DNA from: Terriglobia bacterium
GTDB taxonomy: Bacteria > Acidobacteriota > Terriglobia > Terriglobales > Acidobacteriaceae
Assembly (NCBI GenBank): GCA_020072845.1
Contig: JAIQGF010000010.1
Coordinates: 1 to 64,000, forward strand
DNA length: 64,000 nt
Direction of reading: 5' to 3'
Shown here: positions 1 through 64,000 of the stretch, piece by piece
Position numbering within the stretch: position 1 is the first letter of the stretch
Layout: each line of letters starts with the position of its first letter
The notes under the pieces: model-generated
What the model saw: the letters and a program-made list of their open reading frames with translations, nothing else
What the model was told of the DNA's origin: nothing
Database searches by the model: none
Made by a program: the position numbers and the translations under genes

Positions 1-591
1 CGCGTCCGCCTGGTTCGCGGCCGTGGCCACCACGCTGTGGATCATCTTCGTCTTGCTGTCTACGCCCACGTGCGCCTTCATCCCGAAATACCACTGCCCG
101 CCCTTCTTGGTCTGCTTCATCTCCGGATCGCGTTGCTGCAACTGATTCTTCGTCGAGCTGGGCGCATGAATGATGGTCGCGTCCACGATCGTGCCCTTCG
201 TGATCCGCACCCCCTTACTTTGCAAATGCAGGTTCACCGCCTCCAGCATCTCCCCGCCCAACCCGTGCGCTTCCAAAAGATGGCGGAACTTGCACACCGT
301 GGTCTCGTCCGGCGCCGGCTCCCGCCCCAGGTCAATGCCCACGAAATCGCGCATCACCATCGAGTCGTACAGCGCTTCTTCCACCGCCGGGTCCGATAAG
401 TTGAACCACTGCTGCAGAAAATAAATCCGCAGCATCCGCTCCACCCCCACCGGCGGCCGTCCACCGCCCGCCTTGGGGTAATGCGGTTCGAGCAGCGCAC
501 CCAGCTTCGCCCACGGCACCACCTGCTCCATCTCCTCCAGAAACTGCGCCCGTCGCGTCTTCTTCGTGTACCGCTCAAAGCCCGTCATCAT
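1..591 (-). CDS. IS5-family transposase, C-terminus beyond window edge
   Basis: This is a DDE transposase that would catalyse cut-and-paste movement of its own insertion sequence. The 197 visible codons are open and start with ATG-ATG at 591-586. The N-terminal part has the hallmark IS5 segments: ERYTKKTRRAQFLEEMEQ near the start, the LEPHYPKAG and RMLRIYFLQQWFNLSDP motifs, and FVGIDLGREPAPDETTVCKF. The first catalytic Asp lies in GTIVDATIIHAPSSTKN, followed by the WYFGMKAHVGVD segment. The remaining catalytic residues lie off the edge. Nothing visible is frameshifted, so the copy may be intact. It reads in the same direction as the dcw cluster and lies where the next dcw gene would be expected. 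Confidence 0.9.
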   Translation of the reverse strand, partial: MMTGFERYTKKTRRAQFLEEMEQVVPWAKLGALLEPHYPKAGGGRPPVGVERMLRIYFLQQWFNLSDPAVEEALYDSMVMRDFVGIDLGREPAPDETTVCKFRHLLEAHGLGGEMLEAVNLHLQSKGVRITKGTIVDATIIHAPSSTKNQLQQRDPEMKQTKKGGQWYFGMKAHVGVDSKTKMIHSVVATAANQADA

Positions 592-681
592 CGCCAGTGT
601 CCTCTGTTGGTGGTGAGAGTTCATCTGGCTGCACTTTAACTACAATGCCTGTGGAAAGTGGAGAGCTTAATCAGAGTCTCC
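1..681 (-). mobile_element. IS5-family insertion sequence, one end only
   Basis: The element contains the transposase gene reading off the left edge. A plausible terminal inverted repeat lies at 661-681; read on the minus strand it begins GGAGACTCTGATTAAG. The four bases just outside, TTAG at 682-685, fit the YTAR target that IS5-group elements duplicate. The other end is outside the window, so the boundary is inferred. It sits directly downstream of murG, in the same orientation. Confidence 0.7.
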
Positions 682-853
682 TTAGCTCTTAGCTGCTGAA
701 GGGTAGCGTAAGCCGCAAACAAATACTTAACCACGGATTTACACGGATGAACACGGATAAGAGAAATCCATCCGTGTGAACCCATGGTTCTGAACACAGC
801 TCTTATCTTGTCCCGGTTTGGCTAAAAGCTAAGAGCTAACAGCTAAGAGCTTA
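682..853. repeat. Nested inverted iterated repeats between IS end and murG
   Basis: An outer pair is built from AGCTAAGAGCTAA-like units (arms about 682-697 and 821-853). It encloses an inner pair built from CACGGAT-like units (arms 731-758 and 766-787). The two unit types are unrelated. No gene is visible in this spacer. Confidence 0.75.
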
Positions 854-866
854 CCTTGGTTCGATT

Positions 867-1937
867 CTAGTCCGGCACACCCGCCAATTTCGCGGCCAAA
901 CCGGCGATTTCGCCGGCGGCATCGGGATGGGCGAGCCGATGCGCTGCCGCACCCATCGCTCGCAGGTGCGCGGGATCGTTGAGCAGTTGCGCCGCCGTGT
1001 CGGCCAGCCTTTGCGGCGTAAGTTCCGATTCCGGGATGAGTATGGCCGCGTTTTTCGTCGAGAGCGCCTCGGCGTTACGGCGCTGGTGATCGTCGGCGGC
1101 GCGCGGGAAGGGCACGAAAATGGCCGGCTTCCCTGCCGCCGCGATCTCGGCGACGGTGCTGGCGCCGGAACGGCAAATCACCAGGTCGGCGCGCGCGAAG
1201 GCGCCGGGCATGTCGTGAATGAACGGAGAAACCTCGGCGGGAATTCCGGCACTCAGGTAATCGGCCTGCGCCTCGTTGTAATCGCGCTCGCCGGTCTGAT
1301 GAATGACGCGCAGGCCCGGCACGCGCTCGATGAGCGTGGGCAGCGCCTCGATGAGCGCGCGATTGAGGGCGTGCGCGCCCTGGCTGCCGCCGAACAATAA
1401 CAGCGTCGGATCTGCGCCGGGCGGGCGCGGCGGAATCTCGAAAAAAGCGTGGCGCACCGGAACGCCGGTCACAACCGAGCGGCGAAACCAGTGGCGGGTC
1501 TCGGGAAACTGCACCGCCGCTACCGCGATCATGGGAGCGACCACGCGGTTGGCGAAGCCGGGAACGAAGTTAGGTTCGAACGCCACCGCCGGCACGCTGC
1601 TGAGCGCGGCGGCTAGCATCGCCGGGCCGGAGGCGTACCCACCGACGCCGATGACGACGTCGGGATGGAACTCGCGCAGGATTTGCGACGCGGCGAAAAT
1701 GGCGCGCGGCAGGGCGAACAAGGTCTTCAGGCGCGTAATGGCGCTGACGTTCTTGAGCTGGCCGACGTCAATCAGCTTCAGCGGAAAGCCGGCGGCGGGG
1801 ACGAGGCGGGTTTCGATGCCGCGCGCGGTGCCGACGAAAATGATCTCCGCGCCGAACTTGTCATGCAGTTCCCGGGCGATGGCCAGCGCGGGAATGACGT
1901 GTCCGCCGGTTCCGCCGCCTGCCAGGAGTGCGCGCAT
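867..1937 (-). CDS. murG: MurG, lipid II-forming GlcNAc transferase
   Basis: MurG transfers GlcNAc from UDP-GlcNAc to lipid I on the inner face of the membrane, giving lipid II. The 356-aa length is normal. The N-terminal glycine-rich loop GGGTGGH (residues 7-13) and the C-terminal UDP-GlcNAc-binding stretch with [17 protein letters not shown] and [16 protein letters not shown] are all present. The usual HEQN motif of the acceptor domain reads FEPN here, a mild deviation. It is the last dcw gene visible. The spacer to ftsW is 207 bp, much looser than in most dcw clusters, and contains repeats. The murC, ftsQ, ftsA and ftsZ genes that often follow are not in the window; an IS5 element lies next instead. 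Confidence 0.97.
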
Positions 1938-1962
1938 GGAGTCAGATTACATCATCGGCATC

Positions 1963-2109
1963 TCGCCACAGAGGGCACAGAGGTACCGAAGCCGAAAGTC
2001 ATTTCCGATTGCCGATTGTCGATTGCCGATTTGTGAAAGTCAGTCTTGCTCAGGAGAACAGTAGTGATGCAAGCGGAAACCTAGATCCCTCGCTGCACTC
2101 GGGATGACA
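1963..2109. repeat. Spacer repeats between murG and ftsW
   Basis: The spacer 1938-2144 has no gene. It holds a CACAGAGG-type unit repeated at about 1963-1985, then a CGATTGC-type heptamer iterated four times at about 2007-2036. At 2084-2109 lies a 26-bp sequence whose reverse complement recurs at 51478-51503 with three differences. Confidence 0.7.
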
Positions 2110-2144
2110 TCCCCTACAGTGTGGGCACTGGCAGAGGTTGCGGT

Positions 2145-3236
2145 TCAGTCCGTGTGTTGGGTGATGTTGAGCAGCACGCCGACGCTGGCGAGGGTGATGA
2201 ACAGCGACGATCCGCCGTAGGAGATGAAGGGCAGCGGGATGCCTTTGGTGGGGGCCAGGCCGAGGACCACGCTGATGTTGAACAGCGCCTGCACCCCGAC
2301 CATGGCGCCGATGCCGGTGGCGAGGTAGCGCGCAAAGACGTCGTCGGTGATAACCGCGGCACGGATGGCGCGATAGAGAAAAATGGCGAACAGCGCGACC
2401 ACCACGGTCGCACCCAGCAAACCAAGCTCCTCGGCGGTGACGGCAAAGATGAAGTCGGTGTGGGGCTCGGGCAGGTAGAACAACTTCTGCTTGCCTTCCA
2501 TCAGGCCGAGGCCGGTGAGGCCGCCGGTGCCGACGGCGATCAGCGACTGAATGATGTGGAAGCCGCGTCCCTGCGGGTCGGAGTACGGGTCGAGAAAGGC
2601 CAGAATGCGCTGGTAACGCCAGGGAACGCGCACGATGAAGACATAAAAGAAGAGCGGCAGGGGCGCGAGCGCGTAGGCGTAATACTTCAGGTTCATGCCG
2701 GCGACGAACAGGATGACGGCGCTGATAGCGGCGCAGGCGAGCGCGGTGCCAAGGTCGGGCTGAACCAGGATGAGCGCCGACATCACCACCGCGGGCGCAA
2801 TGGCCGGCATGAGGGTGCCGCGCCAATCGTCCATGGACTTGGTACGCGTTTCGAGGAAATACGCGAGAAAGAGGATGAGCGTGGGCTTGGCGAGTTCGGA
2901 AGGCTGGAAGGAAAGCGGGCCGAGCTTGATCCAGCGATGCGTGTTGTGCGTCCGGTCAAGGAAGAAAACCGAGATCAGCAGCAAGGTGGTCACGGCCATC
3001 AGCGAGAAGACAACCGCCGGATGCTTGTAGCGGCGGTAGTCGAGGCGCATGGCGCCCAACATTGCCGCGAGCCCGGCCAATGCCCAACCGAACTGGCGCA
3101 CCACGAAGTGATAGGGGGAGCCGAACTTGTCCTTGGCAATCACCGCCGAGGCGCTGAACACCATGACGAGGCCGATGAAAACCAGGATCAGCGTGACGGT
3201 GAAGAGAGTTTTGTCGACGCTGACGCGTTTGGCCAT
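2145..3236 (-). CDS. ftsW: FtsW, septal peptidoglycan glycosyltransferase (SEDS)
   Basis: This SEDS-family membrane glycosyltransferase polymerises lipid II at the division site together with its partner PBP. The 363-aa protein is almost entirely hydrophobic helices. Signature stretches include PHTDFIFAVTAEELGLLGA and PLPFISYGGSS near the C-terminus, and HRWIKLGPLSFQPSELAK in the middle. The start ATG is at 3236. Its position between murD and murG is the classical dcw order and favours FtsW over RodA. The cognate PBP is the ftsI gene at 9241-11397. Confidence 0.96.
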   Translation of the reverse strand: MAKRVSVDKTLFTVTLILVFIGLVMVFSASAVIAKDKFGSPYHFVVRQFGWALAGLAAMLGAMRLDYRRYKHPAVVFSLMAVTTLLLISVFFLDRTHNTHRWIKLGPLSFQPSELAKPTLILFLAYFLETRTKSMDDWRGTLMPAIAPAVVMSALILVQPDLGTALACAAISAVILFVAGMNLKYYAYALAPLPLFFYVFIVRVPWRYQRILAFLDPYSDPQGRGFHIIQSLIAVGTGGLTGLGLMEGKQKLFYLPEPHTDFIFAVTAEELGLLGATVVVALFAIFLYRAIRAAVITDDVFARYLATGIGAMVGVQALFNISVVLGLAPTKGIPLPFISYGGSSLFITLASVGVLLNITQHTD

Positions 3237-3240
3237 GGGG

Positions 3241-3399
3241 AGCTTTTAGCTATTAGCTCTTAGCTTTTAGCTTGTGTATCGCTCGGATCAGATCAGTTGT
3301 AACACTCACGGTAACGGGTCTGGGGTAACTCGGCGGGTACGCGACAGTGTGGATATCAAACGGCAGAAGCTAAGAGCTAAAAGCTAATAGCTAAGAGCT
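3241..3399. repeat. Inverted pair of AGCTAAGAGCTAA-type arrays
   Basis: The arms at 3241-3273 and 3367-3399 are imperfect reverse complements of each other over 33 bp and enclose about 93 bp of non-repetitive DNA. The second arm overlaps the murD stop codon: the last two Ser codons and the TAG of murD are made of repeat units. Confidence 0.85.
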
Positions 3400-4776
3400 G
3401 ATCGCTTGCTTTTTCTCCGCCAGGGCGTGGACCAGGTCCTTGAAAGCGCGGCCGCGGTGTTCGTAGCTTTGGAACTGGTCAAAGCTGGCGCAGGCCGGGG
3501 CGAGCAGGACGATGTCGCCGGGAGTGGCGGCCTCAAAGGCGCGGCGGACAGCGACATCAAGCGTTTCGGCGTGGACGATTTCGGCGGCGCCGGCGATTTC
3601 TTTTTCGATCTTGGCAGCGGCGGCGCCGATGGTGTAGACGCGTTTGACCCGCTCCTGCAGCAGCGGATTGAGCACGGTGTAGGGTGAGCCCTTGTCCTTG
3701 CCGCCAAGAATGATGTGGATATTGCGGGGAAACGATTCCAGCGCCTTGATGGTGGCGTCCACGTTGGTGGCCTTGGAATCGTTGTAGAACTGCACGCCAT
3801 TGATGGTGGTGACGAACTCGAGGCGGTGCTCGACCGCCTTGAAATCCTTGACGGCGGCGCGGATGCGGTGCGGCTCGCAGGGAACGATCATGCCGATACA
3901 GACCGCCGCCAGTACGTTTTCCAGGTTGTGCGCGCCCTGGAGCGAAATCTCGGCGGCCGGCATGATCTCGTGCTCGCCGGAGTCGTCGCGGTGGAGGATA
4001 CGGCTGTCGCGCACGAAGGCGCCGCGCTCGACCTCCTTCTTGCGGCTGAACCAGCGGACCTGGACCTTGAGGCCGTCGGCCATACGCGCTGCTTGTTTGT
4101 CGTCGGCGTTGAGGATGGCGTAATCCGAGGAAATCTGGTTTTCGAAAACGCGCTTCTTGGCGGCAAGGTACTGGTCGAAGCTGCCGTGGCGGTCGAGGTG
4201 GTCGGGCGTGACGTTGAGCACGACCGCGATTTCCGGATGAAACGTCTGGATGGTCTCCAACTGAAAACTGGAGACCTCGAGGACGTTGTAGGTGTCGTCG
4301 GTGGCGTCGGCGACCAGCGAAATGGCGGCCGTCCCGATGTTGCCGCCGACCTGCGACTCGTAGCCGCCCCAGGCGATGACGTCGCCGGCCAGCGCGGTGG
4401 TGGTGGTCTTGCCATTGGAGCCGGTGATGGCGACGATGTGGCCCTTCAGAAAACGCGAGGCCAGTTCGATTTCGCCGATGACGGGAATGCCCATGGCGCG
4501 CGCCTGCGCCAGTTGTGGAACATCGGTGGGCACGCCCGGGCTGACCACGATGAGGTCCTGCTGCCGAAAAGTACGCTCGCCGTGGCCGCCGGTTTCGACG
4601 GCGACACCGAGATCGAGGAGGGTGCGGATGTCGGCACGCAGGTCGTCCTCGGCCTTGGCGTCGGAGGCGGTGACGCGGGCGCCGCGCTGCTGCAAAAACT
4701 GGGCGGAAGCAACGCCGGACTTGCCCAGCCCGACCACCAGCACGCGCTTGCCTTTTACGTCAAAAGGTTCTGCCAT
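3391..4776 (-). CDS. murD: MurD, UDP-MurNAc-L-Ala:D-Glu ligase
   Basis: MurD adds D-glutamate to UDP-MurNAc-L-alanine in the cytoplasm using ATP. The protein has 461 aa. The Mur-ligase P-loop GSNGKTTTTA, the conserved TPDHLDRHG segment and the NDSKATNVDAT segment are present, along with the N-terminal dinucleotide-like VVGLGKSGVAS motif typical of MurD. The 3' end runs into the spacer repeat, so the last residues (Ser-Ser) are repeat-encoded. The spacer to mraY is 244 bp. Confidence 0.97.
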   Translation of the reverse strand: MAEPFDVKGKRVLVVGLGKSGVASAQFLQQRGARVTASDAKAEDDLRADIRTLLDLGVAVETGGHGERTFRQQDLIVVSPGVPTDVPQLAQARAMGIPVIGEIELASRFLKGHIVAITGSNGKTTTTALAGDVIAWGGYESQVGGNIGTAAISLVADATDDTYNVLEVSSFQLETIQTFHPEIAVVLNVTPDHLDRHGSFDQYLAAKKRVFENQISSDYAILNADDKQAARMADGLKVQVRWFSRKKEVERGAFVRDSRILHRDDSGEHEIMPAAEISLQGAHNLENVLAAVCIGMIVPCEPHRIRAAVKDFKAVEHRLEFVTTINGVQFYNDSKATNVDATIKALESFPRNIHIILGGKDKGSPYTVLNPLLQERVKRVYTIGAAAAKIEKEIAGAAEIVHAETLDVAVRRAFEAATPGDIVLLAPACASFDQFQSYEHRGRAFKDLVHALAEKKQAISS

Positions 4777-4889
4777 GGCTCAAATTTTTCTTACAACCCG
4801 GGCGTCCTGGGGGGAATCTGATGAGGTAACGTTTCTCCCCGATCAGCACGGATGTATCGTGTCCAGTCCTGCGTAACACGGTCAAAATT

Positions 4890-4953
4890 GCACGACATTC
4901 GTCGTGCCCATCGGGCTCTTACCTCCCCCAAGCACGACTTTCAAGGTCGTGCT
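4890..4953. repeat. Two GCACGAC/GTCGTGC hairpins between murD and mraY
   Basis: The gene-free stretch 4777-5020 carries two small palindromes with the same core: GCACGAC-ATTC-GTCGTGC at 4890-4907, and AGCACGAC with GTCGTGCT at 4931-4953. A third copy of the core is at 23706-23725. The TGGATTCGAACCCC string near 4990 looks like a tRNA T-arm, but no cloverleaf surrounds it. Confidence 0.7.
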
Positions 4954-5020
4954 CCTCCCTGCCTAAACGATTTGCGGGTCCACTACCCTGGATTCGAACC
5001 CCTGATTGTCGCACACGCGG

Positions 5021-6154
5021 CTAGCGCAGTTTCAAGGTGGTCAGGGCGAACAGGGCGAAGACGAGCGAGGCAATCCAGAAGCGGACGATGATTTTCGACT
5101 CCGACCATCCCAGCAACTCGAAATGATGGTGCAGCGGCGCCATCTTGAAGATGCGCTTTTTGCGCAGCTTGTACGAGCCCACCTGCAGAATCACCGACAC
5201 CGCTTCAATCACGAAAACGCCGCCGATGAACGGCAGCAGCAGTTCCTGCTTGATGATGACCGCGACCGTGCCGATGGCGCCGCCGAGCGCGAGCGAGCCG
5301 ACGTCGCCCATGAAGACCTCGGCGGGATGGGCGTTATACCAGAGAAAGCCGATGGCGGAACCGACCATGGCGCCGCAGAAGATGGTCAGTTCGCCCACCT
5401 GCGGCATGCGCTGCAGTTCGAGGTAGTCGGAAAATGTGGCGTGGCCGCTGACGTAAGTAAGAACCGTGAGCGCGCCGGCGGCAATCACGGTGCAGCCGAT
5501 GGCGAGGCCGTCGAGGCCGTCGGTGAGGTTCACGGCGTTGCTGGAGCCGACGATCACCAGCACCACGAAGCCGATAAACGGAAGGAATGCGATCGGCCAG
5601 AGATGCGGCTTGGCGACCAACGCGGAGATCACCAGGTCGGGGCGGACGTTCTTGAAAAACGGCACCATCAGGTGCGTCGAGTACTGCCCCTTCGCCTGCA
5701 AGAGGATGAGCGAGACGGCAATGATGACGCTGACCAGGACTTGCAGCATCAGCTTGGTTTTTCCGGTTAGGCCGAGATTGCGCTGGTTCACGACCTTCAT
5801 GTAGTCGTCGGCAAAACCAATCCCGCCGAAAGCCGCCGTGGCCATGACGGCGATCCAGACGTACTTGTTGGTCAGGTCGGCCCACAGGAGCGTGGGAACG
5901 ATGATGGCGACAGCGATCAGCAGCCCGCCCATGGTCGGCGTGCCGGCTTTCTTCTGGTGCGCCTTGGGGCCTTCTTCGCGAATGTACTGCGAGATCTGGA
6001 ATTCGCGCAGCTTGCGAACGATGGCGGGACCGACGATCAGGCCCATGAAGAGCGCCGTCAGGCTGGCAAACGCGGTGCGAAAAGTCAGGTACCGGAAAAT
6101 GCGGAAGGGAGAAAAATAGCGGAACAGCACCTGATAAAGAAGCCAGTAGAGCAA
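5021..6154 (-). CDS. mraY: MraY, phospho-MurNAc-pentapeptide transferase
   Basis: MraY moves phospho-MurNAc-pentapeptide onto undecaprenyl phosphate, making lipid I in the inner membrane. The 377-aa polytopic protein carries the family motifs in order: AGTPTMGGLL, GFADDYMK (the catalytic Asp pair), NLTDGLDGLA, FMGDVGSLALGG and LHHHFELLG. It is slightly longer than the approximately 360-aa enterobacterial enzyme. The start ATG at 6154 gives a normal N-terminus with a first membrane helix. It lies between murF and murD as expected. Confidence 0.97.
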   Translation of the reverse strand: MLYWLLYQVLFRYFSPFRIFRYLTFRTAFASLTALFMGLIVGPAIVRKLREFQISQYIREEGPKAHQKKAGTPTMGGLLIAVAIIVPTLLWADLTNKYVWIAVMATAAFGGIGFADDYMKVVNQRNLGLTGKTKLMLQVLVSVIIAVSLILLQAKGQYSTHLMVPFFKNVRPDLVISALVAKPHLWPIAFLPFIGFVVLVIVGSSNAVNLTDGLDGLAIGCTVIAAGALTVLTYVSGHATFSDYLELQRMPQVGELTIFCGAMVGSAIGFLWYNAHPAEVFMGDVGSLALGGAIGTVAVIIKQELLLPFIGGVFVIEAVSVILQVGSYKLRKKRIFKMAPLHHHFELLGWSESKIIVRFWIASLVFALFALTTLKLR

Positions 6155-6220
6155 ACAGCTCTCCCTTCCAGTGTGGGGATGCTGGGCTAAGAATACAGCA
6201 GTGGAGTGAAATGTTTGTAG

Positions 6221-6250
6221 GGGCTAGGGGTCAGCGGCTAGTAGCTAGGC
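6221..6250. repeat. Short CTAGTAGCTAG-like repeat in mraY-murF spacer
   Basis: The 115-bp spacer 6155-6269 contains iterations of a GGCTAG/TAGCTAG unit around 6221-6250. No gene or terminator is recognisable. Confidence 0.45.
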
Positions 6251-6269
6251 GGACACCGCGCACCACAAA

Positions 6270-7661
6270 CTAAGTGCCAGCGACGCCCTTCGCCGTCCAG
6301 GTTTCCAGCGCACCCTCCAGTTTCACGCCCCGGGAAGCCTTGAGCAGGACGATGTCACCGGGGCGGACCTCGCGCGCCAGCCACTCGCCCGCCAGTTCAG
6401 GCGAATCGACAAATTCGGCGCGGACGCCGGCTTCGGCCGCGGCGTCCGCGATCTTACGGGCGGCGCCGCGGACGCCGAGCACGATGTCAATCTTCTTGTC
6501 GGCCATGTGGGCGCCAGAGCGGCGGTGGAGGTCGTCGGTAGTGGGGCCGAGTTCGAGCATTTCGCCGGCCACCACGACCCGGCGGCCGCCGTCAGGGACA
6601 GCCATGCCGGCCAGCGCGTCCACCACATAATCGAGCGCGCGCGGGTTGGAGTTGTAGCAGTCGTTGATGACGGTGGCGCCGCCCACGGTCAGGACCTGGC
6701 CGCGTTTGTCCGCCGGAGTGAACAGCGCGACTCCCGAGGTTGCTTCCTCCAGGGTGAGCCCGCCGAACAGCGCCACGGCAATCGCGCCGAGCGCGTTGTA
6801 GATGTTGTGGCGGCCGATGAGCGGTAACCGGGCGTGCGCGCGCGCCGCGCCGGCAACCACATCGAACTCGGAGCCGTCCGGCCCCATTTCGCGGATCGCT
6901 TCCGCGCGGACATCGGCGGGATGATGGATGCCGAAGGTGATGACGCGTCCGGAAAAATCGCGGCCAAACTGCGAGACGTATTCGTCATCCGCGTTCAGCA
7001 CCGCGGTGCCGGTGGCGGGGAGCGACTGGATCAGCTCGTACTTCGCGCGGGCGATGTCGGCGACGGAATTGAAGAAGCCAAGATGTACCGGGGCGACGCA
7101 GGTCACGACGCCGGCATTGGGCTCGCAAAGCGCGGCCAGCGCGCGGATTTCGCCGGCGTGGTTCATGCCGAGTTCAACTACCGCGAGCTGATGTTCCGGC
7201 TCCAGCCGCAGCAATTGCAGCGGCAGTCCGTAGTGATTGTTGAGATTGCCCTCGGACTTGAGCACACGGTATTTCGCCGACAGCAGGCGCCCCGCCGATT
7301 CCTTGGTGGTGGTCTTGCCCGCCGAGCCGGTGATGGCGATTACTTGCTTGTTCCACATCCGGCGCACAGCGCGGCCTAGGGTTTGCAGGGCCGCGAGAGT
7401 GTCGGGAACGGCGATGATGCGGCGCTGGTCGCCGAAGCGCGCCGCCTGGCTGACGCGCACCACGGCCGCGACCGCGCCCCGTTCCAGGGCCGCGTTCACG
7501 TAATCGTGGCCATCGAAATTTTCGCCGCGAATGGCAAAAAACAAGTCGCCGGGCTGCAGCGTGCGCGAGTCAATGGAGTAGCCGGTGGCGACGGCGTCGC
7601 GATGAATCGCGTCTGCCATCCCGCCGATGATCTCGGCAATGCGTGCCAGCGGCAATCTCAT
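6270..7661 (-). CDS. murF: MurF, UDP-MurNAc-tripeptide:D-Ala-D-Ala ligase
   Basis: MurF adds D-Ala-D-Ala to complete the UDP-MurNAc-pentapeptide. The 463-aa protein has the Mur-ligase P-loop GSAGKTTTKE, the LNADDEY central segment, and the YNSNPRALDY segment characteristic of MurF in the C-terminal third. Its start overlaps the end of murE by 4 bp (ATGA type), so the two are probably translationally coupled. The substrate assignment follows from the family and the dcw position. Confidence 0.96.
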   Translation of the reverse strand: MRLPLARIAEIIGGMADAIHRDAVATGYSIDSRTLQPGDLFFAIRGENFDGHDYVNAALERGAVAAVVRVSQAARFGDQRRIIAVPDTLAALQTLGRAVRRMWNKQVIAITGSAGKTTTKESAGRLLSAKYRVLKSEGNLNNHYGLPLQLLRLEPEHQLAVVELGMNHAGEIRALAALCEPNAGVVTCVAPVHLGFFNSVADIARAKYELIQSLPATGTAVLNADDEYVSQFGRDFSGRVITFGIHHPADVRAEAIREMGPDGSEFDVVAGAARAHARLPLIGRHNIYNALGAIAVALFGGLTLEEATSGVALFTPADKRGQVLTVGGATVINDCYNSNPRALDYVVDALAGMAVPDGGRRVVVAGEMLELGPTTDDLHRRSGAHMADKKIDIVLGVRGAARKIADAAAEAGVRAEFVDSPELAGEWLAREVRPGDIVLLKASRGVKLEGALETWTAKGVAGT

Positions 7662-9175
7662 CGCGTTCCTCCAACCGGCGCGGATTCTTTCTGGTGGTAG
7701 CCGGCAGCCTGCAGCGCCGCGCGCGCGACTTCGACATCGTCGAACGGATGCGCGCCTTCGCGGGTGATCTGCATTTTTTCGTGCCCCTTGCCGGCGATGA
7801 GGACGATATCACCCGGCCCGGCTGTCTTGACCGCGAGCGCAATCGCCTTGGCGCGATCGGACTCGACGGTGAACGGCGTCTTGGTGCGCTCCAATCCGGG
7901 CAGAGCGTCGTTGATGATCGCCATCGGCTCCTCGCTGCGCGGATTGTCGGAGGTGAGGATGACGTAGTCGCTGCCGCGCCCGGCGGCTTCTCCCATCAGC
8001 GGGCGCTTGGCGCGATCGCGATCGCCGCCGCAGCCGAAGACGGTGATCACCTTGCCGCCGCCGCGGGCAACGAATTCGCGGGCAAGCGCGGTGAGATTGC
8101 GCAGCGCGTCGTCGGTGTGGGCGTAATCCACCACGACGGTGAAGGGCTGGCCGGCGTCCACGCGCTGGAAGCGCCCGGGCACGCAGGTCAGCCGCTCAAC
8201 ACCCCGGGAAATGGCTTCCGGCGGGCAGTTGCGCGCGAAGGCGGCGGCCGATGCGGCAAGGACGTTGCAGACGTTGACGCGACCGATGAGCGGCGACCAG
8301 AGCGGAACCGTGCCTGTGGGTGTCACCAGGTCAAAGCGCGTGCCGTTCATGCCGACGTCGACTTTGTCGGCGTAGAAGTCGCCTTGAGTGACGCCGTACG
8401 TCAGCACCTGCGAGCGCGACTTGCTGAACTTCGCCAGCTTCTTTCCGTACTCGTCTTCAATATTGATGATGGCGATGCGCGGCGGATCGGTGCCGACGCC
8501 CTCGAACAGCGCGCGCTTGGCGGCGAAGTAGGAGTCGAAATCGCGGTGGTAGTCGAGATGGTCGCGCGTGAGATTGGTAAAAATCGCGACATCGTAGGGA
8601 ATCCCGAAGACGCGCTGCTGCGCCAGGGCGTGGGAGGAGACCTCCATCACCGCTTCTGTTGCGCCGTTGCGCAGCGCCTCGGCCAGCATTTGATTGAGTT
8701 CGAGCGGCTCGGGCGTGGTGTGCGGCGCAGGCAGAACATTGCCCGCCACGTGGTATTCGACGGTGCCGATGAGCGCGGTCTTCCGCCCTGCCGCCTGCAG
8801 AATTGATTCCAGCAAGAATGAGGTTGTGGTCTTGCCGTTGGTGCCGGTGATGCCGCTGCCGGCCAGCTTTTCGGCGGGCCGCTTGTAGAAATTTGCGCTC
8901 AGGCGGGCGAGCGCGCGGCGTCCGTGCGGGACCTGCGCCCAGGCGACGTCGCCCTTGGGCTCGACTTTTGCATCGTCGCTGACCACCGCGACCGCGCCGG
9001 CGGCAAGCGCAGCCTCGATGTAGCGATTGCCGTCGGTGGTTTCGCCTTTCATGGCGACAAAGCACCAGCCGGGCTGCACGCGACGGGAATCATAGTCGAG
9101 CCCGGCGATCTCGGGATTGCCGCGCTGGAAGAGGAACTCCGCGCCGTCGAGCAGTTGTTGGAACTTCATTGGCAT
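7658..9175 (-). CDS. murE: MurE, UDP-MurNAc-dipeptide:meso-DAP ligase
   Basis: MurE adds the third stem-peptide residue. The 505-aa protein has the P-loop GTNGKTTTSF. The motif DNPRSEEP matches the DNPR signature of enzymes that select meso-diaminopimelate rather than lysine, so mDAP peptidoglycan is inferred. It also has the VVDYAHTDDALRN segment. It overlaps murF by 4 bp and is separated from ftsI by a 65-bp spacer that is mostly GTTTCA repeats. Confidence 0.96.
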   Translation of the reverse strand: MPMKFQQLLDGAEFLFQRGNPEIAGLDYDSRRVQPGWCFVAMKGETTDGNRYIEAALAAGAVAVVSDDAKVEPKGDVAWAQVPHGRRALARLSANFYKRPAEKLAGSGITGTNGKTTTSFLLESILQAAGRKTALIGTVEYHVAGNVLPAPHTTPEPLELNQMLAEALRNGATEAVMEVSSHALAQQRVFGIPYDVAIFTNLTRDHLDYHRDFDSYFAAKRALFEGVGTDPPRIAIINIEDEYGKKLAKFSKSRSQVLTYGVTQGDFYADKVDVGMNGTRFDLVTPTGTVPLWSPLIGRVNVCNVLAASAAAFARNCPPEAISRGVERLTCVPGRFQRVDAGQPFTVVVDYAHTDDALRNLTALAREFVARGGGKVITVFGCGGDRDRAKRPLMGEAAGRGSDYVILTSDNPRSEEPMAIINDALPGLERTKTPFTVESDRAKAIALAVKTAGPGDIVLIAGKGHEKMQITREGAHPFDDVEVARAALQAAGYHQKESAPVGGTR

Positions 9176-9197
9176 GATTTAACCACAGGACGGGAGA

Positions 9198-9240
9198 GTT
9201 TCAGTTTCAGTTTCGGTTTCAGTTTCAGTATCAGCTTTAG
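9198..9240. repeat. GTTTCA hexamer array in murE-ftsI spacer
   Basis: Imperfect tandem copies of GTTTCA run directly up to the ftsI stop codon (9241-9243). The same hexamer forms a perfect six-copy array after alaS at 51437-51472. Confidence 0.85.
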
Positions 9241-11397
9241 TTAGCGGCTGAAGCGAACCGAGATTCTGGTTCCGCTGGGCACGCGCGTCCCTGCCGCCGG
9301 AGATTGTTCGCGGGCGATGCCGCTGCCCATGGCTTCGATCTCCAGCCCCGCGTCCTGCGCCGCCTCGATGGCGGAGCGCAGAGTTTTTCCGGCAAACGAT
9401 GGGACGTTGACGGCGCCGCCTACATCGAGGACAACGGTCCCGCCGCCGGGACGCTCTTCGGTCGCGGGCTGCGGCCCCGGAACGACCGGCACCGGTGGCG
9501 GCGCCGCAGTCTTCGAGGTTAGCGCCGCCGGCGTAACTTTCGCCGCGGGCGTAGCCGCGATCACCGGCGCAGACTTCGGCTGCTGCGGCTCGGGTGCGGC
9601 ATTCTCCGCCACTTCAAGACCGCCGCCCAGGCGATCGGGCGAGCCTTCATTTAACTCTTCGTCCTTCACCGCCGCGCGCATTTGCAGGCGCTTGGCATTC
9701 TTGATTTCGGCATCGTGCGGCACGTTCATGTAAGACAACACCTGCTGCGCGATGCGCGTGAACACCGGCGCTGAAACCTGCCCGCCCTGGTGGAGGCCGA
9801 CCGGCGAATCCAGGCTAACCATGATGGTCAGCGCGGGATTGTTCACCGGCGCGAAACCAGCAAATGTCGCCACGTACTTGGTCCGCGAATACGTGCCGGT
9901 GCTGGGGTCAACCTTCTGCCCGGTTCCGGTCTTGCCGGCGGAGGTGTAGCCGTCGAGGATGGCCCGCCGCCCGGTGCCAAACAGGACCACGCCTTCCAGC
10001 ATCTTCTTCATCTGCGCCGCGGCCAAGGTGGAAATGACGCGGTGCTGCGGCGGGCGCTGGAAGGTGACGGTTTGAGGAGTCTTGCGCGGCGGCAGCACGC
10101 CGGCGACGATGCGCGGCGGCGTATAGACGCCGTCGTTGGCGACCGTCGATACCATGGACGCCAGTTGCAGCGCGGTCACGCCGATTTCCTGGCCGATCGA
10201 CATGGCGCCGATGGAAACCTTCGACCAGCGGTTCACCGGCTTGGCCATGCCCTTGGTTTCGCCGGGCAGTTCGATGCCGGTCTGCTGTCCGAAGCCGAAG
10301 CCCCGGATGTAGTTGTACAAACGCTGATCGCCCACGCGCATGCCGACCTTGACCGCGGCCACGTCGCTGGAGTGCGCCAGCGCGTCCTTGATCGGCACCA
10401 CGCCCATCTTGTGCAGGTCGTGGATGCGAATGCCGCCGACGTTGATCACGCCGCCCTGGCAATCAATGGGGTCCTCGGGCTGCACCACTTTCTCTTCCAC
10501 GGCGGAAGAATACGTGACGATCTTGAACACCGAGCCGGGCTCGTAGATGTCGCTGACCGCCCGGTTTTTCAGCGCGGGGAGCGGCGCGTCCTTGTAGATG
10601 TTGGGATTGAAGGTGGGGCGGTTGGCGAGCGCCAGGATCTCGCCGGTGCGCGGGTTCTGCACCACCACCGTGCCCGCTTCGGCGCGGGTGTCGTGCATGG
10701 CCTGCTCGAGTTCCTTCTCGACGATGTACTGGATTTTTTCGTCAATGGTGAGGACCACGTTGTCGCCGGGGTCGGGCTGGCGCTCGACGCGGCCGAACCA
10801 TTTGCGGCGCGCGTCCATGGTGATCAGCATCTTGCCGGGCGTGCCGTGCAGGCGCGCGTCGAAGGCGTGCTCAATGCCGCCCAGGCCCTCGTCGTCCAGC
10901 CCGACGTAGCCGATGGTCTGCGCGGCCAGTTCGCGCTTGGGATAGAAACGCTTCGGCTCCTTCTGAAAGTAGACGCCGCGCAGGTTCAGGGCGCGGATGC
11001 GCTGGCCGGCATCGGCGTCCACCTTGCGCGCGATCCAGGCGAAGGAGTGCGACGCCTTGAGCCGCGCCACCATCTCCCGCGGGTCGCTGTTCAGAACGCG
11101 CGCCAGCAGGTTGGCAGTGTTCTCCGGGTCGGGAATTTCACTCGGCACGGCAAACACCGAGTCCACCGAAATGGACATGGCCAGCTCGTGGCCGTTGCGG
11201 TCGTAAATGATGCCGCGGCGGGGCGCCACCGGGATAGTGCGCTGCTGCTGGCGTTGCGCGCGTTGCAGCCAGTCGCCGTAACGGAGGATTTGCAGTTGAA
11301 CCAGGCGGAGGCCGATGAATCCACACCACAGAAACAGGACGCCGCCGAGCAGGTACAGCCGCCACTTCGGGTCCTTCAGCAGGCTATTTCCCGCCAC
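9241..11397 (-). CDS. ftsI: FtsI-type class B penicillin-binding protein with PASTA domain
   Basis: This septal transpeptidase cross-links peptidoglycan made by FtsW. From GTG at 11397 it has about 718 aa. It has an N-terminal membrane helix (LYLLGGVLFLWCGFIGLRLV) and a PBP dimerisation domain. The transpeptidase domain has the nucleophile in EPGSVFK (Ser289), SSD at 343-345 in place of the more usual SxN, and KTGTG from Lys489. A C-terminal PASTA domain (VNVPSFAGKTLRSAIEAA onward) resembles SpoVD/Mtb PBPs rather than E. coli FtsI. I chose GTG 11397 because AGGTGA precedes it at good distance; an upstream GTG at 11451 lies inside a spacer repeat and would add 18 unlikely residues. Confidence 0.93.
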   Translation of the reverse strand: MAGNSLLKDPKWRLYLLGGVLFLWCGFIGLRLVQLQILRYGDWLQRAQRQQQRTIPVAPRRGIIYDRNGHELAMSISVDSVFAVPSEIPDPENTANLLARVLNSDPREMVARLKASHSFAWIARKVDADAGQRIRALNLRGVYFQKEPKRFYPKRELAAQTIGYVGLDDEGLGGIEHAFDARLHGTPGKMLITMDARRKWFGRVERQPDPGDNVVLTIDEKIQYIVEKELEQAMHDTRAEAGTVVVQNPRTGEILALANRPTFNPNIYKDAPLPALKNRAVSDIYEPGSVFKIVTYSSAVEEKVVQPEDPIDCQGGVINVGGIRIHDLHKMGVVPIKDALAHSSDVAAVKVGMRVGDQRLYNYIRGFGFGQQTGIELPGETKGMAKPVNRWSKVSIGAMSIGQEIGVTALQLASMVSTVANDGVYTPPRIVAGVLPPRKTPQTVTFQRPPQHRVISTLAAAQMKKMLEGVVLFGTGRRAILDGYTSAGKTGTGQKVDPSTGTYSRTKYVATFAGFAPVNNPALTIMVSLDSPVGLHQGGQVSAPVFTRIAQQVLSYMNVPHDAEIKNAKRLQMRAAVKDEELNEGSPDRLGGGLEVAENAAPEPQQPKSAPVIAATPAAKVTPAALTSKTAAPPPVPVVPGPQPATEERPGGGTVVLDVGGAVNVPSFAGKTLRSAIEAAQDAGLEIEAMGSGIAREQSPAAGTRVPSGTRISVRFSR

Positions 11398-11437
11398 GGT
11401 CTTCACCTGACTAATGATCGAGGGCTCAAAGCAAAAA

Positions 11438-11518
11438 GTTTCACGTTTCACGTTTCACGTTATCGAGGCAGGTTCGCCAAACGGTGGAACGCACAACGTG
11501 AAACTTGAAACGTGAAAC
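11438..11518. repeat. Inverted pair of GTTTCAC arrays between ftsL and ftsI
   Basis: Three copies of GTTTCAC (11438-11460) face three copies of its complement (11495-11518) across about 34 bp, so the transcript could form a long hairpin between the two cistrons. Confidence 0.85.
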
Positions 11519-11522
11519 CTTG

Positions 11523-11978
11523 TTACGGCGTCGAAATCACCGCCACGTCGGCGCGCGCCATCACCGGCACTCCGGGGTCCTTGGCGCTGGGCTCGACGCG
11601 GACCACTTGTCCGGCCTTCGGGGTCTGCAGGCCCATCTCTCGCGCCAGCATGTCAATGCGCTGCGGGTCTTTTAAGGAGGCCTCCTCCAGGCGCAGGGCG
11701 CGGTTGGTTTCCACCATGCTCTCGCGCTGCGATTTCATCGCCTCGATGCGGTAGCCATACTCGATGGCGCTGAAATGCTGCCAGGCATAGATCATGACCA
11801 GCAGGAACAGGAGCGCCAGCGCGCAGGCGAACTGCGTCATTTCGCGGCTGCGCTTGGTATCGGCGACGCGCACCAGGCGTGAGTTGTCGATGGCCTTGGT
11901 GAAGTAAACCTCGGGCGTGCCGTTCCAACCGCGGCGGCTGGCCCACACCTGCGGACGCGTGGTGGCCCCGGCTGCCAT
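11523..11978 (-). CDS. ftsL: FtsL-like division protein
   Basis: The 151-aa protein starts at ATG 11978 (MAAGATTRPQVW). It has a cytoplasmic N-terminus, one membrane helix (TQFACALALLFLLVMIYAWQ), and a periplasmic coiled-coil-like stretch with regular hydrophobics (YGYRIEAMKSQRESMVETNRALRLEEA). It ends with a segment containing IDMLAREMGLQTP, as in FtsL proteins. FtsL is poorly conserved, so topology and position between rsmH and ftsI carry the assignment. The start overlaps the stop of the preceding small ORF by one base (TAATG), which suggests coupling. A longer upstream reading of the same frame has no support. Confidence 0.85.
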   Translation of the reverse strand: MAAGATTRPQVWASRRGWNGTPEVYFTKAIDNSRLVRVADTKRSREMTQFACALALLFLLVMIYAWQHFSAIEYGYRIEAMKSQRESMVETNRALRLEEASLKDPQRIDMLAREMGLQTPKAGQVVRVEPSAKDPGVPVMARADVAVISTP

Positions 11979-12148
11979 TACGCCACCCCGTTCATCATCG
12001 GTTGCGCATCCGCCAGGCGATAGCCGAAGTGCGACGCCAGGAGCCGGTCTTCGTGCTCCAGTTCGACTGCCGTGCGCCGATCCTCCGCGTGGCCTTCCGC
12101 CCGCGCCACCATTTCCAACAGATCGTTGATCACTGTGCCCGTATACAT
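11978..12148 (-). CDS. Small 56-aa protein between rsmH and ftsL, unknown
   Basis: The ORF starts at ATG 12148 (MYTGTVINDLLEMVARAEGH) and is preceded by GGAGG at 7-bp distance, a good ribosome binding site. It ends in a TAATG overlap with ftsL. The sequence is acidic and helical in character (EDRRTAVELEHEDRLLAS) with no membrane segment. I do not recognise the family. The good initiation site and coupling to ftsL argue that it is translated. Confidence 0.65.
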   Translation of the reverse strand: MYTGTVINDLLEMVARAEGHAEDRRTAVELEHEDRLLASHFGYRLADAQPMMNGVA

Positions 12149-12178
12149 CCTGCACCTCCGGGTCCGCCGACTTCTAGA

Positions 12179-12212
12179 ATCCTTCCCGGGACGGCATCGA
12201 AAGGAAGGATTT
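12179..12212. promoter_or_regulatory. AATCCTTCC hairpin in rsmH-small ORF spacer
   Basis: The 151-bp spacer 12149-12299 holds an inverted repeat, AATCCTTCC with GGAAGGATT around a 16-nt loop. There is no T-tract on the minus strand, so it is not a standard terminator. An RNA processing or stability role is possible but unproven. Confidence 0.4.
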
Positions 12213-12299
12213 TGTTTTGTGGAACTACTCATTCGCCCTAGTCAGAGAGGCGATGCCGCCCCGGAAACTTTTTATTAACCATTCTCACAATTTCTTCCG

Positions 12300-13274
12300 C
12301 TAATTATGTCGTGGTACGATGTTTTGCACATCTCCCACAACTTTTTCCACCGCCCGCAGCTTCGCGCTGCGCGACCGCGGATTCTGCTCGACCTCTTCCC
12401 CGCTCGCGGTCACCGGCTTTTTCGTCAGCAGCCGGTAGCAGCCGGCTTGCGCGCCGTCCCGGAACGCGTCCTTCACGATCCGGTCTTCCAGCGAGTGGAA
12501 GCTGATGGTCACCAGCCGCCCGCCTTTTCGGAGTACCTCGGGCGCGCTCAAGAGCAGCGCCCGCAGTTCGTCCAATTCGCGGTTTACGAAAATTCGGAGA
12601 GCCTGAAAGGTGCGCGTCGCAGGATGAATGGGCCCGGGTTTCATTGGCCCGGCCGCGGCCGCTACCACCTCCGCCAACTGCTTCGAGGTTCGTATCGGCC
12701 GCGACCGGACAATGGCTCTGGCGATTCTCCGCGACCTCCTTTCCTCACCGAATTCGTAAATCAAATCAGCAAGCTCGCGCTCGCTGAGCTGGTTTACCGC
12801 TTGTTCGGCAGTCATGGGGGCGCCCGGGTCCATCCGCATGTCGAGTGCGCCCTCCGCCTGGAAGCTGAAGCCCCGCGCCGCGTCCGCAAGCTGCAACGAG
12901 CTCAATCCCAGGTCCGCCAGCAGCCCGTCAGCTTGTTGTTCGCCGACGAACTCCGCGACCCGGGCAAACGATGCGTTGATCAGCTCCACCACCGGCCAGT
13001 TGTTTTCCATCCCAGCCGGCGGCTGCAGCCGCTCGCGCGCGATAGCCAGCGCCTTCGGGTCCTTATCGAGCCCAATCAAACGACCCCGTGGGCCGAGGCG
13101 TCTTGCGAGCTCGAAACTGTGCCCGCCCAGCCCCACGGTGGCGTCGATATAGGTCCCGCCAGGTTTGACCGCCAGAAATTCGATCGCTTCTTTTAAAAGA
13201 ACGGAGACATGGCCAACTTGCTGTTCCCGACTGCCATGTCCGCCCCTGGGGGCGTGTTCCCCGCTGCCATGCAC
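12300..13274 (-). CDS. rsmH: RsmH (MraW), 16S rRNA C1402 N4-methyltransferase
   Basis: RsmH methylates N4 of C1402 in 16S rRNA using SAM. The 324-aa protein contains the typical VSVLLKEAIEFL start region and the SAM-binding loop DATVGLGGHS. It also has LADLGLSSLQLADAARGFSF and the C-terminal SFHSLEDRIVKDAFR signature. The only usable in-frame start is GTG 13274, two bases after the mraZ stop. It gives an unusual leader of about 20 residues (HGSGEHAPRGGHGSREQQ) that contains a small internal duplication. Confidence 0.95.
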   Translation of the reverse strand: MHGSGEHAPRGGHGSREQQVGHVSVLLKEAIEFLAVKPGGTYIDATVGLGGHSFELARRLGPRGRLIGLDKDPKALAIARERLQPPAGMENNWPVVELINASFARVAEFVGEQQADGLLADLGLSSLQLADAARGFSFQAEGALDMRMDPGAPMTAEQAVNQLSERELADLIYEFGEERRSRRIARAIVRSRPIRTSKQLAEVVAAAAGPMKPGPIHPATRTFQALRIFVNRELDELRALLLSAPEVLRKGGRLVTISFHSLEDRIVKDAFRDGAQAGCYRLLTKKPVTASGEEVEQNPRSRSAKLRAVEKVVGDVQNIVPRHN

Positions 13275-13276
13275 TG

Positions 13277-13714
13277 CTAAATGCCCAAGTCGTCCAGGTT
13301 CTTTTCGTCATCGGCCGTAAAGGGTTCTGCCACATCCTTGCTGACCGCTTCCATGCTCTGGACTTCCAAATGGTTCAGATATCCCAACACCGCTACGTCG
13401 CCCTTCAGCTCCGCCGCGTCGCGCAGCAGTTGCGGCAACAACAGGCGTCCCTGGGCATCCATCTCCACTGCCTGGCCCCAATAATTGGTGCGCGTCAGGA
13501 ACCTCTTCTTGGTGGGATTGAAATTGGAGAGCGCGGCCAGCTTCTGCTCGATCCGTTCCCATTCCTCGAAGGGATATATCTGGGCAACCTTCCCATTCAG
13601 CGACGTGATGTAGAATCGAACGGCATATTTCTCGTCGATCACGCGCTTGAATTCCGCGGGGACCTTGAGCCGTCCTTTTTCGTCGACGCGGGTTGGGTGA
13701 TTGCCGCGAAACAT
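13277..13714 (-). CDS. mraZ: MraZ transcriptional regulator
   Basis: MraZ is an AbrB-fold DNA-binding protein that usually represses its own dcw operon. ATG 13714 (MFRGNHPTRVDEKGRL) gives 145 aa, the usual length. A TTG-initiated form would add nine residues. Two SpoVT/AbrB-like repeats are visible: the first with DEKGRLKVPAEFK, the second with MDAQGRLLLPQLLRD. A purine-rich stretch GGAAACGGAA precedes the start. It is the first gene of the operon and has matching operator repeats in its promoter region (13870-13904). Confidence 0.96.
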   Translation of the reverse strand: MFRGNHPTRVDEKGRLKVPAEFKRVIDEKYAVRFYITSLNGKVAQIYPFEEWERIEQKLAALSNFNPTKKRFLTRTNYWGQAVEMDAQGRLLLPQLLRDAAELKGDVAVLGYLNHLEVQSMEAVSKDVAEPFTADDEKNLDDLGI

Positions 13715-13869
13715 TCGGTTGATTCCGTTTCCAGGCTGCAATTGCCACAGCCATGGAGGTCAAAGCGGTCGAAAACTGCTCAAATTCGGGTTCGATGGCG
13801 TCGAGTTGGGGGAGGTTCTCGATCATTCCACTGGCGCCCCTCAGTCCGGCGCCGGCTACCCATAACGAG

Positions 13870-13932
13870 CCAACTTCAAACCACTTTCGACCACTTTTGA
13901 CCACATCCTACGCCTAAGTTGTTGCTTGTCAA
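13870..13932 (-). promoter_or_regulatory. dcw operon promoter with four MraZ boxes
   Basis: Reading on the minus strand, TTGACA (13932-13927), a 16-bp spacer and TAGGAT (13910-13905) form a sigma-70 promoter. Immediately downstream come GTGG, GTGG, GTGG and GTTGG, each starting 10 bp after the previous one (13904-13870). They are preceded by A-rich bases, like the AAAGTG-type direct repeats bound by MraZ in other bacteria. They cover the expected transcription start, fitting autorepression. The 5' leader to the mraZ ATG would be about 185 nt. Confidence 0.8.
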
Positions 13933-14068
13933 TATGTATTTTTTAGGTGGTTGGCTTGGCTTAAGGCAGCCTGTGAAAAGTCCCAGCGCTTGGAGTTTCC
14001 GCGGGAGTACCTACAAGCTCTAGGGTTTACTATCTTGGTTCATCCCGGACAGGCCCCGTGGTCGCCCT

Positions 14069-14557
14069 ATGGTCGAGTTTTTCGAAACCTCGCAGTTCGT
14101 ATCGGTTGAGGCGGAGCGCGCCTTCCGTTTCTTTGCCGATCCCAAGAACCTGCCGCTCATCAGCCCGCCGGAATCCGGCGCGCGCATCGTTCGCCTGGAC
14201 CTGGTGGCGCCCACGGACCACCCCGGGTTGGCCGGCGAGGGTTCCGAGATCGAGATGTCGGTACGGCTGTTTCCGCAGTTTCCGTTGCGACGGCGATGGC
14301 GGGCGCGCATCGTCGAATTCGAATACGGAGCTTACTTCCGCGACACGCAGGTCCGTGGTCCATTCGCGCACTGGGACCACACGCACTCGTTTCAGGAGAG
14401 CGGGGCGGGAACCCTCATCAACGACATCGTCGAATATGACGTCGGATGGGGGAAGTTGGGCAACGCGGCGAATGCGCTATTCGTACGCAAGGCACTAAAC
14501 AAGATGTTCAGTTACCGCCATCGCGCCACCGAGCGGATGCTGATTCCGAACGGTTGA
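14069..14557 (+). CDS. SRPBCC (START/Bet v1-like) family protein
   Basis: The 162-aa protein starts at ATG 14069. The opening MVEFFETSQFVSVEAERAFRFFADPKNLPLISPP is the typical first strand and helices of polyketide-cyclase/ligand-binding SRPBCC proteins. Later HSFQESGAGTLINDIVEYDVGWG also fits, and the long C-terminal helix with RKALNKMFSYRHRATERML closes the fold. Such proteins bind hydrophobic ligands, but the ligand cannot be read from sequence. It stands alone, divergent from mraZ. The following 14558-14798 holds no gene I can support. Confidence 0.85.
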   Translation: MVEFFETSQFVSVEAERAFRFFADPKNLPLISPPESGARIVRLDLVAPTDHPGLAGEGSEIEMSVRLFPQFPLRRRWRARIVEFEYGAYFRDTQVRGPFAHWDHTHSFQESGAGTLINDIVEYDVGWGKLGNAANALFVRKALNKMFSYRHRATERMLIPNG

Positions 14558-14798
14558 AGGACCTCTTGGAAGGGTGTTTAACGCCCGTACCTTTGTTCCA
14601 GACTGTCCCACCCCATGACTTTCTTGGAAGGAGCTTTCAAACGCGCGCCCTCCGGGAGGATGGACGTCCGCCAAGTACTCCACGAAGCACAGCCTTGTTC
14701 CGAAAATAGAACAGACTTCAGATTCCTGCTGCCTTTGCCCGCCAAATTCGTATCCTCAATGGCACCAGGCATGGTAGGAGTGCGAAACGAGGTGGGTG

Positions 14799-15626
14799 AT
14801 GAATGACGATGGAACTGCGGTCGATCCTGGCCCCGACAACACGAATTCTGCCAACAAGACAGGTCAGCCGGCAAATTTCCTTGGCATACCGCTGAAAGGA
14901 TGGGCAATCTTCGCCGTTTCGTTCATAGTGGTTTGCTACACCGCCGCTCACTTCACCGTAAAGCTTTATGGTGAGCTCGCCCAGGTGCGCAGCGAGTTGG
15001 TTGCAACAAAGCAGCAGAAAAGCGAGATTGCTCGCTCCAACGACAAGGCAACTCGAATTAATAAGGACACGAGTGTGTACACCGACGCCGTGACCAAGGA
15101 GAAGGCCACCCACGAACACGACGGAAGCGGACATCGAGTCGTACTCCACAGCGATGGCCGTGGCGAAATCGTCGCTACATACTTTGCTTCAGACGGTTGC
15201 ATTGCCATCGCGCGGCCCGGACCTGAATTGGCATATATGCCGCCCCAGTCAATTGTCGAGTGGTCACTCGGACCGGCGAAGAAACCGCCTCTGAATCCCC
15301 CAGTGCTGGACCAAAGCGCGTTGAACAGAAGCGAATTGCCAGCGATCGAACTGCCCAACGTACTTTCCCAATCAAAAGAGACGGGCCGCCTGCGATACGT
15401 GTCCACCGAGGATCGACAACCGAGGCTGCTCCGCGTTCAAGCCGGCTGTCTCAATCCGCATCCTGGGCCATTCCGGTCCTGGTGGGGCCCTGCATCTGGA
15501 TGTTGGGCTCCGTTCTATCGCCAGTGGAACGACGGCTGCACGCATTACCAGATGTATAACGCGTGTACCGGCCAGTGGGACCCAAGAATCAACTGGACTG
15601 CGTGCGTCGCCCAGCATCATCCCTAG
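14799..15626 (+). CDS. Hypothetical membrane-anchored Cys-rich protein
   Basis: The 275-aa protein (ATG 14799, GAGGTG just upstream) is not a family I recognise. A hydrophilic N-terminus is followed by one membrane helix (GWAIFAVSFIVVCYTAAHF, about residues 33-52), then a charged helical stretch (QVRSELVATKQQKSEIARS). Next comes a middle region with VVLHSDGRGEIVATYF, and a C-terminal 60 residues rich in Cys, Trp and aromatic residues (five Cys). The Cys-rich tail probably lies outside the cytoplasm and could hold disulfides. Base composition is less GC-rich than neighbours. Confidence 0.6.
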   Translation: MNDDGTAVDPGPDNTNSANKTGQPANFLGIPLKGWAIFAVSFIVVCYTAAHFTVKLYGELAQVRSELVATKQQKSEIARSNDKATRINKDTSVYTDAVTKEKATHEHDGSGHRVVLHSDGRGEIVATYFASDGCIAIARPGPELAYMPPQSIVEWSLGPAKKPPLNPPVLDQSALNRSELPAIELPNVLSQSKETGRLRYVSTEDRQPRLLRVQAGCLNPHPGPFRSWWGPASGCWAPFYRQWNDGCTHYQMYNACTGQWDPRINWTACVAQHHP

Positions 15627-15714
15627 CCAGCGCGGGGCAACCGAGCCGCTACGCCCTTCGGCTGCGATCCACGATTTCCGGGCCCACCGTTCTCTTGGAG
15701 TGCCGTGGGACGCG

Positions 15715-15770
15715 TGTAGCTGGTAGTTGGCAGCTGGGCGCCTGGTCCGAGCCACCAGCTACCAACCACG
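15715..15770. repeat. Inverted pair of AGCTGGTAGTTGG-type units
   Basis: The arms at 15715-15737 and 15752-15770 can pair (AGCTGGTAGTTGG against CCAGCTACCAACC). The same unit family reappears as a looser pair at 44379-44450. Confidence 0.75.
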
Positions 15771-15775
15771 AGCGC

Positions 15776-15803
15776 TTGACCCGGCTTCCCTGCCCGTTAT
15801 ACT
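15776..15803 (+). promoter_or_regulatory. Predicted sigma-70 promoter of ptrB
   Basis: TTGACC at 15776-15781, a 16-bp spacer and TATACT at 15798-15803 lie about 50 bp upstream of the ptrB start codon. Confidence 0.65.
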
Positions 15804-15851
15804 GGCGAGTTCCGCTAACGCTAGAATCCTGCCCAGGAGCGCACGAATCCA

Positions 15852-17996
15852 ATGAAGAGCACCGCAATCTTTCTGTTTCTGGCATTCATGACCGCCTCTC
15901 TGATCAGCACACTCGCGGTCGCCGCCGACAAGACCGGCAACCCCAAGCCGCCCGTCGCCAAGATCATTCCCAAGGACGTCACCGTCCACGGCGATCAGCG
16001 CATTGACAACTATTTCTGGCTGCGCGAAAAGCAGAATCCCGACGTGGCCGCCTATCTCAACGCCGAGAACGCCTACGCCGACGCGGTCATGCACGGCACC
16101 GAAGCTTTCCAGGATTCGCTCTACCAGGAACTGCTCGGACACATCAAGCAGACCGACGTGCAGGTTCCCTACCGCGAAGGCGGTTTCTGGTACTACTCCC
16201 GCACCGAGGAAGGCAAGCAGTACCCGATCCACTGCCGCAAGGCCGGAACGCTGGAAGCGCCCGAGCAGATCACGCTCGACGTGAATGAACTCGCCAAGGG
16301 ACAGAAGTTCATGTCGCTGGGCGCGTTCATGGTCAGCGACGACGCCAACCTGCTGGCCTATTCCACCGACAACACCGGCTTCCGGCAATACAAGCTGCAT
16401 GTGAAGGACCTGCGCACCGGGGCGCTGGTGGAAGATGTCGCGGAGAAAACCGGCTCGGTGGCCTGGGCCGCCGACAACAAGACGCTCTTCTACACGGTGG
16501 AAGATCACGCCAAGCGGCACTATCGCGTCTACCGTCACGCGCTCGGTTCCGGCAAGCCCGACGACCTGGTCTACGAGGAGCAGGACGAGCGCTTCAATGT
16601 CGGTGTGCATCGCACGCGCAGCCGCCAGTACATCCTGATGGAAATCGGCAGTCACACCACGTCGGAAATGCGCTTCCTCCGCTCCGACCAGCCCACGGGC
16701 GAGTTCAAGCTGATCAACCCGCGCCGCCAGGACCACGAGTATTACGTGGACGATCACGGCGACCAGTTCCTGATCCGCACCAACGACCAGGGCCGCAACT
16801 TCCGGCTGGTCACGGCGCCGGTCAGCGACCCGGGCGAGAAGAACTGGAAAGAACTGGTGCCGCACCGGCCGGCGGTGATGCTGAGCAACGTCGACGTCTT
16901 CAAGGATTTCTACGTGCGGATTGAGCGCGAAAATGCGCTGCCGCACCTGACGCTGGTGGACTTCAAAAGTGGCGCGACGCATCGCATCGCAATGCCCGAG
17001 CCGGTCTATTTCGCGTCGCCGAACAACAATCGCGAGTACGACGCCAGGCTCTATCGCTACAGCTATCAATCCATGGTCACGCCGAGCTCCGTGTTCGACT
17101 ACGATGTGGAGAAGCGCACCTCGAAGCTGCTCAAGCAGGTGGAGGTGCCGGGCTACGATCCGGCCAAGTACAAATCGGAGCGGCTGTGGGCCACGGCCCG
17201 GGATGGCACCCGCATTCCGATCTCGATCGTGTACCGCAAGGATTTTCAGACCAACGGCGCGCATCCGATGTTCCTCACCGGGTACGGCTCTTACGGGTTC
17301 TCCTACCCGGTGACTTTCAGCTCGAACATGCTGCCGCTGCTGGATCGCGGCTTCTCCTATGCGGTCGCGCACATTCGCGGCGGCGGCGACATGGGCAAGC
17401 CCTGGCACGATGCCGGCAGGATGTTCAACAAGAAAAACACGTTCACCGACTTCATTGATTCCGCCGAGTACCTGATCGCCAATAAGTACACGTCGAAGGC
17501 AAACCTGGTGGTGCAGGGCGGCAGCGCCGGCGGCCTGCTGATGGGCGCCATCACCAACCTGCGTCCCGACCTGTTCCGCATCGTGATCGCCAAGGTGCCG
17601 TTCGTGGACGTAGTGAACACCATGCTCGACGCTTCCCTGCCCCTCACCGTTTCCGAATACGAGGAGTGGGGAAACCCGAACAAGCCGGACGAGTACAAGT
17701 ACATCCGCAGCTACTCGCCCTACGACAACCTGGAAAAGAAGGCGTACCCGACCATGCTGGTGAAGACCTCGTTCAACGACAGCCAGGTGATGTATCACGA
17801 GCCGGCCAAGTACGTGGCGCGGCTGCGCACGCTGAAGACGGACAGCAATCCCCTGGTGCTGAAGACCAACATGGCGGCGGGGCACGGCGGCTCTTCGGGA
17901 CGGTACGACTACTTGAAGGAGATCGCCTTCGATTACGCGTTTGTGCTGTCGCAGTTGGGACTGGAAAAACCGGCGGCAACGCAGGCGGGAAAATAG
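15852..17996 (+). CDS. ptrB: Oligopeptidase B-type S9 serine peptidase, exported
   Basis: This is an S9A prolyl-oligopeptidase-family enzyme of 714 aa, most like oligopeptidase B, which cleaves short peptides after basic residues. An N-terminal signal peptide (MKSTAIFLFLAFMTASLIST... to about AVAA, residue 25) indicates export. A beta-propeller occupies roughly residues 40-440. The alpha/beta-hydrolase domain follows, with the oxyanion/RGGG segment HIRGGGDMGKPWH, the nucleophile in QGGSAGG, Asp in SFNDSQV and His in AGHGGSSG. It stands alone with its own promoter. PtrB is normally cytosolic; export is common for these enzymes in Acidobacteria-type genomes, which I infer rather than see. Confidence 0.92.
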   Translation: MKSTAIFLFLAFMTASLISTLAVAADKTGNPKPPVAKIIPKDVTVHGDQRIDNYFWLREKQNPDVAAYLNAENAYADAVMHGTEAFQDSLYQELLGHIKQTDVQVPYREGGFWYYSRTEEGKQYPIHCRKAGTLEAPEQITLDVNELAKGQKFMSLGAFMVSDDANLLAYSTDNTGFRQYKLHVKDLRTGALVEDVAEKTGSVAWAADNKTLFYTVEDHAKRHYRVYRHALGSGKPDDLVYEEQDERFNVGVHRTRSRQYILMEIGSHTTSEMRFLRSDQPTGEFKLINPRRQDHEYYVDDHGDQFLIRTNDQGRNFRLVTAPVSDPGEKNWKELVPHRPAVMLSNVDVFKDFYVRIERENALPHLTLVDFKSGATHRIAMPEPVYFASPNNNREYDARLYRYSYQSMVTPSSVFDYDVEKRTSKLLKQVEVPGYDPAKYKSERLWATARDGTRIPISIVYRKDFQTNGAHPMFLTGYGSYGFSYPVTFSSNMLPLLDRGFSYAVAHIRGGGDMGKPWHDAGRMFNKKNTFTDFIDSAEYLIANKYTSKANLVVQGGSAGGLLMGAITNLRPDLFRIVIAKVPFVDVVNTMLDASLPLTVSEYEEWGNPNKPDEYKYIRSYSPYDNLEKKAYPTMLVKTSFNDSQVMYHEPAKYVARLRTLKTDSNPLVLKTNMAAGHGGSSGRYDYLKEIAFDYAFVLSQLGLEKPAATQAGK

Positions 17997-18161
17997 AGCT
18001 TATTCCGAGGTGGGCCCCGGCGCTTCGCCGGGGCTGCGCCTGAAATACCGCCACCTTGATGGAGCGCGGGCGCCGCCCCCGCCACAACCATAGCCCTGTG
18101 TCCTGCGTCACCGCAGGCCCGCAGAACTCTCGTTGAACATTGTCCGTTTCCGGAGGAAGAC

Positions 18162-18638
18162 ATGCGCGGCAATGAACAAGTCATCGAGCAGCTGAACGCT
18201 GCTCTCAGCGCCGAATTAACCGCGATCGTTCAATACATGGTGCAGGCCGAGATGTGCCACAACTGGGGTTACGCCCGGCTGGGGGACGAGATCAAGCAGC
18301 AAGCCATCGGCGAAATGCACCACGCCGAAGGCCTCATCGAACGCATACTTTTTCTCGACGGCCAGCCCGCTGTCAAGGTGGCGCTCAAGCCAAAGATCTC
18401 CATGAAGGTGCAGGCAATCCTCGAAGACAATCTGAAGGATGAGAGGGACGCCGTTCACCAATACAACGCGGCCGCCAAGGTGTGCGTGACCGCCGGCGAC
18501 AACGGCTCGCGCGAGCTCTTCGAGCGGATGGTCAAGGACGAAGAGGGCCACACCGACCATCTGGAAGGCCAACTCGAGGCCATCGGCCAGATGGGCCTGG
18601 AGAACTGGCTCACGCAGCAGCTCAAGTCGGGCAAGTAG
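18162..18638 (+). CDS. bfr: Bacterioferritin
   Basis: This haem-containing ferritin stores iron as a 24-mer. The 158-aa protein has the four-helix ferroxidase ligands: Glu in LSAELTAI, Glu and His in GEMHHAEGLIERILFL, Glu in LKDERDAV, and Glu and His in DEEGHTDHLE. The Met in GEMHH matches the haem-ligand Met52 of E. coli Bfr, supporting Bfr rather than non-haem ferritin. A strong GGAGGA precedes the ATG. No Bfd ferredoxin gene is adjacent. Confidence 0.96.
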   Translation: MRGNEQVIEQLNAALSAELTAIVQYMVQAEMCHNWGYARLGDEIKQQAIGEMHHAEGLIERILFLDGQPAVKVALKPKISMKVQAILEDNLKDERDAVHQYNAAAKVCVTAGDNGSRELFERMVKDEEGHTDHLEGQLEAIGQMGLENWLTQQLKSGK

Positions 18639-18756
18639 TCCAAGAATTCCGCGTCTCAGATCAGCTTTCGGCCGCGCGGGCGGCCGCGCGTGTGCGCTGC
18701 CGAAAGAGAACCGCGGATTTACCGGGCTCTCACGGACCGGAAATGGAGAATTATCG

Positions 18757-18792
18757 CTTCTGATCCGCGTCGATCCGCGAAAATCCGCGGTT
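18757..18792. repeat. GATCCGCG iterations
   Basis: Three imperfect copies of a GATCCGCG-like unit end in TCCGCGG, within the 160-bp spacer between bfr and the convergent M28 peptidase gene. Confidence 0.6.
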
Positions 18793-18798
18793 AGTTTC

Positions 18799-21189
18799 CT
18801 ATTTCCCCGCGCTCTCCAGCGCCGCCGCAGCCTCGTCAATCACCTTGGCTTCGCTCTGTAAGACCTGGCCGGCGCGCACCATCTGCTCCTCCGCCTGCTT
18901 CCACTGCTTCTGCTCGATCGCCTCGCGCACGCCGGGGATGGTCTTGACGCCGTATCCGGTGTACAACCCCGGCGCGTAGATCTGGTGGCGGAACCACGGG
19001 CGGTTCGGCAGTCCGTCGGGCAACGTCATGGCGCGCTCGCTCTGGATGATTTTCGCGTTCACGCTTGCCAGCGAAGTCCGCGCTGCGCCGCCATTCGGTT
19101 GCGCTTTGCGCAGGGCGGCGCCATAGCGTTCGGTGCTGCGTTGCAACGCGTCCAGCCCGTTTTGCAGCGGGGCAAAGTTCAGGAACGGCGGCACCGCTTC
19201 TTTCGACGGTGGAACGTACGGCTTGCGCGGGTCCGACGTCGCCGCGAACATTCCCTCGTCAAGCTCGCGGTTGCGCTCCACGATCTGGTTGCGCTCGTCG
19301 GTGGCGAGCTTCTGCAATTCGTCAACGTAGGTCTTGATCGCGGTCGCAAAATTGGCGAAGTTGAAGGGCAGCAGCTCGGCATCCGCCAGCCGCATCATCG
19401 CCGTGCCGCCAGTCTGGGCTAACGCGCGTGCGTACACGAAGTCGGTGTCGGAGAAATGCGTGTACCAGTAGAAGTCGTCGTAGACGGAGTGATAAATCCC
19501 GCCATCGTCTTCGCCGTCGTAGCCGATGTTCAGCGAAGCGATGCCGAGGTGGTCGAGGAACACGGTGTAGTCCGACCCCGAGCCCAGCGCGTCCAGGTGC
19601 AATACGCCCTTCGTGCGGAGTTCTTCGACCGACTGGTCGGATGACCGCGGCCGGCCGCTGCGGCGCTGCGTCGGCTCCTGCTGCCGCTCCGTCGCACGCT
19701 TGATTCGCAGCAATTGCAGCCGCTTCCACACCGAAATGTTCTTCTCCGGGTCGGTGATGTCGCGCGCCACATCGTTGAGAAACTGCTCCAGCGTGTGCGA
19801 ACCGATCAGGCTGAGATAGCCGCGCCCGTTGCCGTCGGAATTGATGTAGGCGACGGCGTGCTGCTGCAACTCCGGCGCGTGCGCCTCGGCCCACTCGGTG
19901 GAGCCGAGCAGTCCTGGCTCTTCGCCGTCCCACGCGGCGTAAATCATGGTCCGCTTCGGCTTCCAGCCCTGCTTCAGAAGTTCGCTGATTCCGCGCAGCT
20001 CTTCCATCTCACCCACCAGGCCGGAAATCGGGTCCTCGGCGCCGTTGACCCAACCGTCGTGATGGTTGCCGCGGAGCACCCATTCGTCCGGATACTTCGA
20101 GCCGGGGATGCGCACGATGACGTCGTTCACCGGCTTGCGGTCCCAATTCGATTTCACCGCCAGGTGCACCTTCGACGCGCCCGGCCCCACGTGGTAGGTG
20201 AAGGGCAACGCGCCACGCCAGTTCTCCGGCGCGACCGGCCCGGATAGATTTTCCAGCAGTGGCGTCGCGTCGGCGTAGGAGATCGGCAGCACCGGAATTT
20301 TGGTGAGCGTCTTGACCTGGTTCAGCGGCAGGCGTTTCGCCTCCGGGGTTGCGCCCACGCCCGGCGTGAGCGGATCGCCGGGATAGATCGGCATGTCCAT
20401 GACGCTGCCGCGCTGCACGCCGTCCTTGGGACGGAACGGCCCCTTGGGAAATACTTCGCCTTCGAAGTAGCCGTCCTCGCGAGGGTCGGAATAAATGATG
20501 CACCCGACCGCGCCGTGCTCGGCCGCAACCTTGGGCTTGATGCCGCGCCACGACTGCCCGTAGCGCGCGATCACGATCGCGCCTTTCACCGAAATGCCCA
20601 GCCGCTCAAGCTGCTCATAATCCGCGGGCACGCCGTAGTTGACGTACACCAGCGGCGCAGTCACGTCGCCATCCGCGGAGTACGCGTTGTAGGTGGGAAG
20701 CTGCTCGGCGTGCTGATTGCTCGTGGCATCGCCGGGCACCGTCGGCTCCTGCAGCCTGGCCGTAAACTTCACCGGTTCGAGCAGTTCAACAACCCGCTGC
20801 TTCGGCGTCGGGAACAGGACTTCAAAGGTTTCGATGTGCGCGTCCAGTCCCCACGACTTGAACGTGCTCAACAGCCACTGCGCGTTTTCCTGGTCGTAAG
20901 GCGAGCCCACGTGGTGGGGACGCGCCGACAACCGCTGCATGTAATCGCGCGCGCGGCCCGGCTCGGGGAGGGCGCGGAACTTCGACTCCCAGTCGCGCTC
21001 GGTGCGCGCGTCCGCGTCCGAATAGCCGCGCATGCGCCGGCCCGGTCCCTGCGGCTCGTCCGGTTCGGTATTCGGCCCCGGCGCTTGCAGCGTGGCCGCC
21101 GGAACATTCGGCTGCTGCGGCGCCTGCGACTTGGCTGTCATCACAAACAAGAAAGCGCAAAAAACCAATACCGCTCCAAGACGCCGCAT
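18799..21189 (-). CDS. M28 metallopeptidase, glutamate carboxypeptidase II-like, secreted
   Basis: The protein has about 796 aa from ATG 21189, which follows GTGGAGG at good spacing; a longer reading has no ribosome site. A signal peptide (MRRLGAVLVFCAFLFVMTAKSQA) comes first, then a PA domain with YVNYGVPADYEQL. The M28 zinc-peptidase domain follows: GNHHDGWVNGAEDP (His, Asp), WDGEEPGLLGSTEW (Glu pair), INSDGNG (Asp) and IYHSVYDDFYW (His). The last 150 residues form a transferrin-receptor-like dimerisation domain. The architecture equals that of human GCPII. The substrate is unknown; a di-/carboxypeptidase is likely. Confidence 0.92.
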   Translation of the reverse strand: MRRLGAVLVFCAFLFVMTAKSQAPQQPNVPAATLQAPGPNTEPDEPQGPGRRMRGYSDADARTERDWESKFRALPEPGRARDYMQRLSARPHHVGSPYDQENAQWLLSTFKSWGLDAHIETFEVLFPTPKQRVVELLEPVKFTARLQEPTVPGDATSNQHAEQLPTYNAYSADGDVTAPLVYVNYGVPADYEQLERLGISVKGAIVIARYGQSWRGIKPKVAAEHGAVGCIIYSDPREDGYFEGEVFPKGPFRPKDGVQRGSVMDMPIYPGDPLTPGVGATPEAKRLPLNQVKTLTKIPVLPISYADATPLLENLSGPVAPENWRGALPFTYHVGPGASKVHLAVKSNWDRKPVNDVIVRIPGSKYPDEWVLRGNHHDGWVNGAEDPISGLVGEMEELRGISELLKQGWKPKRTMIYAAWDGEEPGLLGSTEWAEAHAPELQQHAVAYINSDGNGRGYLSLIGSHTLEQFLNDVARDITDPEKNISVWKRLQLLRIKRATERQQEPTQRRSGRPRSSDQSVEELRTKGVLHLDALGSGSDYTVFLDHLGIASLNIGYDGEDDGGIYHSVYDDFYWYTHFSDTDFVYARALAQTGGTAMMRLADAELLPFNFANFATAIKTYVDELQKLATDERNQIVERNRELDEGMFAATSDPRKPYVPPSKEAVPPFLNFAPLQNGLDALQRSTERYGAALRKAQPNGGAARTSLASVNAKIIQSERAMTLPDGLPNRPWFRHQIYAPGLYTGYGVKTIPGVREAIEQKQWKQAEEQMVRAGQVLQSEAKVIDEAAAALESAGK

Positions 21190-21277
21190 CCATCCTCCAC
21201 CATGAAGAAAAAGGTCGCGCCACGACTTACCCCAAGCCGCGGGCGTGCAGAACCGCGAATTATAGAACATCGACTTA

Positions 21278-21300
21278 CCACGGAGACACGGAGACGCCGA
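21278..21300. repeat. CACGGAGA iterated unit
   Basis: Two to three copies of an ACCACGGAGA-like unit lie in the 120-bp spacer 21190-21309. Confidence 0.5.
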
Positions 21301-21309
21301 GCGCGTCCG

Positions 21310-21816
21310 CTACTCGCGCGGAAGCTCCCAGCGCGTCGGGCTGCTGGCAAATTCCTTTTCCGTCCATGCCAGCACGACTCGCGGCCGCAGCCTGACCAGC
21401 AACATCTCGCCCGGCGCGTCGCTCAGCCGCATTTTGTATTTCCTGGCGTAGGCCTCATCAATCGGCTTCATCATCGCGCGATTGGTCACCTCTTCCGCCA
21501 TCCCTTCCAGGATCACCGCTTCTTTTTGCAGCTCGAGGTGAATCACCATCGCCGGATTTGCCAGGATGTTGCGCGCCTTGCGCGAACTACGGTCGGTCCC
21601 GAAGTACACCGCCCCGTCCACCCACACCGCCCAAACCGGCACGGTGTGCGGGCGCCCGTCGGGGCACGTGGTGCAGACCCAGTAGTTATGCGCGTTGGCG
21701 ATCTTTTTCTCGACCTCCGCCCACGCCAGCATGCCCTTGCTTCCCTTCGGCATGCCGTAGCCTTTTGGCATCCGTGGACGGCTGCGTTTCGGTTTCTGTC
21801 CCCGCCTGTTTCCCAT
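21310..21816 (-). CDS. Pyridoxamine 5'-phosphate oxidase-fold protein
   Basis: The 168-aa protein starts at ATG 21816 (MGNRRGQKPKRSRPRMPKGY). After a basic N-terminal tail it has the PNPOx-like split barrel. ATTDPDG-like positions read CTTCPDGRPHTVPVWAVWVDGAVYF, then GTDRSSRKARNILANPAMVIHLE and the VILEGMAEEVTN strand follow. Such proteins bind flavin, F420 or haem, and the cofactor is not evident here. The basic tail is unusual for a plain oxidase. It is divergent from the polyprenyl synthase gene. Confidence 0.85.
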   Translation of the reverse strand: MGNRRGQKPKRSRPRMPKGYGMPKGSKGMLAWAEVEKKIANAHNYWVCTTCPDGRPHTVPVWAVWVDGAVYFGTDRSSRKARNILANPAMVIHLELQKEAVILEGMAEEVTNRAMMKPIDEAYARKYKMRLSDAPGEMLLVRLRPRVVLAWTEKEFASSPTRWELPRE

Positions 21817-21897
21817 AGCGCTCGTACTATTCACGAACATCCGCGCCGTGACAAGCGCACTAGCGGGTCGTAATCTGACTGCTATACTGACGCGTTT

Positions 21898-22779
21898 ATG
21901 CTTGCCGACATTCTGGAAAAAGGACGTGCGATCACCGATGAAGCGCTGGAGCGGCTGCTGCCTGCGGCGACGCAGTACCCCGCCTCCATCCACCAGGCGA
22001 TGCGGCACAGCGTCTTCGCCGGGGGAAAGCGGCTGCGGCCGATCCTCTGCATCGAGGCGGCTCGCATGGTCGGCAAGGTGCTGCCCCTCGGCATCGAAGA
22101 ACTCGGCGCCGCGCTGGAAATGCTGCACACCTATTCGCTCATCCACGACGATCTTCCCGCGCTCGACAATGACGACCTGCGCCGCGGCCGTCCCACCTGC
22201 CATAAAGTATTCGGCGACGCGATTGCCATCCTCGCCGGCGACGCGCTGCAGACTTACGCGTATGAAGTTCTGGCGCGGATGTCGTGCCCCGCCGAGGCGC
22301 GCATCCGCATCATCGAGCAGATCGCCCACGCCACCGGCACCATCGCCGGCATGATCGGCGGCCAGGTCATGGACCTGGAGGCCGAGCACAAGAAGCCCGA
22401 CGCGGAAACCCTGGAATATATTCACCGCTCCAAGACGGCGGCGCTGATCACCGCCAGCGTGGTGAGCGGCGGGATTTACGCCGGCGCCACCGAAACCGAG
22501 GTCGCGAAATTGCGCTCCTTCGGTTTGAAAGCCGGCCTCGCATTCCAGATCGCCGACGATATTCTCGACGTCACGCAATCTTCCGAGCAGTTGGGCAAAA
22601 CCGCCGGCAAGGACATGGCGGCCGAGAAGGCCACCTACCCGGCGCTGTTCGGAATTGAAGCGTCATCACGGAAGGCGGATGACCTGGTCATCTCCGCGTG
22701 CTTGCAGTTGGATCCCTTCGGCGACCGCGCCAACACGCTCAAGTCGCTGGCGCGGTTCCTGGTGCAGAGAAAAAAATAA
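21898..22779 (+). CDS. ispA: Geranyl/farnesyl diphosphate synthase-type prenyltransferase
   Basis: This trans-prenyl synthase condenses IPP with allylic diphosphates. The 293-aa protein has the first Asp-rich motif in HDDLPALDNDDLRRGRPT and the second in FQIADDILDVT, plus GGKRLRPILC near the N-terminus, fitting bacterial FPP synthase. No ribosome site is visible. A TATACT -10-like box ends 10 bp before the ATG, so a leaderless transcript is possible. Chain length cannot be fixed from sequence alone. Confidence 0.92.
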   Translation: MLADILEKGRAITDEALERLLPAATQYPASIHQAMRHSVFAGGKRLRPILCIEAARMVGKVLPLGIEELGAALEMLHTYSLIHDDLPALDNDDLRRGRPTCHKVFGDAIAILAGDALQTYAYEVLARMSCPAEARIRIIEQIAHATGTIAGMIGGQVMDLEAEHKKPDAETLEYIHRSKTAALITASVVSGGIYAGATETEVAKLRSFGLKAGLAFQIADDILDVTQSSEQLGKTAGKDMAAEKATYPALFGIEASSRKADDLVISACLQLDPFGDRANTLKSLARFLVQRKK

Positions 22780-22894
22780 CCACAGAGGACACGGAGGTTT
22801 TCTGATTCATATCTTCTCCGCCGCGCATCTTTCAGGAAACGCGAACAAGCTGAAGCGAAATGAACAATTCACCAACCTCTGTGCCCCCTGTGGT
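22780..22894. repeat. Inverted pair CCACAGAGGACACGGAGG ... CCTCTGTG.CCCTGTGG
   Basis: The first arm is at 22782-22799 and the second at 22875-22894, with about 75 bp between. The second arm lies inside the annotated N-terminus of the next gene, where it would encode the residues PTSVPPV. Confidence 0.75.
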
Positions 22895-23657
22895 TGACAT
22901 TCTTAGTATTGCCGCTCACCGCGACGACGCCGAGCAGACCTGCGGCGGCACGCTGCGGAAGATGGCGGCGCTCGGCCATCGCACCGGCATCCTCGACCTC
23001 ACCCGCGGCGAGATGGGCACGCGCGGCACCGCCCAGGACCGCGAGCGCGAAGCCGCCGAAGCCGCCCGCATCCTGAAAGTCTCCTGGCGCGGCGCTCTCG
23101 ACATTCCCGACGGCCGCGTCGAAAACACGTTCGACAACAAGCTGAAAGTCGCCTCCGTCATTCGTGCGTTGCGCCCGCGCGTCGTCATTCTTCCCTACTG
23201 GCAGGGCCGCCATCCCGATCACTACACCTGCTCCACCCTGGGCTACGAAGCGTGCTTTCTCGCCGGCCTGACCAAGCTCGATGTGTCGCCGGTGCGCGCC
23301 GACTCGCTCGCCATCAACGTCGGCCCGGCTGACCCCTTGACCACTGGCCACTCCCCGCACCGCCCGTTCAAGATTGTTTACGCGACTCTCTATTACGACA
23401 TCCGCCCCACGTTCGTCGTCGACATCACCGACCAGTTCGAAGCGCGCTTGGAGGCGCTGATGGCCTACAAGTCGCAATACACCGACCAGCAGGCCGGGAG
23501 CGGGCTGTTTCCACAGCACGCGGAAATCCGGACGCGCCTGGAAACCATGGCGCGCTTCTACGGCTTGCTCGCCGGCGTCACCTACGCCGAGCCGTTCCTG
23601 CAAAAGGAAGTCGGGCTGGTGGAGGACGTGACGGCAATTCCGGTCGCCTCAATCTGA
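22860..23657 (+). CDS. bshB1: BshB1-like bacillithiol biosynthesis deacetylase
   Basis: This LmbE/PIG-L-family zinc deacetylase would remove acetyl from GlcNAc-malate during bacillithiol synthesis. It has 265 aa from ATG 22860. The zinc motif reads AAHRDDAEQTCGGTL, with Arg where AHPDD usually has Pro; His and the second Asp are kept. LTRGEMGTRGT and GRHPDHYTCSTLGYEACFLAGL fit BshB1 rather than generic LmbE. The first ten residues are encoded by a spacer repeat; GTG 22890 (VVDILSIAAH) is an alternative start. bshA and bshC are not in the window. Confidence 0.85.
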   Translation: MNNSPTSVPPVVDILSIAAHRDDAEQTCGGTLRKMAALGHRTGILDLTRGEMGTRGTAQDREREAAEAARILKVSWRGALDIPDGRVENTFDNKLKVASVIRALRPRVVILPYWQGRHPDHYTCSTLGYEACFLAGLTKLDVSPVRADSLAINVGPADPLTTGHSPHRPFKIVYATLYYDIRPTFVVDITDQFEARLEALMAYKSQYTDQQAGSGLFPQHAEIRTRLETMARFYGLLAGVTYAEPFLQKEVGLVEDVTAIPVASI

Positions 23658-23679
23658 ATGGTGAACGCGGGTACGATTG

Positions 23680-23733
23680 TGTATCAGGGCGCGGCTTCAG
23701 GTAGCGGCACGACTTAAGTCGTGCCCTGATACA
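23680..23733. repeat. Double palindrome TGTATCAGGGC / GGCACGACTTAAGTCGTGCC
   Basis: A perfect 20-bp palindrome lies at 23706-23725. TGTATCAGGGC at 23680-23690 and its exact complement at 23723-23733 form an outer pair. The core matches the two hairpins at 4890-4953. Confidence 0.8.
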
Positions 23734-23796
23734 AAGGGTAGGTTTGCGCCCACGCGCCACGCTGTTATACCGTAACCAGTTTCCGGTGATCCCTTG

Positions 23797-25503
23797 ATGG
23801 CAGACCGTACCCAGCAGACCGCATCTTCGGCCGCTAACAGCGTCATCGAATCCCGCGTGGACGCCACTTCGGCGCGCTTCGAGAAGAACATGCGCGCCAT
23901 GGCCGACCTGGTCGCCAGTATCCACAACGAGGAAGAAGAAATCCGCCAGGGCGGCGGCGCGAATGCGATCGAGGCGCAGCACAAGAAGGGCCGCCTCACC
24001 GCGCGCGAGCGGCTTGCCCTGCTGCTCGATTCCGGCAGCGAGTTCTTCGAGATCGGCGCTTACACCGCCTTCGGCATGTACGAAGAGTGGGGCGGCGCGC
24101 CGGCGGCGGGCGTCGTCACCGGCCTCGGCCGCATTCACAGCCGGCTGGTCATGCTGATCGTCAACGATGCCACCGTGAAAGCGGGCGCCTTCTTCCCCAT
24201 GACCTCGAAGAAGGTGATCCGGGCGCAGAACATCGCGATTGATAACCGCATCCCGACCATCTACCTGGTGGACTCCGCCGGCGTCTTCCTTCCTTTGCAG
24301 GAAGACGTTTTCCCCGACACCGACGATTTCGGCCGCGTCTTCCGCAACAATGCCGTCATGACCGCCATGGGCATTCCGCAGATCGCCGCCATCATGGGGA
24401 TGTGCGTCGCCGGCGGCGGCTACCTGCCGGTGATGTGTGACAACGTCCTGATGACCGACGGCAGCGGACTCTTCCTCGCCGGGCCCGCCCTGGTACAAGC
24501 GGCCATCGGGGCGACGTATTCCGCGGAAGAACTCGGCGGCGCCGCCATGCATTCCGCAATCAGCGGCACGATTGATTTTCACGAGCCTAACGACGAAGCC
24601 TGCCTGGCGCGCATCCGCTCGCTGGTGGAGAAGATGGGCTACCGCCGCCTCTCCCCGTTTGATCGCAAGAAACCGGAGGCGCCGCTCTACGCCGCCGAGG
24701 AAATTTACGGCATCTACGAATCCGATCCCGCGCGTCCCTACGACATGAAGGAAATCATCGCGCGCATCGTGGACGGCAGCCGCTTCGACGAGTACAAGGC
24801 CGAGTACGGCAAGACGGTGCTCTGCGGTTACGCGCGCATTGGCGGCTTCGCCGTCGGTATCGTCGCCAACCAGAAGCAGCACCAGCAGCAGATTGACGAG
24901 TCGGGCCACAAGCGCATCGAGTTCGGCGGCGTCATCTACACCGAGTCGGCGGAAAAGGCCGCGCGCTTCATCATGGACTGCAACCAGAACCTGGTGCCGC
25001 TCGTCTTCCTGCACGACGTCAATGGATTCATGGTCGGGCGCGACGCCGAGTGGAGCGGGATCATCAAGGCAGGCGCGAAGATGGTGAATGCCGTGTCGAA
25101 TTCCGTGGTGCCGAAGATTACCGTGATTATCGGCGGCTCGTTCGGCGCGGGACATTATGCGATGTGCGGCAAGGCTTACGATCCGCGCTTCCTGTTCGCC
25201 TGGCCAACCGCGCGATACGCCGTCATGAGCGGTGATTCGGCGGCGGGCACGCTGGCCGAAATCAAGATCAAGCAACTGGAACGCGGCGGCAAGAAGCTGA
25301 GCGACGAGGAAAAGAAAGAGCTGTTCGACTCGGTGAAGAAGACCTACGACGAACAGATCGACCCGCGCTACGGCGCCGCCCGCTTGTGGATTGACAAGAT
25401 TATTGACCCGCTGGAGACCCGCGACGCCATCACCCGCGCGCTGGAAGCCGCCGCGCTGAACCCGGAGGTGCCGGAGTTCAAGGTGGGAGTTTTACAAACC
25501 TGA
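23797..25503 (+). CDS. Acyl-CoA carboxylase carboxyltransferase subunit, MCC-beta-like
   Basis: The 568-aa protein transfers carboxyl from biotin to an acyl-CoA. It has the two crotonase-like halves of the carboxyltransferase. The N-terminal part contains KKGRLTARERLALLLDSGSEFFEIG and GMCVAGGGYLPVMCD. The C-terminal part contains ANQKQHQQQIDESGHKR and IGGSFGAGHYAMCGKAYDPRF. Adjacent HMG-CoA lyase and enoyl-CoA hydratase genes suggest 3-methylcrotonyl-CoA carboxylase (leucine breakdown), though geranyl- or propionyl-CoA cannot be excluded. The biotin-carrying alpha subunit is not in the window. ATG 23797 is preferred over the TTG before it. Confidence 0.85.
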   Translation: MADRTQQTASSAANSVIESRVDATSARFEKNMRAMADLVASIHNEEEEIRQGGGANAIEAQHKKGRLTARERLALLLDSGSEFFEIGAYTAFGMYEEWGGAPAAGVVTGLGRIHSRLVMLIVNDATVKAGAFFPMTSKKVIRAQNIAIDNRIPTIYLVDSAGVFLPLQEDVFPDTDDFGRVFRNNAVMTAMGIPQIAAIMGMCVAGGGYLPVMCDNVLMTDGSGLFLAGPALVQAAIGATYSAEELGGAAMHSAISGTIDFHEPNDEACLARIRSLVEKMGYRRLSPFDRKKPEAPLYAAEEIYGIYESDPARPYDMKEIIARIVDGSRFDEYKAEYGKTVLCGYARIGGFAVGIVANQKQHQQQIDESGHKRIEFGGVIYTESAEKAARFIMDCNQNLVPLVFLHDVNGFMVGRDAEWSGIIKAGAKMVNAVSNSVVPKITVIIGGSFGAGHYAMCGKAYDPRFLFAWPTARYAVMSGDSAAGTLAEIKIKQLERGGKKLSDEEKKELFDSVKKTYDEQIDPRYGAARLWIDKIIDPLETRDAITRALEAAALNPEVPEFKVGVLQT

Positions 25504-25585
25504 TCGGGTGATCCGGTGATCGGGTGATCGGGCGATCTAAAAAACAATTGGCCGCTGATGAACGCAGATGCACGCAGATCAACCA
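25501..25585. repeat. TGATCGGG array and CGCAGATGCACGCAGAT unit
   Basis: At 25501-25537 there are four to five imperfect copies of TGATCGGG starting at the stop codon of the preceding gene. At about 25556-25580 a GAACGCAGATGCACGCAGAT repeat follows. No gene is seen between 25504 and 25759. Confidence 0.75.
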
Positions 25586-25686
25586 CTTATCAAATGACCA
25601 AGCGTTCGCGGCAGATTGGGGAAACTCGGCATCGTCCGCGCGGCGGTGGCCGGAGCTTGATCACGCGTCCCCCGGGGACGCTTGAT

Positions 25687-26339
25687 GGCAGCCCAGCGAT
25701 TTATCGCTGGGTACGCGCATCCCAAAACCCGGTCAGTCCGGCAGGACGGTTGAAAAGCAATGCCGCATGCTCTCGTCAACAATCGCGTGCACGTGATCTT
25801 CAGCACCAAGGGACGGCAGAAGCTCATCCCGGAAGATACTCAGCCCCGCTTATGGGCGTTCATGGGCGGAATCGCCCGAAAAAATGGTTCCACGGCAGTG
25901 GCCGTCGGCGGTACGTACGATCATGCCCACGCATTACTGGCGATTCCTGCCACGATGCCTTTGGCCAAAGCCGTTCAACTGATCAAGGGCGGCTCCTCCA
26001 AGTGGTGCAACGAGAATCTTCAATGCCGCTTTGCCTGGCAGGAAGGTTACGCCGCGTTGAGCGTGAGCGCGTCCCAAAAGGACGTTGTCGTGCGTTACAT
26101 TTGCAACCAAAAGGAACACCATGCAAAACACACGTTTGAGGAAGAACTGCTTCAGTTGCTAAAGAAGAGCGGAATCGATTTTGATCCCAATGACGTGTTC
26201 GGATGAGTTCTCAATCGTCCTGCCGGACTCTTTCGCGACTGGTGCATCATTACCCAGCGATGAATCGCTGGGCTGCCTTCAATCGCCCTCCGGGCTTGGG
26301 GTGGTGAATCGCTGGGCTGCCATCAATCGCCCTTCGGGC
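25687..26339 (+). mobile_element. REP-associated transposase unit (REPtron-like)
   Basis: The transposase gene is bracketed by a 19-bp inverted repeat with one mismatch (25735-25753 and 26211-26229). Outside these lie REP-like palindromes: CCCAGCGATTTATCGCTGGG at 25692-25711 and CCCAGCGATGAATCGCTGGG at 26253-26272. A further half-copy lies at 26308-26321. The 14-mer GGCAGCCCAGCGAT occurs upstream on the plus strand and twice downstream on the minus strand. The unit sits between two leucine-pathway genes. Confidence 0.8.
25760..26206 (+). CDS. REP-associated tyrosine transposase (IS200/Y1 family)
   Basis: The 148-aa HUH single-strand transposase family member carries RVHVIFSTKGRQKLI at the N-terminus, as in Y1 transposases. 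The HUH motif reads DHAHALLAI, and the catalytic Tyr lies in VRYICNQKEHHAKHTFEEEL. Solitary Y1 transposases flanked by REP palindromes are thought to spread or process those palindromes. Residue patterns are intact, so it may be active. Its base composition is lower in GC than the metabolic genes on both sides, consistent with acquisition. Confidence 0.9.
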   Translation: MPHALVNNRVHVIFSTKGRQKLIPEDTQPRLWAFMGGIARKNGSTAVAVGGTYDHAHALLAIPATMPLAKAVQLIKGGSSKWCNENLQCRFAWQEGYAALSVSASQKDVVVRYICNQKEHHAKHTFEEELLQLLKKSGIDFDPNDVFG

Positions 26340-26372
26340 TTTGCTCGGAGTTGATGGAACAAGAGACGATCC

Positions 26373-26446
26373 GCGTTCATCCGCGTTCTGCAGCGGCAAA
26401 TTGGTTTCACCGACAACCGATAACCGATGACCGACAACCTGAAACT
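26373..26446. repeat. ATCCGCGTTC and ACCGACAACCGATA iterated units
   Basis: Two ATCCGCGTTC copies (about 26370-26390) are followed by four ACCGAYAACC-like copies (26410-26446). The last copies include the ATG and first codons of the next gene (Met-Thr-Asp-Asn). Confidence 0.7.
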
Positions 26447-27290
26447 CATCGAATGCCCCCGCGACGCCTGGCAAGGCCTCAAGGGCCAGATCCCTACCGA
26501 GGTCAAGGCTGCTTACCTGCGCGCGCTGATCGGGGCGGGGTTCAAGCACATTGACGCCGTGTCGTTCGTTTCGCCCAAGGCCGTGCCCCAGATGGCCGAC
26601 TCGGAAGAGGTGCTGAAGCAGATTGATCCGCCCGACGACGTCGAAATCATCGGCATCGTGGTCAACGAAAAAGGCGCCGAGCGCGCCGTCGCCACCGAGG
26701 CCGTGCACACCCTCGGTTTTCCCTATTCGGTCTCGCCCACATTCCTGCAGAAAAACCAGAACCAGACGTTGGAGGACGCCTACGACACGCTGGAGAAAAT
26801 CAAGGAGAAGGCCGACAGCGCCGGTCTCGATGTCGTGGTGTACATCTCGATGGCGTTCGGCAATCCCTACAACGATCCGTGGAGCGCCGACGAAGTTCTC
26901 GAAGCCGTGGACCTGATCGAAAAGACCGGCACTCGTTCCATTTCGCTTGCCGACACCGTGGGCCTGGCCACGCCCGATCAGATTCGCGCCCTCGTTGCCG
27001 CGGTGCTTGCCCGGTACGACTATCTCGATATCGGCGTCCACCTGCACAGCCGTCCCGCCGAAGCGGTGGACAAGATTCTCGCCGCTTATGATGCCGGCAT
27101 TCGACGCTTCGATTCCGCCATCGGCGGCCTAGGCGGCTGTCCCTTCGCGCAGGACGAACTCGTGGGCAATATCCCGACCGAAAAAGTTCTGGAAGCGCTG
27201 GCGCAGCACGGCGCCGAAGTGCCCATCCGCAAGCCACTCGACAGTGTCATCCGCATAAACGCCGATATTGCGGCGAAGCACAAAACCTAA
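26427..27290 (+). CDS. mvaB: Hydroxymethylglutaryl-CoA lyase
   Basis: The enzyme splits HMG-CoA to acetyl-CoA and acetoacetate, the last step of leucine breakdown. The 287-aa protein has a TIM barrel with the metal site in LIECPRDAWQGL. SFVSPKAVPQMADSEEV follows, then HLHSRPAEAVDKI (metal His pair). The signature loop GLGGCPFAQDELVGNIPTE carries the catalytic Cys. The start ATG lies in a spacer repeat, but the reading frame needs this region because conserved residues begin at about residue 7. Confidence 0.93.
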   Translation: MTDNLKLIECPRDAWQGLKGQIPTEVKAAYLRALIGAGFKHIDAVSFVSPKAVPQMADSEEVLKQIDPPDDVEIIGIVVNEKGAERAVATEAVHTLGFPYSVSPTFLQKNQNQTLEDAYDTLEKIKEKADSAGLDVVVYISMAFGNPYNDPWSADEVLEAVDLIEKTGTRSISLADTVGLATPDQIRALVAAVLARYDYLDIGVHLHSRPAEAVDKILAAYDAGIRRFDSAIGGLGGCPFAQDELVGNIPTEKVLEALAQHGAEVPIRKPLDSVIRINADIAAKHKT

Positions 27291-27366
27291 CCACGGATCT
27301 CCACGGATTTTCGCGGATCGATAGTTGGTTTGCTTTATCCGTGTGAATCCGTGAAAATCCGTGGTT
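27288..27366. repeat. Inverted pair of CCACGGAT arrays
   Basis: Units of CCACGGAT, then CGCGGAT, at 27291-27322 face ATCCGTG units at 27340-27366 across a short AT-richer loop. The repeats fill nearly the whole 83-bp spacer. Confidence 0.8.
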
Positions 27367-27373
27367 CGCTTCT

Positions 27374-28153
27374 ATGTCCTACAAGACGCTCACGCTCGCC
27401 CACGAAGACCGCATCGCGCTCATCACCCTGAATCGTCCCGAGAAGCGCAATGCTGTCAGCTTTGAATTGCTTGCGGAATTGATGAGCGCGCTCGATGAGG
27501 CAGAACGCTCCCCTGCGCAGGTTCTCATCATCACCGGAGCGGGCAAGGCGTTCTGCGCTGGTTTGGACCTGGACGAACTCAAGGCTCTTCTGGGCAAGAC
27601 GCACGAAGAAAATCTCAAAGATTCCGCGCGCATGGCGCAGATTTTCCGCCGCATCTACGAATTTCCTCTTCCCACCATCGCCGCCGTGAACGGCGCGGCT
27701 ATCGCCGGCGGAACGGGCATCGCCACCATGTGCGACTTCACGCTGGCGGTGCCGGAAGCGAAGTTCGGCTACACCGAGGTAAAGATCGGATTTGTCCCGG
27801 CAATCGTCTCCTCGATTCTGGTCTGGCAAGTCGGCCACAAGATCGCGCGCGACCTGCTGCTCACCGGACGGCTCTTCGACGCCGCCGAGGCGCATCGCTA
27901 CGGGCTGGTGAACGAGGTCGTCGCGCCTGACCGCCTGATGCCGCGCGCCCGCGAACTGGCGGCGCAGTTGCTGGAGAATTCGCCGTCGTCGGTGCGCCTG
28001 ACCAAGAAACTGATCAACGGATTTCTCGCGCGCTCGCTCGACGAGCAGATCGCGCAGGCGGTGGAGGACAACGCCCGCATTCGCACCACCGAAGATTTTC
28101 GCGAAGGAGTCACCAGCTTCCTGGAAAAGCGGAAGCCAAAATGGAGCAGCTAA
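27374..28153 (+). CDS. Enoyl-CoA hydratase/isomerase family protein
   Basis: The 259-aa crotonase-fold enzyme has the NRPEKRNAVSFELL opening, oxyanion-hole residues in AGKAFCAGLDLDEL and AVNGAAIAGGTGIATMCD, and a catalytic-site Glu in YTEVKIGFVPA. Next to HMG-CoA lyase and an MCC-like carboxyltransferase, the likely role is methylglutaconyl-CoA hydratase of leucine catabolism. This is inferred from context and other acyl-CoAs are possible. It is followed by a thioesterase gene on the same strand. Confidence 0.88.
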   Translation: MSYKTLTLAHEDRIALITLNRPEKRNAVSFELLAELMSALDEAERSPAQVLIITGAGKAFCAGLDLDELKALLGKTHEENLKDSARMAQIFRRIYEFPLPTIAAVNGAAIAGGTGIATMCDFTLAVPEAKFGYTEVKIGFVPAIVSSILVWQVGHKIARDLLLTGRLFDAAEAHRYGLVNEVVAPDRLMPRARELAAQLLENSPSSVRLTKKLINGFLARSLDEQIAQAVEDNARIRTTEDFREGVTSFLEKRKPKWSS

Positions 28154-28154
28154 G

Positions 28155-28231
28155 TCTATCGGTCTGTCGGTCGTCCGTGGCCCGTCGGACTGACCGACCG
28201 AGAGACTGATAGACCGATAGACCCGCAAATA
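28155..28231. repeat. Long hairpin of TCTATCGGTCTGTCGG units
   Basis: CTATCGGTCTGTCGGTC at about 28157-28173 pairs with GACCGACCGAG... and GATAGACCGATAG at 28193-28221 over a short loop. This fills the spacer between the hydratase and thioesterase genes. Confidence 0.8.
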
Positions 28232-28239
28232 TAGCGACG

Positions 28240-28644
28240 GTGACCAACATCACGACAATCCGCGTCCGCTACGCCGAGACCGACCAGATGGGCGTGGTCT
28301 ACCACTCGAACTATTTCATCTGGTTCGAGGTCGGTCGCGTGGAACTGCTGCGCCAGCTCGGTTTTACCTACAAGGAAATGGAACGCCAAGACCAGTGCTT
28401 CATCGCGGTGGTGGACGCGCGTTGCCGCTTCAAGGCTCCGGCGCGGTACGATGATCAGATCACCATCCGCACGCGCCTGAAGAACGCGCGCGAATCGCTG
28501 ATCCATTTTGCGTACGAAGCGGTGCGTGAGAGCGACGGTACGCTGTTGGCGGAAGGCGAAACCACGCACATCGTGACCGATGCGGATATGAACAAGCGCC
28601 CGCTGCCGGAAAAGTATCTGACGGTTTTCAGACGAGCTATTTGA
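28240..28644 (+). CDS. YbgC/FadM-type acyl-CoA thioesterase
   Basis: The 134-aa hot-dog-fold thioesterase starts at GTG 28240. The 4HBT signature RVRYAETDQMGVVYHSNYFIWFEVGR contains the catalytic Asp. VDARCRFKAPARYDDQITIRT follows. It hydrolyses acyl-CoA esters; the chain specificity is unknown. It closes the acyl-CoA gene set and is followed after 23 bp by a much lower-GC gene. Confidence 0.92.
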   Translation: MTNITTIRVRYAETDQMGVVYHSNYFIWFEVGRVELLRQLGFTYKEMERQDQCFIAVVDARCRFKAPARYDDQITIRTRLKNARESLIHFAYEAVRESDGTLLAEGETTHIVTDADMNKRPLPEKYLTVFRRAI

Positions 28645-28667
28645 TCCTAACTGTTGAAAGAACGCAC

Positions 28668-30416
28668 ATGCTCACAAAACTTCGCATCAAGAATTTCAAG
28701 CGGTTCGGCGAGGTCGTTGTAGACCTCGGCAATCCTGTAGTCTTCATCGGTCCAAATAACTCTGGCAAAACATCGGCTTTGCAGGCTCTCGCCTTGTGGC
28801 AGGCGGGCGTGAGCCGATGGAATGAACGGCGACGGGGCAAGGGCACGCCAGAGAAGAGACCAGGAGTCACGATCAACCGTCGAGACTTAGTGTCCATACC
28901 GATCCCGTCTGCAAACCTTCTTTGGAGAAATCTGCACGTCCGTGACGTCCAGAAGACGGAGAAGGGGCAGGTAACCAAAACGCAAAACGTGAGAGTCGAT
29001 ATTGTAATTGAGGGCGTCACCAGGGATAAAGCGTGGCAATGCGGTCTCGAATTCGATTATGCCAATGAGGAGTCTTTTTACTGTAGGCCATTGCGCATGT
29101 CCGAAGACGAGGGAGCAAATCGAATGCCGATACCGGAAGAAGCAGGCGAGGTGCAAGTAGCATTTCTGCCGCCTATGTCCGGTCTTGCGGCTAATGAGAC
29201 CCGGTTAGATCAAGGAGCAATCAACGTCCGTATTGGCGAGGGCAAGACAGCAGAAGTCCTCAGAAACCTCTGCTATGTCATTGCAAGCACCGATCACGGA
29301 CTGTGGGAAAAACTGGTAACGCAGATAGAGTCGCTGTTCGGTTCTCGATTGGATAGTCCGAAATACATACCAGAACGCGGCGAACTCGAGATGACATATC
29401 GTGAAAACGATGTGCAACTTGATTTATCGTCTTCTGGTCGAGGACTGCAACAGACACTCTTACTATTGGCATACATGTACGCCAATCCCAATGCAGTTCT
29501 CTTGTTAGACGAGCCGGATGCGCATTTAGAGATTTTGAGACAACGCGAAATCTACCAAATCCTCTCTGATGTTGCGGTGGAGAACGCAAACCAGGTCATC
29601 GCCGCCAGCCACTCAGAAGTGCTACTCAATGAAGCTGCAGGGAGGGATGTCGTAATCGCATTTGTCGGCAAACCACACCGAATCAACGACCGTGGCAGTC
29701 AACTGATGAAGGCTCTTGAGGAAATTGGTTTCGACCAGTATTACCAAGCTGAACAGACAGGCTGGGTACTCTACCTGGAAGGATCGACCGACCTAGCCAT
29801 TCTCCGGGCATTTGCACGACGGCTTGGGCACAAGGCAGGTTTAGATACTCTCGAAACGCCGTTCGTGCATTACGTTGGAAATCAGCCAGCGGATGTCGCG
29901 AGGCACTTCTTCGGCCTGCGGGAGGCGGTGCAAGAACTTAAGGGTATCGCTATATTTGATCGCCTAGAGCGGGACTTGCCTGCAAACCTAGGCGCATTAG
30001 GATTTACTTGGCAGAAGAAAGAGATTGAGAATTATTTCTGCTACCCAGAGACTTTGGAAGCATATGCGACGCAGACCGGCATAGCGGGGTCTGGCGGGCC
30101 GCTGTTTGCCGATTCCGAGGCAAACCGGCGCTTAGCTGTGATGAGAGAATCCATAAAGGAATTGGAAGATGCTCTGCGCACTCTGGGACGTGGATCACCC
30201 TGGGACGGAAACATGAAGGTGAGCGACGATTTTCTCACCCCGTTGTTCGAAAATTACTTCAAGAAACTCGGCCTACCAAACGTAATGGCAAAGAAGAACT
30301 TCCAAGAACTCGCATTGCTAGTGCCAGCGGATAGATTGGACGTAGAAGTACGTGAAAAGCTGGACGCGATTGCGGCGGTAGCAAAATCTGCGACCTCCAA
30401 ACCGATGCCGTCCTAA
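28668..30416 (+). CDS. OLD-type AAA ATPase with Toprim-like C-terminal domain
   Basis: From ATG 28668 the protein has 582 aa. The ABC/AAA part has Walker A GPNNSGKTS near residue 30, a signature-like SSGRGLQQTLLLLAYMY, Walker B AVLLLDEPDAHLE and the H-loop ASHSEVLL. After about residue 360 a Toprim-like region appears: WVLYLEGSTDLAILRAFARRLG (acidic EGxxD), IAIFDRLERDLP, then EIENYFCYPETLE as in OLD-family endonucleases. Known OLD proteins act in phage defence or DNA processing, so a solitary class 1-like OLD nuclease is a fair inference. One 60-base sample (29461-29520) is 28/60 G+C, well below the neighbours, pointing to horizontal acquisition. Confidence 0.8.
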   Translation: MLTKLRIKNFKRFGEVVVDLGNPVVFIGPNNSGKTSALQALALWQAGVSRWNERRRGKGTPEKRPGVTINRRDLVSIPIPSANLLWRNLHVRDVQKTEKGQVTKTQNVRVDIVIEGVTRDKAWQCGLEFDYANEESFYCRPLRMSEDEGANRMPIPEEAGEVQVAFLPPMSGLAANETRLDQGAINVRIGEGKTAEVLRNLCYVIASTDHGLWEKLVTQIESLFGSRLDSPKYIPERGELEMTYRENDVQLDLSSSGRGLQQTLLLLAYMYANPNAVLLLDEPDAHLEILRQREIYQILSDVAVENANQVIAASHSEVLLNEAAGRDVVIAFVGKPHRINDRGSQLMKALEEIGFDQYYQAEQTGWVLYLEGSTDLAILRAFARRLGHKAGLDTLETPFVHYVGNQPADVARHFFGLREAVQELKGIAIFDRLERDLPANLGALGFTWQKKEIENYFCYPETLEAYATQTGIAGSGGPLFADSEANRRLAVMRESIKELEDALRTLGRGSPWDGNMKVSDDFLTPLFENYFKKLGLPNVMAKKNFQELALLVPADRLDVEVREKLDAIAAVAKSATSKPMPS

Positions 30417-30430
30417 AGTCAAGACGCCAC

Positions 30431-32020
<1,590 letters not shown>

Positions 32021-32079
32021 CCATTGACCAAAAAATGACGCGGAGACCGGGTGCAGTCTCCGCGTTGTGCTCTTATCCG

Positions 32080-32104
32080 CGAAATCCCTGGCGATCCGTG
32101 GTTA
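32080..32104. repeat. ATCCGCGAAATCC / GATCCGTGG units
   Basis: In the 81-bp spacer between hutH and the convergent ABM gene there is a GCGGAGAC...GTCTCCGC inverted repeat (about 32040-32066) that could terminate hutH, although no T-tract follows. Two ATCCGYG units come next. Confidence 0.45.
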
Positions 32105-32443
32105 CAAGGCCACCGCCGCCGGCGTGGCCTTTCCCTTGGCGACGTGGTGCACGGTCGAGGTCTCGACGTCATAGATGTGCACCTTGGCCGCGGTGTGCGC
32201 CAGGTGCTGGATCATTTCATTGATGCGCTTGAACTCCAGGTGGTGAAAGTCCGCGGCGTCAGCCTTGGTCTTCCAAAAGCTCATGGCGAGCACCTGGTCG
32301 GCGTCGTGGTCGGCGATGAGAACGATTTCGTCAACAAAGCCGGGATGGGACTGCAGAATGCCAAGCACGTCATTGTGCAGCTTGCGGCAAAGTTCCTTGG
32401 CCTTGCCGGGCTTGGTTTTGATCTCGACAACGCGAGTGATCAT
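32102..32443 (-). CDS. Antibiotic biosynthesis monooxygenase (ABM) domain protein
   Basis: The 113-aa protein starts at ATG 32443, preceded by AAAGGAGA at 7 bp. The ferredoxin-like ABM fold is recognisable by MITRVVEIKTKPGKAKELCRKL, HPGFVDEIVLIADHDADQVLAMSFWKTKADA and a C-terminal extension. Family members include quinol monooxygenases and haem-degrading enzymes. No haem-ligand signature is clear, so activity is open. It is monocistronic and convergent with hutH. Confidence 0.8.
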   Translation of the reverse strand: MITRVVEIKTKPGKAKELCRKLHNDVLGILQSHPGFVDEIVLIADHDADQVLAMSFWKTKADAADFHHLEFKRINEMIQHLAHTAAKVHIYDVETSTVHHVAKGKATPAAVAL

Positions 32444-32582
32444 AGCGGGTCTCCTTTGCGAGGATGAACATGGCCGCACTTCGGATCAAACATCGTATGG
32501 TCGCACAATCGCCCTCCGCCGGCACGCAGGACTGGCTGCCCGGCCGGAAAAGCAGGACCGAAACGGGATTGGCGGCCCCAAT

Positions 32583-33611
32583 CTACGGCTCGCCGCCGGC
32601 GCGGTCCCGGGACGAAGGCGCGTAGTAGCCGGCGCGCGCCTGCACGCGGTAATCGCTGCCTTTGGCCTTCACTTCCACCTTGCGATAGGTACCGTCGCGC
32701 TTGTTGTTGGTGGGCGTGTAGCCGATGCTGTACTGGCTGCGGAGTTCGGCCGCCACCTGGTCGAACGCCTGCTTGAGCTTGTCCTGCTTGTTGCCAACCT
32801 CGATGACGCGGCCGCCGGTCTCCTGGCAGAGCTTCTTCATGTCCTTGTCACCGGAGTAGCCAAACCCGCCGTAGAAGCCGCGGTCGGCGATGAGCAGCAC
32901 GTACACCATGGCATCCGCCCTCTGGGCAGCCTCGATGGCGTCGCGGATCTTCAAGCTGCTGCCCTGGTCCTCGCCGTCGGTGAGCAGGATCATGGCCTTG
33001 CGGCCGACCTCGCGCCCCAGCTTTTCATTGGAGGCAAGATAGACGGCGTCGTAGAGCAAGGTGCCTTTCGGGTTGCTGATGGGGATGGGACCGCCGCCCA
33101 GGCCGGGCAGGCCTCCTCCGCCACCGCCGCCGTTGATGCGCGCGCGATTCATGCCGGCGCGCAGGTCGCGCGGGTCGTTGGTGAAGTCCTGCAACAGGTC
33201 AACGTTTACGTCGAAGCCGATGACGAACGCCAGGTCCTTTTCGCGCAGGACTTCGCGCAGGAACGCCGCGCCCACTTCCTTCTCGATGGGGAGCACGCGC
33301 TCCTGGCTCACGCTGCTGTCAATGAGCATGCCGAGGGTGAGGGGCTGATTGGATTCGGCGGAAAAGTACTTGATGGTCTGCGGCTTGCCGTCCTCGTAGA
33401 TTTCGAACTGGTCCTTGGCAAGGGTGGAGATCAGCAGGCCGTGCTTGTCCTTGACGTTGAAATACACGTTGACGACGTTCACGTCCACCTTGAAGGTCTG
33501 GACGGTGTCGTCAGTCTCGCGCTGGGGGGACGATTCCTGGGCGAGCGCGGTTGCGGCCACGCCGAACAGGACCGCAATCAGAACCGCAGTTTTCGGGAAG
33601 GAGTGGGCCAT
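32583..33611 (-). CDS. Secreted VWFA-domain protein, acidobacterial type
   Basis: The 342-aa protein has a signal peptide (KTAVLIAVLFGVAATALA). A strand-rich VVNVYFNVKDKHGLLISTLAKDQFEIYEDGK segment is typical of the acidobacterial VWFA-related family. It is followed by a VWA domain with the MIDAS-like GMLIDSSVSQERV and LLTDGEDQGSS. The C-terminal QYSIGYTPTNNKRDGTYRKVEVKAKG ends the conserved domain. The function is unknown; surface adhesion or protein interaction is typical of VWA. It is divergently paired with a second VWFA gene. Confidence 0.88.
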   Translation of the reverse strand: MAHSFPKTAVLIAVLFGVAATALAQESSPQRETDDTVQTFKVDVNVVNVYFNVKDKHGLLISTLAKDQFEIYEDGKPQTIKYFSAESNQPLTLGMLIDSSVSQERVLPIEKEVGAAFLREVLREKDLAFVIGFDVNVDLLQDFTNDPRDLRAGMNRARINGGGGGGGLPGLGGGPIPISNPKGTLLYDAVYLASNEKLGREVGRKAMILLTDGEDQGSSLKIRDAIEAAQRADAMVYVLLIADRGFYGGFGYSGDKDMKKLCQETGGRVIEVGNKQDKLKQAFDQVAAELRSQYSIGYTPTNNKRDGTYRKVEVKAKGSDYRVQARAGYYAPSSRDRAGGEP

Positions 33612-33717
33612 ACACTTCTCTGAGTCTTTCCGGCTCGCTTGGGTCTATTCTAAACTAGTGCTCCCTATGATAAGAGTGCCGCTGGACAAGAATGTTGCTG
33701 TCAGCATGGGAAATAAG

Positions 33718-34971
33718 ATGATGAAGGAAGCGAAACGTCGCAACCAGACGCGTGGCACGGCTGTGGCGGCGCTGCTGTTGGCGCTGGCCTCCGGTCCTGC
33801 CCTGGCACAACAACCGCCCGGTACGCCTCCCACCGGCCAGTCGAACATTCCCGATGCGCCGTCGGCCAGCCGTCCGGTGGAGAAGTTTCCCGCCGCCAAC
33901 GAAACCGTCACGCCGCCGCCGCCGGCGGAAATCACCACCGTGCCGCCGGGCGGCGCCGGGCTGATCCCGGGCAGCGGCCGCGACGAACTCTTCACCCTGA
34001 CCAAGAACGTGAACTTCGTGGTGGTGCCGGTGACGGTGAAAGACGGGTCGGGACACCTGGTGGAAGGATTGTCGCGGCAGAATTTTCGCGTGCTGGAAGA
34101 TGGGGTGGAGCAGCGGATGACTTTCTTCACCAGCGATCCGTTTCCGCTGACCGCGGCGGTGGTCATTGACCTGGGCATCCAGGAGGTGGAATTCCGCAAG
34201 GTGCGCGATTCGCTACCGGCGCTGGTGGGGGCGTTCGGGCAGTTCGATGAGGTCGGACTGTACACCTTCGGCACGACGGTGCAGAAGGTCCAGGAGTTCA
34301 CGCCGACCAGCAGCAACAAGGTCAGCCAGGCGATGGACCGGATCCGCAAGAAAGCGACGGCGCGCTCGGGTGGAGCGCCGGTGGTGGGCGGCCCGTTTGG
34401 CTATCCGCCTTCGGTGAACGGCCGGCCGGTTGATCCCGGGCAGAACCCGACGCCCAGTTATACGGGGCAACGCGAAGCCAAGGTGCTGAACGACGCCGTG
34501 CTGCAGGCGGCGCTGGACCTGGCGCGGGGAAGCCCGACGCGGCGCAAGGTGATTTTCGTGGTCAGTGACGGAACGGAGTTCCACTCGTCGGCGACGTACG
34601 GCGAGGTGCTGAAGGTCCTGCTGACGAATCAGATTTCGGTGTACGCGGTGGGTGTGGGGGGAGCGGCGATTCCGGGCTACGGGCAAGCACAGAAGATTCA
34701 CCTCCCGAAGATGGGCTACGGCGACGTCTTGCCGAAATACGCCTCCGCCACCGGCGGCGCGGTGTTCAGCGAGTTCAGCCCGTCCGCCATCGAACAGGCC
34801 TACAGCCGCCTGACGGAAGAAGCCCGCAACCAGTACACCATCGGCTACACGACGCGGGCCACGCCCTCGAGCAAGTACCGGGATGTCGAGGTCAGGGTGG
34901 ACCAGCCGGGATTGAGGGTCAACTCGAGGCAGGGATATTACCCGTTGCCGCCGCAGCGTCCGACCCCTTGA
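33718..34971 (+). CDS. Second secreted VWFA-domain protein
   Basis: From ATG 33718 (GGGA at 6 bp) the protein has about 417 aa: a basic n-region, a signal peptide ending near ALASGPALA, a Pro-rich linker, then the family domain. That domain reads FVVVPVTVKDGSGHLVEGLSRQNFRVLEDG, the VWA core AAVVIDLGIQEVEFRK (MIDAS less canonical, DLGIQ) and KVIFVVSDGTE. A long glycine/proline insertion lies around residues 210-240. The ending NQYTIGYTTRATPSSKYRDVEV parallels the divergent neighbour, so the two are probably paralogues. Confidence 0.87.
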   Translation: MMKEAKRRNQTRGTAVAALLLALASGPALAQQPPGTPPTGQSNIPDAPSASRPVEKFPAANETVTPPPPAEITTVPPGGAGLIPGSGRDELFTLTKNVNFVVVPVTVKDGSGHLVEGLSRQNFRVLEDGVEQRMTFFTSDPFPLTAAVVIDLGIQEVEFRKVRDSLPALVGAFGQFDEVGLYTFGTTVQKVQEFTPTSSNKVSQAMDRIRKKATARSGGAPVVGGPFGYPPSVNGRPVDPGQNPTPSYTGQREAKVLNDAVLQAALDLARGSPTRRKVIFVVSDGTEFHSSATYGEVLKVLLTNQISVYAVGVGGAAIPGYGQAQKIHLPKMGYGDVLPKYASATGGAVFSEFSPSAIEQAYSRLTEEARNQYTIGYTTRATPSSKYRDVEVRVDQPGLRVNSRQGYYPLPPQRPTP

Positions 34972-35093
34972 GTCACTTGTACGCTGCGGGCGCTGTGATA
35001 TAAACAGTTTTTCTCCAGCTGTGGAGTAGATAGGAATTTGCGGTGCGTCGCAGGCCGCCACAGGCCCGCGCTGCGCCGGACTTGAGGACTGTC

Positions 35094-35678
35094 TTGAGTT
35101 TCATCAATTTCGCAGCGCGCGAGATCAACTGCAAGATCGTCTACTACGGCGCCGGCCTGGGCGGCAAGACCACCAATCTGCAATACATTTTCGACAAGAC
35201 TTCCGAAAAACAGAAAGGGAAGATGATTTCCCTTGCCACGGAAACCGATCGCACCCTGTTTTTCGACTTCCTGCCGCTGGACCTGGGGACGGTGCGCGGC
35301 TTCAAGACCCGGTTCCACCTCTACACCGTACCGGGGCAGGTGTTCTATGACGCCAGCCGCAAGCTGATCCTGCGCGGAGTGGATGGCGTGGTGTTCGTCG
35401 CCGACTCCCAGGATGAGCGCATGGACGCCAACGTGGAAGCCCTGGAGAACCTGCGCGACAACATGAAGGAGCACGGGTACGACTTCACCAAGATCCCGTA
35501 CGTGCTCCAGTTGAACAAGCGCGACCTGCCCAATGCCTTGCCGGTGGACAGTTTGAAGAAAGAACTGGCAAAACGCTCCGAACCGGTGTTTGAGTCAGTG
35601 GCGGTCCAGGGCGTCGGCGTGTTCGAGACGCTCAAGGACGTCGCGAAGCAGGTGCTGATTGAGTTGAAGAAGGGGTGA
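35094..35678 (+). CDS. mglA: MglA-like small GTPase
   Basis: MglA-type GTPases set cell polarity for gliding and type IV pilus motility. TTG 35094 with GAGGA upstream gives [21 protein letters not shown] and 194 aa, the usual length; a longer reading adds 17 atypical residues. Nucleotide-binding motifs are [11 protein letters not shown] (P-loop), TVPGQVFY (Walker B-type region) and LQLNKRDLP (NKxD). The pilT, pilB and PilZ genes elsewhere in the window make a pilus-polarity role plausible. No adjacent mglB is seen. A strong terminator follows. Confidence 0.93.
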
Positions 35679-35713
35679 CGGTCGGCAGTCGACGGTCGAC
35701 GGCCAAAAGCGAC

Positions 35714-35745
35714 AAGCCCGGTCATGTGACCGGGCTTTTGGTTTC
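35714..35745 (+). terminator. Rho-independent terminator of mglA
   Basis: A perfect 11-bp stem AAGCCCGGTCA / TGACCGGGCTT with a 2-nt loop (35714-35737) is followed by TTGGTTTC. It separates mglA from the convergent M48 gene. Confidence 0.85.
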
Positions 35746-35762
35746 TTGCTGACGACTGAAGC

Positions 35763-37214
35763 CTACTGATTCAGGTGGAAGCTCTTCAGCATCTGCTCGA
35801 AGGTGGGGCGCAGGCGGGAGAAGTCATTCTCCGGAGCGACAAAGATCAGCGAGACCCCGGCGCCGTCGTTGCCGGGCAGCGTGACCAGCCAATCGCGCTC
35901 CTGCAGCGGCTGCCCATCGCGACCGGCGAGGGGCGATTGGCCCAGCAGGTCTACCGACCTCCCCAACACGCCGTTGACGCGGATTTTCTGAATATTGCCG
36001 GCCTGGCGCATGCCAGGATTCTGCTGCTGGAGACTGGCGATCAACTGCTGGGTGGCGCCGTCGAAGTCATTGGTGTTCTGCGGCTGGAACGGTGAAACCA
36101 CCGCGCCATGAGAAATTCCGTTTTGTGCAACGCCGGACTGCGGCGCGAAAGTGACTGAGCCGGACTGCTGGCCCTGTAGGGGCTGCCAGTTGCTGGGATA
36201 TTCCAGGGAGAACGGTCCCTGGAAGCGCTCGAAGCCGCCGCTGGGCATGACCTCCGACGACGATCGGTTGCGCGAGCAAGCAGGCGCGGTCTGGTCGTCG
36301 TCAGGGCCGCTGACGTCGTGGATCTGGCCGCTCTGCGCCATCTGATGAATCTGCTGCGCGGAATAGGCGCGAATGCTGCTCGCGTCCTGCTTGGCCTGCG
36401 CGAATTCCGGGCTGCTGTCGTGGTACTGGCGCGCCGGCCAGTTCCTGATTTCGTCCTGCACGGCCTGGACGCGGTTGCCGGGATCGGGGTGGTCGCTGAG
36501 GAACTGCGGCCCGCCACTTCTTGCCTTCTGTTCCAGCCTGAGGAAGAATTGCGCCAGCCGGATGGGATTGTAACCGGCTTTGTACATGATGATGGCGCCA
36601 ACCGCGTCGGCCTGGGCTTCATCGGCGCGCGAGTACCTCATGCTGATGACGCCGGCGCCGAGTTGGGCGCCCATATTGGCCAGCGCTCCGGCGGGGCCAC
36701 CGAGCACGGCGCCAAGCACGCCGCCCAGAATCTGTCCTGCCGCCTGCGTTGTGCCCTGCTTGCGCATGCCCTTGATGGAGTGCTGCATATAGACGTGCGA
36801 CATCTCGTGGGCGATTACGCCCGCAAGTTCGGCTTCGTTTTCGGCGGCCAGGATGGTGCCGACATTGACGAACACGGGTCCGCCGGGCAGGGCGAAGGCA
36901 TTGATCTCTTTTTGCTGCACGACATGGAACTGATACGGCCAGTTGTATTGCTGCGGAATGACGGAGTCGAGCCTCTGGCCGAGCGACTGGACGTAGCGGC
37001 TGAGCGGGCTGTTGTCCGGCAGGATCGGCATCTGCCTGGCAACCTCGGCGAGGGCTCGCTGGCCGAGTTGGATTTGCTGATCCCTGGGGGCTGCCAGGCC
37101 GGGATCGGGCAGGACAGGGTCGTTGCCCACTCCCGCCAGCATCCACGCCGGACAGGCGATCAGGAAAACGAGCAGGACCGCGACAGCACGGGTGCAGCCC
37201 GAGGTATGTCTCAC
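35763..37214 (-). CDS. M48 metalloprotease, BepA-like, exported
   Basis: The protein has 483 aa from GTG 37214 (GAGGAG just upstream). A signal peptide (AVAVLLVFLIACPAWMLA) is followed by the M48 domain with zinc motif VIAHEMSHVYMQHSIKG and the third-ligand region SMRYSRADEAQADAVGAIIMYKAGY. After about residue 280 a separate C-terminal domain (LEYPSNWQPLQGQQSGSV onward) follows. In E. coli, BepA has TPRs there, which I do not see. It is likely a periplasmic quality-control protease. It is divergent from the enolase fusion gene across 37215-37533. Confidence 0.9.
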   Translation of the reverse strand: MRHTSGCTRAVAVLLVFLIACPAWMLAGVGNDPVLPDPGLAAPRDQQIQLGQRALAEVARQMPILPDNSPLSRYVQSLGQRLDSVIPQQYNWPYQFHVVQQKEINAFALPGGPVFVNVGTILAAENEAELAGVIAHEMSHVYMQHSIKGMRKQGTTQAAGQILGGVLGAVLGGPAGALANMGAQLGAGVISMRYSRADEAQADAVGAIIMYKAGYNPIRLAQFFLRLEQKARSGGPQFLSDHPDPGNRVQAVQDEIRNWPARQYHDSSPEFAQAKQDASSIRAYSAQQIHQMAQSGQIHDVSGPDDDQTAPACSRNRSSSEVMPSGGFERFQGPFSLEYPSNWQPLQGQQSGSVTFAPQSGVAQNGISHGAVVSPFQPQNTNDFDGATQQLIASLQQQNPGMRQAGNIQKIRVNGVLGRSVDLLGQSPLAGRDGQPLQERDWLVTLPGNDGAGVSLIFVAPENDFSRLRPTFEQMLKSFHLNQ

Positions 37215-37406
37215 AAGCTCCTCACAGCCGGCAGCCCGGCGCCGCCGGCGGACAAAACATTCCCTAGAGTAACTAAACAATTTAGATGCCAAGTAGTTGC
37301 GCGCGTTTGCAAAAAGCGCGCGGCCGGCGGGTGGCCCGTTTAGGGGCTCGGGGGCTCGTCATTCGAACGGTGATTTGCGTCACAAATGAATTCCGGCGAA
37401 GGGGGC

Positions 37407-37412
37407 TATAAT
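37407..37412 (+). promoter_or_regulatory. Possible -10 element for the enolase-fusion gene
   Basis: A perfect TATAAT lies 122 bp upstream of the ATG in the divergent intergenic region 37215-37533. No convincing -35 is seen, and otherwise I see nothing in this region. Confidence 0.4.
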
Positions 37413-37533
37413 TTCGGCCTCTTTCGACCAAACCCTCTGCTTTGATTTGCCGGAGCGGGAAGGGTCGAATTCGGGATTCGAGTCGAGAATTAATTCGCCT
37501 GGTCATCGTGTTTCCAGGATTGCGAGAACGTCT

Positions 37534-39978
37534 ATGGACTTGTTGAAAACTGTGCTGCGCAGAATCCTTCCCCAACCGCGAGAAATACCCCGGCTGGACC
37601 GCGGGTGGATCATCGCCAACCACAAGCTGGTTTCGTTTCACGCGGCCTTCCTGACATCGCTGCTCAGCATTTCGACCAGCGTGGCGTCGCGCTTCGATGT
37701 GGTGCGCCAGATGTTCCTGAGCGCGGAAGTGCTGATCTCGGCCGCGATCTGGTACGCGGCATGGCATACCAACATCGCCATCCACGAGATCGGGCACTAC
37801 CTGGCGGCGGTGAGAACGAACAATCTCCGGCCGGAGCTGGCGGGTCCGGCGCAGGAAAAGTTGAGTCAGGGCGGGTTGGGGCGCTGGATGTGGTACCTGG
37901 GGATGTTCGCGAAGATCCCGTATGGAACGTTTCAAGGCGTGCATAAGGAGGCCGGGAGCTTCCATCCCAGCGTCAAGACGCAGAACCTGGCAGTGTCGGC
38001 GGCTGGACCGCGGGCCAGCATGGTGCTGAGCCAGTGGACGCTGCCCCCGGGATTCATTCTGGTCGCGCTCGGACTGTGGGTTGGCGGCTCCTTGGGCGGA
38101 TACGCGGTGTACGCGGGCCGGCTGTTGTTCACCGTCGGCGCGGTGGCGACGTTCGATTTCCTGCTCTCTGACCCAGGCAAATACAAAGCGTTCCGCGCAC
38201 GCGAGCGCGAGGCGGCGGCGCGCGCGGCGGAGGTCAAAGCGGCGGAACCGGCCGCCATGGAAGGGCGTTCGGGCAAGCCGTCGGAGTTGCGGCGCAAGCT
38301 GCGGTTGCACCGGCTGCAGGAAGTCGAGTTGGCCGACGGAACCATCGTATTCGCACCGTGGGAGTTCAGAAACTCGATCATGGGCGGGCGGCACACGGAA
38401 GAAATGGGCGGCAACCTCAGCTTCCAGGAATTCATGTTCCTGCCGCTGACGGCGCGCGACTACATCGAGGCGCAGCGCGTCACCAACATGCTGCAGAGCC
38501 GCGCCATCCAGATCATCCAGGACTCGGAAGGGCTGAATTTCGTGGGCATCGGGCTGGAGGGCGGTATCGTCGCCTCCTACGCCAAGCAGGCGGGCGACAT
38601 CCTGCCGGAGGAGCGGGCGCTGCGGGTGGCGGTGCAGGCGATCGAGGAGTGCGGCTTCGTGCCCGATCGCGATGTTGTGCTGGCGATCGATCCGGCGGCC
38701 AGTGAGCTGAGCAATGCCTACCGGGAGAAGACCGGGGAGAAAGATTCCGTCGGCCAGTACCTGTTCTGGCGGGCGGAAGATCCCAGGGTGATGACCACCG
38801 ACGAACTGGTGGAGTTGTACATCGCCTGGGTGAAGAAGTATCCGATCGTGTCGCTGGAAGACGCCTTCGCCGAGGACGATTACGAGGGCTGGAAGAAACT
38901 GATGAAGGCGCTGGACGCGGAGATCCTGATCATTGGCGACGACCTGGTCACCACCAAGGATTCCACCATCCGCCGCTGCGCCGAAGAGGGGCTGATCAAC
39001 ACGGCGCTCATCAAAGCAAACCAGATCGGTACTATGAGCGAAACCCTGCTGGCCACGCGCGTGGCGAAGGAGTTGGGACTGGCGTTGGTGGTCTCGCACC
39101 GGTCCAAGTCGCCCAACGAGGTGATGGAAGCCGACATCGCCTTCGCGGTGGGCGCGCTCGGGCTGAAGTGCGGCGGCGGCGCCAACACGGAAAGGCTGGT
39201 GAAGTACGGCAGGATCGTGGAACTGATGGAAATGGCGAAGAAGGGCGTGAAGGCCACGCGCAAGCTCGATCCCGATTCCAGGATCGCCGATATTGCGGCG
39301 CACGAAGAACCCACCAACGCCGGCATCCCGACCGTCGGCGTCACCATCATGCTGGACAACGGCATGAAATTCACCGCCGCGGTGCCGCTGGGGACTTCGG
39401 CGGGAACCGACGAAGCCATCCACCTGGTGGACAGCATTATCGAGGCCAACCCGCTGACGCGGAAGTACTCGAATTATTTCGTGTACAACGAAAAAGAGAA
39501 GACGTACAGGTTTGCCCCCAACGTCAAGGCGGAGGCGGTGGCCAAGGAGAATGCCGAACTGGCCGAGCTGTGGATGCGGTCGAAGCGTTACGGCGGCAAG
39601 GGCTGCCTGAATGCGGTGGCGAATGTCATTGAAGTGGTCGCGCCGCGTTTTCTCGGGCAGAAAATTTCCGCGATAGGTTCGCTGGGTGATATTGACCGCG
39701 AGCTGCTGCTGATGGAATTGGACCTGGCGGTGAAGCGCGGGAAGATCGCCGCCGACGCTCCCGCCGAGGAGAAGATCCAGATCATGCAGCGCAAGGCCAA
39801 CCTCGGGATGAACGCGGTGCTGTCGCTGTCGCTGGCGCTGGGCCGGCTGGTGGCGGCGCGCGACGGCATGGAACTGCCCGAGGTGCTGCGCGGCATGGAG
39901 ATGACGATTGATCGCGACTATCTGTACGGGGTCAAGCAAGCGGCGGCAGCGACCGTGCCGAACGGAGTGCGCGTCTAA
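37534..39978 (+). CDS. Fusion: M50-like membrane metalloprotease plus circularly permuted enolase
   Basis: One open frame of 814 aa runs from ATG 37534. Residues 1-230 form a membrane domain with several helices. It has HEIGHY (His84, Glu85, His88) inside a helix, AAGP at 156-159, and Asp208/Asp213 in FDFLLSDPG, as in site-2-type (M50) proteases. Residues about 280-570 are the enolase catalytic barrel; 585-814 are the enolase capping domain, normally N-terminal, so the order is permuted. Enolase residues (yeast numbers) are kept: H159=His287, E168=Glu299, E211=Glu342, D246=Asp386, E295=Glu442, D320=Asp469. Also K345=Lys494, HRS=522-524, K396=Lys545, S39=Ser622. Enolase interconverts 2-phosphoglycerate and PEP. 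Activity and protease role are inferred. It overlaps the opposing PPDK-like gene by 4 bp. Confidence 0.9.
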   Translation: MDLLKTVLRRILPQPREIPRLDRGWIIANHKLVSFHAAFLTSLLSISTSVASRFDVVRQMFLSAEVLISAAIWYAAWHTNIAIHEIGHYLAAVRTNNLRPELAGPAQEKLSQGGLGRWMWYLGMFAKIPYGTFQGVHKEAGSFHPSVKTQNLAVSAAGPRASMVLSQWTLPPGFILVALGLWVGGSLGGYAVYAGRLLFTVGAVATFDFLLSDPGKYKAFRAREREAAARAAEVKAAEPAAMEGRSGKPSELRRKLRLHRLQEVELADGTIVFAPWEFRNSIMGGRHTEEMGGNLSFQEFMFLPLTARDYIEAQRVTNMLQSRAIQIIQDSEGLNFVGIGLEGGIVASYAKQAGDILPEERALRVAVQAIEECGFVPDRDVVLAIDPAASELSNAYREKTGEKDSVGQYLFWRAEDPRVMTTDELVELYIAWVKKYPIVSLEDAFAEDDYEGWKKLMKALDAEILIIGDDLVTTKDSTIRRCAEEGLINTALIKANQIGTMSETLLATRVAKELGLALVVSHRSKSPNEVMEADIAFAVGALGLKCGGGANTERLVKYGRIVELMEMAKKGVKATRKLDPDSRIADIAAHEEPTNAGIPTVGVTIMLDNGMKFTAAVPLGTSAGTDEAIHLVDSIIEANPLTRKYSNYFVYNEKEKTYRFAPNVKAEAVAKENAELAELWMRSKRYGGKGCLNAVANVIEVVAPRFLGQKISAIGSLGDIDRELLLMELDLAVKRGKIAADAPAEEKIQIMQRKANLGMNAVLSLSLALGRLVAARDGMELPEVLRGMEMTIDRDYLYGVKQAAAATVPNGVRV

Positions 39979-42641
39979 ACGTCATCGGGCGCAGGCAGCG
40001 GCAGGCCCTCGGCCTGGCAGATTTTCTTGAGTTCGCCCACCGACCATTCGGCGTGGAAATCGTAGAATGCATGATACGGCTGGTGAAGCAACTCCAGCAC
40101 GCGCGCCGCTTGCGGGTCGCACCACTTGGGCAGTGCCGCGCAGGCTTCGTCCAGGCGTGCGCCGCTGAGTTTCAGCGTAATCAGGGAATGCACTAAGCCG
40201 GGATGGAGCGAAAGCTGGTCGAGCCCCTCTTTTAAGATTTGCTTGCGCGCGCGCAGAACTTTTCTCTCGCCCACCGTGTGGAGAAGGTGCAGGTATTTTT
40301 CAAACAGCACCCACTCGTTCACCAGCAGCGCGACTTCCAGCGGAGTAAAGCACTTCCAGAAGCCGACCGGATAACGCAGGGCGAGAAAGCGCCCGAGCAT
40401 GAAGGCGCCGGCTTCGTAGCCGGAAATGCGATCGCGAAAGCATTTGGCCAGAGCCGCCTTGAAGAAGCGCACCTTGCGGTCGAGGGTCAGCATTTCGAAG
40501 ACGTTGTTCTGCCCGAGATGGTCGCCGATGTCGCTCTTGAGCACTTCTTCCATGTAGACGGTTTCGCGCTCGTCGAACCAGCCGTTGACGAGCTGGCGGG
40601 CCTCGTCGGACTCGCTGCGAAGTTCAAAATTCACCAACCGCATGACCTCGCTGAGGCTGGAGATTTTGTCCACGGTGAGGCCGCGGACCAGTTGCTGGTA
40701 ATAGCGATAGGCATAGGCAACGGTGGCGAATTCCTTGTCTTCCTCGCTTCCCTCCTCGGCGATGCGCTCGCCTTTCATGTAGCGCAGCAGCCGGGCCGGA
40801 GTGAACTTCGCCTTGCCCAGATACACGGCGTTACGACGGGAGGAAATCGTGATCCAGTCGCCTTCGCGAATCTCGCTGCCGGAGGAATTCCGCAGGCGGC
40901 CGTCGGGGTGCAGCGTGACGCCGTACTTCTCCAGGTTGAGGAGGGCGGGAATACCGAGGCTCTGGCAGATGGTGACGACGTGCACCGCGGCGGAGGTCAG
41001 GCTGAGGACGGCGTCCACTTCACCCATGACCACCGTGTCGGTGGGGACAAATGTTTTCTTGCAAAGACAGACCTTCTCGTCCTGGGTCTTGGCGCGCAAG
41101 GCGGCGTCGCCGGTGAAATAGACGCGGGCCGAAACCGCAGACCGAGGCAGCACCGCTACCCCGGGCGAGAATGTGCTGAGCGTGCTGAAGTTGTCCTGGT
41201 CAATGGTGTCGCTGGTGAGCTGCTTGAGGTGGTAGGGACGAATCAGCTCGGTGACGCGCTTGCGCGAGATGGCGCCCGACTTATGCATGTCAACCACGGC
41301 GATGAGCGCCGCCCGTCCGGCCAATCCGGTTTCGTTCAGTTGCAGTAGTGCGAACCACTGGTAGCGGCTGGTGGCTTCCACCGCGAATTCGATGGTGACC
41401 GGCGACTCGAATTCACGCTCCAGCTCAGGGAGGTGGGGCAGGAAGTGGTACACGGCCGGGAAGGTGTCCTTCACCGCCTGGTCATTTTCGAACTTCGTGG
41501 TTTTGAATTCCGCCGTGCCGGTCATCATCTCTTCGCCAAAGATATTGCGCGCCGTTTGCAGCTCCCTTCCCACGCCCGAGCGGGTATCGCGGCTGGATAA
41601 GACACCGGCGCAGGCGGTCTCGTGGCGCACGGTGCAGACCATCTTCTGCAGGATGAGGCTGGGGGCAAGGTCACTGCCGCGGCAGAGCGCAGCCACCAAG
41701 TCGTGGTTCTCTTCAAAATGCTTGTAGGCCTGCCGGGCGAAGAAGAGCGCTTGATACGCGGGGTCCTCGATGAGACTGCGGTCGGTATGCCGGATGACTT
41801 CCAACATCTGGGCAATGAGCCGCACGACCTGTTCGGGTGGCAGGGTCGGAGTGACGGCATGGACCAGTTCTGTGCCTTGTTCGAGAGCGTCGCATAGGTT
41901 CCGCAAGGTGTTCAGGAACATCCGGTGCGCGCCGACGGAGCCGTACATGATTTCCAGGCTGGGCAAGGCGCGCTCGGTGATCCCGACGTTGAGGTAAGTG
42001 TCCATCACGCCTGGGATGTAGCGCGGCGTAGCGCAGCGCAGGGCGAATACCAGAGGTTTGCCGGCGCGCAGCGACTGCATGGTCAGAACTTCCAGTTGGC
42101 CGATGGCGTCGCCCAGGTGACGCTCGAGGTTGGCGGCGTCAGCGTAAGCGTCGGCCGTCAGCACGACGAAATCGGGTACGGGATAGCCCTGTTGCGTGAG
42201 TTTGAGGAGGATGAATCCTTTTTGGCTGATGTCGCGCGCCGAGTGCGCCTCGAACGAGCTGGTACAAGGAACGACGAACCGGGTTTCAGCCGGCGCCGGC
42301 TGCTCCGCCGACATGGTCAGCCAGGGATATTGCCCGAACGCGGCCGTGAGGTCAGCGGCCGCCTGCGCAAAGCCTCGGCGTGCATTGATGATGCGGGCAA
42401 GGTGGGCCCGTCCCTGTTCAAAATCGCCTTGGCAAAGCAACGGAATGTCGACCTCCATGGCCACCACGCTGCTGCTTGCGCCATCGGCAAGATCGAACTC
42501 GACCACCGGCGGGCAGTATCCGGGACGATCGGATACCCTGGTCGTAGAGCTCTGCTCCTTACGAAAGCGCCGGCTGTGCTGGTTGAAGTAGTTGCCGCGC
42601 ACCCGGAAGTCGCGAATTTCGCTGGCTGGCAGCGGTTCCAT
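39975..42641 (-). CDS. PPDK-like ATP-grasp/phosphohistidine protein without PEP barrel
   Basis: The 888-aa protein resembles the first two-thirds of pyruvate phosphate dikinase. ATP-grasp features include QKGFILLKLTQQGYPVPDF (Lys141), LVFALRCATPRYIPGVMDTYLNVG (Arg202) and GVLSSRDTRSGVG. YHFLPHLPELEREF and VTIEFAVEATSRYQWFALLQLNE follow. The phosphohistidine domain spans about 490-610; VHVVTICQSLGIPAL aligns without gaps to the PPDK SHAAVVARGMG region and places His554 at the catalytic position. The C-terminal 280 residues are helical and show none of the PEP/pyruvate-barrel motifs. The first 125 residues are also extra. It may be a phosphotransfer or PEP-sensing enzyme. It faces the enolase fusion tail to tail. 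Confidence 0.82.
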   Translation of the reverse strand: MEPLPASEIRDFRVRGNYFNQHSRRFRKEQSSTTRVSDRPGYCPPVVEFDLADGASSSVVAMEVDIPLLCQGDFEQGRAHLARIINARRGFAQAAADLTAAFGQYPWLTMSAEQPAPAETRFVVPCTSSFEAHSARDISQKGFILLKLTQQGYPVPDFVVLTADAYADAANLERHLGDAIGQLEVLTMQSLRAGKPLVFALRCATPRYIPGVMDTYLNVGITERALPSLEIMYGSVGAHRMFLNTLRNLCDALEQGTELVHAVTPTLPPEQVVRLIAQMLEVIRHTDRSLIEDPAYQALFFARQAYKHFEENHDLVAALCRGSDLAPSLILQKMVCTVRHETACAGVLSSRDTRSGVGRELQTARNIFGEEMMTGTAEFKTTKFENDQAVKDTFPAVYHFLPHLPELEREFESPVTIEFAVEATSRYQWFALLQLNETGLAGRAALIAVVDMHKSGAISRKRVTELIRPYHLKQLTSDTIDQDNFSTLSTFSPGVAVLPRSAVSARVYFTGDAALRAKTQDEKVCLCKKTFVPTDTVVMGEVDAVLSLTSAAVHVVTICQSLGIPALLNLEKYGVTLHPDGRLRNSSGSEIREGDWITISSRRNAVYLGKAKFTPARLLRYMKGERIAEEGSEEDKEFATVAYAYRYYQQLVRGLTVDKISSLSEVMRLVNFELRSESDEARQLVNGWFDERETVYMEEVLKSDIGDHLGQNNVFEMLTLDRKVRFFKAALAKCFRDRISGYEAGAFMLGRFLALRYPVGFWKCFTPLEVALLVNEWVLFEKYLHLLHTVGERKVLRARKQILKEGLDQLSLHPGLVHSLITLKLSGARLDEACAALPKWCDPQAARVLELLHQPYHAFYDFHAEWSVGELKKICQAEGLPLPAPDDV

Positions 42642-42852
42642 GCCGCGGATTGTAAATCACAACCCGCGGAGGCGGCGCGAGCGGCCGTGGGCGGCATCCT
42701 TCGGCGCGGAAGAGCCATCTCAATAGTGAGGTGCTGGGTTTCCACAGGACATGGCCATCCGTAACCCCAGGAGTACATAGCGGAGCGACGGCGCAGGGAA
42801 AATCCTGTGCTACGATTTTTTCGCACCTCCAGCATCACTGGAACCGAAAACA

Positions 42853-44373
42853 ATGTCCAGGTCAGTCGGCCCCGTTGTAGTCGCCGTCGCCAGCCTTGTC
42901 CTGCTTGCCGCAATGATATTTTCCGCGAGCGCATGGACGCTCACCAGCGCCCACCATCAGCCGAAAACCAGCTTCGCCGCAGCGTCGGCGGTTACGACGC
43001 CGGCGCCCAGTGCCGTCTCCTTGCCCATGGCGCCGCCAGGAACCGTGCTGCACGTGGTCGCCAAGGGTGAGCTTCTGCCCCACGTTATTCGGAAATACTG
43101 GGCTGCGAGTTCGTACATGTCGCACTCCGAGATGGAAGCCGCGTTGCGGCAGCGCAACAGCGGGATCAAGGGAATCGCGCTCAAGCCGGGGGAAACCCTG
43201 ATTGTCCCCGGGATGGAAGGGCCAATCACGCAGCAACCGGTCCCGGTGGCGCGCGATTACGAGGTCCGGGCCATTTACCTGACCGGCGTCATGGCGGGCA
43301 GCGTGAATGGAATGAACCTGATCCAGCGCTGGCGCGCCGCCGGCGGCAACGCCGTGGTGTTTGACGTCAAGGACAGCGACGGCATCGTCAATATTCCGTT
43401 CCAGCACCCGCTGAATACCGGCGGGCCGCATCCCTATGTTCCGAACCTGCCGAAATTGACGCGCTGGCTGCACCAGCAGGGCATGCACGTCATCGCTCGC
43501 ATCGCGATCTTTCGCGACGAGAAGCTGGTGACCCAGCATCCCGAGCTGGCGGTGCAATCGCGCGCGCGCGGCGGGGCGTGGCGCGAAAACGGCAAGCTGG
43601 TGTGGACCGACCCGTCCAAGCCCGAGGTGCAGCAGTACAACATCGCGCTGGCGCGACAGGCGGCCCTGGACGGCGTGGACGAGGTGCAGTTCGACTATGT
43701 CCGCTTCCCTGCCGAGGGCGACCAGAAGGACGCCGGCTTCTACTTCGATTCGCATCCTCTGCACCGGCCGGGCAAGGGTCCCGACGGCAAGGATATCCCG
43801 GCCCCGCCCACGCAGCGCGGCGACGTGGTTGCCGACTTCCTGTCGAAGGCGTATGCCGAGCTGCACCCGATGAAGGTGCTGTTCTCCCTCGACGTTTTCG
43901 GCGTGATGGCGTGGCAGCGCCCGATTGACCTGGCGCACACCGGGCAGGACATCTCGCTGATGGCCAAGTATTGCGACGTGCTCTCGCCGATGATCTATCC
44001 CTCGCACTTCTTCGGCATGGACGGCTACAAGGTGCCGGGCGACGCGCCGGAGCACTTCATCTCGGAATCCATGGAGCGTTTCAAGAAGGTCACGGCCGGC
44101 AGCGGCGTGATACTGCGACCCTGGCTGCAGGCCTTCGGCTGGAAGACGCCGAGCTATTCGCCGCAGTATGTCGAGACGCAGGTCAAGGTGGCCAAGCAGA
44201 ATGGGGGCATCGGGTTCCTGTTCTGGAACGCCCGCAACGACTACAGCAAGCCTTTCACGGCGATGCCCGACATGCGCCGCAACCCGCAGTTCTTCCGGGG
44301 CGACGAATTGCCCAAAATGAAGACGGCGAGCGGGCAAGAGAAGCCGGCGGCGGCAGCAGCGGCGAAGAGCTAG
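42853..44373 (+). CDS. LysM-like plus DUF4015 putative glycoside hydrolase, exported
   Basis: The 506-aa protein has an N-terminal signal/anchor helix (VVVAVASLVLLAAMIFSASA), then a LysM-like region (VLHVVAKGELLPHVIRKYW ... LKPGETLIVPG). From about residue 135 comes a TIM-barrel domain of the DUF4015 type: VRAIYLTGVMAGSVNGMNLIQRWRAAG, NAVVFDVKDSDGIV, DEVQFDYVRFPAEGD and SPMIYPSHFFGMDGY. The acidic residues in FDVKD and FDYVRFP are likely catalytic by analogy with glycoside hydrolases. A cell-wall polysaccharide substrate is plausible given LysM. It is divergent from the PPDK-like gene; the 211-bp gap holds no further gene. Confidence 0.85.
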   Translation: MSRSVGPVVVAVASLVLLAAMIFSASAWTLTSAHHQPKTSFAAASAVTTPAPSAVSLPMAPPGTVLHVVAKGELLPHVIRKYWAASSYMSHSEMEAALRQRNSGIKGIALKPGETLIVPGMEGPITQQPVPVARDYEVRAIYLTGVMAGSVNGMNLIQRWRAAGGNAVVFDVKDSDGIVNIPFQHPLNTGGPHPYVPNLPKLTRWLHQQGMHVIARIAIFRDEKLVTQHPELAVQSRARGGAWRENGKLVWTDPSKPEVQQYNIALARQAALDGVDEVQFDYVRFPAEGDQKDAGFYFDSHPLHRPGKGPDGKDIPAPPTQRGDVVADFLSKAYAELHPMKVLFSLDVFGVMAWQRPIDLAHTGQDISLMAKYCDVLSPMIYPSHFFGMDGYKVPGDAPEHFISESMERFKKVTAGSGVILRPWLQAFGWKTPSYSPQYVETQVKVAKQNGGIGFLFWNARNDYSKPFTAMPDMRRNPQFFRGDELPKMKTASGQEKPAAAAAAKS

Positions 44374-44378
44374 GGACC

Positions 44379-44450
44379 GTTGGCAGCTGGTAGCCGGCCA
44401 TGCGTGGTCCCGGTTTTTTGCCCAGCTACGAACTACCTGCGACCAACTAC
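44379..44450. repeat. TTGGCAGCTGGTAG / CCAGCTACGAACTACC inverted units
   Basis: The arms at 44379-44397 and 44421-44450 belong to the unit family also seen at 15715-15770. They lie just after the stop codon of the DUF4015 gene. Confidence 0.7.
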
Positions 44451-44525
44451 CGCTTCCCGCAAGTCCGTTCCTCACTTGTCCCTGTGACGGTCTCTTTCCC
44501 TGCGGCCTAGGGGAAACACCTCGGC

Positions 44526-44531
44526 TATAAT
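44526..44531 (+). promoter_or_regulatory. Probable -10 box upstream of ilvE
   Basis: A TATAAT lies 158 bp before the ilvE ATG. The -35 is weak. The long leader 44532-44688 shows no riboswitch, T-box or leader peptide I can recognise. Confidence 0.45.
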
Positions 44532-44688
44532 GAGCTGTAACACCGCACGTGCTTCACGCACTCGAATGCCGATTTCGCCTGTCTGCCGGCAGGCGGACCT
44601 GCGCCCGGTAAACGACTCTCGGCAGGACGAGCATCTGTTGGGTTCAAGCAGTCAGCAGGCGGCAGTATGTCCCGTGAAGGAGGCCGAC

Positions 44689-45642
44689 ATGGCCATTCAG
44701 AAGACCGACAAAATCTGGCATAACGGAAAGCTGATTCCCTGGGAAGAAGCCAACATCCACGTGATGTCGCACGTGGTGAACTATGGGTCGTCGGTGTTTG
44801 AGGGGATCCGCTGTTACGCTCAGCCGAAGGGGCCGGCGATTTTCCGCGCGCAGGAACACATGCAGCGGCTGCTGGATTCGGCAAAGATCTACCGCATGGA
44901 CGTCGCCTACAGCCGCGATGAGCTGGTCAACGCGATGGTCGAAGTGATCGGCATCAACAATGTTTTCCCGTGCTACATCCGCCCGCTGGTTCTGCGCGGC
45001 TACGGAGAGGCGGGCGTCAACCCGCTTAGTTCGCCCATCGAGGTTTTCATCGTCAATTACCCGTGGGGAAAGTATCTCGGCCAGGGATCGGACGAGGGCG
45101 TGGACGTCTGCGTCTCCTCGTGGACGCGGATTGCGCCCAACACGCTGCCGGCGATGTCGAAGAGCGGCGCCAACTACATGAACTCGCAGCTCATCAAGAT
45201 GGAAGCCATCCTCAACGGCTATGTCGAGGGCATCGCGCTGGACGCCAACGGCTACGTCAGCGAAGGCTCGGGCGAAAACCTGTTCGTGGTGCGCCAGGGA
45301 AACCTGCACACCGCGCCGCTGGGCAACTCGGTGCTGCCGGGGATCACGCGCGATTCGGTGATCCGCATTGCCAATGACCTGCGGATCACGGTGGTCGAGC
45401 AGCCCATCCCGCGCGAGATGCTGTACATCGCGGACGAGGTGTTCTTCTCCGGGACGGCGGCCGAGATTACCTCCATCCGCTCGGTGGACAAAATCACCGT
45501 CGGCAAGGGCGTGATCGGGCCGGTGACCACGGCGATCAAGAAAGACTTCTACGGGATCATCAACGGCACCGAACCCGACCGCTATCACTGGCTGACCCCG
45601 GTGCCGGTGAAGAAGAATACGCAACAGCCGGTGACAGTGTAG
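44689..45642 (+). CDS. ilvE: Branched-chain amino acid aminotransferase
   Basis: This PLP-dependent class IV aminotransferase interconverts Leu/Ile/Val with their keto acids. ATG 44689 follows AAGGAGG and gives 317 aa. Signature elements are HVMSHVVNYGSSVFEGIRCY, the catalytic Lys in SKSGANYMNSQLIKMEA, GYVSEGSGENLFVV, and FFSGTAAEITSIRSVD. It probably links to the leucine-catabolism genes at 24-28 kb in metabolism, though it is far from them and singly transcribed. Confidence 0.95.
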   Translation: MAIQKTDKIWHNGKLIPWEEANIHVMSHVVNYGSSVFEGIRCYAQPKGPAIFRAQEHMQRLLDSAKIYRMDVAYSRDELVNAMVEVIGINNVFPCYIRPLVLRGYGEAGVNPLSSPIEVFIVNYPWGKYLGQGSDEGVDVCVSSWTRIAPNTLPAMSKSGANYMNSQLIKMEAILNGYVEGIALDANGYVSEGSGENLFVVRQGNLHTAPLGNSVLPGITRDSVIRIANDLRITVVEQPIPREMLYIADEVFFSGTAAEITSIRSVDKITVGKGVIGPVTTAIKKDFYGIINGTEPDRYHWLTPVPVKKNTQQPVTV

Positions 45643-45644
45643 GC

Positions 45645-45674
45645 TCCATCCAGGCTCCAGGCTTCAGGCTGCAG
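45645..45674. repeat. CAGGCTCCAGGCTTCAGG units
   Basis: Four imperfect AGGCTYCAGGCT copies occur right after the ilvE stop codon. They belong to the same family as the arrays at 46341-46498. Confidence 0.65.
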
Positions 45675-45818
45675 GCGGGAAACGAAGGGCGCCGGTTCGG
45701 CGCCCTTCACTCTTGTGCCGGTCGCTCCACCCGTGTCGCTCCCGCTGGTGGGGATGTTCCTTGATTTGGTGCGCTGCGCCGCGCACAATGGCAACTTCAT
45801 TTCTTTCAGGAGGCAATC

Positions 45819-46340
45819 ATGGCAACCGCTACCCGGAGCGCCGTCACACCCGACTTCGTCGTCGCCTATCGCGAACTCATCCTGTCCACCATGGCGGCGG
45901 AGATGCAGACCACCAAGAAAGTGATCGGCGCCATCCCGGAATCCGCCAAGGGCTACAGGCCGGACGCGAAGTCGAAGAACGCGCATGAGCTGGCGTGGCA
46001 CATCGCCAGCGACGATGTCGCATTCCTGAACAAGATTGCCGACATGAAGATCGCGATGACCGAGCCACTGCCGGCGCCCGGCACCATCGCGGAAATCCTG
46101 AAATATTACGAAGAGAACCTGCCCAAGGCGATCAAGCGGGTGCTGGACATGACCGCGGAACAACTGCTGACGCCGGTGAGCTTCTTCGGCGTGATGAACC
46201 AGCCGGTGTATCAATACCTGCTGATGGTGAACAACCACAGCGTGCACCATCGCGGCCAGCTTTCCACCTACCTGCGCCCCATGCGGTCGAAGGTCCCGAG
46301 CATCTACGGCGGCAGCGCCGACGAGCCGTTTAAGGGGTAG
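45819..46340 (+). CDS. DinB-like four-helix metal-binding protein
   Basis: The 173-aa protein starts at ATG 45819 after AGGAGG. DinB/YfiT-type features are ELAWHIASDDVAFLNKIAD (first metal His) and VNNHSVHHRGQLSTYLRPM (His pair). Many members are thiol-dependent transferases, for example using bacillithiol or mycothiol. This fits the BshB1 gene in the window, but the link is inference. It is monocistronic. Confidence 0.88.
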   Translation: MATATRSAVTPDFVVAYRELILSTMAAEMQTTKKVIGAIPESAKGYRPDAKSKNAHELAWHIASDDVAFLNKIADMKIAMTEPLPAPGTIAEILKYYEENLPKAIKRVLDMTAEQLLTPVSFFGVMNQPVYQYLLMVNNHSVHHRGQLSTYLRPMRSKVPSIYGGSADEPFKG

Positions 46341-46498
46341 GCTTCGGGCTTCAGGCTGCAGGCTTCGGACAAGAAGCCCTAGCCCTCGAAGTCGTTGCAT
46401 TGTTAAGACAAATTTCGACTGATGCGGCTAGCGTTCCGCCTTGAGCCTAAATCCTGAAGCCTGAAGCCCGAAGCCTGAAGCCTGAAGCCTGGTCTTGA
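46341..46498. repeat. Inverted pair of AGGCTTC / GAAGCCT arrays
   Basis: AGGCTTC-type heptamers at 46341-46376 face GAAGCCT heptamers (at least five copies) at 46450-46489, about 75 bp apart. The enclosed DNA shows no gene. Confidence 0.85.
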
Positions 46499-46558
46499 GC
46501 CTTGCGCCCGTTCCGTGATACGTTCTGGCCGCACTTGCAGCGATGCTGGGAAGCCGCC

Positions 46559-47689
46559 ATGCAAATTGACGAACTGTTGCGCATTGCCATGGACCGGAAG
46601 GCGTCGGACTTGCACCTGAAGGTTGGCAACTACCCGCACGTGCGAATCGACGGCGAACTGGTCCCGGTCATCGATCAGCCGCGCGTTTCCGCCGAGGACA
46701 TGCTGGGCATGGCGTTCAGCATGATGTCCAACCGGCAGAAACAAAAATTCAAAGAGAATGCCGAGCTCGACATGGCCTACGGCGTCGCCGGCCTCGGACG
46801 CTTCCGCGTGAACGTCTTCCAGCAGCGCGGCAACGTCGGCCTGGTGCTGCGCGTGATTCCCACCAAGATCCGCCCGCTGGACGAGCTCTACATGCCGAAG
46901 ATCGTGGAGCAGATCTGCGACATGCCGCGCGGCCTGGTGCTGGTGACGGGCGTGACCGGTTCCGGCAAGTCGACCACGCTGGCGGCCATGATCGACAAGA
47001 TCAATTCCACCCGGCCGGAGCACATCATCACCATCGAGGACCCGATCGAGTTCCTGCACCGCGACAAGAAAGGCTTCGTCAACCAGCGCGAGGTCGAGGT
47101 GGACACGCCGTCGTTCTCCTCGGCGCTGCGCGCCAGCTTGCGCCAGGACCCGGACGTGATCCTGGTGGGCGAAATGCGCGACCTGGAAACCATCGCCACC
47201 GCCCTGCACGCCGCCGAAACCGGCCACATGGTGTTCTCCACCCTGCACACCCTGGACGCGGTGGAGACCATCAACCGCATCATCTCCGTCTTCCCGCCGC
47301 CGGAACAGAAGCAGATCCGGTTGCAGTTGGCGGCCACGCTGCGGGCGGTCATCAGCCAGCGCCTGGTGCGCCGCAGCGACACCGCCGGCCGCGTGCCCGC
47401 GGTCGAGGTGCTGATCTCCACGGCGTACGTGCGCGAGTGCATCATCGTGCCGGAAAAAACGCGCACCATCAAAGAAGCGCTGGCCCAGGGCACGTCGCAA
47501 TACGGCATGCAGACCTTCGACCAGTCGCTCTACGATCTCTACACCCACGGGCTGATTGCCTATGAAACGGCGCTGGAGAACGCATCCAACCCGGACGATT
47601 TCAAGCTGCGCGTGCAGGGCATCAGCGGCACCGCCGAATCCACCCGCGACGAGATGTCGCAGGCTGCCAGGGGAGGATTCGGAAGATAG
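46559..47689 (+). CDS. pilT: PilT, type IV pilus retraction ATPase
   Basis: PilT is a hexameric motor that depolymerises the pilus for twitching. ATG 46559 (MQIDELLRIAMDRKASDLHLK) gives 376 aa. It has a PAS-like N-domain with VRIDGELVPV, Walker A VTGVTGSGKSTT, an Asp box, Walker B VILVGEMRDLETI and a His box HMVFSTLHTLDAVETINR. The C-terminal AIRNLIRE motif of many PilTs is here more like TIKEALAQG. The partner ATPase pilB is at 58117. Confidence 0.95.
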   Translation: MQIDELLRIAMDRKASDLHLKVGNYPHVRIDGELVPVIDQPRVSAEDMLGMAFSMMSNRQKQKFKENAELDMAYGVAGLGRFRVNVFQQRGNVGLVLRVIPTKIRPLDELYMPKIVEQICDMPRGLVLVTGVTGSGKSTTLAAMIDKINSTRPEHIITIEDPIEFLHRDKKGFVNQREVEVDTPSFSSALRASLRQDPDVILVGEMRDLETIATALHAAETGHMVFSTLHTLDAVETINRIISVFPPPEQKQIRLQLAATLRAVISQRLVRRSDTAGRVPAVEVLISTAYVRECIIVPEKTRTIKEALAQGTSQYGMQTFDQSLYDLYTHGLIAYETALENASNPDDFKLRVQGISGTAESTRDEMSQAARGGFGR

Positions 47690-47872
47690 GTTTTGGGTTT
47701 TAGGTTTTAGGCTTTAGGCTTCCGGCCGTCCAGAAATGGGCGGCCGTTGTTTTTGTCGGATGGTGGTCGGGGACCATTGCCTGTTGCTTGAGGTCCGACA
47801 GCGCTGCCGATTCCCAAAGCGACATCGCTCTTCATGAAATCGACAATCGGCAATCGACAATCGGAAATGCTT
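47688..47872. repeat. GGTTTTAG and CGACAATCGG arrays in pilT-recX spacer
   Basis: GGTTTTAG/GGCTTTAG copies occupy 47690-47723, and CAATCGACAATCGG copies 47839-47872. The latter are the complement of the CGATTGC family at 2007-2036. No gene is seen in 47690-47903. Confidence 0.75.
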
Positions 47873-47903
47873 TTGTTGTTAGCTGATGCTAACGTAAGCA
47901 CGC

Positions 47904-48434
47904 ATGTCTTTCGGGCGCGGGAAGAAACTTTATAGCGAGGCGGAGCTCTACGAATATGCCGTGGGCGCTCTGGGACGCCGGATGCGCTCGGTGGCGGAAT
48001 TGAAACGCCTGCTGCGCCGGCGGGTGGAAGCGGACGAACTCGGCCAAACCCTGGTCGAGTTGGTGATTGCCAGGCTGAAAGAGCAGCGTTACTTGAACGA
48101 CGCGCAGTACGCCTCCACCTACTCCAGCCTGCGCCGCGAGAATGAGAAATTCGGCCGGCGGCGGGTGATCACCGAACTGAAATCGCGCGGCGTACATTCC
48201 GAGGTCATCGAAAAGGCGATTGCCGGCGCCTACGAGAACGTCAACGAAGAGGCGCTGGCGCGCGCATATCTCCGCCGCAAGCGCATGCGCAAACCCGAAG
48301 ACGAAAAGCACGCGGCGCGCGTGTTTCGCTCCCTGATCCGCGCCGGCTTCGGCACAAGAACCATCATTTCGATCCTGAAAAAATGGGACGTGGACGACGA
48401 GGTCCTGACGGCGCTGGAAACCGAAGAGCAATAG
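47904..48434 (+). CDS. recX: RecX, RecA regulator
   Basis: RecX inhibits RecA filament extension. The 176-aa helical protein shows the three-helix repeats of the family: YAVGALGRRMRSVAELKRLL, LVELVIARLKEQRYLNDAQYA, GRRRVITELKSRGVHSEVIEKAI and FGTRTIISIL. alaS follows on the same strand, a classic recX-alaS neighbourhood, but recA is not adjacent. The start ATG at 47904 has no obvious Shine-Dalgarno. Confidence 0.9.
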   Translation: MSFGRGKKLYSEAELYEYAVGALGRRMRSVAELKRLLRRRVEADELGQTLVELVIARLKEQRYLNDAQYASTYSSLRRENEKFGRRRVITELKSRGVHSEVIEKAIAGAYENVNEEALARAYLRRKRMRKPEDEKHAARVFRSLIRAGFGTRTIISILKKWDVDDEVLTALETEEQ

Positions 48435-48444
48435 CCGATCGAAT

Positions 48445-48571
48445 TCACCACCGAGTCACCGAGGTCGCCGAGATTCACCGAGAAAGTCCCCTGAATTCAT
48501 CCTCGGTGTTCCTCGGTGCGCTCGGTGTCTCGGTGGTGAAGACATCTCTGCCCTCGGCGTCTCGGTAGTGA
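48445..48571. repeat. Inverted pair of CACCGAG / CTCGGTG arrays
   Basis: CACCGAG-type units at 48445-48482 face CTCGGTG units at 48502-48540, with more CTCGG units to 48571. They fill almost the whole recX-alaS spacer. Confidence 0.85.
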
Positions 48572-48595
48572 AGACTGCTAAAATGAACAGCTCAG

Positions 48596-51433
<2,838 letters not shown>

Positions 51434-51436
51434 ATA

Positions 51437-51503
51437 GTTTCAGTTTCAGTTTCAGTTTCAGTTTCAGTTTCAGCAATTGTCATACCGAGCGCAGCGAGGA
51501 ATC
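51437..51503. repeat. Six perfect GTTTCA copies and a 26-bp dispersed repeat
   Basis: Six exact tandem GTTTCA hexamers (51437-51472) are followed by a 26-bp sequence at 51478-51503, the complement of that at 2084-2109. The rest of 51504-51894 shows no gene, only the promoter listed separately. Confidence 0.9.
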
Positions 51504-51751
51504 TGCTGTTCCCTACTGTACAGCCACCATCCTCCCGCCCTGGGGCGCGTCCACACCAGCAGAATGATTGCAATCAGCCTGAGTTTTCGGATGGGCATTG
51601 GGTGAATCTATGGGCGATTCCCAGAATGAGTCAAGCGCCGCCGTGGGACGGGCATCCTTTCGTCACTTGTGGGGCAGGTGGGGCTCACTTTCTTGCCGAT
51701 TTTGCCGGTAATTCTCCGCTAGTCACCCCCCTGATTCCCTCCAACAACGGA

Positions 51752-51780
51752 TTGAATGGCAGGGTTGCGCGTGTCATAAT
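51752..51780 (+). promoter_or_regulatory. Predicted promoter of the lytic transglycosylase gene
   Basis: TTGAAT (51752-51757), a 17-bp spacer and CATAAT (51775-51780) lie about 115 bp before the start codon. The leader is G+C-rich and I could not match it to a known riboswitch. Confidence 0.55.
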
Positions 51781-51894
51781 CGCGGCACTCTGGAGTGATT
51801 GTCTCCGCCGGGCGCAGGGCGTCGCCGCGCGCAAGTGCGCCGGTGACCGTGGTAGGTGTAGCGCGAAGGAGTTTGCTTCCGCGCGGAGGACGAA

Positions 51895-52803
51895 ATGCCT
51901 GAACACCTGCACCAGCCCGTACAGCGGCGCTTCACGGTGCTGCTGGCCGCAATGGCAATGAGCCTGACGGTTCTGCCTGCCTTTTCCTCGCCAACTTCCG
52001 ACGAAACTGCGTCGCCGGCAAAAGCCGCGGCCACGCAGGGGGGCAATATCATCGCAGTCGAGGAAAATGGGAAAAAGGTGTACGTGAACAACGAAACGCC
52101 GGCGGCGCCGGCAGCGAGGCCGCGGGCCAGTTCCCGCCACAGCGTGCTGGTGTACTGGAGCAACACCGAGCACCGGTGGAAACCGGTGCCGGCGCCGAGT
52201 CCCGCCGCCATGTGGGCAGCGCGCAACGCCGCTGCCGAAGTGCGGGGCTACGTCGCCGCACAGCCGCGGACTTCCGCTGCTTCCCCCGGCGTTGCGGACC
52301 CCAATTACGCGACGTTGGCACGCGGTTACCGGGTCAGCGCCGCCGAGATTGATTCCGCCATTGAGCAGGCGGCGACCAAGCAGGGTGTCGACGCCAACCT
52401 GGTGCGCGCTCTCGTCAAGGTGGAATCGAATTTCAATCCCAACGCTGTTTCCGACAAGGGTGCGATGGGCCTGATGCAACTGATGCCGCGCACCGCCAGC
52501 GGCCTGAGCGTGAGTAATCCGTTCGACCCGCAGCAGAACGTGGACGCCGGGGTTCGGCACCTGAAGCAACTGCTCAACAATTTCGGGGGCGACGTGCCGC
52601 TGTCGCTGGCGGCGTACAACGCCGGTGAAGGTGCGGTGAAGCGCAACGGCGGCGTGCCGCACTTTGCCGAAACGCAGAATTACGTCAAGCGCATCACCGA
52701 TCTGTACTGGAACAAGAATGGAAACGTGTTCCGTCCGGGCAGCGCGCCGGTGCATATTTACCGTGGGGAAGACGGCGTGCTGCGCATGACGAACACGGAG
52801 TAG
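51895..52803 (+). CDS. Lytic transglycosylase (SLT/MltE-type), exported
   Basis: The enzyme cleaves glycan strands of peptidoglycan. The 302-aa protein starts at ATG 51895 after GGAGGA. It has a signal peptide (LLAAMAMSLTVLPAFS) and a low-complexity Ala/Pro region to about residue 150. The SLT domain follows, with the catalytic Glu in LVKVESNFNPNAVS, then GAMGLMQLMPRTA and SLAAYNAGEGAVKR. The tail has VHIYRGEDGVLRMTN, a DUF4124-like start. It is followed by an amidase gene, so the pair may remodel the wall together. Confidence 0.93.
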   Translation: MPEHLHQPVQRRFTVLLAAMAMSLTVLPAFSSPTSDETASPAKAAATQGGNIIAVEENGKKVYVNNETPAAPAARPRASSRHSVLVYWSNTEHRWKPVPAPSPAAMWAARNAAAEVRGYVAAQPRTSAASPGVADPNYATLARGYRVSAAEIDSAIEQAATKQGVDANLVRALVKVESNFNPNAVSDKGAMGLMQLMPRTASGLSVSNPFDPQQNVDAGVRHLKQLLNNFGGDVPLSLAAYNAGEGAVKRNGGVPHFAETQNYVKRITDLYWNKNGNVFRPGSAPVHIYRGEDGVLRMTNTE

Positions 52804-52956
52804 CCGCGATTCCTTGCCCAGCGCGGGTCGCGGGTAGTTGGCAGGCAAGGTAACGGGCCCGGAGCTGCCGGAACGCGGGTTAGAAGTTGGTGTTTAGTCG
52901 TATGTGGCCGCGGAAGTGGAACCAGCATCCAGCGCCACAGGGACGGCCCAGAAAAC

Positions 52957-55044
52957 TTGACCAGGAAAAACGCAGGTCGCACCGCCCGGGTTCTCGCGCT
53001 GATCCTCATCGGCGCGGCGCTGGGGGTGCCTGCGAGCGCCAAGCGCACCATCGCACAGAAAAAGCAGGCCGCGCGCATACAGTTCGACAAAGCGGAGCGC
53101 ATGCGCGAGGCGCTCAACGGCCGCGCCCTCTCCGAGCGCAGCCGGCGCGATTACGACCGGGTCATTGATGCCTATCGCGCGGTCTATTTCACTGCCCCGA
53201 CCTCGAGCAAGGCCGATACCAGCGTGGCCGCCGTCGCCGAGCTGATGGTTGCGGTGGGCCGCCAGTTCCACGACGAGAAGGCGCTGCACGCGGCCATCGA
53301 ACAGTATGAATTCCTCCGCCGCGAGTATCCCGGCAGCCGCTTCCGCATGCAGGGGCTGTACACGATCGCGCAGATCTATAAAGACGACCTCAATGATGCG
53401 GCGCAGGCACGCGAATCCTTCGAAGAGTTCCTGAAGCGCTATCCGCACAGCGAGCTGGTGGTGGAGGCGCGCGACGCCATCAAGGAACTCGATCAGCAGG
53501 CCAAGGCAGCGGAGAAGCCAAAACCGCCGGCGAAGACGGCGAAACAGGAAGCACCGCCGCCCACGGAACCGAAGCGCGCCACCCTGGTGACCGGGATTCG
53601 GCACTGGTCCACCCCCGATTACACGCGCGTCGCCATCGATCTCGAGAACGAAGTGCAGTTTGAAACCGGCCGTATACCCGGCCCTGACCGCCTGTACTTC
53701 GACTTGCACAATACCCATCTTTCCTCGACGCTGAACGGCAAGTCCTTCGATGTGGAAGACGGATTTCTGCACAGGGTGCGGGTGGCGCAATATCAGCAGG
53801 GCGAAACGCGCATCGTGCTTGAACTGGACGACGTCGCCGACTATTCCGCATTCCTGCTGCCGAATCCCTACCGGCTGATCATTGATGTTCACGGCAAGCA
53901 TCCGCAGAAAATGGCGAAGGCGGAGCCTGCCAAGCCTGCCTCGGAGCCCGCTGCGAAACCAGCCGCTCCGGCCGAGAGGACGCGCACCGAGCCGGTTGCG
54001 GACAAGAAGCGCGAGACCGCGGCGGGTGCGAGCGCGGCGCCGGCAGACAAGTCGAAGCCTAATGCCACCCTCGACGAATTGGCGGAAACGGTTGCCAAAC
54101 TGAATCCGCCCGAGGCCGCGCCGCAGCCGAAGAACAAGGAACCCGAAGCGAAACCGGCCGTCACAGCGGCCAGAGAACCGGCCGCGACCTCCAGCAAGCG
54201 TGGGAAGGCGGCGGCGAAGAAGACACCCGAGCCCGTGGCCGGTCATGAAGCGCAGCCCACGGCGAAGGGCGAGCGCTCCCTGGTCCGGGCGCTCGGCCTG
54301 AAGATCGGGCGCATCGTGGTGGATGCCGGCCACGGCGGCCACGACACCGGCACGATCGCTCCCAATGGCCTGATGGAAAAAGATCTGGTGCTCGACGTGG
54401 CGCTGCGTCTGGGCAAGCTGCTGGAGGCGCGCATGGGCGCCGAGGTGGTCTATACCCGCGACGACGACAGCTTCATCCCGCTGGAGACGCGGACTGCGAT
54501 TGCCAACCAGAACGAGGCCGACCTGTTCATCTCGATTCACGCCAACTCCAGCAGCGATCCCGCGGCACGCGGCATCGAGACCTACTACCTGAACTTCACC
54601 ACCTCGGCGGACGCGCTGGAAGTGGCCGCGCGCGAAAACGCCGTGTCGGAAAAATCCATCCACGAATTGCAGGACCTGGTGAAGAAGATCGCGCTCAAAG
54701 ACAAGATCGAGGAATCGCGTGAGTTCGCGGTGGATGTGCAGCAGGCGCTCTACAACGGACTGGCGAACCGTGGCCTGCGCAATCGCGGCGTCAAGAAAGC
54801 TCCGTTCATCGTGCTGATCGGCGCCAATATGCCGTCCATCCTGGCGGAGATATCGTTCGTCAGCAATCCGGCCGATGCCAAGCGGCTGAGAACTCCCGAT
54901 TACCGGCAGAAGATAGCCGAATCCCTCTACCGCGGGACGGCCAAGTACGTCAGCGGGCTGAGCGGGATGAAAGTGGCATCCAGACTCACCAAGCCGGTAC
55001 CGACGGCGGCTGCGTCGGCGGCTCCGAATGCCAGCAGCCAGTGA
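52957..55044 (+). CDS. N-acetylmuramoyl-L-alanine amidase with TPR-like and AMIN domains
   Basis: This zinc amidase cleaves stem peptides from MurNAc, typically at division. The 695-aa protein starts with TTG 52957, the only reasonable start found. After a signal peptide (VLALILIGAALGVPASA) come TPR-like helices (FHDEKALHAAIEQYEFL, AQARESFEEFLKRYP). An AMIN domain follows (DYTRVAIDLENEVQFETG), then an approximately 130-residue Pro/Ala/Lys linker. The Amidase_3 domain carries VVDAGHGGHDTG, NGLMEKDLVLD, LFISIHANSSS and ILAEISFVSNP. The TPR-AMIN combination is more elaborate than E. coli AmiC. Confidence 0.92.
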   Translation: MTRKNAGRTARVLALILIGAALGVPASAKRTIAQKKQAARIQFDKAERMREALNGRALSERSRRDYDRVIDAYRAVYFTAPTSSKADTSVAAVAELMVAVGRQFHDEKALHAAIEQYEFLRREYPGSRFRMQGLYTIAQIYKDDLNDAAQARESFEEFLKRYPHSELVVEARDAIKELDQQAKAAEKPKPPAKTAKQEAPPPTEPKRATLVTGIRHWSTPDYTRVAIDLENEVQFETGRIPGPDRLYFDLHNTHLSSTLNGKSFDVEDGFLHRVRVAQYQQGETRIVLELDDVADYSAFLLPNPYRLIIDVHGKHPQKMAKAEPAKPASEPAAKPAAPAERTRTEPVADKKRETAAGASAAPADKSKPNATLDELAETVAKLNPPEAAPQPKNKEPEAKPAVTAAREPAATSSKRGKAAAKKTPEPVAGHEAQPTAKGERSLVRALGLKIGRIVVDAGHGGHDTGTIAPNGLMEKDLVLDVALRLGKLLEARMGAEVVYTRDDDSFIPLETRTAIANQNEADLFISIHANSSSDPAARGIETYYLNFTTSADALEVAARENAVSEKSIHELQDLVKKIALKDKIEESREFAVDVQQALYNGLANRGLRNRGVKKAPFIVLIGANMPSILAEISFVSNPADAKRLRTPDYRQKIAESLYRGTAKYVSGLSGMKVASRLTKPVPTAAASAAPNASSQ

Positions 55045-55046
55045 CG

Positions 55047-55096
55047 ACTGCCGAATCGGGAAATCCGCGGCATGCGAGTTCTGCCATTCGGCAGTT
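55047..55096. repeat. ACTGCCGAAT / ATTCGGCAGT inverted pair
   Basis: CTGCCGAATCGGGAAATCCG at about 55048 faces CTGCCATTCGGCAGTTCCG at about 55080-55098, in the spacer after the amidase stop codon. Confidence 0.6.
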
Positions 55097-55181
55097 CCGC
55101 AGTTCAGCAAACCCCCGCGCTGGAAACTTTACTGCCGCCCCGGTAGTCTAATGAATACAGGCTCTTTCTCTTAGTGTGTCC

Positions 55182-56264
55182 ATGAAGCGCATTCTTCCAA
55201 TACTGATGTTGTGGCTTGCCGCGCTGCTGCCGGCACTGACGGCAAGTCCAAAGAGCAAGCCGGAGTCCCTGCTGCCTGAGGCGTTTGCCGGATGGCAGAA
55301 GAGCGCGCCGGCGCGCACCAGCGCCAATCCCGCCGATGCCGATAAGGTCAACCCGGACTTGCTGAAGGAATACGGGTTCGCGGATTTCGAGGATGCCACC
55401 TATCGCAAGGGCGACCGCAACATCGAGGTCAAGGCCATCCGTTTTGCCGATGCCAGCGGGGCGTACGGCGCCTTTACCTTCTACAAAGCTCCGGAGATGC
55501 AGACGGAGAAGATTGGCGACCAGGCGGCATCGGCCAACGAACGCGTGCTGTTTTATCGCGGCAATGTCGTGATTCAGGCGGTGCTCGACCGGGTCACGCC
55601 GATGTCGGCCGCGGAGCTGCGCGAGCTTGCCGCCGACATCCCTTTGCCCACCGGCAGCGCGCGCAATCTGCCTACGCTGCCGCTCTACCTGCCGCGCCAA
55701 GGCTATGTTCCGAATACCGCCAAGTACGTGGCCGGTCCGCTGGGCCTGGCCAGTATCGGCGCTCCCGTACCGGCGAGCCAGGTGGAGTTCGAACGCGGCG
55801 CTGAGGTGGCGCAAGGCCAGTACAACTCCGGCCAGGGCACGGCGACGCTGACGCTGATTTCGTATCCCACGCCGCAGATCGCGGGCGAGCGCCTGCGCGC
55901 CATGGATGGGGCCCATCCTCAATCGCAGGACGGTTCGACCTCGCCCTTGTTCCTCAGCAAGCGGAGCGGACCGCTGGTGGCAATCGTGACCGGCGCCATC
56001 TCGACGCGGGCAGCAAAATCGTTGCTCGCCTCGGTCAACTACGATGCCGAGGTCACCTGGAACCAGCGCACCGGGTTGTCACCGCGCGATAGTGTGGGCA
56101 CGCTGCTGGTGGGCGTGATTCTGCTGACGGGAATCATTCTTGGCTTGGCGCTGGTGGCGGGAATCGCGTTCGGCGGCATCCGAATTGTGGCGAAACGGCT
56201 TTTCCCCGACCGTTTCTTCGACCGCTCGCGGGATGTGGAGATCATCGAGTTGCACCTGAGATAG
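55182..56264 (+). CDS. Membrane-anchored DUF6599-like protein, function unknown
   Basis: The 360-aa protein starts at ATG 55182 (a GTG two codons earlier is possible). A signal peptide (ILPILMLWLAALLPALTA) is followed by the extracytoplasmic domain: LLPEAFAGWQKS, then LKEYGFADFEDATYRKGDRNIEVKAIRFADASGAYGAFTFY. This resembles DUF6599 proteins of Acidobacteria, as I recall that family. A C-terminal membrane helix (VGTLLVGVILLTGIILGLALVAGIAFG) and a basic cytoplasmic tail end it. No catalytic motif is apparent. It follows the amidase gene and may be co-transcribed. Confidence 0.7.
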   Translation: MKRILPILMLWLAALLPALTASPKSKPESLLPEAFAGWQKSAPARTSANPADADKVNPDLLKEYGFADFEDATYRKGDRNIEVKAIRFADASGAYGAFTFYKAPEMQTEKIGDQAASANERVLFYRGNVVIQAVLDRVTPMSAAELRELAADIPLPTGSARNLPTLPLYLPRQGYVPNTAKYVAGPLGLASIGAPVPASQVEFERGAEVAQGQYNSGQGTATLTLISYPTPQIAGERLRAMDGAHPQSQDGSTSPLFLSKRSGPLVAIVTGAISTRAAKSLLASVNYDAEVTWNQRTGLSPRDSVGTLLVGVILLTGIILGLALVAGIAFGGIRIVAKRLFPDRFFDRSRDVEIIELHLR

Positions 56265-56433
56265 GAGTTCCCAAAGCGGGATTCCAGCCCTGGTTCTTTC
56301 CCTTAACCTGCTGATTTCACAGACTTTTCTTCGGAATTTGACTCCGCGGGAGGCGTTTTCCACCCCCCAATGAGGTATTTTTACTCATTGGTTAAGTTAT
56401 TGATAACACAGGGATTTAATTTGGAAAAAATCC

Positions 56434-56462
56434 TTGACACCCCTTTTCCCCGCTCATAAGAT
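56434..56462 (+). promoter_or_regulatory. Near-consensus sigma-70 promoter of an orphan small RNA
   Basis: TTGACA at 56434-56439, a 17-bp spacer and TAAGAT at 56457-56462 lie downstream of a strongly AT-rich stretch (56370-56433) that could act as an UP element. No ORF with a start and ribosome site follows before the terminator. Confidence 0.75.
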
Positions 56463-56468
56463 TTCGCC

Positions 56469-56558
56469 AGAAAAAGTTTCTGACGGTGCTAACCCTCCGT
56501 GAGGAACTATTCTCCCTTGAAGAAAAGGCCGCCTGAGTTGCCGGGCGGCCTTTTCGTT
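56469..56558 (+). ncRNA. Predicted small RNA, about 90 nt
   Basis: The RNA is inferred from the promoter and terminator. The predicted fold has a 5' hairpin formed by GUUUCU (56476-56481) with AGGAAC (56502-56507), extended by ACGG/CCGU around a 10-nt loop. A single-stranded linker with UUCUCCCUU (56510-56518) follows, then the terminator hairpin. The C-rich linker and the CCCUCC part of the loop are complementary to Shine-Dalgarno sequences, as in C-rich regulatory sRNAs. I could not match it to a named RNA family. Confidence 0.6.
56523..56558 (+). terminator. Rho-independent terminator of the small RNA
   Basis: An 11-bp stem AAAAGGCCGCC / GGCGGCCTTTT (56523-56533 and 56544-56554) is followed by CGTTTT. 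The flanking A-tract also makes it usable in reverse. Confidence 0.85.
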
Positions 56559-56570
56559 TTGCTCGCTCGC

Positions 56571-56732
56571 AGCTTTTAGCTCTTAGCTTTTCGCTCTTAG
56601 CTGGACCAGCAAAAGTTTGAAGGTCCGTCGCCGCGTTCAACACACGTACGAGATCAGTTGCCGCAGTCAGGGGTCGAGGCCAGGAGAGGGATCGTGGTGC
56701 ACGACGGAAAAAGCTAAAAAGCCAAGAGCTGG
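56571..56732. repeat. Inverted pair of AGCTTTTAGCTCTTAGC arrays beside tRNA-Thr
   Basis: The arms at 56571-56603 and about 56708-56732 are about 104 bp apart. They belong to the same family as 682-853 and 3241-3399. The second arm ends 6 bp from the tRNA-Thr 3' end. Confidence 0.75.
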
Positions 56733-56737
56733 TTTTC

Positions 56738-56813
56738 TGGAGCCGACGATCGGACTTGAACCGATGACCTGTCGATTACGAATCGACTGCTCTACCAACT
56801 GAGCTACGTCGGC
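56738..56813 (-). tRNA. tRNA-Thr(CGU)
   Basis: The 76 nt fold as a full cloverleaf: acceptor GCCGACG/CGTCGGC, D-arm GCTC..GAGC, anticodon stem GTCGA/TCGAC with loop TTCGTAA (anticodon CGU), and T-arm ATCGG TTCAAGT CCGAT. The CCA end is encoded. A minus-strand promoter-like pair TTTACG (56851-56846) and TAAAAT (56827-56822) lies just upstream. Confidence 0.95.
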
Positions 56814-57020
56814 CCGATTTGATTTTAAAGGCGAGCCCCTGCGGGCGTAAAGGGCTGGTCGGTTTTTCCGTTGGTCGGGTTGTCAGTATGTCCGTGTCGC
56901 TCGGAGCAGCGATGGACACAAGAGATTTCTTGGCAAACCAAGAGGACATGTACCACTGACGAACTGGCATACGGATGCATTGGCACACTAGGTTATTAAC
57001 AACTGAGGAAAACTTTCCGC

Positions 57021-57049
57021 TTGCGTTCGCCGGCGACCATTTTCATAAT
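57021..57049 (+). promoter_or_regulatory. Possible promoter of the MerR-TPR gene
   Basis: TTGCGT (57021-57026), a 17-bp spacer and CATAAT (57044-57049) lie 36 bp before the GTG start. The remainder of the spacer 56814-57084 shows no gene. Confidence 0.5.
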
Positions 57050-57084
57050 GTGGATCGAAGCAGACCGTTTGCGCAATCGAACCC

Positions 57085-57969
57085 GTGCACCGTTACCGTC
57101 GAGCGGATGTAATTCGCATACTGCGCATAACGGCGCGACAGATGGTCCAGTGGCAGAAAGCCGGACTGGTCGCAGCCGCTGACAGCTATTCCTTCGTCGA
57201 CCTCCTGCAAATGAAAAAAATCCGCGACCTGCGCGCCAAGCGGGTGCGCTCGGCCGTGATCCGCGAATCGCTGCAGGCCATGCTGAAGCAGGTGGCGGGC
57301 ATGGAAAACCCGCTGCTGGAAGCGGGCACCTTCTCCACCGGAACGCGGGTGGCATTCCGCCACGAAGGCCACGCGCTGGAGCCAACCAGCGGACAGTTCG
57401 TCATGGATTTCAGTCCCAGCGACCGCGTGGTGCCCGCCAACGTGAAAAGCATGCGGACCGCGCAGACCGCAAGCGAATACTTCGCCCGCGGCGTGGCCCT
57501 GGAGGAAGACCCGCGCTCGCAGTCCGAGGCCATCGCCGCTTACCGGAAAGTGCTCGACCTTGACCCCGGCCACGCCGCCGCTTACATCAATCTCGGGACC
57601 CTGTATTACAACCGCCAGGACTACGCCAAGGCCGAGTCCCACTATCGCAGGGCGGTGGAAGTGGACCCGCGCTACGCCCTGGCCTATTTCGATCTGGGCA
57701 ATGTGCTGGACGAAACCGGGCGCGTCGCCGACGCCATCAACGCCTACAAAACCGCGCTGCAACTGGCGCCCACGTATGCCGATGCGCACTACAACCTGGC
57801 GCTCGCCTATGAAAAAGCCCGGCAGTCCCGGGCGGCGTTGCAGCACTGGCGCGCCTATGTAAGGCTGGATAGTTCCGGGCCCTGGGCCACCCACGCCAAG
57901 AACCAGATCCGGCGCATCCTGGACAATGAGGGACTCAAAGTCGTCTACAAGAAAAAGAATTACTGCTAA
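57085..57969 (+). CDS. MerR-type HTH protein with TPR repeats
   Basis: The 294-aa protein starts at GTG 57085. Residues 1-70 look like a MerR helix-turn-helix (YRRADVIRILRITARQMVQWQKAGLV, then YSFVDLLQMKKIRDLRAKRV). From about residue 125 at least three TPRs follow: SEAIAAYRKVLDLDPGHAAAY, AKAESHYRRAVEVDPRYALAY and ADAINAYKTALQLAPTYADAHY. No effector domain is seen between them. A DNA-binding regulator that senses partners through TPRs is a reasonable reading. Its location upstream of pilB suggests, but does not prove, a link with pili. Confidence 0.85.
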   Translation: MHRYRRADVIRILRITARQMVQWQKAGLVAAADSYSFVDLLQMKKIRDLRAKRVRSAVIRESLQAMLKQVAGMENPLLEAGTFSTGTRVAFRHEGHALEPTSGQFVMDFSPSDRVVPANVKSMRTAQTASEYFARGVALEEDPRSQSEAIAAYRKVLDLDPGHAAAYINLGTLYYNRQDYAKAESHYRRAVEVDPRYALAYFDLGNVLDETGRVADAINAYKTALQLAPTYADAHYNLALAYEKARQSRAALQHWRAYVRLDSSGPWATHAKNQIRRILDNEGLKVVYKKKNYC

Positions 57970-58116
57970 ACAATCCCAGTAACAACGCTATCCTGTCACC
58001 AAAGTGGGATGAACAACCTTCTGAAACGGCATGCAAAGCCGGTATTGGGAATGTAAGTCTTTTTATCGGTCGCTATTAAGGGCAACTAGACACGGCCGGA
58101 TGATAATGGACTGAGC

Positions 58117-60000
58117 ATGTCGGGACACCGGAAAAAACGACTGGGCGAGGTTCTTCGCGAGCGCAAGCGCGTGAAGGTGGAGGAGTTGGAAAAGGCGCTG
58201 CTCGAACAGCAGGAGGGCGGTTCTGCGCTGTTGGGCGAACTGCTGCTGCAGCGCGGCTACGTCGGCAAAGAGGACCTTGTCTCCGCGCTGGAAGAGGTGA
58301 CGAAGATCCAGTACGTGGACGCGCGCTTCGCCACGGTCGAGAAAGCCGTCCTCAAACTCGTGCCGCAGCCGGCGGCGGAACGATACCTGGTGCTTCCGCT
58401 GGTGCGCGAAGGCCGGCGCATCGTGGCGGTCATGGCGGAACCGCAAAACCTGAAGTTTCTTGACGAACTGCGGTTCATCACCGGCATGGAGGTGATCCCG
58501 CGGCTCGGCTTCCGCTTGGAGATCGAAGAGGCCATCAAGAAATGCTACGCCGAACTGGAACCCGCCGCCGAATCCGCCGTGCCCAGCATCCCCATCCCGT
58601 TCATTGATCAGGTGGACGTATCCGACATGCAGTTCTTCACCGCCAGTTCCAGTGAACGGGCTAAGGCGGCGATGGAGGAATTCGAGGCCGAGCTGCGCAA
58701 TGAGAAAACACCGGCGGTGCGCCTGGTCTCAGCCATCCTGTCGGCGGCAGCCACCAAGAAGGCCAGCGACATCCATATCGAGCCGCAACCGCTGGGCACG
58801 GTGGTGCGCATCCGCGTGGACGGCGTGCTGCGCGAACTGACCCACATCCCGGCGGAGTTGACCTCGTTCCTGGTTTCGCGCATTAAGATCCTCTCCGACA
58901 TGGATATTTCCGAGCGCCGGGTGCCGCAGGACGGGCGCTTCCTGGTGCAGATCGGCGACAGCCATCTCGACCTGCGCGTCTCCACGCTGCCCACCCACTC
59001 GGGCGAGAAGGTTGTCATGCGTCTGCTGGATCCCACCTCCAGCCGTGTCGGCTTCGAGAAGCTCGGCATTGACTCCGACAACTCGGCGGCGATCGGCCAG
59101 ATGCTTGCCGCGCCGCAAGGCATGCTGCTGGTCACCGGCCCGACCGGATCGGGCAAAAGCACGACGCTGTACGCGTGCCTGAACGTGTTGCGCTCGCCGT
59201 CGATCAATATCATCACCGTCGAGGATCCGATCGAGTACCGCGTCGAGGACATCAACCAGGTCCAGGTCAATCCCAAGGCCGGTCTGACCTTCGCCGGATG
59301 CCTGCGCTCCATGCTGCGGCAGGACCCCAACGTCATCATGGTGGGCGAGATTCGCGACCAGGAAACCGCCGAGATCGCGCTGCAGGCCGCGCAAACCGGC
59401 CACCTGGTGCTCTCCACCCTGCATACCAACGACAGCATCGCCGCCATCACGCGCCTGCTCGACCTCAACGTGCCTTCGTTCCTGATTTCCGCGTCGGTCA
59501 CCGGGGTGATCGCGCAGCGCCTGGTGCGCAAGCTGTGCGTCTGCCGCGACATGGCCCCCATGAGCGAGGATCACGCCGCGCGCCTGCTGGCGGCCGGCAT
59601 CGTGGACTTCGACAGCAACGCCTACATCGCGGTGGGCTGCTCCGAATGTGACAACTCCGGCTACAAGGGCCGCGTGGGCATCTACGAACTGCTGATCCTC
59701 GACGAACAGATCCGCTCCGCCATCCGTTCCGGCGCGCGCGACGAGGAAATCCGCAACCTGGCGCGCAGCGGCGGCATGCGCCTGATGCAGGAAGACGCGC
59801 TGGGGAAGGTGCAGCAGGGCATCACCACCATGGAAGAGGTGTTGCGCGTCGTGCCCTTCGACAACGCGGTCAGCCTTCGCTGCCGCAACTGCGGCCGGGC
59901 GCTGGCGCCGGCGTTCCTGTTCTGTCCCTACTGCGGCGCCGGCACCCGCCAGGTCGCCGCGCCCATCGCCCGCAAGCGCGCCGAAGGAGCGCCGGCATGA
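58117..60000 (+). CDS. pilB: PilB/GspE-type assembly ATPase with C-terminal zinc ribbon
   Basis: This motor ATPase powers pilus extension. The 627-aa protein has an N-terminal MshEN-like domain (LGEVLRERKRVKVEELEKALLEQ, LLLQRGYVGKEDLVSALEEV), Walker A VTGPTGSGKSTT, Walker B VIMVGEIRDQETAEI and a His box HLVLSTLHTNDS. The family tetra-Cys zinc site is in CVCRD ... GCSECDNSGYKGR. A second, additional zinc ribbon ends the protein (CRNCGRALAP-FLFCPYCGAG). It overlaps the PilZ gene by 4 bp, so coupled translation is likely. Confidence 0.93.
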   Translation: MSGHRKKRLGEVLRERKRVKVEELEKALLEQQEGGSALLGELLLQRGYVGKEDLVSALEEVTKIQYVDARFATVEKAVLKLVPQPAAERYLVLPLVREGRRIVAVMAEPQNLKFLDELRFITGMEVIPRLGFRLEIEEAIKKCYAELEPAAESAVPSIPIPFIDQVDVSDMQFFTASSSERAKAAMEEFEAELRNEKTPAVRLVSAILSAAATKKASDIHIEPQPLGTVVRIRVDGVLRELTHIPAELTSFLVSRIKILSDMDISERRVPQDGRFLVQIGDSHLDLRVSTLPTHSGEKVVMRLLDPTSSRVGFEKLGIDSDNSAAIGQMLAAPQGMLLVTGPTGSGKSTTLYACLNVLRSPSINIITVEDPIEYRVEDINQVQVNPKAGLTFAGCLRSMLRQDPNVIMVGEIRDQETAEIALQAAQTGHLVLSTLHTNDSIAAITRLLDLNVPSFLISASVTGVIAQRLVRKLCVCRDMAPMSEDHAARLLAAGIVDFDSNAYIAVGCSECDNSGYKGRVGIYELLILDEQIRSAIRSGARDEEIRNLARSGGMRLMQEDALGKVQQGITTMEEVLRVVPFDNAVSLRCRNCGRALAPAFLFCPYCGAGTRQVAAPIARKRAEGAPA

Positions 60001-60341
60001 GTTCCGATCCACACCAACACCCCGTTCCCAGCCGCGAATACGATCGCTTCGCCACCTATCGTGGACTGAACATCGTTTACGAAGGCCGCAGCGAACAGAT
60101 CGAAGTGCGCGCCCCCGACATCAGCCCCCGCGGGATGTTCATCCATATTCCACAGCACTTTCCCGAAGGCGCGGTGCTCAAGCTCGAGTTCCGCTTGAGC
60201 CGCTCCGGCCGTGGCGTCAAGACGCGCGCCGAAGTCCGGTATTGCCTCCCGGGCGTCGGCATCGGGGTGGAATTTGTGGACATCTCTCCGGAAGACGAGC
60301 AGGCCATCGCCGACGAGATCGAAACCTTGATGGGCCACTGA
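59997..60341 (+). CDS. PilZ-domain protein
   Basis: The 114-aa single-domain protein starts inside the pilB stop (ATGA overlap). PilZ features are EYDRFATYRGLNIVYEG and DISPRGMFIHI, the latter matching the (D/N)xSxxG motif. The first Arg motif (RxxxR) is less clear, with RFATYR as the best candidate, so c-di-GMP binding is uncertain. Coupling to pilB suggests it modulates pilus extension, as small PilZ proteins do in other bacteria. Confidence 0.88.
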   Translation: MSSDPHQHPVPSREYDRFATYRGLNIVYEGRSEQIEVRAPDISPRGMFIHIPQHFPEGAVLKLEFRLSRSGRGVKTRAEVRYCLPGVGIGVEFVDISPEDEQAIADEIETLMGH

Positions 60342-60343
60342 GA

Positions 60344-60898
60344 CTAGCGCGCCACCCTTCGTCGCAGCGCACCCACCAACGCGGCATCCGCTTTTTCCGA
60401 CACCATTTCCAGCGGTGAATAGCCGCGCCCCCACGCCAGCCAGAAGGTCATGAGCAGCAGAACACCAGTGAGGGCGATGTTCTGCCACGAATCCAGCTCC
60501 CACTGCCCGCTCCATGTCCACGAGCGATGCGAAAACGGCAGGAGGTACGGCACTGGCCAGTAGTCTCCCGCCGGACCGCGCGAGCCCGCTACGTCTTCCA
60601 GCAGGTGCAGGTGAAAAGCCAGCAGGGCGAAACCCGCCGTCTGCCACCGCCGCGAGGCGAGCGCGAACGCAGCCCCTGCCACCACCATCGCGAACGCCGC
60701 GTTGTGGAGCAAATGGTGGTAGTCGGAAAACCAGGTCAGCGGATGCGCCCAGTGCCTGGTCAGAACTTCGGCAGCGGCGCCAATCCCATCAAGATCCGGA
60801 ACCACGCACGCGAGCGTAACGATGGCGCGGTCGCGCCGGCTCAGTCCGGCAGCGTTGGCCAGCACCCAGCCGGAAAGGAAGTGCGTCACCGGGCTCAA
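60344..60898 (-). CDS. YdjM-like membrane-bound metal-dependent hydrolase
   Basis: The protein has about 184 aa. TTG 60898, preceded by GGAGGG, is chosen because any earlier start would lie inside the upstream YbaK-type gene; GTG 60889 is possible. Features are SPVTHFLSGWVLANAAGL, VTLACVVPDLDGIG (metal Asp), WFSDYHHLLHNAAFAMV (His cluster) and LLAFHLHLLEDVAGSRGP, with several membrane helices. E. coli YdjM is an SOS-regulated membrane protein of this family; the substrate is unknown. It is convergent with the PilZ gene. Confidence 0.85.
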   Translation of the reverse strand: MSPVTHFLSGWVLANAAGLSRRDRAIVTLACVVPDLDGIGAAAEVLTRHWAHPLTWFSDYHHLLHNAAFAMVVAGAAFALASRRWQTAGFALLAFHLHLLEDVAGSRGPAGDYWPVPYLLPFSHRSWTWSGQWELDSWQNIALTGVLLLMTFWLAWGRGYSPLEMVSEKADAALVGALRRRVAR

Positions 60899-60950
60899 GG
60901 ACGGCTGTCCCTCCGAAGTGCGCACAGTGTACTGCGAAGGGCGGAGGCGG

Positions 60951-61457
60951 TCACCAGATGCGGTCGTCGAGCCGGATGCGCGGCGCGCGCTCCGCCGTAG
61001 TGGCAAAGCTCAGCACCTTGGGCCGCACCAGGCGCGCGAAATCGTCGTAGGCGACGCGCATGACCTCGTCATGCGACCCGGCGTTGAACGCGATCCGCGG
61101 CTGCTTGACCTCGCCCTGGTCCACGAAGACGTCCATGCCATACAAATTGCCGAAGGGCGGCATGGCGCCGGCGTCGCAGTCGGGAAACTGCTGCTTGAAT
61201 TCCAGTTCGCTGGCCAGGCGCAGCGACGAGGCTCCGCTGGCGGTGTGCAGCGCGGTAATGTCCACCCGCCGCGACGCCGGCAGCACCGCCATCGCCAGCT
61301 TGCCGTCGCGGTTGACCATGACGACTTTCGCCAGCTCGTCGGCGGTCACATGCGAGGACGCCGCCGTGAGCTGCGCCGTGTAGGTGGTGGGGTGGTGGAT
61401 GAGCTCGTACTTGATTTCGTTGCGCTCGAGGAAGTCCTTCAGTTTCGGGCAGGGCAT
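60951..61457 (-). CDS. YbaK/ProX-type aminoacyl-tRNA deacylase
   Basis: The 168-aa protein starts at ATG 61457 after GGGAGGT. The YbaK fold is shown by YELIHHPTTYTAQLTAASSHVTADELAKVVMV (the conserved Lys lies in AKVVMV), KLAMAVLPASRRVD, and GAMPPFGNLYGMDVFVD. Family members clear mischarged Cys- or Ala-tRNA in trans. The C-terminal 30 residues extend the usual domain. Upstream, 61458-61690 contains no gene I can support. Confidence 0.9.
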   Translation of the reverse strand: MPCPKLKDFLERNEIKYELIHHPTTYTAQLTAASSHVTADELAKVVMVNRDGKLAMAVLPASRRVDITALHTASGASSLRLASELEFKQQFPDCDAGAMPPFGNLYGMDVFVDQGEVKQPRIAFNAGSHDEVMRVAYDDFARLVRPKVLSFATTAERAPRIRLDDRIW

Positions 61458-61708
61458 ATGTACCTCCCGCAGCTTCCGCTACCAACATGCTCTACCCGCG
61501 GCGTGGCCCCTGGCGCAACTTTGTTGTCTTGGACGAAAAATGACTTCCCGAATTGGTCAGCGGGCGAGCCGGAGACCTGGAGCGCGCTCGCCCACGAGCG
61601 CGTTGACCGCGGCCAAGATTAATTAGGCAATTGCGCGCCTGGTTGTCGGAAATCCTGAGCCGCAGGCGGAAGGCCTCCCAACCCGGGGCGAGTTGTTCAG
61701 GGAGAAAT

Positions 61709-61764
61709 TGGTGGACCTGGTCAGGCTCGAACCGACGACCTCTTCCATGCCATGGAAGCGCGCT
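61709..61764 (-). pseudogene. Partial tRNA-Ala (3' 56 nt), att-like copy
   Basis: It matches tRNA-Ala(GGC) from the D-arm 3' strand to CCA. Two changes fall in the T-arm; the stem still pairs through a G-U. The 5' acceptor and D-arm are absent, so it is not a functional tRNA. Confidence 0.85.
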
Positions 61765-61870
61765 GCATTGTCGGGACGTGGTAGCACGTCGCACAAGTGG
61801 CGCGAAGCACGAGAGTTAGAAACGAAAACGTGCTCAGGCGGTCGCGAACAATCAACACGATTTTACTGGC

Positions 61871-62476
61871 ATGGGTAAGAGGGTTACGCCACAATTCACG
61901 GCACAAAAGGCGGCAAGCCTTGGTGGAAGGTGGACTGCGTTGGCGAAGACACAGAGAGGTGTTCTGTCTGATGCCGAGTTGCTCGACTACTCGGGCTACC
62001 ACCTGGTCTACGAGGTTCAAATGTTGTTTGTTACGGCCGCACTGATGACCCGGGCAACTGGACGAATCACTCCGGTCGGCGAGGAGGAACGTGTTGTCCG
62101 TTTTGCCCTCCTTGAGAGTTTCAGCCTCCACCTCCGCAACCTGATTGATCTCTTCTACCCGAATCCGAAGAAAAAGCCGCATTCGACGGACGTGTTGGCG
62201 GATGATTTTTTTCAGGCACGGAAACGCCCCAGCACTTTCCCGGCAATCTCGCAATCACTGACGAGGGCCCGTGAGCGTGCGAGCAAAGAGGTTGCTCATC
62301 TCACGAAAGAGCGAATCGCCGGCACTCCGCCTGAAAAGGAGTGGCGATTTTTGGAACTGACAGGCGAAATGTGCAACATCTTGGACGAGTTCGTTCGCGC
62401 TGCTTCACCGGAGAAGTTGCATTCCATTGTCGGGCAGCAAGTCAGGCAGGTGACATCGACTGCCGCCGGAGGGTAA
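61871..62476 (+). CDS. HEPN-like hypothetical protein of the island
   Basis: The 201-aa mostly helical protein is not of a named family that I can assign. Central LLESFSLHLRNLIDLFY and later RERASKEVAHLTKERI (Arg136, six residues, His143) resemble the RX4-6H motif of HEPN ribonuclease-like proteins. It is less GC-rich than the chromosome. In an island, HEPN-like proteins are often toxins or defence factors, but no partner antitoxin is evident. Start ATG 61871 has no clear ribosome site. Confidence 0.65.
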   Translation: MGKRVTPQFTAQKAASLGGRWTALAKTQRGVLSDAELLDYSGYHLVYEVQMLFVTAALMTRATGRITPVGEEERVVRFALLESFSLHLRNLIDLFYPNPKKKPHSTDVLADDFFQARKRPSTFPAISQSLTRARERASKEVAHLTKERIAGTPPEKEWRFLELTGEMCNILDEFVRAASPEKLHSIVGQQVRQVTSTAAGG

Positions 62477-62555
62477 GACAGCGGCCCCGCCGGAATGCTG
62501 GCACACCCGACAAGGGCCTCGCGCCTAAAATCGAGGTCTAAACGGGAGAGTTCAG

Positions 62556-62771
62556 ATGAAGGATTTGGTTGAAGTAGCTCTTTTCGCTGTGCTTCTCATC
62601 GGCGGTACCATCGTTTGGGCCACTCTCCGCATGACCAAACGTCTTGACCGCCTGCAAGACGCTCTTGAAATTCGGCTGCACGCCGTTTACATGAAACTTG
62701 ACCATCCAGACAAACACTTCTCCGTCGTGGTCGATACCGAGACCGGTTCCCTTTCGGTAGAAGAAGACTAA
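62556..62771 (+). CDS. Small membrane-anchored protein of the island
   Basis: The 71-aa protein starts at ATG 62556 after GGGAGAG. It has one N-terminal membrane helix (LVEVALFAVLLIGGTIVWATL), then a basic/amphipathic stretch (RMTKRLDRLQDALEIRLH) and an acidic end. The family is unknown. It is 79 bp downstream of the HEPN-like gene on the same strand and may form a unit with it. Confidence 0.6.
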   Translation: MKDLVEVALFAVLLIGGTIVWATLRMTKRLDRLQDALEIRLHAVYMKLDHPDKHFSVVVDTETGSLSVEED

Positions 62772-62788
62772 CTTTGCGGGACGCGCTG

Positions 62789-63064
62789 TTACGGCATCGC
62801 TGGCACGTAGGGAGTCCAGCCAGCCGCTACGCTCTTGCGGAACTCGTTCTCAACATCATCCAGCGCAGCTCTGAGGGTGGTGTGAAAATAGACCTCAGCG
62901 TCTGAGCATTCCGCAATGAATTTCGGGTCGGTCTGCACGACCTCACCTTCAAAGACCCGGACCTGAAACTGTTCCTTCTCGACCACGACTATCTGCCGAT
63001 AAAGATTGCCCGGTTGCGCGGTGCTCTTATACAAGACACGGTTTTCATGCACTTCGCTGTACAT
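62789..63064 (-). CDS. Hypothetical 91-aa protein of the island
   Basis: ATG 63064 gives MYSEVHENRVLYKSTAQPGN, then RQIVVVEKEQFQVRVFEGEVV, a segment with alternating beta-strand character. A helical end follows (HTTLRAALDDVENEFRKSV). I do not recognise it. A longer reading of the frame runs into the tRNA and is not credible. It is convergent with the small membrane protein gene 17 bp away. Confidence 0.55.
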   Translation of the reverse strand: MYSEVHENRVLYKSTAQPGNLYRQIVVVEKEQFQVRVFEGEVVQTDPKFIAECSDAEVYFHTTLRAALDDVENEFRKSVAAGWTPYVPAMP

Positions 63065-63216
63065 GCTGCAATTGTAACGCGCATCCGTGGTCTCGCAGCC
63101 GTACAAGCGCGCGCCGGTCAATCTCTCATGAACTGTTGAGAATCGGCAGGTTACGCCCCAAACACCGTTACAAACAAGCAGAGAGCGGACGAGGGCATGC
63201 CTAAGTTGTTGAGAAA

Positions 63217-63292
63217 TTGGTGGACCTGGTCGGGATCGAACCGACGACCTCTTCCATGCCATGGAAGCGCGCTCCCAGCTGCGCCACAGGCC
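63217..63292 (-). tRNA. tRNA-Ala(GGC)
   Basis: The 76-nt cloverleaf has acceptor GGGCCTG/CAGGTCC (one G-U), D-stem GCGC/GCGC, anticodon stem CTTCC/GGAAG with loop ATGGCAT (anticodon GGC), T-arm GTCGG TTCGATC CCGAC, and an encoded CCA. Its 3' 56 nt are duplicated at 61709-61764. Confidence 0.96.
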
Positions 63293-63361
63293 CACTCGAG
63301 GAAGGAATTCCGCCACTGCGGGACGCAACCATTCTCGCGCAGCGTCAGCACGATAGTCAAA

Positions 63362-63468
63362 CCGGGTCGGTTGTCGGTGATCGGTTGTCGGTTGTCGGTA
63401 ACAAGGACAGCTTTGGATTCAAGAGCACTGGGTGCCTGACCGCAAACCGAAAACCGAGAACCGAGAAC
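63362..63468. repeat. Inverted pair of GGTTGTCGGT / ACCGAAAACCGAG arrays
   Basis: GGTTGTCGGT-type units (four copies, 63362-63400) face ACCGAGAACC-type units (63444-63468), just downstream of the stop codon of the partial gene at the right edge. Confidence 0.8.
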
Positions 63469-63471
63469 GCT

Positions 63472-63999
63472 TCACTTCGGCGGATTCTGCTCGCTCGCGG
63501 TCGTCGTCTTCTTCTTGGCCGCGGGCTTCTTGGTGGATTTCTTGACCGGCTCGTTGTCGTCCACCACGATCTTCTTCGGCGGCGCAGCGGCTGCGGTGGC
63601 AGAGGCCGGGCGCGCCCGCGCCTGCAACTGCGCCACTTCGTTGTCCCGGAAGGCCGCCATGGCCTCAACCCGGTCGGCCAGCGAACGGCGCAGGGAGTCC
63701 AGCTTCGAGGTGTCGTTGGCCAGCGTCCGGTATTCCTCGTTTGAGCCGAATGCTCCCGCCGATTCGGTCAGCGACGACATCACGTCGTACAGCGCGTTCA
63801 GGTTCCGGTAAAGCTTGAAAGTGGCGCCGACGCTGCCCGGATTGGCGCGCACCTGTTGCACGATCGCCGGCAGCGCGGCCGCCAGATTGCGCTGAACCGA
63901 CTCGGCGTTGGCCTCCGCCTGTCGTTTGCTGGCCGCGTCGGCCTTCCACTTGTCAACCCGCAGCCGTGCCAGGTCCAGGCGCGTGTTTTCAATGATCTG
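63472..63999 (-). CDS. Lys/Ala-rich protein, N-terminus beyond window edge
   Basis: 175 residues are visible in an open frame entering from the right edge. The first part is helical and charged (NTRLDLARLRVDKWKADAASK, SVQRNLAAALPAIVQQV). FKLYRNLNALYDVMSSLTESAG and LANDTSKLDSLRRSLADRVEAM follow. A basic low-complexity tail (PVKKSTKKPAAKKKTTT) ends it. I cannot assign a family; the tail might bind nucleic acid or be secreted. The start lies outside the window. Confidence 0.7.
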   Translation of the reverse strand, partial: QIIENTRLDLARLRVDKWKADAASKRQAEANAESVQRNLAAALPAIVQQVRANPGSVGATFKLYRNLNALYDVMSSLTESAGAFGSNEEYRTLANDTSKLDSLRRSLADRVEAMAAFRDNEVAQLQARARPASATAAAAPPKKIVVDDNEPVKKSTKKPAAKKKTTTASEQNPPK

Positions 64000-64000
64000 G

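Follow-up and report, generated by a model that had tools for sequence, protein, structure and literature searches.

Enolase is among the most conserved enzymes, and in its ordinary form (TIGR01060; PF00113 and PF03952) the capping domain precedes the catalytic barrel. PPDK (TIGR01828; PDB 1dik and 1kbl) is built of three parts: an ATP-grasp domain, a phospho-histidine swivel domain and a PEP/pyruvate barrel. Membrane proteases of the Peptidase M50/site-2 family have an HExxH motif and a conserved aspartate in a hydrophobic domain, and those of the SpoIVFB type have a soluble domain behind it; in SpoIVFB (PMC9042235) this C-terminal cytosolic domain is of the CBS type and contacts the substrate.

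The locus described here brings modules of all three families together. It lies in the window, by which we mean the whole 64,000-nucleotide stretch of contig JAIQGF010000010.1 (Terriglobia bacterium) that was analysed, and consists of a gene coding for an M50-like membrane domain fused to an enolase in swapped domain order and of a convergent gene for a PPDK-like protein (Table 1). The carriers of the fusion are some soil and groundwater bacteria. No description of a permuted enolase, of an enolase fused to an M50/site-2 protease or to PPDK, or of a membrane-bound enolase/PPDK device in Acidobacteria was found in the open-access literature, outside which subscription journals mostly lie; papers that came up for enolase together with circular permutation mention the two only separately. 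This agrees with the sequence-only reading of the locus, to which no permuted enolase and no fusion of enolase with a protease was known. Each module alone comes from a known family, but no system joining these three is known to us or was found there.

Table 1. Features of the fusion gene and of its convergent partner (positions in the window; aa, residues of the respective protein)
Feature	Position	Strand	Remarks
Fusion gene, 814 aa	37534..39978, including stop	+	Single uninterrupted frame
M50-like membrane metalloprotease domain, aa 21-230	37594..38223	+	HEIGH, AAGP and DFLLSD motifs; alignments
HEIGH motif, aa 84-88 (H84, E85, H88)	37783..37797	+	
Asp213, probable third zinc ligand	38170..38172	+	Role deduced from the M50 family
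Enolase catalytic barrel, aa 275-566	38356..39231	+	Pfam Enolase_C
Enolase capping domain, normally N-terminal, aa 584-800	39283..39933	+	Pfam Enolase_N; holds loop Ser622
Partner gene, 888 aa, PPDK-like without PEP/pyruvate barrel	39975..42641	-	Convergent; 4-base overlap with fusion gene
Partner ATP-grasp domain, PPDK type, about aa 137-440	41322..42233	-	PPDK profile match
Partner swivel domain, about aa 505-612	40806..41129	-	His554 (40980-40982) lines up with the swivel His of PPDK
Partner C-terminal helical region, aa 620-888	39978..40784	-	At the position of PPDK's PEP/pyruvate barrel

From its ATG at 37534 to the stop codon at 39976-39978, the fusion gene reads without interruption, as the sequence-only reading had stated. 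Pfam places Enolase_C at residues 275-566 (E 8e-56, 189.9 bits against a cut-off of 21.5) and, behind this barrel, Enolase_N at residues 584-740 (E 1.7e-15, 57.8 bits against a cut-off of 35). A phmmer search of the PDB gave only enolases among the matches listed (60 of 67), and in two of the alignments the barrel corresponds to chain residues 143-411 and the pieces of the cap to chain residues 3-125; the domain order is therefore swapped, as had been proposed, and the cap-before-barrel order of ordinary enolase is absent and reversed in this protein. The metal ligands and catalytic residues named earlier are likewise present and aligned. By alignment, the permuted enolase keeps the full 2-phosphoglycerate/PEP active site, with residues that we take, from the enolase literature, to bind phosphate, carboxylate and metal or to carry out the chemistry, and this part would probably turn over as an enolase.

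The permuted protein differs from ordinary enolase in more than the order of its domains and the membrane domain in front. Both enolase domains exceed their Pfam cut-offs, but the score against the eno equivalog TIGR01060 is 241 bits, below the cut-off of 300. Compared with the normal enolase of the same genome, identity is 35% over the barrel (275-566) and 35% over the start of the cap (582-633), 151 of 414 aligned columns are identical after reordering, and the cap is longer by an insert of some 50 residues (634-683). Close to the active site, GDEGG is changed to GLEGG, HRSGE to HRSKS and DSRGNP to TNAGIP. An AlphaFold model of the fusion computed with 21 relatives had a mean pLDDT of 50.3 and a pTM of 0.31 and was unusable for fold comparison.

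The membrane domain had been assigned to the M50 family from its motifs, and the HExxH motif and the distal aspartate that mark this family are indeed present, although the Pfam score of the window protein itself (Peptidase_M50 at residues 81-171, E 0.0024, 17.7 bits) is under the gathering cut-off of 27.2. The same Pfam model matches nine of the 14 members of alignment A4 at E<=0.1 (best 1.3e-6), and a profile of these 14 members had no match among solved structures at E<=1. Hydropathy peaks within residues 32-72 and 161-212, and the domain is helical in a poor model (mean pLDDT 50). Asp208 (38155-38157) is conserved to the same degree as Asp213, and we presume for H84, E85, H88, D208 and D213 the roles that such residues have in the M50 family. 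Lys and Arg abound in the linker that follows the final hydrophobic stretch; according to the positive-inside rule, the Lys/Arg-rich flank of a hydrophobic stretch faces the cytosol, which would place the enolase part there. Compared with M50 proteases of the SpoIVFB type, the profile match is weak and the soluble part is an enolase instead of a CBS domain.

A scan with the M50 part over one genome per species (84,980 species), which reaches close relatives only, returned 19 loci, 15 in records titled Terriglobia or Acidobacteria, two in Deltaproteobacteria and two in Elusimicrobia. Five stretches from relatives bring the total to 24 loci; as L033 and L039 share a contig, the distinct contigs number 23. 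In 23 of the 24 loci (22 of 23 other genomes) all three domains stand complete and in frame, in the order M50, barrel, cap; in the remaining one, L049, the contig end cuts the frame inside the barrel. L087 (genome G310) is a further complete fusion. Of the 61 genomes compared around the window, a number that includes the window's own, six have the full-length form, at 77-100% identity. The same order thus recurs in other Acidobacteriota, where the earlier reading had suggested looking for it.

An assembly join or frameshift, the flaw that this reading had itself considered, or a decaying pseudogene is next to impossible as an explanation of the fusion. There is little on its side, namely a locus, L057, short of about 50 cap residues and a degenerate paralogue, L086; against it, frame and order are repeated in 22 other genomes and in L087, which to judge from the titles of their records stem from several sampling projects, and omega is well below 1. 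The shared order and omega already refute it. In L057 (7968-10259, + strand) the gap in the cap corresponds to window residues 693-741 and the frame is kept.

A profile of the M50 part matched 11 of 396 Acidobacteriota genomes: four of type A (that of the window), four of type B, two of type C, and a last match that is a short fragment interrupted by stops. Of 235 genomes in the phylum to which the records titled Deltaproteobacteria belong, five matched: four are of type B and the fifth is the centre genome. In the phylum of the Elusimicrobia records two of 198 matched, both already known. Types B and C share 37-47% identity with the window protein in the M50 part, 48-59% in the barrel and 45-50% in the cap. 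Across these subfamilies we tracked five protease residues (H84, E85, H88, D208, D213) and 12 enolase residues (H287, E299, E342, D386, E442, D469, K494, H522, R523, S524, K545, S622), and every one of the 17 is invariant over all 23 rows compared (12 A, eight B, two C and the window itself) at region identities of 37-98%. Alignment A1 left out L033 (on the contig of L039), L049 (cut) and L040 (complete, and nearly the same as L042).

One further row, L086, is a paralogue in a C-type genome (G146:C59, 2-2959, - strand). It keeps H84, H88, D208 and D213 but has Met at E85 (HMMGH), and at none of the 12 enolase positions is an identical residue aligned, with an uncertain alignment in the HRS region where one or two may be kept. 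The two active sites are thus kept together, and in this one case the protease glutamate and the enolase residues are lost together, which argues that both are used. The genome of L086 also has an intact copy, L085, and the L086 frame goes on beyond the cap to another N-terminal segment of M50-like type, the second in this frame, which is cut at the contig end.

The fusion is under strong purifying selection. Against seven relatives, omega is 0.022-0.066 for the barrel and 0.058-0.114 for the cap, and in the six computable comparisons 0.095-0.171 for the M50 part, with dS saturated in the distant pairs.

The fusion is an extra copy beside a normal eno. The separate normal gene that the sequence-only reading had proposed to search for was found elsewhere in the window's own genome, and a normal enolase is present in 22 of the 24 genomes examined: this one, all five other fusion-bearing relatives and 16 of 18 further genomes. 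In the other two, G455 and G458, whose completeness is not given, no second enolase match exceeded the cut-off. In most of the genomes examined, therefore, the housekeeping function is covered. In G461, the genome of L055, four Enolase_C matches correspond to the fusion and three frames of normal length.

Over shared columns in 12 genomes (two of the 12 normal enolases being untrimmed to the barrel), mean identity is 86.6% among the permuted barrels and 68.5% among the normal enolases, the permuted barrels being the more alike in 65 of 66 pairs; strong constraint, a transfer between phyla or the two combined would be compatible with this likeness. In the enolase tree, a branch with 100/100 support parts 36 normal enolases from all permuted ones. 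As the bootstrap is unsettled, the branches very long and a distant outgroup absent, a single origin of the permutation is no more than likely.

Downstream of the fusion gene lies the convergent partner. Its residues 140-618 match PPDK by profile (E 1.3e-34), comprising the ATP-grasp domain and the swivel with its histidine aligned, a residue that may be phosphorylated. There the PPDK profile alignment stops, and no match to the PEP/pyruvate barrel was found in the partner. The last residues, about 270, are predicted to be mostly helical in a model of fair quality, and this part and an N-terminal part of 136 residues are the partner's own with respect to PPDK. Against the PPDK equivalog TIGR01828 the protein scores 93.3 bits, below the cut-off of 843.45. 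Among the 20 members of alignment A2, Pfam at E<=0.1 finds PPDK_N in 19 and the swivel domain in 13. At the ATP site of type A, at least 90% of the 20 rows have Asn (Asn436) where PPDK (1dik) has R337, which leaves ATP use in the window's subfamily unsure.

A Foldseek search with the partner model (pLDDT 71.5, swivel below 50) also gave PPDK as the best match (9.9e-17), but the TM score was only about 0.36, for which reason we relied on the sequence profile instead. Rifampin phosphotransferase, an ATP-grasp and swivel-histidine enzyme without a PEP barrel for which we know of no membrane or enolase partner, gave a much weaker match (E 2.2e-6).

The two genes are convergent in all 22 distinct loci that can be judged, to which L087 adds one, and the distance from stop to stop is -43 to 493 bases in 21 of the 22. 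In the exception, L053, the stops are 2,143 bases apart, with other frames between the two genes. A wider operon was rejected: besides the fusion and its partner, no frame cluster reaches five of the 24 loci among the 40 clusters listed from the flanking sequence available; those of four loci are mostly from the window's genus, and two clusters of low identity (24-32%) comprise three and four loci. Anti-phage defence was rejected as well, as none of three proteins matches PADLOC models at E<=0.01.

On the strand opposite to the fusion gene and upstream of it, the window holds a gene for an M48 metalloprotease (35763-37292, - strand), a neighbour common to only four of the 24 loci, in the window's genus, two of them on one contig. 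A small Arf/Ras-like GTPase gene at 35043-35678 (+ strand; Pfam Arf 4e-8) is possibly of the MglA type.

In type B, enolase and the ATP-grasp and swivel module follow each other in one stop-to-stop frame of 2,051-2,397 codons (L080, 2,078; L081, 2,184; L083, 2,051; L100, 2,397); L082 has two neighbouring frames on the same strand, of 957 and 1,184 codons, possibly through a frameshift. In each of the three scanned (L080, L082 in its second frame, and L100), the enolase is followed by Pfam matches to PPDK_N and to the swivel domain. The motifs of the ATP site and of the swivel histidine are readable in all five loci, and the ATP-site arginine is kept in all five of these fused or adjacent forms; L101-L103 leave their contigs before the position of the module. 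An HD domain stands behind the enolase cap in L102 (1-870, - strand; 23.7 bits, over the cut-off of 22) and in L100 (9195-10025, - strand; 19.9 bits, just under it), and in L100, whose chain is complete, it precedes the helical and PPDK part. Homology between the helical part of these giants and the C-terminal helical part of the partner was rejected, hhalign giving no match.

No barrel-less PPDK was found in subfamily C, a count in which the PPDK_N matches of G146 were taken as a whole and not one by one; G127, 83% complete, has one PPDK frame of ordinary length. In L084 (3417-8961) the subfamily C gene is convergent to a normal enolase gene, which adjoins a gene of the phosphoglucomutase/phosphomannomutase family.

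In a tree of PPDK modules that held 11 of the 20 type-A partners and left out 10 of 17 ordinary PPDK_N loci, without a frame by the TSHA filter, the A and B modules each form a 100% clade. They may stem from one inheritance or from two recruitments, and the tree leaves their relation to ordinary PPDK unsettled; the association between the enolase fusion and a PPDK-like module is strong under either descent. The architecture given by the sequence-only reading stands, but its functional proposal had overlooked both the convergent partner and the giant forms, and with these a multi-module device takes the place of PEP formation at the membrane as the likely function.

The reading that we tentatively prefer is that of a metabolically gated membrane protease, a two-protein device in which a working enolase is combined with a phospho-histidine module. 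On its side stand the recurrent swapped order, the joint conservation of both active sites, the purifying selection, the normal enolase found in most genomes examined, and the linkage and fusion with the PPDK-like module. Mechanistically, the 814-residue protein would sit in the cytoplasmic membrane through its M50 (site-2-protease-like) domain and carry the permuted enolase on the cytosolic side, and the partner would supply two of PPDK's three parts, the ATP-grasp domain and the phospho-histidine swivel. As working enzymes, the enolase and the phospho-histidine module would read lower glycolysis, through 2-PG/PEP and, via the histidine, through ATP/AMP/Pi; their conformation would gate the attached intramembrane protease, which in turn would cut a candidate membrane-anchored regulator. 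The probable cytosolic position of the enolase and the contact that the CBS domain of SpoIVFB makes favour this gating, although the precedent is partial; cleavage by SpoIVFB is reportedly ATP-dependent. Counted against it are that no protease substrate was found and that the strictest constraint is on the barrel and not on the protease; a plain enzyme would account for the conserved chemistry no less well than a sensor. The sub-threshold M50 match of the window protein, the lack of a solved structure matching the M50 profile, the Asn at the ATP site in type A, the frames between the two genes in L053 and the absence of a barrel-less PPDK from the matches in subfamily C also speak against it.

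That constraint, the complete active site and the partner's membership in the PPDK family would all suit a membrane-localised enolase, whose M50 part is mainly an anchor or self-maturing and which makes PEP locally for a phosphorylation step with the partner. We nevertheless consider it rather unlikely, as the five protease residues are as invariant as those of the enolase and E85 is lost, in one case, only alongside the latter, whereas a mere anchor would have no need of the protease residues; moreover the partner, having no PEP barrel, is unable to use PEP as a phosphate donor in the manner of PPDK. It is improbable, too, that the protein is an enolase relative acting on another 2-phospho- or 2-hydroxy acid in a pathway shared with the partner: the sub-threshold equivalog score, the changes to GLEGG, HRSKS and TNAGIP and the long branch to normal enolases point that way, but all 12 tracked residues for phosphate, carboxylate and metal binding or catalysis are retained. 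An ATP-driven relay, in which the swivel phospho-histidine docks on the enolase barrel as acceptor in place of PPDK's PEP barrel and 2-PG or PEP is made at the membrane with energy from ATP, has in its favour that subfamilies A and B supply an ATP-grasp domain, a swivel and one barrel, that of the enolase, and that the fused forms hold these parts on one chain. To this relay we give little credence, given that the barrels of enolase and of PPDK come from separate superfamilies, that subfamily A has a changed ATP site and that we know of no enolase that takes a phosphoryl group. It would be a comparably long shot that this is an undescribed class of membrane energy-state device in which the permuted, working enolase barrel replaced the PEP barrel of PPDK, with the ATP-charged phospho-histidine docking on it and 2-PG/PEP or the phosphorylation state switching the protease in the same complex or polypeptide.

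Joined to a membrane protease and tied, through gene linkage and through fusion, to a PPDK-like protein without PEP barrel, this enolase would be a direct physical link from lower glycolysis to the membrane, and it makes testable the idea that enzymes of central metabolism serve as sensors of regulated intramembrane proteolysis. For the enolase family, a natural and conserved circular permutation that appears to leave the active site intact is a natural experiment in enolase folding.
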